In this document: piece after piece, positions 1 through 32,423 of the stretch
How the letters are laid out: each line of letters starts with the position of its first letter
Position numbering within the stretch: the first letter of the stretch is position 1
NCBI GenBank assembly: GCA_020853795.1
Contig: JADYYF010000077.1
Span: 1 to 32,423, forward strand
DNA length: 32,423 bases
Direction: 5' to 3'
Source of the DNA: Candidatus Zixiibacteriota bacterium
GTDB taxonomy: Bacteria; Zixibacteria; MSB-5A5; CAIYYT01
Program-made: the position numbers and the translations under genes
The notes under the pieces: generated by a model
Told to the model about the DNA's origin: nothing
Databases searched by the model: none
The model's input: only the letters and a program-made list of their open reading frames with translations

Positions 1-1119
1 GACCTGTTCGATCAAGGCAAGAAAAGCGCGCCGTGCATCATCTTCATCGATGAAATCGACGCGGTCGGCCGGTTGCGCGGCGCGGGTCTGGGCGGCGGTC
101 ATGATGAACGCGAGCAGACGCTGAATCAGCTGCTGGTGGAGATGGACGGTTTTGAGTCCAATGACGGTGTGATTCTGGTGGCCGCGACCAACCGTCCCGA
201 CGTGCTGGATCCAGCGTTGTTGCGTCCGGGCCGTTTTGACCGGCAGATCGTGGTGAACCTGCCCGACATCAAGGGGCGCGAGGGGATTCTCAAGGTGCAC
301 ATGAAGAAGATCAACGTCTCCGACGACGTGGATATCCGCGTGATTGCGCGCGGTACGCCGGGGATGTCGGGCGCGGATCTGGCGAACGTCGTCAACGAGG
401 CCGCCCTGCTGGCGGCGCGGCGCAACGCCGAGAAGGTTGCGATGGTCGACCTGGAGATGGCCAAGGACAAGGTCATGATGGGCGCGGAGCGGCGGTCGCT
501 GGTGATTTCCGACGAGGAGAAGCGGACGACGGCGTACCACGAGGCGGGCCATGCGCTGGTCGGGAAGCTGATTCCGAAGGCCGATCCGGTGTACAAGGTG
601 ACGATCATCCCGCGCGGGTTAGCGCTGGGGGTGACCAGTTTTCTGCCGACAGAAGAGAAGCACACGTATTCGAAGGAATACCTCGAGACCAAGCTGATCT
701 ATCTGATGGGCGGACGCGCGGCCGAGAAGCTCGTGTTCGACCAGTTGACGACGGGCGCCGGCAACGACATCGAGCGGGCGACCGACCTGGCACGGCGGAT
801 GGTGTGCGCGTGGGGGATGAGCGAGAATCTCGGGCCACTGACCTTTGGCAAGGCGCGCGAGGAGATTTTTCTCGGCCGCGAAATTGCGCAGCATCGCGAT
901 TACTCGGAGAAGACCGCGCAGCAGATCGATGAGGAGGTGCGGCGGATCGTCGAGCGCTCCTACGCGCAGGCGGAGGAAATCCTGCAGGGCAACCTCGACA
1001 AGTTGCACTTGCTGGCGACGGCGCTGCTGGAGCATGAGATTCTCGACAGTGATGAAATCGACCGCATCCTGCGCGGCGAGAAACTGGCCAAGCAGCCGCT
1101 GAACGCCAAGCAACCATGA
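1..1119 (+). CDS. ftsH: ATP-dependent zinc metalloprotease FtsH (5' truncated by window edge)
   Basis: Membrane-anchored AAA+ protease that unfolds and degrades membrane and short-lived cytosolic proteins. The reading frame is open from base 1, so the N-terminal transmembrane part and Walker A lie upstream of the window and the Met at 73 is not the true start. Visible in order: Walker B (IIFIDEID), the second region of homology ([20 protein letters not shown]), the zinc site HEAGH within [10 protein letters not shown], and the third-ligand region [16 protein letters not shown]. The C-terminal helical part is complete and the gene ends in TGA at 1117-1119. The stop overlaps the folP start (ATGA), which implies translational coupling. 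Identification is firm. Confidence 0.98.
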
Positions 1120-1973
1120 CCGTCGGCGGGGCCAAAAGACGAATGGCGGACGCCGCGGACATTCTTTATCAACCGGATCGCATAATTGTTATGGGAGTGG
1201 TCAACACCACTCCCGATTCATTTTCGGACGGCGGGCAATTTCTTGATGCCGACCGGGCGGTCGCCCAGGCGTTGCGGCTGGCGGCAGAGGGCGCGGATAT
1301 CATCGACATTGGCGGCGAATCGACGCGTCCCGGCGCGGAGCCAGTGGCGGAAGAGGAAGAAATCCGACGGGTGATTCCGGTGATCGAGCGGCTGGCGCGC
1401 GCGAGCGATGTCGCGATTTCGATCGATACGGTAAAGGCGCGGGTGGCGCAGCTGGCTTTGCAAGCGGGGGCGAAGATCGTCAACGACATTTCGGCGCTGC
1501 AGGCGGACGAAGAGATGGCGGCGACGGTGGCGCAGGCGGGCGCGGGCGTGATTTTGATGCATAGGCGCGGCACGCCGCAAACGATGCAGGCGAATACGAA
1601 TTACGACGACCTGGTTGCGGAGGTGCGGGAGGCGCTGGCGCAAGCGATTGCGCGGGCAGAGGACGCCGGCTGTGATCCACGGCGGATCATGATTGATCCG
1701 GGAATCGGATTCGGCAAGAGTCTTGAGGGAAACCTTGATCTCATTCGCTCAATCAAAACATTTGCCAGTCTGGGCAAACCGGTGCTAATTGGAGCATCGC
1801 GCAAGTCGTTCGTCGGAAGGATAACGGGCGCGGAGGCGCCGGACCGATTGGGCGGCTCGCTGGCGGCAGCCGTGGCGGCAGTGCTGAACGGCGCGGCAGC
1901 AGTGCGCGCGCACGATGTCAAGGAGACCCGGCAGGCGGTGGATGTGGCGATTCGCCTGCGCGGAAGGCAGTGA
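1116..1973 (+). CDS. folP: Dihydropteroate synthase
   Basis: Folate biosynthesis enzyme joining 4-aminobenzoate to hydroxymethyl-dihydropterin diphosphate. At 285 residues it has normal family length. The signatures are clear: [15 protein letters not shown] near the N-terminus, [47 protein letters not shown] and [10 protein letters not shown]. The ATG at 1116 overlaps the ftsH stop by 4 nt; an internal ATG at 1143 would also leave the fold intact, but the overlap favours 1116. It ends in TGATG, overlapping the next start, so ftsH, folP and cdaA look like one transcription unit. Nothing in the catalytic motifs looks altered. Confidence 0.97.
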
Positions 1974-2734
1974 TGGAACTGTTTACCTACAAATTCCTCA
2001 AGTTCACGCTGGTCGATTTGATCGACGTCGTCGTGGTCGCGGCGATTTTCTACAAGTTTCTTTCGCTGTTGCGCGGGACGCGGGCGGCGCAAATGGTGAC
2101 CGGCCTGACGATGCTGTTCGTGGTGGCGTTTTTCGCCTACTGGTTCCAGTTGCAGGGGCTGATGTGGTTATTTACGAATCTGGCGACGGTCGGATTTATC
2201 GTGCTGATCATCCTGTTCCAGCCGGAGATTCGCGGCGCGCTGGCGCAGATCGGGCACTCGCGCCTGGTGCGGTTGTTCTACCGCGGTGAACCGACGGCCA
2301 GTATCGACGAGATCGTGCGGGCGGTGATCCGGATGGCCGTCTTGAAGCACGGGGCGCTGATCGTGATTGAGCGCTCGGTGGGGCTGAAGGATTTTATCCA
2401 GAGCGGCAAGGAGCTGAATACGACGGTGTCGGAGGAAATGATCACGACGATTTTCACGCCGTACACGCCGCTGCACGACGGGGCGATCATCGTGCGCGGG
2501 GACACGATCATTGCCGCGGCGTGCACGCTGCCGGTTTCGCAGAATCCGGCGTACATCAAGTTGTTCGGAATGCGGCACAAGGCGGCGATCGGGATTACGG
2601 AAGAGTCGGATGCGGTGTGCGTGGTGGTCAGCGAAGAGACGGGGGAGGTTTCGATTGCGTTTGAAGGGGCGCTGCGGCGCGATGTCGAAAATGTGCAGTT
2701 GAAGGAAGTGCTGACGCGGTTCTTGAAGAGTTAG
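1973..2734 (+). CDS. cdaA: Diadenylate cyclase CdaA (membrane DAC-domain protein)
   Basis: Makes the second messenger c-di-AMP from two ATP. The 253-residue protein has three hydrophobic segments in its first about 90 residues, the CdaA/YbbP layout, followed by a DAC domain. The catalytic DGA motif is at residues 169-171 (PLHDGAIIV). The second motif, normally RHR, reads RHK at 201-203 (GMRHKAAIG). An upstream GTG at 1970 is in frame, but the ATG at 1973, overlapping the folP stop as TGATG, is the more natural start. folP-cdaA adjacency is common in FCB bacteria. In Firmicutes, CdaA works with CdaR and GlmM; neither is in this window. Confidence 0.95.
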   Translation: MELFTYKFLKFTLVDLIDVVVVAAIFYKFLSLLRGTRAAQMVTGLTMLFVVAFFAYWFQLQGLMWLFTNLATVGFIVLIILFQPEIRGALAQIGHSRLVRLFYRGEPTASIDEIVRAVIRMAVLKHGALIVIERSVGLKDFIQSGKELNTTVSEEMITTIFTPYTPLHDGAIIVRGDTIIAAACTLPVSQNPAYIKLFGMRHKAAIGITEESDAVCVVVSEETGEVSIAFEGALRRDVENVQLKEVLTRFLKS

Positions 2735-2778
2735 GGCGGCGGTGAAAGCGGGGCCAGAGGCTACAATTGGAGATGAAG

Positions 2779-2817
2779 CCCTCACCCCCGACCCCTCGTC
2801 AAGAGGGAGAGGGGAGA
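2779..2817. repeat. C-rich/G-rich intergenic inverted repeat
   Basis: A run of C-rich sequence (CCCTCACCCCCGACCCCTC) is followed after five bases by its approximate complement (GAGGGAGAGGGGAG). The perfect inner stem is only CCCTC/GAGGG. Sequences of this style recur between genes in many unrelated genomes; with one copy in the window its repeat status is inferred. Confidence 0.45.
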
Positions 2818-2898
2818 AGATGTCATTCCTGTGGAGGCGAAAATCGAGAACGATTTGCGGGAAGAGCTGCCGCAACGACGGTGTGTGGGGTGAGAAGC

Positions 2899-2955
2899 GG
2901 CAGGTCTCCTTAACGAGGCTTCAGGATCGATGAGTTTCCGACAAGGAGACTTGCC
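2899..2955. repeat. Inverted repeat, 14-nt arms with 29-nt spacer
   Basis: The left arm 2899-2912 (GGCAGGTCTCCTTA) and right arm 2942-2955 (CAAGGAGACTTGCC) are complementary over 13 of 14 positions, counting one G-T pair. No T-run follows, so it is not a normal terminator. It could be a mobile-repeat end, a protein site or a structured RNA. Confidence 0.4.
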
Positions 2956-3062
2956 CTACGGACGTTGCTGAGATGCGGGTTTTGCGAGGATGCCCAGTGT
3001 ACCGGCGGGCGGAGTTACGGACGCGCGCCCGATTCGTGTCGGTGACGGCCACGCAAATGCGG

Positions 3063-3090
3063 TTGCATCGGCGGAGAGAGCGCATATCTT
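3063..3090 (+). promoter_or_regulatory. Predicted promoter of rmuC (leaderless transcript)
   Basis: TTGCAT at 3063-3068 and TATCTT at 3085-3090 are separated by 16 nt. A start about 7 nt downstream would fall near 3097, only 2-3 nt before the rmuC ATG at 3100, and no Shine-Dalgarno sequence precedes that ATG. The two facts agree with a leaderless mRNA. Confidence 0.45.
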
Positions 3091-3099
3091 GTAAATCTC

Positions 3100-4293
3100 A
3101 TGGAAGTGTCGGTACTACTAGCTTTGGCCCTGGGTGTGGTTCTTGGGGCTGCGATTACGTGGCTGGTGATGCGGCGCCGGGAAACGGACGCGCGCGCCAT
3201 AGCCGAGGAATTGCTGCGTGACAACGAGGCGAGGAAGCAGGCGGAGCTGGACCGCGTGATTGAGCACGTCAAGCAGAGCTTCGGCAACTTATCGGCGGAG
3301 GCGCTGAGCAAAGCCAATGAGGACTTCCTGCGGACCCGCAAATCGCTGTTGGAGTCGGATCGGCAAACGCACGCACAGGAACTGGATTCGAAAAAGACGC
3401 TGATCGACGCACAGTTGCAGAGCATGGGCAACGAATTGCAGAAGGTCGAGACACTGATCAAGGAGTACGAAAGCGATCGCGCGATCAAGTTCGGCCAGTT
3501 GGATTCGGGTCTGAAAGCGCAGAACGAGCAGGTGCAGCGGCTGGCGCAGACGGCAAGTTCACTGCGCGAGGCACTGGCCAGTACCAAGGCGCGCGGACAG
3601 TGGGGCGAACGGATGGCCGAGGATGTATTGCGGCTGGCGGGATTCGTCGAAGGGGTTAACTACGAGAAGCAGAAGACGCTGGGCGGCGGCTCGCGGCCGG
3701 ATTTCACCTTCCCGCTGCCGCAGGGTCTGATGCTCAACATGGATGTGAAGTTTCCGCTCGACAACTATATGCGCTACCTCGAGGCGGCGAGCGATGGCGA
3801 CCGCAGTCGGCATCGAGCCGACTTCATCCGCGACATCCGCAGCCACGTCAAGGCAGTGACGGGGCGGGAGTATATTAATCCGGCTGAGCACACGGTAGAT
3901 TATGTGCTGGTTTTTATTCCGAACGAGCAGGTGTACTCATTCATTCACGAGATTGACCGCACATTGCTGGACGATGCGTTGAAGAGCAAAGTGATCCTGT
4001 GCTCACCGCTGTCGCTGTATGCAATCCTCGCGGTGATTCGGCAGGCGAGCGACAATTTTGCGTTTGAGCAGGCGTCGGAGCAAATTCTCACCGCGGTGGC
4101 CGCGATGCAGAAGCAGTGGCAGATGTTCGTCGACAAGATGGAAGCGATGGGGAAGAAGATCGATGAATCGCAGAAGGCGTTTCAGGAGTTGGTGACGACG
4201 CGCCGCCGCCAGCTTGACCGTGCCTTTGACAAAGTTGAAGATTTGCGCAGCCAGCGCGGATTGCCGCTGCTTGAAGACGACTCCGAGCAGTAG
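3100..4293 (+). CDS. rmuC: RmuC family DNA recombination protein
   Basis: RmuC proteins limit inversions at short inverted repeats in E. coli and carry a restriction-endonuclease-like fold; the biochemical activity is not settled. The 397-residue protein starts with one transmembrane helix (residues about 4-24), then a long coiled coil (about 30-150). The conserved RmuC core follows, with ARGQWGERMAEDVL, GGGSRPDFTFPLP, MDVKFPLDNYMRYL, DYVLVFIPNEQVYSFIHE and LCSPLSLYAILAVIRQA. The acidic and lysine residues of the PDF...DVK pattern, expected of a nuclease-like site, are present. Length and order match the family. The ATG lies just after a predicted -10 box. It stands alone, with a terminator-like hairpin downstream. 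Confidence 0.95.
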   Translation: MEVSVLLALALGVVLGAAITWLVMRRRETDARAIAEELLRDNEARKQAELDRVIEHVKQSFGNLSAEALSKANEDFLRTRKSLLESDRQTHAQELDSKKTLIDAQLQSMGNELQKVETLIKEYESDRAIKFGQLDSGLKAQNEQVQRLAQTASSLREALASTKARGQWGERMAEDVLRLAGFVEGVNYEKQKTLGGGSRPDFTFPLPQGLMLNMDVKFPLDNYMRYLEAASDGDRSRHRADFIRDIRSHVKAVTGREYINPAEHTVDYVLVFIPNEQVYSFIHEIDRTLLDDALKSKVILCSPLSLYAILAVIRQASDNFAFEQASEQILTAVAAMQKQWQMFVDKMEAMGKKIDESQKAFQELVTTRRRQLDRAFDKVEDLRSQRGLPLLEDDSEQ

Positions 4294-4350
4294 CGTCGGA
4301 ATTCGATTATCTCGAAGTTTAAAGTTGAGTGGAAGTGGGGCGAGAAGAAT

Positions 4351-4376
4351 TCGGGGCAGTCGTATGACTGCCCCGA
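4351..4376 (-). terminator. Hairpin terminator of the envelope operon
   Basis: A perfect 11-bp stem (TCGGGGCAGTC pairs with GACTGCCCCGA) with a 4-nt loop lies 11 nt past the stop codon of the minus-strand lipoprotein gene and is followed on that strand by ATTCTTCT. It also lies 57 nt after rmuC and may act in both directions, though no T-run follows on the plus strand. Confidence 0.75.
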
Positions 4377-4387
4377 GGCATTGATGG

Positions 4388-5941
4388 CTATTTGGTCGGC
4401 GCCGGAGATTTCTTCGGCGCTGCTTTGACAATGGCATCGGGCGGGAGATCGGAAATCGTGTTGTGCGCGACGATTTCGCCATTGGCGGTCAGGTCGAAGA
4501 CGTGCCACCAGGCGCCGGTCCCGCTGGTCGGGACGGTAAACGTCTGGAGCCGCTGGGCACCGCGATAGACCTCGATGCGCGCGTTGGATTCGGTCAGAGC
4601 CGCATCAAAGCCGCCCTCGCCGGAATAGTTGTGGACGGCGAAGATGCAGTCGGCCTGCAGGTCGTAGATCGTGATCGTCTCGGGGCCGTACGAGTCGGTG
4701 TCGTCGACGTCGAGGGCGATCAGCGGCGGGACATCCGGCTGACCGGGATTGCCAAAGTAGATGTGGTAGACGATCTCGCTGATGGTCGTCCAGACGTGGG
4801 CATCGAGATCTGATGGGACTTCGCCCCAGGTCAAGACAACGCGATACTCGCCCTCCGCCAGCAGCGGGCTAAGGCTGACCCGTTCGACGGTCACGCCGGA
4901 CTGGTGCTGGATCGTCCGCTGGAGGTTGATGTAGCCGCTCAAGTCCACCGACAGCATGTAGGTGCCGAAGGGGAGATTGGTCATGGCGTAATTGCCGGAA
5001 GCATCGGTGGTGGTCGAGCGGCTGGCGGGACCGCTGACGCTGACGGTAGCGCCCGCGAGGGGTTCGCCGGTGGAGGCGTTGGTCACAGTGCCGCTGATTG
5101 TGCCGAGGCTGGTGCCGGTCTGATTGATCAGGATCGACTGGCCGTCGAATACAAGCGTCCCCGCTGTGACTTCGGGCAGCGGTCCGTCGGCATCGAGCAG
5201 GTTGTTGGACAACAGCGTCAGTTCAGTCAGGCCAGGGATATGCGCCATGAAGGTCAGGTTCACCAACTCATTGACGCCCGGCGGCATCGACTCGACACCT
5301 TGCGAGCGAAACACCGAGACGTCGACACCGCCGCCATCATTGGTCTGGCCGCTGACCTCGAGGCCGCCCCAGGCATCATTGGCCGCATCGGCGCTAACAA
5401 AGGTCAGCGCCTCGTTGTCGTAGCCGATGGTGAAGGTGCCCTGGTTGAATCCGGCGAGATTCCAGAGTTCAATGCTGACCGTGACCTGTTGATCTTCGAC
5501 AGTTTGGATGTAGTACGGCGACAGCCGCACCATCGGCACGACCGGCGTGAGTGTCAACTGCACGTTGATATTACTGCCGGGGGCGACGGTGCGCTCAGTC
5601 GAGCCGCCGTAGAGAATTTGATCGGGGCCGTCGACATTGGTTTCGACGGCTTCCAGCACGAACGTAACAACGCCGACCGGTACGATGACCGAGCCGAAGC
5701 TGAAAGCGCCGTTGACGACCGGGGTCGAGAAACTGCCAACCAGTTCGTCCTCGGCATAGATGCGCAGGTTGACTTGATCGACGCGCTCCGCCAGTGAGGT
5801 CTTAAGCAGACTAACGGAGACCTGCGCGGCGACGCGGTTGTTGCCGTTTTCCGATTTGTCGCTGCAGCCGGCAATCAGGATGCCGAGCAGGGCGGCGGCG
5901 GTGAGAATGAATTTAGACATTTTGATTCGATTCCGTTTCAT
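4388..5941 (-). CDS. Lipoprotein with cohesin-like, carboxypeptidase-regulatory-like and YfaP-type (DUF2135) domains
   Basis: A 517-residue predicted surface or periplasmic lipoprotein. The signal peptide ends in a lipobox (LIAGC, Cys26). After an N-terminal beta domain (about 38-133), residues about 138-267 fit the cohesin pattern: VTVSIELWNLAGFNQGTFTIGYD, VNELVNLTFMA, and a closing AGTLVFDG strand. Residues 280-356 are a carboxypeptidase-regulatory-like domain (GTISGTVTNASTGEPLAGATV), and 365-490 resemble DUF2135/YfaP (VVLTWGEVPSDLDAHVW). A Lys/Pro-rich tail closes it. The start at 5941 has GGGAGG six bases upstream; Met8 is an alternative. It is the last gene of the 8404-4388 operon, 11 nt after the barrel gene. 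The cohesin assignment is by pattern, not by search. Confidence 0.85.
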   Translation of the reverse strand: MKRNRIKMSKFILTAAALLGILIAGCSDKSENGNNRVAAQVSVSLLKTSLAERVDQVNLRIYAEDELVGSFSTPVVNGAFSFGSVIVPVGVVTFVLEAVETNVDGPDQILYGGSTERTVAPGSNINVQLTLTPVVPMVRLSPYYIQTVEDQQVTVSIELWNLAGFNQGTFTIGYDNEALTFVSADAANDAWGGLEVSGQTNDGGGVDVSVFRSQGVESMPPGVNELVNLTFMAHIPGLTELTLLSNNLLDADGPLPEVTAGTLVFDGQSILINQTGTSLGTISGTVTNASTGEPLAGATVSVSGPASRSTTTDASGNYAMTNLPFGTYMLSVDLSGYINLQRTIQHQSGVTVERVSLSPLLAEGEYRVVLTWGEVPSDLDAHVWTTISEIVYHIYFGNPGQPDVPPLIALDVDDTDSYGPETITIYDLQADCIFAVHNYSGEGGFDAALTESNARIEVYRGAQRLQTFTVPTSGTGAWWHVFDLTANGEIVAHNTISDLPPDAIVKAAPKKSPAPTK

Positions 5942-5952
5942 TGCGGGCCTCC

Positions 5953-7107
5953 CTACATAACCCGATAAGTGAGCGCCAGGAGCAGTCCGAGGCCGGACAG
6001 ATCGATCTTGTCAGCGGGGACGTCGATTGAGCCGGTGTAGTACGTGAGCATCCCGCTGCCGTAGAGTGTTTCGGTCAGGGCATAGCTGGCGCCGCCGCCG
6101 ATGCCGATGTAGTTCGATTTCGGCCGGTACAGCAGGCTGCCCTCCTCATAGTCGTTGGCGGAGAAATTCTGGAAATCGAGGCGACCATTGACGCGCAGCT
6201 TCTCATTGACCAGATAGCCGCCGCCGAGGTAGATCAGCAGTTCGTTGCGCCCCGATTTGGAGGCCTCATCGGTGAGCGTCTCCTCATTGGCCTGGTTGCG
6301 AATTTTGGCCTTCGAGCGACCGACGAACTGAAAGCCGCCGTAAACGGAGTGGTCACGAACATAGGCAATTTGCGAGCGGATGATCGCAGTGGGGCCGGAC
6401 TGGTAAACCTTCTCGTCACCGAATTTGTCTTCGAGGTAGAAGAGCATGGTGCCGTCAAGCATGAACTGGATGGCTTCGGCGTCGACATCGAGACCGGCGC
6501 GAGCAGAGATTTCATCGCCGTACTTGTACTTTTCGGCGTCCTCAGCGCGTACCTGGTATTTGCCTTTGTAAAGGAAGCCGCCGCCGAAGTGGAACGTAAG
6601 GTTGCCGGCTTGCGGGTGCGCGAGGCCCTCAACGCCGAGATCGAGGCCCTGCCCAAAGCGGCGGGTGGCGAAGCGGCGCGAGTTGTCGGCGACGGCGCTG
6701 GCGATCAAGAATTCGGTATCGTCAAGTTTGGTCTTGCCGGTCGGGAGGTTGGCCAGCGCGGTCAGCGAGGCCATGCCGCCGGCTGTCGTGTAGGTCAGGG
6801 CCAGACGCGTGTCATTGAGAGAGGAGATCTTGTCGTCAGACAGGGTCGCTTCTCCCTTTGGATCGTACTTGGCCGAACTCAGCTTGCCGTTCAGGCCGAA
6901 GCTGAAGCGGTCATTGGGGGCGAGGAGGGCGTCGAGGCCGAGGGCGTTTTCATTCAGATCAAACTTCGAGCCGCCGGCGTAGTCGTTCTGCCAATTGTTC
7001 AGCAGGAAATAAAGTGTCGCACGCGCGCGCGGCACTTCGGCGCTCGCGGCCGAGACGATGGTCAGCAGGACCAGCGCGGTCAGGAAGAATCTTGGTATTC
7101 GTTTCAT
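5953..7107 (-). CDS. Putative outer-membrane beta-barrel protein
   Basis: A 384-residue protein with a cleavable signal peptide (MKRIPRFFLTALVLLTIVSAASA). The mature part alternates aromatic/hydrophobic and polar residues in many short strands and ends in a strand with YRVM, as expected for a barrel inserted by BAM, although the last residue is Met rather than Phe. I do not recognise a named family. The start at 7107 has AGGGAGG seven bases upstream; the open frame extends to 7239, but that extension overlaps the preceding gene and is not a signal peptide. It sits 10 nt after the CsgG-like gene and 11 nt before the cohesin-like lipoprotein, so the three are probably cotranscribed and may form one envelope assembly. 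Confidence 0.8.
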   Translation of the reverse strand: MKRIPRFFLTALVLLTIVSAASAEVPRARATLYFLLNNWQNDYAGGSKFDLNENALGLDALLAPNDRFSFGLNGKLSSAKYDPKGEATLSDDKISSLNDTRLALTYTTAGGMASLTALANLPTGKTKLDDTEFLIASAVADNSRRFATRRFGQGLDLGVEGLAHPQAGNLTFHFGGGFLYKGKYQVRAEDAEKYKYGDEISARAGLDVDAEAIQFMLDGTMLFYLEDKFGDEKVYQSGPTAIIRSQIAYVRDHSVYGGFQFVGRSKAKIRNQANEETLTDEASKSGRNELLIYLGGGYLVNEKLRVNGRLDFQNFSANDYEEGSLLYRPKSNYIGIGGGASYALTETLYGSGMLTYYTGSIDVPADKIDLSGLGLLLALTYRVM

Positions 7108-7117
7108 GGCTGCCTCC

Positions 7118-8404
7118 CTACCGGATCGTGCCCGACACATTGGCCGAGCCGTTGTTGATTTGTTGCGGGGTGTCCTGGTGGCGCGGATCGGGTGTCGGCG
7201 CGACGATATTGCCGATGTCGAAGGTCGGATCGTACACACCGCCGATTTCCGGCGTCAGACCAGCCAGGGCGTTGGTCTGGAAATTGGTCAAGGGGCCGGA
7301 GTTGGCGCCGATCAGGCCGGCGTCGGTCGAGAGTTGCGCCGCCAGCGAGAAGTGCGGATCGAGTTCGACAGCGCGGTCGAACATCGCCTTGGCTTTGATG
7401 TAATCGCCCTGGTCTTGCAGTTCGATGCCCTGACAAAAGGCGAAGAAGGCGTCGTAGTTGTCGGTGGCCGGCTTCTTGAGTGCCTGGCGACGACTGCCTT
7501 TGAGCTCGATGCCGAGCGTGTCGAGCACGGCCAGCACCATTTCTTTCTGCAGGCGCATGACTTTCTTGAGCTCATCATCCTTGCCATAGGTCGGGGTGTA
7601 GGCGGCGTCGCCGGTGTTGACCAATGCAGAGTTGAGCGTGAAGGTTTTCTCCGACGGTTTGTCGACGCTGGCGTTCACCAGTTTGGCGGCGCGCACAAGC
7701 TTACCCACACGGGGCGCCGACTTGGGATCGGCGAGTCCCTGTTCGGAGAGTTGCAGTTCGCGCTGCAAGTAATTGAACTCCGCGCGTTCGACCACCTGCA
7801 GTTCCGGAATGGCGGACAGATCGTACCAGGTCACCGCCTGCAATCCGACCGCCAGCGAGCGGGTCGTCTCGTCGACCCCCTTATGCACGGAGAAGGGAAG
7901 GACGCCGATTGAATTGGGAGCGGGGGTCTGCTCGCCGATGGCCGCTTCCTGCTTGACGGCTTCAGCAACCTGCAGGCGCAAGGCTTCATTCTGCACGTAG
8001 AGCAGTCGGCCGCGGATCGCCGGAGCCGCTTTCGACTTCTTATTCTGATCGAGGAAGCGGCGGTAGTTTTTTTCGGCGGCGGCGAAGTCGCCGCGTGATT
8101 CCGAGATCATGCCGCGATAGAGGGCGATGGTGCCGTCGTTCGGCAGAGATTGTTCGGCCGCGGCGAGATATTTCTCGGCTTGAGCCAGATCACCCTGATG
8201 ATAGTGGACGCGTCCCAAGGCGCGCAGGATGCGCGCGTCATTGGGTTGGTTCTGCAGTGCCAGTTGCAGGTGTTCGCGCGCAAGCTGGTAGTTTTGCGCG
8301 TCCAGTGCGCGTTCGCCCTGGCGGAGGGCGCTTTGACTGCAGCCGGAGCTGACGAGCAAGCCGGCGGCCAGCGAAAGCAAAATCAGAGCTTTCAGCCGTT
8401 TCAT
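7118..8404 (-). CDS. TPR lipoprotein with CsgG-like domain
   Basis: A 428-residue lipoprotein (lipobox VSSGC, Cys22). Residues about 25-150 form TPR repeats (ARILRALGRVHYHQGDLAQA and similar). A CsgG/FlgO-type domain follows (about 165-310), with SIGVLPFSV, LQVVERAEFNYLQREL, and GLADPKSAPRVGKLVRAAK. A last TPR pair (FFAFCQGIELQDQGDYIKAK) precedes a polar tail. CsgG proper forms an outer-membrane pore for curli; TPR-CsgG lipoproteins such as this one are widespread and of unknown function. The ATG at 8404 follows GGGAGA. It is the first gene of the operon running to 4388. A weak promoter candidate (TTGCTT, 17 nt, TATCCT) lies upstream on the same strand within 8405-8540. Confidence 0.85.
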   Translation of the reverse strand: MKRLKALILLSLAAGLLVSSGCSQSALRQGERALDAQNYQLAREHLQLALQNQPNDARILRALGRVHYHQGDLAQAEKYLAAAEQSLPNDGTIALYRGMISESRGDFAAAEKNYRRFLDQNKKSKAAPAIRGRLLYVQNEALRLQVAEAVKQEAAIGEQTPAPNSIGVLPFSVHKGVDETTRSLAVGLQAVTWYDLSAIPELQVVERAEFNYLQRELQLSEQGLADPKSAPRVGKLVRAAKLVNASVDKPSEKTFTLNSALVNTGDAAYTPTYGKDDELKKVMRLQKEMVLAVLDTLGIELKGSRRQALKKPATDNYDAFFAFCQGIELQDQGDYIKAKAMFDRAVELDPHFSLAAQLSTDAGLIGANSGPLTNFQTNALAGLTPEIGGVYDPTFDIGNIVAPTPDPRHQDTPQQINNGSANVSGTIR

Positions 8405-8829
8405 ATGTCTCCCAGTGGTTTGGATTTGTTGCGCTTTCTAACCGACCGGCCGTCGGTGCCCACAATTCCGGTCGGAAATCTCCAGATCGGCGAGAGGATA
8501 ACCCAAGCCTCAATTGAAAGCAAGCCGAAAAGCAGTAGGCAGGGACTGACTAAGTCGACAATAGTCGGGTCGCACTCGGCGATCGGTGCGGCGCGCGGTC
8601 GTGAACGCTCTTGCGGGAATCACGATTTTGTCGATCCGTCTTAAGTGGTGCAAATCCGCGGGCAGCTGTGGTTTAGGCGGAGCGGGCAGCAACGGTGGCG
8701 GGGAAAAAGGCGTTGACTAATGAGTTTTATGCGCTATATAACTACTAACGAGCCCAAAATACTGCCGGCCTTGTGCCGAACTTGTCTGTTACGAGACCCG
8801 GACCTTTCCACGCATTATTGGAGGAGAGC
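8405..8829. other. Divergent promoter region between envelope operon and metallopeptidase gene
   Basis: No gene is supported: short frames here lack ribosome binding sites and family resemblance. The region must carry start signals for both the leftward operon (first codon at 8404) and the rightward protease (first codon at 8830). Only the rightward promoter is clear. Confidence 0.6.
8713..8742 (+). promoter_or_regulatory. Predicted promoter of the M4 metallopeptidase gene
   Basis: TTGACT at 8713-8718 is followed after 18 nt by TATAAC at 8737-8742; TATATA at 8735-8740, at 16 nt, is an alternative -10. The stretch is notably AT-rich against its surroundings. Transcription would start near 8749, giving a leader of about 80 nt. 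Confidence 0.6.
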
Positions 8830-11800
8830 ATGCTTCGTGGACGTTTGAATCGAGCTTTGGCCATTGGACTGGTCTTGATGTTGTCGGTATCTGTCCTGGG
8901 AGCGACGGATGACGCCAAGTATGGACCAAATCTTCTGCGCTTTGACCCCGCCTTAACGCTTTATCACCAAAATGATCAAGGAGTGCCCACGTTCGTCAAG
9001 GGCGCTCTGGCGCCGGCGGCTGGAAGCGATCTTGCCACGGCAGCGGAATTTCTCGCGCGCAACCAGGGCGCATTCCGCATCGCCAATCCCGCGGAAGAAT
9101 TGCGGGTGCGCAAGACGATCGTGGAGGAGAACGGCGCGCGACACCTGCGCCTCGACCAATATTACAACGGCCTGCGAGTGATCGGCGCTGATATGGTGGC
9201 CCATTTCGCGGCAGACGGTTCGCTGCGGGCGTTCAATGGCACGCCGGTGCCGGATTTGGAGCTTGATGTCAATCCAGCGATCACGGCGGCGGCGGCGAGT
9301 GAGCGGGCCGAAGCCGATCTGAAGAGTTTCTTCGGCGCGGGACAGCCCGGGGAGCCGGAATTGGTGATCTTCCCGTGGGAAGGCAGCATTCACCTGGCTT
9401 GGCGGCTGTTTCTGACTTCCGATACGCCGATGGGGCGCTGGGAATTCTTCGTTGATGCGAAGAGCGGCGAGGTTATCTACAAAGCCAACCGCATTATGAA
9501 TGTCGACGTGATCGGCACCGGTGTCGGCGTCATGGGGACGGCGCGCAATCATCTCGACATTGACTACACCGGCTCGACCTATCAGATGAAGAACAACACG
9601 CGGCAGTTGACCAACAATCCGCACGGCCATGACGGCCAGATGCCGGCGGGCAACTATCTGCAGACCAATATTGCGAGTTCGAGCTTGCCGGGAACGATTG
9701 CGACCGATGCCGATAATGTCTGGAATGCGGGCGGCTCCCAGGCGGCGGCGGTGGACGGGCATCTGTACTCGGCGCTGTTTTATGATTGGATTCTGGATCA
9801 GTTTAACCGCAACTCCTACACCGGCACCGGCACGTCGATGCTGACGGTTGTCAATTACAGCGGCGAGGGAACGGACAACGCGTACTGGGACGGCCAGCGG
9901 ATTGTCGTCTGGGCCAACAGCAGCGGCTGGCGTTCGCTGGCAGGTTGCCCGGACGTGATTTCGCACGAGTGGGGCCATGCGGTAACAGAGAATGAATCGA
10001 ACTTAATTTATCAAAAAGAATCGGGAGCGCTCAACGAATCGTTTTCCGACATGGTCGGTGCAGCGTTTGAATTTGCCTACGATTCGCTCGACACGCCGGA
10101 CTGGTTGATGGGCGAAAACGGCCAGACCAGCGGCGCCGGTTTCCGTGACATGTCGAATCCGCACGCCAACGGCGACCCTGACTATTACGGCACGACCGAC
10201 CCGTACTGGGTGGATGTTGTCGGTTGCTCGCCGAGTGTCTTCAACGACTACTGCGGCGTGCATACGAACTCGGGTGTGGGCAACAAGTGGTTCTTCCTGT
10301 TGTCGGACGGCGGCACGCATCACAGCATCACAGTGACCGGCATCGGGGTGGCGAATGCGATCAAGGTCGCCTACCGAGCCAACCAGTTGTACTGGACTTC
10401 CAGCATCGATTACTACAATGCGGCGCTTGCGACCGTGACGGCCGCCGATGAGCTGGACGGGAGCGGCAACTGGGCGACGCAGACCTCCAAGGCGTGGAAC
10501 GCGGTGGGCGTAGCCGTACCGTTGGCCGCGCTGGGATTCAGCTATCCGAACGGCGTGCCGACGGCGCTGGCGCCGAATCAGCCGACGACGTTCCAGGTGG
10601 TGGTGAGCGGGACGGTGGGCGGTACACCGGTGCCGAACTCCGGTGTGCTGTTCTATCGCGTCAACAGCGGCCTGTGGACGCAGATTGCCATGACGCAGAC
10701 TTCACTGAATCACTACGATGCCACGATTCCGGGCTCGAGCTGCTACGACCAGGTGGACTTCTACGTCGGCGCGGTCGAGCAGACCAACGGGCTGTTCACC
10801 GATCCGGGTGCGACGGCGCCGTTTTCGGCGCTGGTGTCGACCGGTTCGACAGTGGCATTCGCGGATAATTTCCAGACCAATCTGGGTTGGACGGTATCCA
10901 GCACCGCGACCGCAGGGCAGTGGGCGCGCGGCATACCGGCAGGCGGCGGTGATCGCGGTGATCCGCCGAGCGATTACGACGGTTCCGGGCAGTGTTATCT
11001 GACCGGCCCGGCGGACGGCGACACCGACGTTGACGGCGGCAGCACGGTGCTGACCTCGCCGACGATCGATCTGTCGGCGGGGGATGCGCGGATCAGCTAC
11101 GCGCGCTGGTACTCGAACAGTTTTGGTGCTGCGCCCAACGCCGATGTGATGACGATTTCCATTTCCAGCAATAACGGCACCAGCTGGACCGTAGTGGAGA
11201 CAGTCGGGCCGTCGCAGGATGCCAACGGCGGCTGGATTGAACACGGCTTCTTCGTGTCCGAGTTTGTGACGCCGACGGCACAGGTCAAGATGAAGTTTGA
11301 TGTGGGCGACCTCGGCGACGGCTCGGTGGTTGAAGCCGCGGTCGATGCGTTCAACGTAACGCAGTATGAGTGCGCTTCCACGGCGTTGGAAATCACGACC
11401 AATGACCTGCCGGACTGGACAGTCGGCGTTCCGTATTCGCAGCAGTTGACGGCGGTCAACGGCTCGGGCGCGCTGACCTGGATCGACGGCAACAACGGAC
11501 TGATCGGCACCGGATTGACAGTGTCGACCGCGGGCCTGGTGTCGGGCACGCCGACCACGGCGGGGCCGATTTCCTTCACGGCACAGGTGACCGACGAAGC
11601 TTCGGCGTTTGACAATCGCAACTTGAACTTCACCATCAATCCGGCGTTGAACATCACCACGACGACGCTGCCGGAGTGGACGGCGGGCCGTCCTTATTCG
11701 CAGACGTTGGCGGCGACCGGCGGCACCGGACCGAAGGGATGGTCGGACAAGAACGATGATCTGATCGGCACCGGGCTGGCATTGTCGGCGGCAGGCGTGT

Positions 11801-12378
11801 TGAGCGGGACCGGCACCGCGGCCGGTACACTCGGATTCACGGCTGAAGTACAGGATCAGATCGGCGCGGCCGCAGAGAAGGCACTACAGGTGGTGTTGAA
11901 TCCGGCGGTGAACATCACGACGGCGTCGTTGCCGGAAGGTGTTGAGGGCGAAGCATATTCGCAGGCGCTGACGCTGACGGGCGGAACCGGCACGAAGACC
12001 TGGAGCGATAAGAACAATAACCTGGCGGGCACGGGTCTGACGTTGTCGGCGGCCGGTCTCCTGAGCGGAACGCCGCTGGCGGCCGGGACCATCAATCTCA
12101 CAGCCAGAGTTGTGGATATCGCGGGGAGCACGGACGAGCAACCGCTGACGCTGACGGTGGCGGAGCCGTATGTTTGCGGTGACGCGGACGGTTCGCAAGC
12201 GGTGAATATTTCGGACGCGGTGTATCTGATCAATTACATCTTCTCCGGCGGGCCGGCACCGACGCCGCTGTTGTCGGGGGATGCAGATTGCAGTGCCGCT
12301 TTGAATATCTCCGACGCCGTCTACTTGATCAATTACATTTTCTCCGGCGGACCGGCGCCCTGCAGCAATTGTCCATAG
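8830..12378 (+). CDS. Secreted M4 (thermolysin-like) metallopeptidase with Ig-like repeats and C-terminal dockerin
   Basis: Zinc endopeptidase of 1182 residues. Signal peptide (about 1-26), an FTP/propeptide region, then the M4 catalytic domain: HEWGH at 379-383, third zinc ligand Glu403 in GALNESFSD (24 residues after His379, as in thermolysin), and catalytic His478 in VHTNSGVGNKW. A beta-rich linker follows. Three tandem putative-Ig repeats of about 88 residues lie at roughly 853-1113 (PYSQ, GTGL.., LSGTP pattern). From residue 1116 come two dockerin-type repeats, each with a D-x-D-x-S-x-x-x-N-x-x-D calcium loop and ISDAVYLINYIFSGG. The start at 8830 follows GGAGGAGAGC; an in-frame ATG 57 nt upstream lacks these signals. 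No type IX sorting domain is seen. Confidence 0.95.
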   Translation: MLRGRLNRALAIGLVLMLSVSVLGATDDAKYGPNLLRFDPALTLYHQNDQGVPTFVKGALAPAAGSDLATAAEFLARNQGAFRIANPAEELRVRKTIVEENGARHLRLDQYYNGLRVIGADMVAHFAADGSLRAFNGTPVPDLELDVNPAITAAAASERAEADLKSFFGAGQPGEPELVIFPWEGSIHLAWRLFLTSDTPMGRWEFFVDAKSGEVIYKANRIMNVDVIGTGVGVMGTARNHLDIDYTGSTYQMKNNTRQLTNNPHGHDGQMPAGNYLQTNIASSSLPGTIATDADNVWNAGGSQAAAVDGHLYSALFYDWILDQFNRNSYTGTGTSMLTVVNYSGEGTDNAYWDGQRIVVWANSSGWRSLAGCPDVISHEWGHAVTENESNLIYQKESGALNESFSDMVGAAFEFAYDSLDTPDWLMGENGQTSGAGFRDMSNPHANGDPDYYGTTDPYWVDVVGCSPSVFNDYCGVHTNSGVGNKWFFLLSDGGTHHSITVTGIGVANAIKVAYRANQLYWTSSIDYYNAALATVTAADELDGSGNWATQTSKAWNAVGVAVPLAALGFSYPNGVPTALAPNQPTTFQVVVSGTVGGTPVPNSGVLFYRVNSGLWTQIAMTQTSLNHYDATIPGSSCYDQVDFYVGAVEQTNGLFTDPGATAPFSALVSTGSTVAFADNFQTNLGWTVSSTATAGQWARGIPAGGGDRGDPPSDYDGSGQCYLTGPADGDTDVDGGSTVLTSPTIDLSAGDARISYARWYSNSFGAAPNADVMTISISSNNGTSWTVVETVGPSQDANGGWIEHGFFVSEFVTPTAQVKMKFDVGDLGDGSVVEAAVDAFNVTQYECASTALEITTNDLPDWTVGVPYSQQLTAVNGSGALTWIDGNNGLIGTGLTVSTAGLVSGTPTTAGPISFTAQVTDEASAFDNRNLNFTINPALNITTTTLPEWTAGRPYSQTLAATGGTGPKGWSDKNDDLIGTGLALSAAGVLSGTGTAAGTLGFTAEVQDQIGAAAEKALQVVLNPAVNITTASLPEGVEGEAYSQALTLTGGTGTKTWSDKNNNLAGTGLTLSAAGLLSGTPLAAGTINLTARVVDIAGSTDEQPLTLTVAEPYVCGDADGSQAVNISDAVYLINYIFSGGPAPTPLLSGDADCSAALNISDAVYLINYIFSGGPAPCSNCP

Positions 12379-12403
12379 TGTAAGATTCCGATTATCAGAA
12401 GAT

Positions 12404-12438
12404 CCCGCCCGCGTGCGCGAGCATGCGGGCGGGTTTTT
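12404..12438 (+). terminator. Rho-independent terminator of the metallopeptidase gene
   Basis: A 13-bp GC-rich stem (12404-12416 with 12421-12433, one G-T pair) is closed by a GCGA tetraloop and followed by TTTTT at 12434-12438. It lies 25 nt after the stop codon. Confidence 0.92.
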
Positions 12439-12457
12439 CTGTGGCGCGACACGACTC

Positions 12458-12494
12458 AAAAAAGCAGCCGGTGGTTGCTTGGAAACCACCGGCT
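12458..12494 (-). terminator. Rho-independent terminator on the minus strand
   Basis: Read on the minus strand, an 11-bp perfect stem (AGCCGGTGGTT with AACCACCGGCT, 7-nt loop) is followed by GCTTTTTTGAG. It faces the terminator at 12404-12438 and probably ends the PAS-LuxR transcript, although that gene stops 337 nt upstream. Confidence 0.85.
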
Positions 12495-12830
12495 ACTTGA
12501 CCCCCCGTGAGACACCGGAAACCCTGCCATTGGGAGTAAGTGGGACTCCACAGCGGTCTTCCTGTCGAAGTGAACGACAGTGTTTACGGCATCTTCATTC
12601 CACCCTGCTCCAACAGACAGGCTAAGTGAAGCCTATTGTCCCTCTCAGTCCACTCACGTGGAAGCTATGACCAGTACCCAAAGTCCAGAATGTGTTGATC
12701 TCGGTGACCAAGGCTGCGAGAGCGAGAGTCATGTCACCGAAAGCGACATAAAGATCGTCTTTAGTGGCGATTTAGTCAATAGGTTGTACTGCGAAGAATT
12801 GGCGTACCTATTGCGTACTTGATGTACGCA
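12495..12830. other. Structured non-coding stretch between convergent genes
   Basis: No well-supported gene. It holds two hairpins with nearly the same loop: CTGTCG-AAGTGAA-CGACAG at 12562-12580, and AGGCT-AAGTGA-AGCCT at 12619-12634 with outer pairing GAC/GTC to 12616-12640. A short plus-strand frame lies at 12667-12822. The stretch could be a long 3' untranslated region of the PAS-LuxR gene or a small RNA. Confidence 0.5.
12667..12822 (+). CDS. Possible small protein or gene remnant
   Basis: A 51-codon frame (MTSTQSPECVDLGDQGCESE..., ending CEELAYLLRT) with protein-like composition. Its second half, with DIKIVFSGDLVNRL, loosely resembles the first strand and helix of a receiver domain, which would make it the truncated start of a regulator. 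GGAAG lies only two bases before the ATG, a poor spacing, and an in-frame ATG at 12580 has no site at all. I do not recognise a family; it may be chance. Confidence 0.2.
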   Translation: MTSTQSPECVDLGDQGCESESHVTESDIKIVFSGDLVNRLYCEELAYLLRT

Positions 12831-15320
12831 TCACTCATCAAGGGAGTTGAGGTAAGAGATAAGATTTATCTTATCCCCTTTAACTCCGAGTTTGTCGCGG
12901 ATTTTCTGGCGGAATTTCTCGACGGTGCGTCGGGAGACTTTGAGTGTATCGGCGATCTCCTTGCTTTGGTTGCCGACACGAATCATGGCGCAAATCTCTC
13001 GTTCTCTTGGAGTTAGTGAAATCATGATCTCGCTGAGCTTCTTCTTGACCGGCATCCCGAGGTCTCTGATCATCGACTCCAGTATCTCTATGTAGATTAA
13101 ATCCTTGGGAGTCACTCGTTCGCGCAGGCGATTGAGGGTAGGAACAATCGAGGTTTCAACTGTGCGGTTGATCTCCAGGCGGATGCCATCGACTTCCTCT
13201 TCTGCGCTGTGGATGAGGCGTTTGAGGGTGATATTGCTGGCTTCGAGGTCACGTTGCTGGGCCTTAAGCAATTCGGTAGCTTGGGCGAGGTCGTGTTCGA
13301 ACTGGCGGCGGTCGGTGATATCGAGGAAGCAGACGATGACCGAGCGGAGGTTTCCGGATTCATCGAAATCGGGTGTGCCGTTGACCAAGGCCCAGCGGAT
13401 TTCGTTGGAGCCGGGGATTTTGGCGCCCATAACAACATTTTCACGGGCTTTGCCGGTGGCGATGACGCGGTTGACGATGTACTGCTCCGGCACGGCGGGT
13501 CCGCCGTCTTCGTTGAGAAACTGCCAGTCGGTAAGTGAGCTCTGGTGCAACATCTGCTCGACAGTTCGCCCGAGGAGGCGCGCGGCAGCCTCATTGACGC
13601 GGAGCACGCGGCCGTCCGGCGCGTGGACGACGACACCGGCTTGCAGTTGATCGACGAGGAAGCGGTGCTCTTCTTCGCTGGTGCGTAATGCGCGTTCAAA
13701 AATCTTGCGCTGGGTGACATCGCGGGCGACGAGAACGCATTCATCGGGACCGCATTTGGCGAGGCGCGCTTCGAAGTCCACCCAGCCCAGCAGATCAGTC
13801 TCGAGACCATATTCGAGAGTTGTGGTTTCGCCGGTGGCGAGCACGTGGGCGAGCGCCTTCATCTGCATATCCCCGACTTCTGCCGGCACGGCTTCGCGCA
13901 CGGTTTTGTTGAGAATCAGGGATTCGATGTGCGCCAGATACTCCGGGCGTCCGCCCTGGACTTCGAGAATCCGGCCTTCGCGGTTAATCAAGAGGATGTA
14001 GTCCGGGATCGCCATCAGAAGGGCGCGATGACGGTATTCGGTGGCGCGCAATTGCTGCTGGAGGCGGTGACGTTCGGTAACATCGACGCCGATGGCAATG
14101 GCGACGGTTTCACCGGTTTCTTCGTCGGTGAAGGATGAGTTCGACCAGAGGACCGTCCGAGTGCTGCCGTTCTTGGTCAGCAGCGGCCCTTCGTAGGAGT
14201 CATGCGGATGTTCGCGCACCCATCGGCCAAAATCACGCAGACCCGGATGGTGCTGGTCGGCCGGCAGGAAAGTTTGGGGCCAGTTCCGGCCGATGACCTC
14301 GGCGGCGGCGTAGCCGGTGACGCGTTCGCTTTCACGGTTAAAGGTACGGATATTGGCGTTTTCGTCGAGGCAGATGATCAGGAAATTGGCGGTCTGGAGG
14401 ATCGACTCGGAGAAGTTGCGTTCGCGGAGCATCTTCTGCGTCAGTTTGACGCGTTCATCGATGTCGGTAGCTTCGATCAACACGCGGTTGCAGGAGCCAT
14501 CGTCTTCGATCACGGGCTGGATCTGCGTCAAGAACCACTTGGGTACGCCGGCGACATAGGATTGCGCTTCGATGGCTTCGGCCTGGCGATTGTCGATAAC
14601 GCGGCGGATAGATGCCAACTGGCGCGCGGCGATTTCCGGCGGAAACAGCTCTTGCATCTTCCGGCCCATGAAGTTTTCCGGGACGCCGCCGAGCATTGCC
14701 GCGGCGACCGGATTGAGGAAGTGGACCAGGCCGTCATAGTCGAACGAGGCGATGGCGTTGCGGGCCATGCTGACCAGCGTGCGATAGCGACGCTCGCTGT
14801 CGCGGAGAGATTCCTCGGCGCGGCGGCGCTCGTGGATTTCTTCCGCCAGCATGTTGCGCGCCTTATCGAGTTCCGAGCGTTCGCGGAAGATTCTTTCCTG
14901 CAGGCGGCGGACAGCGCGCTCTTGTTTTTCCTGGAGGGCCTGGAGGTCGCCGATGTCGTGGCAGTTGACGATCGCGGCGACGACCTTGCCGTTTTCAAAG
15001 ACCGGCGCCGCATGGGCTGACCACCAGCCGAGTTTGCCGTCGGTGCGAACGTGAACGAATTCCGCCTGCGCTTCGCAGCCTTCGATAAAAATGAGGTCGA
15101 GGTGCTGGCGCAGCATGCGATGAAATTCGGGGAGGGCTTGATCGAAGATCGTGGTGCCGAGCACCTTGTCGATGGCGGTCTCAACTTCGAGATTGTTGAC
15201 GTAGAGCACCTTGCCATCACGGTCAACAAGCAGAATAACGTCCGGGTTGAGCTCGGTCAGTTGTTGCCAATCGATAACTGACCGCAGATGATCCGGAATC
15301 GGGAGTTTGGTGCTACTCAT
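12831..15320 (-). CDS. Multi-PAS sensor transcription regulator with LuxR-type HTH
   Basis: An 829-residue cytosolic protein that couples sensory PAS domains directly to DNA binding. Five PAS-type units are visible: NPDVILLVDRDGKVLYVN, RNAIASFDYDGLVHFLN, NFLIICLDENANIRTFN, PDYILLINREGRILEV and AGVVVHAPDGRVLRVN. Coiled-coil linkers separate some of them, including one after the first PAS. No histidine kinase H-box, ATPase domain or receiver domain is present. A helical segment precedes the C-terminal 64 residues, a LuxR HTH (SLTPREREICAMIRVGNQSK, VSRRTVEKFRQKIRDKLG). The open frame reaches 15464, but that codon lies upstream of the predicted promoter at 15392-15419, so I start at 15320 (MSSTKLPIPDH). 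No strong Shine-Dalgarno sequence is seen. The signal sensed is unknown; its neighbour upstream is divergent tetR. Confidence 0.9.
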   Translation of the reverse strand: MSSTKLPIPDHLRSVIDWQQLTELNPDVILLVDRDGKVLYVNNLEVETAIDKVLGTTIFDQALPEFHRMLRQHLDLIFIEGCEAQAEFVHVRTDGKLGWWSAHAAPVFENGKVVAAIVNCHDIGDLQALQEKQERAVRRLQERIFRERSELDKARNMLAEEIHERRRAEESLRDSERRYRTLVSMARNAIASFDYDGLVHFLNPVAAAMLGGVPENFMGRKMQELFPPEIAARQLASIRRVIDNRQAEAIEAQSYVAGVPKWFLTQIQPVIEDDGSCNRVLIEATDIDERVKLTQKMLRERNFSESILQTANFLIICLDENANIRTFNRESERVTGYAAAEVIGRNWPQTFLPADQHHPGLRDFGRWVREHPHDSYEGPLLTKNGSTRTVLWSNSSFTDEETGETVAIAIGVDVTERHRLQQQLRATEYRHRALLMAIPDYILLINREGRILEVQGGRPEYLAHIESLILNKTVREAVPAEVGDMQMKALAHVLATGETTTLEYGLETDLLGWVDFEARLAKCGPDECVLVARDVTQRKIFERALRTSEEEHRFLVDQLQAGVVVHAPDGRVLRVNEAAARLLGRTVEQMLHQSSLTDWQFLNEDGGPAVPEQYIVNRVIATGKARENVVMGAKIPGSNEIRWALVNGTPDFDESGNLRSVIVCFLDITDRRQFEHDLAQATELLKAQQRDLEASNITLKRLIHSAEEEVDGIRLEINRTVETSIVPTLNRLRERVTPKDLIYIEILESMIRDLGMPVKKKLSEIMISLTPREREICAMIRVGNQSKEIADTLKVSRRTVEKFRQKIRDKLGVKGDKINLISYLNSLDE

Positions 15321-15383
15321 TAACGCCCGCCCAGCAAGAGTGAATCGGAGACCGGAAGTGACAAATCCGCGTCGCAACCGGGG

Positions 15384-15402
15384 TATACGCAAATATACGC
15401 AA
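15384..15402. promoter_or_regulatory. Tandem direct repeat at the PAS-LuxR promoter
   Basis: TATACGCAA occurs at 15384-15392 and again at 15394-15402, exactly 10 bp apart (one helical turn). The second copy covers the -10 box of the minus-strand promoter. This is the geometry of a regulator operator; the PAS-LuxR protein itself is the obvious candidate ligand. Confidence 0.45.
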
Positions 15403-15419
15403 TCGTCGCGGGTTGTCAA
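15392..15419 (-). promoter_or_regulatory. Predicted promoter of the PAS-LuxR gene
   Basis: On the minus strand TTGACA (15419-15414), 16 nt, then TATATT (15397-15392). Both boxes are at or near consensus. The transcript would start near 15385, giving a leader of about 65 nt before the ATG at 15320. Confidence 0.7.
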
Positions 15420-15507
15420 TCGGTTGGCGGAGATAGTTTGGCCGGCAAGCGAGCTTCGCATCAAAATACGCGAATTCTCGACACGGGGATTTTCTTAGAA
15501 ATTGGGG

Positions 15508-15535
15508 TTGACAATCTTCTGCGATCCACTAAATT
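15508..15535 (+). promoter_or_regulatory. Predicted promoter of the tetR gene
   Basis: TTGACA at 15508-15513, 16 nt, then TAAATT at 15530-15535. The operator-like palindrome at 15546-15560 begins about 10 nt after the -10 box, so a bound repressor would cover the transcription start. Confidence 0.55.
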
Positions 15536-15545
15536 CTGTCAAGAA

Positions 15546-15560
15546 CTGACCGATGGTCAA
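15546..15560. promoter_or_regulatory. Predicted TetR operator, copy 1
   Basis: Palindrome CTGACC-GAT-GGTCAA, followed by TAAATGA. It starts 50 nt before the tetR ATG. The same arrangement recurs before the TonB receptor gene, which supports a shared site for the encoded repressor. Confidence 0.6.
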
Positions 15561-15595
15561 TAAATGACTGAATTTCGATTCCGAGGCATTTGCGG

Positions 15596-16255
15596 ATGAC
15601 GACGGCGGAAAGAAGAGAACGGGAGAAGCAGAAGCGGATCGAGCTGATTATGGACGCTGCGCTCGAGGTGTTCGCCGAGAAGGGACTGAAGAATGCCAAG
15701 ATGGAGGATGTTGCCGAGAAGGCGGAGTTAAGCAAGGGGACGATTTACTTGTACTTCAAGAGCAAGGAGCACCTGTTCTACGCGATCGACATGCGGGCCG
15801 GCCGGATGTTGCGCGAGCGATTTGCGGAGGCCTACAAAGCGGCTGCTACCGGCCGGGCGCGGGTGAGAGAGATCGGGCGGGCGTACTACAAGTTCTGTTT
15901 CGAGTATCCAAACTACTTCCGGGCGATGTCGTATGTCGAAGCGATGGATCCGCAGACGTTCGGGGCGATTGCCAGCGAGATGAGAGACAAGGGAGTTGAG
16001 GGATACAAGGATTCGTCACTGGCGATCCTGGCGGAGGCGATCGAGTCGGGGCATAAGGACGGGTCAATCGCGAAGGACGTGCACCCGTGGTTGACGGCGA
16101 TCTTGTTGTGGTCGACCAGCAACGGCGTGATTCAGATGATCAAGAATCGTGGGGAGTTTCTGAAGCTGTTTGATCTTGAGGTCGACCGGTTGTATCCAGC
16201 AAAGGAGCAAATGGTTGACCGCGGTTTGGCGCCGGTAAAGAAACCGAAGGGATAG
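15596..16255 (+). CDS. TetR/AcrR family transcriptional regulator
   Basis: A 219-residue one-component repressor. The N-terminal helix-turn-helix is typical: IMDAALEVFAEKGLKNAKME, VAEKAELSKGTIYLYFKSKE, LFYAI. The C-terminal ligand domain is all-helical and of usual length, without features that name a ligand. I start at ATG 15596 (MTTAERRERE), with CCGAGG nine bases upstream; a TTG at 15590 is in frame. A palindromic operator lies between its promoter and start, and a second copy precedes the TonB receptor gene 81 nt downstream, so it probably represses itself and the receptor. It is divergent from the PAS-LuxR gene. Confidence 0.95.
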   Translation: MTTAERREREKQKRIELIMDAALEVFAEKGLKNAKMEDVAEKAELSKGTIYLYFKSKEHLFYAIDMRAGRMLRERFAEAYKAAATGRARVREIGRAYYKFCFEYPNYFRAMSYVEAMDPQTFGAIASEMRDKGVEGYKDSSLAILAEAIESGHKDGSIAKDVHPWLTAILLWSTSNGVIQMIKNRGEFLKLFDLEVDRLYPAKEQMVDRGLAPVKKPKG

Positions 16256-16292
16256 GAAATGAGAAAGGTACGGCATTTTTTTTGCAACAAAG

Positions 16293-16307
16293 CTGACTAT
16301 CAGTCAG
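16293..16307. promoter_or_regulatory. Predicted TetR operator, copy 2
   Basis: Perfect palindrome CTGACT-ATC-AGTCAG, followed by TAAATGA exactly as in copy 1. It begins 44 nt before the receptor ATG at 16337. I see no good -10/-35 pair beside it, so it may act on an unseen promoter or as a roadblock to read-through from tetR. Confidence 0.6.
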
Positions 16308-16336
16308 TAAATGAACGACAGACAGTGGAGGCGAAT

Positions 16337-18658
16337 ATGCGAATGATCTTGATGTATGTAATGGCAATTCTCTTGAGCGCGCCGTCGTTGCGGGCGCAGG
16401 GAGAAGATGGCGGTGGCGGAGGAAGTGGTGCCGCTCAAAAGCTGGGATCGGTGCGAGGAGTTGTTATTGACGCGGAGACCGGCGCACCGCTGCCGGGGGC
16501 GTCAGTGCGCGTCCTGAGCACAGAGCGCGGCGTAGCCGCTGGTCAGTCAGGCGAATATCGGATTACGGGTCTGCCGATCGGCAACTATTCGCTGCAATAT
16601 ACGGTGATCGGATATGAGCCGCGGACGGTGACGGATGTGATCATTCGTGCGGGCCGGACGACGGTCGTCGATGCGCGGTTGCAGGTGCGCATGACCGAGG
16701 TGGCGGGGGTGACGGTTGATGCCGGGTACTTTGCGGATTCGCCGAGCGAGCCGACGAGCACGACGCAGTTTTCGGCGGAGGAGGTGCGGCGATCGCCGGG
16801 TTCGGCGGGCGACGTCAGCCGGATCGTGTTCAGCCTTCCGAGCATCGCCAAGGTCAACGACCAGGTCAACAACCTGATTGTGCGTGGCGGAAGTCCGACC
16901 GAGAATTCGTTTTACATCGACAACATCGAGATACCCAATATCAATCACTATCCTTTGTTCGGGACTTCGGGCGGGCCGATCAGCCTCGTGAATACGGATT
17001 TCATTCAGGATGTGAGTTTCTCGGCGGGCGGATTCTCGGCGGCGTACGGGGATCGGCTGTCGTCGGTGATGGCGCTGACGTTTCGGGAGGGGAACCGCGA
17101 GGAATTCGATACCCAGGCCGATCTGAATTTTGCCGGATTTGGCGTGGTCGGAGAAGGTCCGCTGGGCACGCGGCGCGGCTCGTGGTTGTTTTCGGCGCGG
17201 CGCAGCTACCTGGACTTGCTGGTGGATGCGATCGGGACCGGCGTCGTACCGCGTTATTCCGACTATCAGGGGAAGCTGGTCTATGATCTGTCGAGCAAAC
17301 ATCGGCTGTCGCTGCTGGGAATCCTGGGCATCGACTACATCAATTTTGAGCGCGCGAATGCGATCGAGGACGGGAATGTCACCGACGGCTGGTCGGACGG
17401 TCACGAGTATGCCGTGGGGGCGACCTGGCGTTACCTGTGGGGCAGGCGCGGGTATTCGACGACGTCGCTGTCGTACCTGGCGACGAAGACCGCGGCCAAC
17501 TACTTCGAAACGAGCACCGGCAAGGAGCTGGTGCGTCAGAACAACCGTGACGGCGCGGCGCAACTGCGCAATGTCAACCTGTTCCGCATCAACGAGCACC
17601 ATGAACTGGAATTTGGCGTCGAGGCGAAGTACGAGCTGGATCGCTATGACTACTATGCGGCCGACTATACTGATTTCTTCGGGGACTCGATTCCACCGCT
17701 GGTGATCGGTGATCGGATCGAGTCGCCGCGAGTCGGGGGATTCGCAAGCTACGTGGTGCGGCCAGCCGATCGATTGACGGCGACGTTGGGCGCGCGTTAC
17801 GACTATTTTGAATACACGAAGAACGCGAGTCTGGCGCCGCGGGCAGCGCTGGCGTACCGCTTCAGCGAGCGCACCAGTGCCAATCTGGCGGCGGGGATGT
17901 ACAGCCAGACCATGCCGATCGTGCTGTTGTCGCAACAGGAGCGCAACCGACGGCTGAGGGATCCGCGGGCGTATCATGCCATCGTCGGGTTGGATCACAT
18001 GCTGAGCGCCGACACGCGCTGGCGGCTGGAGGGATACTACAAGTGGTATGAGCGGTTTCCGATGAGCACCGACCAGCCGGAGTTGTTCATCATCGACGAG
18101 ATGATTTACAGTAACTACTTCTTCTATCATCCGAATCTGCGCGACGACGGCAAGGCGCGGTCGTACGGCGTGGAGATGACGCTGCAGAAGAAGTTGCGGC
18201 AGGGGCTGTACGGGCTGGTGAGCGGCGCGTGGTTCCGCTCGCAGTATCGCGACGTGAACGGGGTCTGGCGCAACCGAACCTTCGACAATCGCGTGGTCTT
18301 CAGTGCCGAAGGGGGCTACAAGCCGAACGCCAAGTGGGAGTATTCACTGCGCTGGGTGTATGCGGGGGGCGCGCCGTACACACCGCTGGACTTGGAGGCG
18401 TCGCAGTTGATCAATCGGTCGGTCTACGACCAGGGGCAGGTGAATGAGGCACGCTATCCCAATTATCATTCGCTCAATCTGCGGGTCGACCGGCGGTTCA
18501 ATTTCCAGCGCTCGAATCTGATCGTCTACCTGTCAATCTGGAATGCCTATAACCGCAAGAACGTGGCCAACTATTATTGGAATGAGCACGAGAAGAAGCA
18601 GGATGAAATCCTGCAATGGAGCATGTTGCCGGTGTTCGGATTGGAGTTTGAGTTTTGA
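16337..18658 (+). CDS. TonB-dependent receptor with N-terminal carboxypeptidase-regulatory-like domain
   Basis: Outer-membrane barrel of 773 residues for TonB-driven uptake. Signal peptide (to about residue 21, ending LRAQ), a Gly-rich linker, then the regulatory-like domain (VRGVVIDAETGAPLPGASVR). The plug follows (SAGDVSRIVFSLPSI, NLIVRGGSPTENSFYIDNIE, GGFSAAYGDRLSSVM), then a strand-rich barrel ending in FGLEFEF, the aromatic terminus read by BAM. The open frame begins at 16259, but ATG 16337 has GGAGG five bases upstream and starts a proper signal peptide; the earlier start would place the operator inside the coding region. The TetR gene upstream probably controls it. The substrate is not evident; no SusD-like partner is present. 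Confidence 0.92.
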   Translation: MRMILMYVMAILLSAPSLRAQGEDGGGGGSGAAQKLGSVRGVVIDAETGAPLPGASVRVLSTERGVAAGQSGEYRITGLPIGNYSLQYTVIGYEPRTVTDVIIRAGRTTVVDARLQVRMTEVAGVTVDAGYFADSPSEPTSTTQFSAEEVRRSPGSAGDVSRIVFSLPSIAKVNDQVNNLIVRGGSPTENSFYIDNIEIPNINHYPLFGTSGGPISLVNTDFIQDVSFSAGGFSAAYGDRLSSVMALTFREGNREEFDTQADLNFAGFGVVGEGPLGTRRGSWLFSARRSYLDLLVDAIGTGVVPRYSDYQGKLVYDLSSKHRLSLLGILGIDYINFERANAIEDGNVTDGWSDGHEYAVGATWRYLWGRRGYSTTSLSYLATKTAANYFETSTGKELVRQNNRDGAAQLRNVNLFRINEHHELEFGVEAKYELDRYDYYAADYTDFFGDSIPPLVIGDRIESPRVGGFASYVVRPADRLTATLGARYDYFEYTKNASLAPRAALAYRFSERTSANLAAGMYSQTMPIVLLSQQERNRRLRDPRAYHAIVGLDHMLSADTRWRLEGYYKWYERFPMSTDQPELFIIDEMIYSNYFFYHPNLRDDGKARSYGVEMTLQKKLRQGLYGLVSGAWFRSQYRDVNGVWRNRTFDNRVVFSAEGGYKPNAKWEYSLRWVYAGGAPYTPLDLEASQLINRSVYDQGQVNEARYPNYHSLNLRVDRRFNFQRSNLIVYLSIWNAYNRKNVANYYWNEHEKKQDEILQWSMLPVFGLEFEF

Positions 18659-18670
18659 GCGCGGAGTCAA

Positions 18671-18748
18671 TGGGGTGGGTGAAGGGATTTGAACCCTCGG
18701 CCCTCAGAGCCACAATCTGATGCTCTAACCAGCTGAGCTACACCCACC
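18671..18748 (-). tRNA. tRNA-His (GTG anticodon)
   Basis: Complete cloverleaf on the minus strand. The acceptor GTGGGTG pairs with CACCCAC. The anticodon stem TCAGA/TCTGA closes a loop with GTG, and the T arm is GAGGG-TTCAAAT-CCCTT. The extra G at position -1 (18748) opposite discriminator C73 is the identity signature of tRNA-His, and CCA is encoded (18671-18673). A promoter lies 15 nt upstream. Confidence 0.97.
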
Positions 18749-18762
18749 ATCCGGGGTTGGAG

Positions 18763-18791
18763 AATATACGGGCGGGCGGAGGGAAATGCAA
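18763..18791 (-). promoter_or_regulatory. Predicted promoter of tRNA-His
   Basis: On the minus strand TTGCAT (18791-18786), 17 nt, TATATT (18768-18763). The -10 box ends 15 nt before the tRNA 5' end, a usual distance for a tRNA gene. Confidence 0.6.
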
Positions 18792-19181
18792 CGGGCAAAA
18801 TCAGGGCGGGGAGGGTCGGCTGACGCGCCGGGGGCGGTGCGAGAAATCTTGATCTGCCTGAGTCAGATTGCCCACACGCACCCGCCGGCGACAAGCCAGC
18901 CGCATCCGACAGCGACTGTCGGTCGCGGCACGCCCCGGATCGGCATCAACCACCAGAACGCCGAAGTCCCCGAAGCGCCGGGGCCGGATGTATCAGTTGT
19001 GTATGAAGGCTGAATTCTGCGTCCACCTAGGACGCAACGTCCGGCGCAGCCCGCTGGACACCGGACAACAACGGCGATGAGTGAGGGCATCGGCCGCCAT
19101 GCTGGTGCGTCGACAAAGCGAGATCGGAGAGATCAATCAGAGGGGATAGCCCACGAGGTCGACGTCCATGTCTCCGCGCAT

Positions 19182-19211
19182 AATATAGCCTACATCCGCC
19201 GATTTTAGCAA
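19182..19211 (-). promoter_or_regulatory. Promoter-like sequence with no assigned gene
   Basis: TTGCTA (19211-19206), 18 nt, TATATT (19187-19182) on the minus strand. A 10-codon frame (MDVDLVGYPL) starts at 19169, with GGAG three bases before it. This may drive a small RNA or leader peptide running towards tRNA-His; no terminator was found for it. Confidence 0.3.
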
Positions 19212-19275
19212 CCGGCAAAATTTGAACAACCAAGAGTCGGCAGGGTTCCCGATTCCTGCGGGGGTGAGAGAGCCA

Positions 19276-19315
19276 GAAAGAAAAACGAGGACGGCCCGAT
19301 CCGGCGCCGTCCTCG
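19276..19315 (-). terminator. Rho-independent terminator of the peroxiredoxin gene
   Basis: On the minus strand a 10-bp stem (CGAGGACGGC with GCCGTCCTCG, 10-nt loop) is followed by TTTTTCTTTC. It lies about 30 nt past the peroxiredoxin stop codon. Confidence 0.92.
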
Positions 19316-19345
19316 ACAGGGGTCTTTGAAAGTGGTCGGCTGGGA

Positions 19346-20038
19346 CTATGGTTTCCAGTGTTCCCAGACGTGTCCGACCAGCTCGGGGCCGGGACGCAGC
19401 GTCGGCTGACCGGGAGTCCAGCCGGCGGGTGTCACCTCACCAGTGTTGCGAACGTGCTGGAACGCTTGCACCTGGCGGATGAACTCATCGATGTTGCGTC
19501 CGACCGGCGGGGTCATGATTTCCGCGGCCTGGATGACGAAATCGGGATCGATGAGGAAACGGCCGCGGATGTTGACGCCGCTGGCTTCGTCATAGACGCC
19601 GTACACCTGTCCGATGGAGCCGCCGGGGTCGGTGGCCATGGGGTACGGGAAGCCGCCGGGGATCATCCGGGAGAGTTCAGTTTCCTGCCAGATCTTGTGA
19701 GTGAAGCGGCTGTCGACACTGATCGACATGACGTGGACGCCGAGTTTATTGAGTTGATCTTTGCGGGCGGCAACTGCCGCCAATTCGGTTGGTCAGACGA
19801 AGGTGAAATCGCCGGGGTAGAAGCAGACGACGATCCATTTGCCCTTATGACTGGACAGCTTGATGTTTTCGAAGCCGCCGTTGACGAAGGCGGTGGCCTC
19901 AAAATCGGGCGCGGGCGAGCCCACGCGCGCCAGCGGACGCGGCGGAGAAGACATTGGCGTCATAGTGGTCTCCTTGATCGGGGATTCGAGGATGGGACCG
20001 CGCGCCGGTTGTGCGCACTTGTCTTTCGGTTTATCCAT
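19346..20038 (-). CDS. Selenocysteine-containing peroxiredoxin (AhpC/Prx family), UGA at peroxidatic position
   Basis: Thiol/selenol peroxidase reducing H2O2 and organic peroxides. Two frame-sharing open segments are separated only by TGA at 19795-19793. Read through, they give one uninterrupted Prx: [47 protein letters not shown], and a C-terminal LVGHVWEHW. The TGA (residue 82) falls exactly on the peroxidatic Cys of the TFVCPTE motif, so selenocysteine is the natural reading. A SECIS-like hairpin follows. The canonical resolving Cys (GEVCPA) is Thr (GEVTPAGW). Two in-frame starts have strong ribosome sites: 20038 (GGAGG, 230 residues) and 19963 (AAGGAG, 205 residues, the usual family length). 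Divergent from the DUF1028 gene. A pseudogene or base error is the alternative. Confidence 0.85.
19766..19795 (-). promoter_or_regulatory. Predicted bacterial SECIS element with its UGA codon
   Basis: After the UGA (19795-19793), 17 nt lead to the apical loop AGUU (19775-19772), closed by a perfect 6-bp stem GGCGGC/GCCGCC (19781-19776 with 19771-19766). Known bacterial SECIS elements place a G in the first two loop bases and the loop about 16-37 nt after UGA; both hold here. The hairpin lies within the coding sequence, as bacterial SelB requires. Confidence 0.7.
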
Positions 20039-20055
20039 AGCGAAACCTCCGAGAT

Positions 20056-20073
20056 TTCCTGTCGCAACAGGAA
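20056..20073. promoter_or_regulatory. Inverted repeat in the peroxiredoxin leader
   Basis: TTCCTGT-CGCA-ACAGGAA, a perfect 7-bp inverted repeat, lies 18 nt before the peroxiredoxin start codon at 20038 and just downstream of the predicted transcription start. It could be an operator or a leader hairpin. Confidence 0.4.
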
Positions 20074-20094
20074 GGGTAATAGACTTCACTGGCA

Positions 20095-20124
20095 AAGATA
20101 CAGTCACGAAGTGAACGCGGTCAA
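20095..20124 (-). promoter_or_regulatory. Predicted promoter of the peroxiredoxin gene
   Basis: On the minus strand TTGACC (20124-20119), 18 nt, TATCTT (20100-20095). The start near 20088 gives a leader of about 50 nt to the first start codon. Confidence 0.5.
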
Positions 20125-20214
20125 GGAAGATCGAGAAAAACGGCAACGAATATTCCGGTTGCGCGGGACGAAAGACGCGAGCAACTTGCAGACGATCTTA
20201 ACCAGGAGGAGACT

Positions 20215-21204
20215 ATGGCAAGGACGTGTGCGAACGCGATCGTGGTGTTCGTCTTGATGACGGCAGCGGCGGTCGCGGAGACGGCGCCGGTGCAGCCGTT
20301 GCATCCGGTGACGACGTATTCGATCGTGGCGTATGACAGTGCCACGGGGCAATTCGGCGCGGCGGTGCAGTCACACTATTTCAAAGTGGCGGATGTGATC
20401 TGGGTGGAGCCGAATGTCGGCGCGGTGGCGACGCAATCGCTGGTGGATTTCAATTATGGGCCGCTCGGCTTAACGCTGCTGCGCTACGGCAAGACGGCGG
20501 CGCAGACGCTGGGCGGGTTGCTCGTGACCGACCCACAGCATCAGGTGCGGCAGGTGGCGATTGTCGATCGCAATGGGAATGTCGCGACGCATACGGGCGA
20601 TAAGTGCATCCCGTATGCCGGGCACTACAGCGGGCATCACTACAGCGTGCAGGCGAATTTGATGCGGGATTCAACGGTGTGGGGTGCGATGGCGAAGGCG
20701 TTCGAAACGACCAGGGGCGATCTGGCGGAACGGATGATGGCGGCGCTGGAAGCGGCGGAAGGCGAAGGGGGCGATATTCGGGGCAAACAGTCGGCGGCGA
20801 TGGTGGTCGTGACGGGCAAGCCGACGGGATTACCGTGGAAGGATCGGCTGGTGGATTTGCGGGTGGACGATTCGCCCGAGCCGCTCACGGAGTTGCGACG
20901 GCTGCTGAATATTGACCGCGCTTATGACCACATGGACAAGGGGGACGAATACATCGCGGTCAACGACATCGCCGCGGCGAACCGGGAGTATGCGCTGGCA
21001 GCGGAGCTGGCGCCGGGGAATCCGGAGATTGTCTTCTGGCACGCCGTAACGCTGGTGGAGGCGGGCAAGGTCGACGACGCGCTGCCGTTGTTCAAGCAGG
21101 TGTTTGCCCAGGATGCGGCGTGGCGCGTGTTGGTGCCACGGCTGGTGAAGAGCGATTTGCTGCCGGATGATCCGAAGTTGATCGAGCGCATCGTGGCGCA
21201 GTAG
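20215..21204 (+). CDS. DUF1028 family protein, secreted, with C-terminal TPR-like region
   Basis: A 329-residue protein with a signal peptide (residues about 1-22). The DUF1028 domain follows: TYSIVAYDSATGQFGAAVQS, VEPNVGAVATQSLVDFNYGP, GKTAAQTL, QVAIVDRNGNVATHTGDKC, YSVQANLM. DUF1028 is predicted to have an Ntn-hydrolase fold but no proven activity. Residues about 235-325 look TPR-like (GDEYIAVNDIAAANREYALA), an extension common in this family. The ATG follows AGGAGG by five bases. It is divergent from the peroxiredoxin gene and converges with the next gene after only 7 nt, with no terminator visible between them. Confidence 0.88.
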   Translation: MARTCANAIVVFVLMTAAAVAETAPVQPLHPVTTYSIVAYDSATGQFGAAVQSHYFKVADVIWVEPNVGAVATQSLVDFNYGPLGLTLLRYGKTAAQTLGGLLVTDPQHQVRQVAIVDRNGNVATHTGDKCIPYAGHYSGHHYSVQANLMRDSTVWGAMAKAFETTRGDLAERMMAALEAAEGEGGDIRGKQSAAMVVVTGKPTGLPWKDRLVDLRVDDSPEPLTELRRLLNIDRAYDHMDKGDEYIAVNDIAAANREYALAAELAPGNPEIVFWHAVTLVEAGKVDDALPLFKQVFAQDAAWRVLVPRLVKSDLLPDDPKLIERIVAQ

Positions 21205-21211
21205 GGCGTTT

Positions 21212-23137
21212 TCAGCGGGCGCGCTCGAAGACGATATTCCTGGCGGTGAAATCGGCGCACGCCTTCTGATGACCGAGAAATTCGCCGAAGTCTTCCGGGC
21301 GGATCAGTGGCGCGGCGAGCGAGTGGCGCCGGACGAGCGCGATCCGGTCGCCGGCCTGGGAGGCGGACAGGCTGAGTGTCCCGAAACGCGAGGCGACCGA
21401 ATCGATCGGCGGTAGTTGAATCGCCTGCCAATCCTCCGGAAAGGCGATGTTAAAGCTGTCGAGCGACGTTGCGGCATAGCCGAAGTCGAGTGGTTGCGCG
21501 CGCTTGGTGGTGTCGGGTCGCTCGGCTCCGATGATCGAGGGGACGGCGTCGGGGTCGAGGTGAACGCGATTGTCGAGAACGATGCCGGCGCGGCGGAGAT
21601 TCCCGGAGACGCGGCACACAAAGCGAGACAGCGTGGAATCATAGCGGTCGAAGGTGCATTCGAGGTCTTTCAGGGGCGCGGGAATCAGTTTCTGGCGGCG
21701 CAGGTACTCGCCGAACTCCTCGGCGGTCAGGTTATGCGCGGCGTATTTCAAGGTGTGGCTGAGATTGCCGACGGCTTCCAGGTCAATCGCCAGCAGCGCG
21801 GAGAGGTCGGGGTTGAGCATCATGCGAATGCGTCGCAACACCAGATTATCCGCGGCTTCAGACTCCGGCAGACGGACGAGGCGGCCGGAGTCGGGATCGA
21901 TGATCAGTCCATAGGTGCCCTCATCCGCTTCCGGCAAGTCGCCGAGGGCACAGACATTGCAGGTGGGGTCGACCCAGGTAGTATCAGCGCCAATCGTGTA
22001 GAGGAGAATGGCGTGGTTGAAATTGGAAAGGGTGGGAAAGCCGGGGTCGATGTGCCCCTCGTCCCGTGTGCGCAGGAGCACCAGGTGGGCGCTGACTCCA
22101 AGTTCGTTCAGAAGCGCGGCATAAAGGGTGGAAAGATCTTTACAGTCACCGTAACGGTTCTTGTAGGTAGCGCCGGCGGCATGGGGTTGCCAGCCACCAA
22201 TGCCGATGTTGATCGAGACGTAGCGCTGGCGCGACATCAAGTGTTCGTGCAGGGTGTTCAAGTCGGACGCAACGGCTGACCACCGCGCGGCTGCAGCTTT
22301 GGATTCAGAGTCGAGGGCGAAGGCGGAAGCGGCAATGGCATCGTAACTGGCGGCGAGTGACGCCCAACTCTCGCCGTCGATGACGAATCGCTTAAGGCGG
22401 GTCTGCCGGGGAGCGAATTCGACGCGCAGTTGTGATTCGAAGGCGGGCGGTGCGAGCGGTTCAGCCTTGAAGGCGGCGACGCTGTCGAGCGACCAGGTGC
22501 AGGTGCGCCACTTGCCGTCGGGGTCAACCGTAACCGTCGGTTCCGGCAGCGCGCCGACGGGGCGGTAGCGAAACTCGGTTGCGGCCGGGACGATCACGGT
22601 ATAGACGCTGCGGGCGACAGGCACAGACTTCTGGGGCAGCCAGTCGTGCCAGAAGAACAGCGAGGACAGTTTCAATTCGTAGGTGTAGTCGATAGTAAAG
22701 GGATAGTTGCCGGCGCTGAGGGTTGTCGCCAAGAAGCAGATGTCGTCATACAACGAGAAGGAGGCGCCGAAACCGCAGGTGCGGACCAGGTCTTTGCGCT
22801 TGCGCTCGAGGATGACCGCGCCGTCGGTGGACCGGACACGGCCGGCAAAATCAGCGACTTTGACGAAATCGTTTTCGTAGAGGTCGATGGCGCAGCGCTC
22901 GAGGCCGCCTTCACGCAGGATACGAATCTGCGCGTGATAGAAATATTTCGCTGTGCCATCGGAAGCGAGGAGGATGCGGCTGTCTTCCGATTCAACGATG
23001 GCCGCGGCTTTGAGGGTATCGAAGGCAGAAACGGCATTCGTGGCCGCAAGGGTAACTTGCCCGGGAGGGATGACAGCGGCGCACCAGCAAAGCGCCAGTG
23101 CCGTCAGGACGACTTTCAAAGGGTAACGCTTGATCAT
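21212..23137 (-). CDS. DUF3857 and transglutaminase-like domain protein (catalytic triad intact)
   Basis: A 641-residue exported protein. Signal peptide at the N-terminus (MIKRYPLKVVLTALALCWC...), a DUF3857 beta domain (about 30-260), then a transglutaminase-like core: Cys332 in NRYGDCKDLSTLYAALL, His375 in FNHAILLY and Asp390 in WVDPTC, giving a complete Cys-His-Asp triad. A C-terminal beta-rich part follows. Members of this superfamily can act as proteases or peptide amidases; the substrate here is unknown. The frame extends to 23254, but that part overlaps the upstream gene; ATG 23137 begins 4 nt after that gene's stop and starts a signal peptide, so the two are cotranscribed. Confidence 0.9.
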   Translation of the reverse strand: MIKRYPLKVVLTALALCWCAAVIPPGQVTLAATNAVSAFDTLKAAAIVESEDSRILLASDGTAKYFYHAQIRILREGGLERCAIDLYENDFVKVADFAGRVRSTDGAVILERKRKDLVRTCGFGASFSLYDDICFLATTLSAGNYPFTIDYTYELKLSSLFFWHDWLPQKSVPVARSVYTVIVPAATEFRYRPVGALPEPTVTVDPDGKWRTCTWSLDSVAAFKAEPLAPPAFESQLRVEFAPRQTRLKRFVIDGESWASLAASYDAIAASAFALDSESKAAAARWSAVASDLNTLHEHLMSRQRYVSINIGIGGWQPHAAGATYKNRYGDCKDLSTLYAALLNELGVSAHLVLLRTRDEGHIDPGFPTLSNFNHAILLYTIGADTTWVDPTCNVCALGDLPEADEGTYGLIIDPDSGRLVRLPESEAADNLVLRRIRMMLNPDLSALLAIDLEAVGNLSHTLKYAAHNLTAEEFGEYLRRQKLIPAPLKDLECTFDRYDSTLSRFVCRVSGNLRRAGIVLDNRVHLDPDAVPSIIGAERPDTTKRAQPLDFGYAATSLDSFNIAFPEDWQAIQLPPIDSVASRFGTLSLSASQAGDRIALVRRHSLAAPLIRPEDFGEFLGHQKACADFTARNIVFERAR

Positions 23138-23141
23138 GGCG

Positions 23142-25094
23142 TCAGTCCGCCGCACCAATGGCCAGCACGCACTGATCGGAGCCCGCTTGCGCGATCTTCT
23201 CGTAGGTCTCGCGCAGGGCGGCGTACTCGGAGGGGGCGAACAGGCTTTTTTCAACGATCAGTTGCGTCATGATCCGCGCCTGATTACCGGCCTGAAGAAC
23301 CATACGGGAGTAGCCTAAACCCCGCACAGTGGCGGTCAAGTTTTGCGGCACGGACTTGAGTGTGAGTGAATCGCCGGGGACAATCTCGACGGATTCGGTA
23401 ACAGTAAACGGGTAAGCGAAGTCCACCGGGAAGAAGCGATACTTCTTCTTGAAGGGGTTGGACTTGAGGGCGAACAAGAGCGGTGCGGTGACGAGGTTGT
23501 TGTCAACCAGATCGCTGTGATTCGTGAGGCGGAAGACCATGTCGATGCCGACGCTGTCGGCGCCGGGAATTTCGAGAAAGGAGTAATCGAGGAGTTCGAA
23601 CGAGGGCTGATCGTCTTCAAGCAGAGTTTCCTTGACGTCGTCGGCCTCGGGTTGGGCAACCAGCAGTTTCTTGTAGGCGCTGAGCAGATGGCCGACGATA
23701 GTGACATGCGTGGAGCAAATGGCGCTGCCGTCGGCCACGAGTGACATTCTGGTTGAGCTGTGGAATCCGCTGGTGCGGCTGGGAGGCTTAATGGGAACCG
23801 GCTGCGATTTCTTGCCGGCCAGAACCAAGCCGCCGCTGACGAGAGATTCGGGCGGCAGGTACGGAAATGGCACCCAGCGCTCGCTGCAATCGAGGACGTT
23901 GGACTGCGCGCCGACGGTCACGAGGCAGATCAGGTGGTTGAACTGATTGAGGTCGTGCACGTCGCTGTTGAAGAGTGCGTACGAGCGAGTACCGATCAGC
24001 ACCGGGTTGGCGATGATGCCGGCATCGCGCAGCATTTGGATCAAGAGCAGGTTCTTGCCAGTGGCGGAACCACGACGGTCGGCCAGAGTCTTTTCGATAG
24101 CCTGGGGCGAGAGCACATATTCGTCTTCGATATCGACAGTCAAGATTTCGAGGCGGACAAAGTCGTACAGCGCCTTGATCTTTGCGACCGGATCGGTGAG
24201 GGTATCGGTCAGCGCCAGCGCCTGCTCTTTGACGCCTTTGTCATGATTGATGGCCGACTCCAAATACTGCTTCTCGACAAGCTCCGCCAGACTGGGCCAG
24301 TCCTCGATGAAAGTGATATTGTTGAATTCATCTTTGAAGCTGACGAGCTGGAAGAACAAGGCGGCACGGTAGCTGTTGACGGCCGCCATGTAGGGTTCCG
24401 ATTCGACCGGGAAGATGTTGGTCAGCCGCCAGGTGAACTTGATCGGCATTTCGCCGCGGTTGTCAAGTTCCTCGCGCACCGGTTCGCGCAGTTCGATCGG
24501 TACGTTATGCGTCACCGCCGTGTAGTTGAGACCGCGGTGAATCAGGGCGGCGAATTCCGACTCATAGGCAAACAGCCGTCCCTGGAAGTACCAGGGTTCA
24601 AGAAAGCCGAAGTCACTGCTGACGACGCTGTACTTGTACTCGACGATACAGCCGTCCTCCACGGCGGGGAAGGTAAAGGTGAAGTACTCGAGGCGCTTGC
24701 CGACTTTCTTGGTGAACGTATCCTTCTTGTCGAGTTTGATCTTGCGGCCGTCAGGAAGGTAAGTCACGGCCTCAAAGCCGCGAAAACTCTCATGCCGATA
24801 GAGCGGTATTTCGATGGCAATGGCTTCGGCGGCGCCGGCCTTGTTGAGGACACGGGCGCGGACGTGACGTCGGAAAGTCGTGACGTTGCCTTCGTAAGGT
24901 TGTTCAACCTCAAGCGATCCGACATCGAAGATGACGACGGCAGCGGCCTCGGGAAAGCTGGCCGGGGCGCCAATCGCCCAGTCGGCCGCGGTCATCTTGC
25001 CCCACTGATGTTTGTCTTCAGCCGATGTCGTTGCCAACGCAGCCAAAGCGAGAGAGGCCGCGACGCCGATGGACAGGCGCAAGTTGTTCAACAT
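23142..25094 (-). CDS. DUF3857 and transglutaminase-like protein lacking the catalytic Cys
   Basis: A 650-residue exported protein with a signal peptide (MLNNLRLSIGVAASLALAALATTSA). The DUF3857 domain (about 50-260) contains YLPDGRKIKLDKKD and VEDGCIVEYKYSV. The transglutaminase-like core keeps His387 (FNHLICLV) and Asp402 (VLDCSERW), but the nucleophile position reads Ala344 (RRGSATGKNLLL), so it should be inactive as a Cys enzyme. C-terminal beta domains complete the usual family architecture. The ATG follows GAGGGAT. It is the first gene of a pair with the triad-bearing paralogue downstream, suggesting a division of binding and catalysis. A promoter-like element lies about 105 nt upstream. 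Confidence 0.9.
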   Translation of the reverse strand: MLNNLRLSIGVAASLALAALATTSAEDKHQWGKMTAADWAIGAPASFPEAAAVVIFDVGSLEVEQPYEGNVTTFRRHVRARVLNKAGAAEAIAIEIPLYRHESFRGFEAVTYLPDGRKIKLDKKDTFTKKVGKRLEYFTFTFPAVEDGCIVEYKYSVVSSDFGFLEPWYFQGRLFAYESEFAALIHRGLNYTAVTHNVPIELREPVREELDNRGEMPIKFTWRLTNIFPVESEPYMAAVNSYRAALFFQLVSFKDEFNNITFIEDWPSLAELVEKQYLESAINHDKGVKEQALALTDTLTDPVAKIKALYDFVRLEILTVDIEDEYVLSPQAIEKTLADRRGSATGKNLLLIQMLRDAGIIANPVLIGTRSYALFNSDVHDLNQFNHLICLVTVGAQSNVLDCSERWVPFPYLPPESLVSGGLVLAGKKSQPVPIKPPSRTSGFHSSTRMSLVADGSAICSTHVTIVGHLLSAYKKLLVAQPEADDVKETLLEDDQPSFELLDYSFLEIPGADSVGIDMVFRLTNHSDLVDNNLVTAPLLFALKSNPFKKKYRFFPVDFAYPFTVTESVEIVPGDSLTLKSVPQNLTATVRGLGYSRMVLQAGNQARIMTQLIVEKSLFAPSEYAALRETYEKIAQAGSDQCVLAIGAAD

Positions 25095-25197
25095 AATCCC
25101 TCTTTTGGCAAGCGCGACTGAAACGTCCTGCAGTCATAATGCCTGACGACAAGAAACGCCGCGCGCCTCCAGTTAATGGTTGCAGCAGTTCTCGAGG

Positions 25198-25226
25198 AAC
25201 ATGGTTAACAAAGTCGTGATTGTCAA
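25198..25226 (-). promoter_or_regulatory. Promoter-like element, copy 1, upstream of the DUF3857 pair
   Basis: On the minus strand TTGACA (25226-25221), 17 nt, CATGTT (25203-25198). About 22 of 30 positions, including the internal ACGAC and ACCAT, match a second element at 25551-25579. Confidence 0.4.
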
Positions 25227-25271
25227 TCACAGTGGATCCGCCCGGGGACTGAGTTGTTGGTGCGACGAGTT

Positions 25272-25454
25272 TCATTCCGAGGTCATTCCAAAGGAGCCGG
25301 AGGTTTTGGCTTTCTGCGCGACCGTTGTACGAAAAGAGACGAAGTTGTCAAACTGCTTCGTATCGAGGATGCTCTGCGGGCGCGCCAGATTACAGGTGAT
25401 GATGAGCTGGCTGGCGACGAGTAGACTTGTGGGCCAGTCGGGAGTCTTCGGCAT
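25272..25454 (-). CDS. Small hypothetical protein
   Basis: A 60-residue frame starting MPKTPDWPTSLLVASQLIIT. The main support is translational: TAAGGAGG lies six bases before the ATG, the best ribosome site in this area, and a promoter-like element sits about 100 nt upstream. A hydrophobic stretch (residues about 10-24) could be a signal or membrane segment. The second half is Ser/Thr/Lys-rich and I recognise no family. It precedes the DUF3857 pair on the same strand. It may be a real small exported protein or a decayed one. Confidence 0.4.
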   Translation of the reverse strand: MPKTPDWPTSLLVASQLIITCNLARPQSILDTKQFDNFVSFRTTVAQKAKTSGSFGMTSE

Positions 25455-25459
25455 GTGCG

Positions 25460-25697
25460 GCCTCCTTAGCGGATCAAGGGACGCCGGACGCCTTCGGTCA
25501 GTTGACATCAGCGAAAGCGACCGTTGCCTCCAATTTGGTCACCAGGAATGAGGATGGTCAAAAAGGTCGTTGTTGTCAAGAAGATTTGAACACTCCGCTA
25601 TCGCCGGTGTCTGCGAGGCTTCGTGATGATCGGCGCAAGAGTTGTGGTGTGAAGAGCAGCCATTACCGGCACGAGGAGAAGCAGGGAAACAACACGA
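25460..25697. other. Intergenic stretch between small ORF and LRR lipoprotein terminator
   Basis: No gene is supported in this stretch. Apart from the promoter-like element at 25551-25579, I see no repeats or strong hairpins. Confidence 0.5.
25551..25579 (-). promoter_or_regulatory. Promoter-like element, copy 2, upstream of the small ORF
   Basis: TTGACA (25579-25574), 17 nt, CATCCT (25556-25551) on the minus strand, sharing the ACGAC and ACCAT blocks at the same spacing with the copy at 25198-25226. Confidence 0.4.
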
Positions 25698-25726
25698 GCG
25701 CCGCCGGCAGAGGGCTGCGGCGGCGC
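25685..25726 (-). terminator. Terminator of the LRR lipoprotein gene
   Basis: On the minus strand GCGCCGCCG pairs with CGGCGGCGC, plus a CAG/CTG inner stem with one bulged base and a CCCT loop (25726-25698). TCGTGTTGTTTC follows. It lies about 32 nt after the stop codon. Confidence 0.75.
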
Positions 25727-25758
25727 ATTCGAAGGCCAGTGTTAGTCGCTCAGACGGC

Positions 25759-26736
25759 TCAGCGGATGACTTCCACCCCACGCGCTTGCAGTGCGGGGAT
25801 TTGCACGTCGATGGCGTTGTCGGAGAGCGGGCAGCCACTGACGTAGAGGGTGTCGGTGGCGCTGAAGTCGGGGTTGGCCAGGAGCGGCCCGAGGTCGGTG
25901 ACCGGACAATTGTTGAGCCAGAGGATGTGAAGACGGTCAGTGGTGATCAAGGGAGTCAGATCGCTGATTGGGTTGTTTTGCAGACTTAGCCCGGTGATAT
26001 GATGCAGATTGGTCAGCGGCGCGATGCTGGCGATGTCATTGTTGCCGGCCTGGAGATAGAGAATGCCGTAGAGTTCCGCGAGCGGCGAGAGGTCGACGAT
26101 CTCGTTGCCGTTGATGAAGGCGGCGTAGAGTGCCGTGCAATATTCCAGGCCGCTGAGTGATTCAATACCGCGCCAGTTGGCATCGAGGAAAGTGAAACTC
26201 AGCAAGTCCGAGCGATGAATATCGCCAATAGAAAGTTGGATGGCGGTGCGGACGACGTGTTCCAGGGCCGTATCAGGAAAATCGACGACGACATCCGTGA
26301 AGCAGGTAGCGGGGCCGGCGCATGAGAAGTACGCGCAGTTGTTGCCCTCATCACACGGCATGAGCGCAAAGTAATAAGTGGAGTCCTTGTCGAGACCGAC
26401 CACTTCAAAGAGCTCGGCGGAGCCGGCAACTTTGGGTTTCGGCACATTCAGAACCGGGATCGCTTCGTCCCACAGGTCAACGGTAATCCATTCGTCGAAG
26501 ACACGCAGATCGTATTTGGCGGCGGTGCCGGAATTGGAGTCATCGCCGGTGGCGGTCCAGGCGAGCATTACCGAGCTGTCGGATACGCCGGCGATGCGGA
26601 AATCGAGGATGTTGTACGGGGTGTTGCCGTCATCACCATCGTCATCGTCATCCGTGCCTCCACCCGAGCAGGACCAGAGGGCCAGAGCGGCGAGAACCAG
26701 AACTGTAATGCTGTAAAGCCACGAGCGCAGAGACAT
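25759..26736 (-). CDS. Lipoprotein with fibronectin-III-like domain and leucine-rich repeats
   Basis: A 325-residue lipoprotein: signal peptide with lipobox ALWSC (Cys23), then an Asp-rich linker (GGGTDDDDDGDDG). Residues about 40-145 resemble a fibronectin type III domain (DSSVMLAWTATGDD, KDSTYYFALMPCDEGNNC). The rest consists of internalin-type leucine-rich repeats (LSPLAELYGILYLQAGNNDI, LTNLHHITGLSLQNNPISDL, LTPLITTDRLHILWLNNCPV), a protein-binding surface. The ATG follows GGGGAGGT, and an AT-rich -10-like TATATT lies at 26778-26773. It is probably a surface binding protein. No enzymatic motif and no type IX sorting domain are seen. Confidence 0.88.
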   Translation of the reverse strand: MSLRSWLYSITVLVLAALALWSCSGGGTDDDDDGDDGNTPYNILDFRIAGVSDSSVMLAWTATGDDSNSGTAAKYDLRVFDEWITVDLWDEAIPVLNVPKPKVAGSAELFEVVGLDKDSTYYFALMPCDEGNNCAYFSCAGPATCFTDVVVDFPDTALEHVVRTAIQLSIGDIHRSDLLSFTFLDANWRGIESLSGLEYCTALYAAFINGNEIVDLSPLAELYGILYLQAGNNDIASIAPLTNLHHITGLSLQNNPISDLTPLITTDRLHILWLNNCPVTDLGPLLANPDFSATDTLYVSGCPLSDNAIDVQIPALQARGVEVIR

Positions 26737-26844
26737 ATTGTACCTCCCCTAAGAATGAGTGGGTTCATCGAGAATATACTCCGCGTTTGCGGGTCGCGCC
26801 AGTAGTTTCACGGCGGCCGCAGAAAAAGGAGGCGGGCGCCGAGG

Positions 26845-27084
26845 TTAGCGCAGCAGATACTTGGCGAGTGCCAGTGCGAAATGGGCCGCGAGACAGAACC
26901 CTCCCGCCAGTGCAAATCTGAAGCCGCACGGACCGTAAAGGGCGCGCAGCCGGGATGTCTTGACGGCGCCAAACGGAGGAGCTTGTTCGCCCTTGTCGGT
27001 CCGGTATTTGAGGGACGCAAACAAGCAGAGGAAGGCGCCGACCAAAGTCAGAAACTGGAGAGTTGTGATGACGTCGCGAAACAT
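26845..27084 (-). CDS. Small membrane protein, two transmembrane segments
   Basis: A 79-residue protein starting MFRDVITTLQFLTLVGAFLC. Two hydrophobic segments (about 7-24 and 56-75) flank a basic, polar loop (LKYRTDKGEQAPP). AAAGGG lies six bases before the ATG; the open frame extends upstream to 27168, but that extension has no ribosome site. I recognise no family. Its orientation and position suggest cotranscription with the small ORF just upstream. Confidence 0.55.
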   Translation of the reverse strand: MFRDVITTLQFLTLVGAFLCLFASLKYRTDKGEQAPPFGAVKTSRLRALYGPCGFRFALAGGFCLAAHFALALAKYLLR

Positions 27085-27124
27085 ACTAAACCCTTTCTCT
27101 CGATGTTGAGTTCGCAAAGCAGCG

Positions 27125-27238
27125 TCAGGAGGCGCGGTCGGAGTCGTCGCGGCGTCCCATCCGGCCAAAGACGAATCCGAAGAAGAACCCGAGCCCCAGG
27201 ATGAAGACGACGACGATCAAGCGAATCACGGCGATCAA
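27125..27238 (-). CDS. Possible small single-pass membrane protein
   Basis: The frame encodes LIAVIRLIVVVFILGLGFFF followed by a Gly/Phe and basic-acidic tail (GRMGRRDDSDRAS). The hydrophobic helix is convincing, but no start has a good ribosome site: TTG 27238, GTG 27229 or ATG 27319 are possible. It ends 40 nt before the small membrane gene at 27084. Function unknown. Confidence 0.3.
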   Translation of the reverse strand: MIAVIRLIVVVFILGLGFFFGFVFGRMGRRDDSDRAS

Positions 27239-27489
27239 ATTGCGAGTGTGCGAGGAGGAGCACAAGCAGAATCGTCGACGGATTGAATGATCGACCGCCG
27301 GCGGCGAAGTGACATACAAAGTGCAGGCCGCTGCAGACCAGCAGAGGGGAAATCGCTCTGCCAGAATCAGTGCATCGAGAGCGCAGAAATGGGGAACCTG
27401 GGTAAGTTGAAGCGGTTAAAATATTTGACACAATTGCTATCGTGATTATCAATCGACATGGTCTTCGGCAGGAAAATTGCACGAGGACG

Positions 27490-27518
27490 TTGACAAAGCG
27501 GCGGGTTTTTTGTTTATT
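27490..27518 (+). promoter_or_regulatory. Predicted distal promoter of the porU-like gene
   Basis: TTGACA at 27490-27495, 17 nt including a T-run, then TTTATT at 27513-27518. Confidence 0.45.
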
Positions 27519-27644
27519 CTTTGCAGGCGTTTCAGTTAGCGAAAGGAAACTGCGAGGTTTTATCGACCGATAGGTAATGAAGCGATTCCCGAATAACGGG
27601 AGTCAGATCATCACGAACCGGCATGGTTGCCAGCAATTTTTCGA

Positions 27645-27672
27645 TTGCATTGCGGCGGCGGGCCGGTATACT
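27645..27672 (+). promoter_or_regulatory. Predicted proximal promoter of the porU-like gene
   Basis: TTGCAT at 27645-27650, 16 nt, TATACT at 27667-27672. The start would fall near 27679, about 23 nt before the ATG. The -35 box matches those proposed for rmuC and tRNA-His. Confidence 0.5.
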
Positions 27673-27701
27673 CGAAAGTTCGAGATAGGTCGATTTAGCC
27701 G

Positions 27702-30700
27702 ATGACATTTTCCTGTCGTTTCACCGCTCTGATTTTCTGCGCACTTCTTTCCCTCTACAGTAGCAGCGAAGCAAAGGAGGCCAAAGTTGCGGTCTTCCGC
27801 AGCAGCGCTCAAGGCCTAAGTCTGCGCTTGACCGCCGACGGGCAGGTAGATGCGACCGCTACGGGAGTGAGTCAGGCCACGGCGGCGGAGAGGACCTGGA
27901 TCGAGGCCGCTGACGGCAGCGCGCAGGAGGCCTATGTCATCTGCTTCTACTCCCCGAATCGAAATCTCGCAAGCTTGGTCTCAGCGAAACTCACCGTTGG
28001 CGACAAAGCGTTACGCTCGGTAGGGAATTCGGTTGTCGAGAATGTGGCGGAGGTGTCCGTCGTTGCGCCAGTACTGATCCGCGGACGCTGGGTCGGCAAG
28101 GTTGTGGTTCCGGTCGAAGCGCAGCGCGGCGGCACGTACTACGAGGTGACGGCGGCGGAGATCGAGTTGGTGTTCAGCGGCGAGCCAGAACTGCGTGAGG
28201 AGAGATCGGCAGGCCCGCTGGACCGGTTGTTGGATGAGTTAGCCGTGAACGCCGAACAGGCGGCGGCATGGACGCAGCCGCTGCGAAAGAGCGTCGGCGC
28301 GGCAGTGTATAATCCGTTCGCGCTGAGCGGATCGTGGGTGCGAATCGCCGTAACCGAGAGCGGCTTGTACAAGATCACGCGCAGTGATCTGACGAACGCA
28401 GGAGTGAGTATGAGCGGGGTCGACCCGCGGACACTGCGGTTGTTTCATGCCGGCGGCAAGCCGCTGCCGGTGCCGAATGCAACGCCGCGCGATTCACTCA
28501 CGGAGGTTGCGATCGTGGTGGCAGGCGAAGCGGACGGCAACTTTGGGAATGACGACTACGTGATGTTTTACGGCAACGGCGGCGATTTCTGGGAGTCGCA
28601 GGCGGGGCCGGCGTATGTGCAGCATCCGTACAGCGATCGCAATGTGTATTACCTGGCGATTGGAGGCACTTTCCCCGAACCGGCAAGACGCATGGGAACG
28701 GTGTCCGGGGATCGCAATGATGTAATCGACACGGTAAGCCGGACGATCGACTACCTGCATTTCGAAGAAGAGGCGCAGTTTTCGCAGTCGGGGGATGATG
28801 TTTTTGATTACTACAACTGGTATTGGGGGCTGGCGGGCGATCTGACGCTTTTTGTCAACTTGCCGCAACCGGCGCCGCAGTCGGTGAATCGATTCAGGAT
28901 TAAGACGACGCGACAGACGTTCAACTTGAAGCTGAATAATTTTGACATCCCGCGTGATTCGAGTGTCGGGTTGGTGCACTTCTACACGAGCAACCGGCTC
29001 ACGAATGGGCTGAATCAATTCAGTATCGATTACGCCTTCAACGACGGCTACACGGACTACCTGGAAGTCGAGTTAGAGCGTGACTTGAACCTGCCGGCGT
29101 CGGGGCAACTGCTGTTCTTCGGCCGGCGCGACGGGAACGCGCATGCGTACCGGATTGCGGGAAGTTTCCAGACACCGATCGTGGTTGATGTCGCGGATGC
29201 CCAGGCGCCGGTTGTGATAGTGCCGGTGCAGGTAGACGGCAGCCACTTGTTTATCGATCACGGCGCGAGCATGGAAGTACAGCCGGTATTGGCGGTCAGC
29301 AACCTGGCGGCGCTGAAGACGCCGTTTGCGGTCGTGGCGACGCAGGTTGACGATCTTCGGGCAGAGAGCAACCAGGCGGATTATATCATCATCACGCACG
29401 ACAATTTCTATGCGAATGCCGTCAATTACGCGGCTTACCGGCAACTGCGCGACGGTTTGCGGACGCGCGTGGTGCGGATTTCTGATGTCTACGCGCAGTT
29501 CGCGGGCGGCCGGGTTGATCCGGTAGCGATTCGGGATTTTCTGCGCTACACGCACGAGCATTGGAGCGGTGCGCGGCCATCATACTGTCTGTTAGCGGGG
29601 GATGGCGTGTATGATTTCCGCAACAATCTTGGCACCGGCGGCGTGAACTACGTCCCGCCGTATATCGTGGCCGGCGACGAGACGGTCTCGGATGAGAATT
29701 TTGTCTACCTGGACTCACTGTATGATCTGGATGCCGACGATTCGTATCCGAGCGATCGCGGGGTGGACATGGTGATCGCGCGCTGGGCGGTCAAGACGGC
29801 GGCGGAATTTGAGACGGTGGCGGCGAAGATCAAGGCATATGACGAGGCTGCCGATGCCGGCAACTGGCGGAACATTATCACGTTGATTGCCGACGACGAG
29901 AAGCACCCGCAGTCGACTCTGCCGGAAGTGTTTCACACGCAGGATACCGAGGTGCTGGCGGGGACGATCATTCCGCCGGGATTCGTTTTGGACAAGATAT
30001 ACGGGATTGCCTACCCACTCGGTGCGGCTTCGGAGAAACCGGAGATGCGGGAGGCGATCATCCGCGCGATCAATGCCGGTCGGCTGATTGTCAATTACAC
30101 CGGCCATGGGAATCCCAATCTCTGGGCCGATGAGCGAATCTTCCGGCGGGTGCAGGACATTCCGCGGCTGAACAATGCCGCACGGTTGCCGCTGATTTTC
30201 AACGCCTCCTGTTCGATCGGATTCTTTGACAATCCGCAGTCGGAGGGGATGGCCGAGGATTTACTGCGGTATGCCAACGGCGGTGCGGTCGGGACGATTT
30301 CGGCGACGCGGCTGGTGTATTCGCGGCCGAATTTCGAATTCAACAAGGCCGGGATGACGCAGCTTCTGAGCGGCAAGAACTACACGATCGCCGAGGCGGT
30401 CTATGTGACCAAGCTGCTGCGGCAGGGAGTGGCCGGAGTGGGCGACAACGACCGGAAGTATATTTACATGGGCGATCCGCTGTCGCGGCTGGCGCTGGCG
30501 CCGAACCAAATCGATTTCGTTACGTTCGCCCCGGATTCGCTGGTAGCGCTGACGGTGACCGATCTGGCGGGCGAAATCGAGGACCAGGACGGCATCAAGC
30601 AGAGCGATTTCGACGGCGAGGCGACGATCAGCGTGTTTGACAACCAGCGGACGCGGACATTTGTGATTCCGCCGTTTACGGTATCGTACGCGGAGTACGG

Positions 30701-31562
30701 CCCGGAGATCTATCGCGGGCGCGTGGCGGTGCGGGACGGCGACTTCAATCTCAAGTTTGTCGTGCCGAAGGATATCAGTTACGGCGGTCGGGAAGCGCGG
30801 ATCAGCGGCTATGCGGCCTCGGCCACCAGCGGCGCCGCCGGGGTGATTTATCCGATTGCGATCGGCAGTATCAACAAGGAGACCGTCGACTCGACCGGTC
30901 CGACGGTGAGCGTGTATTTCGCCGGCAATCCGCAATTGTCGAACGGGGCGACCCTCAAGCAGAACTCGGAAGTGACCGTGGAGTTGTACGATTCGCTGGG
31001 GATCAATCTGACCGGCGAGATCGGGCATGGAATCGAACTGACGATCGACGAACGACCGGAATTCGCATTCGCTGTGACCGACAGCTTCACCTACGATCCC
31101 GACAGTCACCAGCGCGGCCGGGCGACGATGGTGCTGCCGGTTTTGGCGGACGGGCCGCACCAATTGCAGGTCAAGGCGTGGGACTCGGCGAATAACTCGA
31201 GCCTGGCGACGGTTGATTTTAACGTTAATGCCGCCGCCGGCATCGAGATAACCGATCTTTTGTGCTATCCGAATCCCGTGGCCGAGGCGTGCGAATTCAG
31301 CTACAGCTTGTCGGCGGACGCCGACCATGTCATTTTGAAACTGTTTACCTTGTCGGGGCTGGAAATCTGGTCAAAAACGGGCTTGCCGGCGAGCCGCGGC
31401 GCGCACCAGGGAATTGCCTGGGACGGGCGGGATGCCGACGGGGACCGGCCGGCTAACGGGGTGTATCTGTTTCAGTTATCGGCTCGAGCGGCAAGTGCCG
31501 GGGCATCCGGTGACGATAATAGTAAAGCGGTTGCCACCGGCAAGCTGGTGGTCCTGAAGTAG
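27702..31562 (+). CDS. porU: PorU-like type IX secretion sortase (C25 gingipain family)
   Basis: A 1286-residue exported Cys protease-fold protein. In Porphyromonas, PorU removes C-terminal signals of type IX substrates at the cell surface and attaches A-LPS. Signal peptide at the N-terminus (MTFSCRFTALIFCALLSLYS). An N-terminal beta region precedes the C25 core: YIIITHDNFY, YCLLAGDGVYDFRNN, catalytic His802 in NYTGHGNPN and Cys837 in NASCSIGFFD, and YIYMGDPLSRLAL. The C-terminus has a FlgD-type Ig domain (CYPNPV, LFTLSGLEIW, AWDGRDADGD, NGVYLFQL) and ends KLVVLK, like a type A sorting domain. Only a weak ribosome site is seen. The next gene is PorV-like, 34 nt downstream, as expected for PorU-PorV. 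Confidence 0.9.
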   Translation: MTFSCRFTALIFCALLSLYSSSEAKEAKVAVFRSSAQGLSLRLTADGQVDATATGVSQATAAERTWIEAADGSAQEAYVICFYSPNRNLASLVSAKLTVGDKALRSVGNSVVENVAEVSVVAPVLIRGRWVGKVVVPVEAQRGGTYYEVTAAEIELVFSGEPELREERSAGPLDRLLDELAVNAEQAAAWTQPLRKSVGAAVYNPFALSGSWVRIAVTESGLYKITRSDLTNAGVSMSGVDPRTLRLFHAGGKPLPVPNATPRDSLTEVAIVVAGEADGNFGNDDYVMFYGNGGDFWESQAGPAYVQHPYSDRNVYYLAIGGTFPEPARRMGTVSGDRNDVIDTVSRTIDYLHFEEEAQFSQSGDDVFDYYNWYWGLAGDLTLFVNLPQPAPQSVNRFRIKTTRQTFNLKLNNFDIPRDSSVGLVHFYTSNRLTNGLNQFSIDYAFNDGYTDYLEVELERDLNLPASGQLLFFGRRDGNAHAYRIAGSFQTPIVVDVADAQAPVVIVPVQVDGSHLFIDHGASMEVQPVLAVSNLAALKTPFAVVATQVDDLRAESNQADYIIITHDNFYANAVNYAAYRQLRDGLRTRVVRISDVYAQFAGGRVDPVAIRDFLRYTHEHWSGARPSYCLLAGDGVYDFRNNLGTGGVNYVPPYIVAGDETVSDENFVYLDSLYDLDADDSYPSDRGVDMVIARWAVKTAAEFETVAAKIKAYDEAADAGNWRNIITLIADDEKHPQSTLPEVFHTQDTEVLAGTIIPPGFVLDKIYGIAYPLGAASEKPEMREAIIRAINAGRLIVNYTGHGNPNLWADERIFRRVQDIPRLNNAARLPLIFNASCSIGFFDNPQSEGMAEDLLRYANGGAVGTISATRLVYSRPNFEFNKAGMTQLLSGKNYTIAEAVYVTKLLRQGVAGVGDNDRKYIYMGDPLSRLALAPNQIDFVTFAPDSLVALTVTDLAGEIEDQDGIKQSDFDGEATISVFDNQRTRTFVIPPFTVSYAEYGPEIYRGRVAVRDGDFNLKFVVPKDISYGGREARISGYAASATSGAAGVIYPIAIGSINKETVDSTGPTVSVYFAGNPQLSNGATLKQNSEVTVELYDSLGINLTGEIGHGIELTIDERPEFAFAVTDSFTYDPDSHQRGRATMVLPVLADGPHQLQVKAWDSANNSSLATVDFNVNAAAGIEITDLLCYPNPVAEACEFSYSLSADADHVILKLFTLSGLEIWSKTGLPASRGAHQGIAWDGRDADGDRPANGVYLFQLSARAASAGASGDDNSKAVATGKLVVLK

Positions 31563-31596
31563 AAGAATGTTTGCTTGCGATATGAAGGAGAGTGGA

Positions 31597-32423
31597 ATGA
31601 GAAAATACTTGCTGATCATCTTGCTGATCGGATCATCGTTGCTGTTCGGGACGCGGACGTCGTACGCCCAGATCAGCGACGCTGCGGTGCTGTTTCTGCG
31701 TATTGCGCCGAACGCCCGCAGCGCCGGGATGGGTGAGGCGTTTGTGGCGATTGCCGACGACGCCTCGTCGACGCATTGGAATCCCGCCGGACTCGGCGAG
31801 TATCCGTTGGCGCATGCCTGGTACCAGTTCAGTCTGGGCGACGATTCGCGGCTGAAGGAACTGGCGCAGCAGGCGTTTGACGGCAAGTTGACGCCGGAGT
31901 TTTACGAGAAGATCCAGGGGTGGCAGGTGAAGGGGAACGCGATCAGCCGCCTCAACGGTGAGGAGTGGGTTGAATATGAGACGATCAGCATCGATCCGAA
32001 CCGCACGCTGCTGGCGAACTTATCGCGCCGGCTGGCCGCCGCCGACAAGGAGCGCTTCAAGCAGGCGGTACGCAAAATCTGTTTCGCCAATACCGGTGTA
32101 TCGTTCGACGAGATCAACGGCATCCGCACCAGTCTGCTGAAGATCGGCGGCAAGGCGAGCGTCGATCGCATCAACGCGCTGGCGGAAAATCTGCTGATGT
32201 ACTGGCAGGACTTGCGGTTGAATATTGAAGCGTTCAACACGTTGAAGCAGCGTGCTGCCGACGTGGCCGCCGACGTGCAATTGGCGGACGAGGAATTGAC
32301 CGAAATCGAGTCGTTGGCGACGGCGTGCGAGACGCAAACGCGGCCGAGTGAAATTCAGGTTCCGTATGCGGTGCTCTTGAGTGTTTGGCGCGGGTGGAAC
32401 GTGCCCTGGGAGCAGCGGATTCA
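31597..32423 (+). CDS. porV: PorV-like outer-membrane protein, 3' truncated by window edge
   Basis: Open from ATG 31597 to the last base; 275 codons are visible. AAGGAG lies eight bases before the start. The signal peptide (MRKYLLIILLIGSSLLF..., ending YAQ) is followed by the PorV/PorQ signature: AAVLFLRIAPNARSAGMGEA, VAIADDASSTHWNPAGLGEY. In P. gingivalis PorV shuttles type IX cargo to PorU. After about residue 68, where known PorV proteins enter their second strand, comes about 200 residues of polar, helix-prone sequence (LKELAQQAFDGKLTPEFYEK, ADVAADVQLADEELTEIESL) before the window ends. This looks like a large insertion between barrel strands. The pairing with the PorU-like gene supports the call. 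Confidence 0.82.
   Translation, partial: MRKYLLIILLIGSSLLFGTRTSYAQISDAAVLFLRIAPNARSAGMGEAFVAIADDASSTHWNPAGLGEYPLAHAWYQFSLGDDSRLKELAQQAFDGKLTPEFYEKIQGWQVKGNAISRLNGEEWVEYETISIDPNRTLLANLSRRLAAADKERFKQAVRKICFANTGVSFDEINGIRTSLLKIGGKASVDRINALAENLLMYWQDLRLNIEAFNTLKQRAADVAADVQLADEELTEIESLATACETQTRPSEIQVPYAVLLSVWRGWNVPWEQRI

Follow-up and report, generated by a model that had tools for sequence, protein, structure and literature searches.

Contig 77 of a Zixibacteria genome (G000; 3.56 Mb in 215 contigs, 99.93% complete) carries a tetR gene followed by the gene of a TonB-dependent receptor, and each of the two genes is preceded by a palindrome of similar sequence. This raises the question whether the TetR protein binds both palindromes, and what kind of circuit would join such a regulator to a receptor of this type. 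We analyzed the complete stretch of 32,423 bases that forms this contig (hereafter the window), the whole genome, and related loci in other bacteria. A first-pass annotation of the window had read the palindrome as a likely TetR binding site and the two genes as an autoregulated uptake module in which the regulator is tied to the ligand of the receptor.

The gene pair and its palindromes

Judged by domain and fold together, the product of the first gene is a member of the TetR/AcrR family that is predicted to bind its operators as a dimer. It contains a TetR_N domain (Pfam, E 9.7e-18; PF00440, 64.1 bits against a cut-off of 24), its AlphaFold2 model (pLDDT 94.6) shows 10 helices in an all-helical TetR fold, and TetR chains top the lists of PDB fold matches (VIA Z up to 16.8). 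The second product has CarboxypepD_reg, Plug and TonB_dep_Rec_b-barrel domains (Pfam) and scores as a TonB-dependent receptor (PF07715, 29.9 bits, cut-off 23.9; PF00593, 53.2 bits, cut-off 27). An assignment to the SusC/RagA receptors was rejected (TIGR04056, 23.5 bits over residues 39-99 only, subfamily cut-off 368.25). Sequence comparison of the receptor with the PDB returned matches to the carboxypeptidase domain only and therefore gives no hint of the cargo. The sequence GGAGG (16327-16331) lies ahead of the receptor ATG, and a tRNA-His gene (18671-18747) stands on the opposite, minus strand, 12 nt past the receptor stop codon. Elsewhere in the window (8773-12378), the translation of an ORF of 1201 aa resembles a secreted protease with a pair of near-identical dockerin-like repeats at its end.

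Direct reading confirmed that the palindromes are alike, that each is directly followed by TAAATGA, and that their first bases lie 50 nt (site 1, CTGACCGATGGTCAA, 15546-15560) and 44 nt (site 2, CTGACTATCAGTCAG, 16293-16307) before the start codons of tetR (15596) and the receptor gene (16337), as first described. The description of both as 15-bp palindromes holds for site 2, the arms of which pair over the full 15 bp with six pairs around ATC. The arms of site 1 pair over 13 bp only (TGACC-GAT-GGTCA), since the outer C and A do not pair. The recurring core is TGACY-N3-RGTCA, 13 bp in length. The TAAATGA flank contains a further half-site at a 9-bp register, which is TGAC at site 1 and an imperfect TGAA at site 2. 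In site 1, a GTCA is also present 9 bp upstream (15538-15541). The predicted operators O1 and O2 include these outer half-sites (Table 1).

The predicted tetR promoter matches the consensus at 10 of 12 positions, and a scan of this region returned two promoter-like matches compared to 0.6 expected. Site 1 sits just 3' of the predicted -10 box and overlaps the point at which transcription is expected to begin. By eye, tetR of genome G023 is preceded by an identical TTGACA-N16-TAAATT layout. No sigma-70-like promoter was found in a scan ahead of the receptor gene; by eye, a T-run followed by TTG stands 5' of the receptor site in the window and in genomes G103 and G035.

Table 1. Genes, predicted promoter and predicted operators of the tetR-receptor locus (window coordinates).
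Feature	Position	Strand	Description
Predicted tetR promoter	15508..15535	+	TTGACA (15508-15513), 16-nt spacer, TAAATT (15530-15535)
Operator O1 (predicted)	15538..15568	.	Four half-sites at 9-bp register, GTCA-AGAAC-TGAC-CGATG-GTCA-ATAAA-TGAC; core 15547-15559; conserved before other tetR genes
tetR	15596..16255	+	TetR/AcrR-family repressor, 219 aa; recognition helix region ELSKGTIYLYF
Operator O2 (predicted)	16293..16315	.	CTGACTATCAGTCAG plus third half-site TGAA (16312-16315); conserved before the receptor gene in G103 and G035
TonB-dependent receptor gene	16337..18658	+	773 aa; N-terminal carboxypeptidase-regulatory-like domain

Occurrence of the site in the genome

Within the window, CTGAC-N5-GTCAR occurs without mismatch at sites 1 and 2 only. 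Allowing two mismatches raised the number of matches to 55, close to the 47 expected, so that only exact matches are informative. Across the genome of 3.56 Mb, TGACYNNNRGTCA was found at 11 places, namely sites 1 and 2 and nine others, of which eight are inside ORFs and one is between ORFs on a simple ORF map. The ORF that encloses the place on contig C105 is only 94 aa long and may be spurious. The intergenic place (G000:C122:38993-39005, L110:4994) lies 65 nt ahead of an ORF of 1054 aa and could represent either chance or a third target. The pattern with three half-sites, TGAC-N5-GTCA-N5-TGAC, occurs without mismatch on both strands of the genome at site 1 only, and 17 further matches with one mismatch include site 2. 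A near-match on contig C101 was rejected as a regulon member because it lies inside an ORF of 1571 aa.

The genome-wide search with TGACYNNNRGTCA thus found no wider regulon. Since the other places are mostly coding and the exact three-half-site pattern is confined to site 1, the predicted regulon seems limited to tetR and the receptor gene, in keeping with the autoregulated set of two genes that had been proposed.

Conservation of the site with a TetR clade

Relatives of the window TetR (E up to 1e-25) were found at 19 loci in 17 of the 132 genomes of the class, the window's own included. Besides the window, 13 of these loci encode a recognition helix of the SKG type. In 12 of these, the 300 nt preceding tetR contain an exact TGAC-N5-GTCA (G023, G035a, G033, G029, G003, G051, G031, G026, G012, G103a, G108 and G113); the thirteenth, in G098, has a site with one mismatch. 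The site was absent before tetR in all five class relatives with the helix GK[AS]TIYNY (L044, L046 and L103-L105). Downstream of tetR, three of these loci (L044, L046 and L105) share a run of three ORFs that are similar in size (about 300-335, 402-410 and 280-296 aa). As a control, we inspected 200 nt before other TetR genes of the class genomes and found the site in 0 of 19.

Beyond the class, we used a named set consisting of the best 80 matches of a profile search (more than 80 relatives exist); a contig search with the single window TetR protein as query found no relative. The patterns of the profile search included [LV]SKGT[LI]Y[LI]Y, which biases the helix composition of the named set; the class search was made without such patterns. 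By title, the set comprises Calditrichota, Bacteroidota, Ignavibacteriota, Balneolota, Latescibacterota, Eiseniibacteriota, Cloacimonadota, Acidobacteriota, Myxococcota, Chloroflexota and others. Four loci with less than 100 nt upstream were dropped. The first-pass annotation had offered conservation upstream of orthologous genes as the test by which its proposal might fall, and the proposal withstood it: among these best 80 matches, 62 of the 76 usable loci have TGAC-N5-GTCA within 150 nt before tetR. In the same 76 loci this pattern ranks first among all 4-mer dyads with spacers of 0-12, and in 60 shuffles a mean of 0.1 and a maximum of one locus had a site. Upstream regions (150 nt) of other genes in the loci of these best 80 matches contained the site in 4 of 382 cases; two of the four are in L203 and flank one intergenic region before a TolC gene adjoining tetR, so that they may be one site counted twice. 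The median distance from the start of the site to tetR is 39 nt, and an inner Y/R pair is present in 62 of 67 sites, some of which overlap (both in the loci from the best 80 matches). At L201 the site lies at -203, beyond the 200-nt limit.

The presence of the site follows the type of recognition helix. For the helix SKG[TSA][LIV]YLY, 57 of 63 loci among the best 80 named matches have the site, six loci with this standard helix lacking it, compared to 5 of 13 for all other helices; the five exceptions have an AKGT helix (four) or SKGSLYQY (one). When the loci of the same best 80 matches are regrouped, a grouping made post hoc after the data had been seen, the site accompanies 62 of 68 [SA]KG helices, 0 of 7 other readable helices and 0 of 1 unreadable helix.

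The outer half-sites recur as well. Around 72 sites before tetR genes, from 99 examined loci that include the best 80 named matches, 42 of 144 flanks have an outer half-site (at least 3 of 4 letters) at the 9-bp register, compared to 1-11 of 144 at 15 other offsets (14 to 29). In the same 72 sites, with both strands averaged, A accounts for 81% at position -12 relative to the centre. A second site downstream of tetR was found at 18 of these 99 loci, which indicates that the layout with two operators is not peculiar to the receptor.

Two trivial explanations can be weighed against these counts. The sites might be RNA hairpins or terminators rather than protein-binding sites, and a terminator-like match does exist on the minus strand at 16293-16307 (one found compared to 0.8 expected in shuffles). 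However, the TGAC and GTCA letters recur before tetR in many phyla, it is chiefly the middle of the site that varies, and the presence of the site tracks the TetR helix. We rejected this explanation on the grounds of letter conservation and helix correlation and consider it very improbable. The likeness could also be due to chance, as the nine other TGACYNNNRGTCA places in the genome, eight of them in ORFs, might suggest; this is contradicted by the ortholog and control counts given above and, for the receptor, below, and its probability is negligible. By contrast, the conservation with tetR orthologs and with the type of helix, together with the absence before the 19 other TetR genes, supports the palindrome as the predicted TetR operator.

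Conservation of the site with the receptor gene

The pair of the window recurs in G103 (L124), where the TetR and receptor proteins are 71% and 72% identical to those of the window (the receptor over 739 aa) and a site precedes each gene. G035 has the same pair with a site ahead of both genes, and G023 has the pair with an exact site before tetR and none before the receptor gene. In G098, the TetR gene is paired with a different, distant receptor (27% identity, in two ORFs), which also has a site ahead of it. Three of the four receptor orthologs with an adjacent clade tetR are preceded by a site. In the 1.5 kb upstream of the receptor genes that lack such a neighbour, no site was found for any of 15 orthologs (41-57% identity), five more distant receptors (34-36%) or a receptor fragment in the same-genus genome G001. 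Four receptor loci with almost no upstream sequence (L216, L217, L218 and L227) were dropped, and L229 and L231, checked for the exact site only, have none. The receptor gene is thus a predicted TetR target, because the site precedes the examined receptor orthologs only where a clade tetR adjoins.

In the receptor tree, the ortholog of G115, which no tetR adjoins, joins those of G000 and G103 at 100/100 on a long branch, and G023 joins G020/G048 at 88/93; the placement of G035 is not settled. From these placements, at least one loss or gain of the tetR-receptor pairing can be deduced, and more than one is probable.

In G057 (L214/L240) and G013 (L215/L241), a different TetR-type gene with an SSTAPVY helix lies directly upstream of the receptor gene in an apparent operon (TetR_N confirmed by Pfam for G057 only). 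By eye, TGTT..TAAC-like inverted repeats are present in both upstream regions. As another TetR type thus precedes the receptor, this receptor family seems to have acquired TetR-type control on more than one occasion.

Pumps and receptors as neighbours of the clade

Profiles built from clade members were used to search for neighbouring genes at 96 loci, which include the best 80 named matches. TolC, MFP or RND genes lie near tetR at 63 of the 96, in many cases in the order tetR-TolC-MFP-RND; five have the receptor without pump genes, three an MMPL-type exporter, and 25 other neighbours or contig ends. Sister TetRs that have kept the operator differ in their target: a receptor in G023 and TolC in G029 (96/92), and a receptor in G098 and TolC in G003 (97/85).

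These data bear on the effector of the repressor. The uptake module as first put forward, with the regulator tied to the receptor's ligand, is not supported as stated, given the efflux genes at these 63 loci and the change of target between sister TetRs. In its general form this reading holds that the effector is the receptor's own cargo and the pair a substrate-induced uptake module. It would account for the close neighbourhood of tetR and receptor gene, each with a predicted operator, in the window, G103 and G035, and the other TetR type beside the receptor in G057 and G013 suggests that inducible control arose more than once. Against it stand the predominance of TolC, MFP or RND genes over receptors among the clade's neighbours, the sister TetRs of G023/G029 and G098/G003, and the 15 receptor orthologs and the G001 fragment that have no clade tetR in the 1.5 kb examined. 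We regard uptake as possible, if somewhat improbable.

Alternatively, the receptor may have replaced or joined an RND pump under a pump-type repressor that senses hydrophobic or toxic compounds, and would then serve efflux or an envelope response and not feeding. The clade is mostly linked to RND-type genes. In G115 (L233), MFP, RND and receptor genes are consecutive, and 236 bp separate the receptor ortholog from the AcrB-type pump gene before it. L135 (Cloacimonadota) has tetR, MFP and a receptor of 31% identity, which runs off the contig, in a row. In G128 and G127 (L242 and L243), genes for an ABC ATPase and a MacB/FtsX-type permease lie directly upstream of the receptor ortholog (Pfam for G128 only). 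However, import is the normal role of a TonB receptor, we found no pump gene beside tetR and the receptor in the window, G103, G035 or G023, and most of the 18 receptor neighbourhoods that we read have no pump gene adjoining the receptor. This alternative appears rather unlikely.

Proposed mechanism

Whatever the compound that is sensed, both palindromes are very probably operators of the adjacent TetR, which we infer to form an autorepressed two-promoter circuit with the receptor. A TetR dimer would bind TGACY-N3-RGTCA through the SKGTIYLYF helix. On O1, just 3' of the -10 box, the repressor would lie across the expected transcription start and, because of this position, limit its own synthesis; on O2, 44 nt upstream of the start codon, it would repress the receptor gene. 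A small molecule would free the repressor from both operators, so that receptor and repressor rise together, and the accumulated repressor would then restore the off state. The extra half-sites at the 9-bp register would probably strengthen binding. We rejected a second dimer with its centre 9 bp away, because the orientation of the outer half-sites does not fit it.

The best profile match of the window TetR is PvrA of Pseudomonas. The model is near many TetR structures, none of which stands out; Rv0078, KstR2 and FadR with stearoyl-CoA share the top rank to within Z 1. A hydrophobic or acyl-CoA effector is plausible. Because 63 of the 96 clade loci (best 80 named matches included) are near TolC, MFP or RND genes, the effector may be an acyl-CoA or some hydrophobic or toxic compound that has nothing to do with the cargo of the receptor.

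A broader but doubtful proposal is that TGACY-N3-RGTCA with phased half-sites 9 bp away forms a portable operator code, kept with the helix across phyla while the target is swapped (mostly RND pumps, in a few cases an MMPL-type exporter, and a TonB-dependent receptor in Zixibacteria), and that the receptor takes part in a compound-induced envelope response with efflux machinery rather than in nutrient uptake. The locus offers a testable predicted operator for a large TetR clade that reaches many uncultured phyla, so that targets could be predicted from sequence data. For a TonB receptor family of unassigned cargo it supplies an assignable regulator, which opens the way to an inducer screen, and it presents a case in which the operator is retained while the regulated gene shifts from pump to receptor.

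Comparison with known systems

The general kind of circuit is well known. New, as far as we searched, are the conserved 13-bp site with phased outer half-sites, the way its presence follows the type of helix, and the switch of target from a pump to a receptor. A literature search for the written-out motif in several forms found nothing, and searches on TetR control of TonB receptors, TGAC/GTCA TetR sites, Zixibacteria, dimer-of-dimers operators and BmeR found no such circuit in the accessible parts of the sources listed; subscription journals were largely outside the scope of both. Two candidate parallels were rejected from the accessible parts of the respective papers: PheR belongs to the IclR and not the TetR family (PMC13273656), and PA3973 binds other motifs (PMC9736018).

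No NCBIfam TetR model matched by the window TetR reaches its own cut-off. FadR of Bacillus subtilis and B. halodurans, an acyl-CoA-responsive TetR repressor, is among the nearest folds (3whc, VIA Z 16.5, rmsd 2.7, 179 aligned, tied with many others) and sequence matches. Membership of the FadR group was rejected (NF053878, 51.5 bits, equivalog cut-off 200), and the operator and fatty-acid targets of FadR differ from those predicted for the window TetR. MtrR and AcrR were likewise rejected (52.2 and 37.2 bits, cut-offs 280 and 271). Repressors of RND operons of the AcrR/MtrR type, to which Bacteroides BmeR, the repressor of an RND pump operon, belongs, share the order tetR-TolC-MFP-RND with many clade loci, whereas in the window the TonB receptor stands in the place of the pump genes.

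According to the accessible part of the report, TipR of Caulobacter is a TetR repressor of acrAB-nodT and of itself that is released by small molecules (PMC10754441). It resembles what is predicted for the window TetR in that it represses itself and envelope transport genes next to it, but it controls an RND pump and not a TonB receptor, and its consensus WTGaGWMtGAWC is unlike TGAC-N5-GTCA (PMC10754441).

The closest published site that we found in the accessible sources is that of SbtR of Thermus thermophilus (TTHA0167, PDB 3VUQ), a TetR-family protein that matches the window TetR at E 2.7e-13. Its selected site, TGACYRNNYRGTCA, has TGACY/RGTCA half-sites in 14 bp, TGAC-N6-GTCA, and a second, slower complex was seen that the authors believe to contain two dimers; the targets given in the accessible text are other Thermus genes (PMC4948773). 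The half-sites are thus common to both systems, whereas the site of the window, with 13 bp and N5, is 1 bp shorter. As the half-sites agree and the middle has 5 rather than 6 bp, the window TetR is likened to SbtR in the way it would work and is not filed as SbtR.
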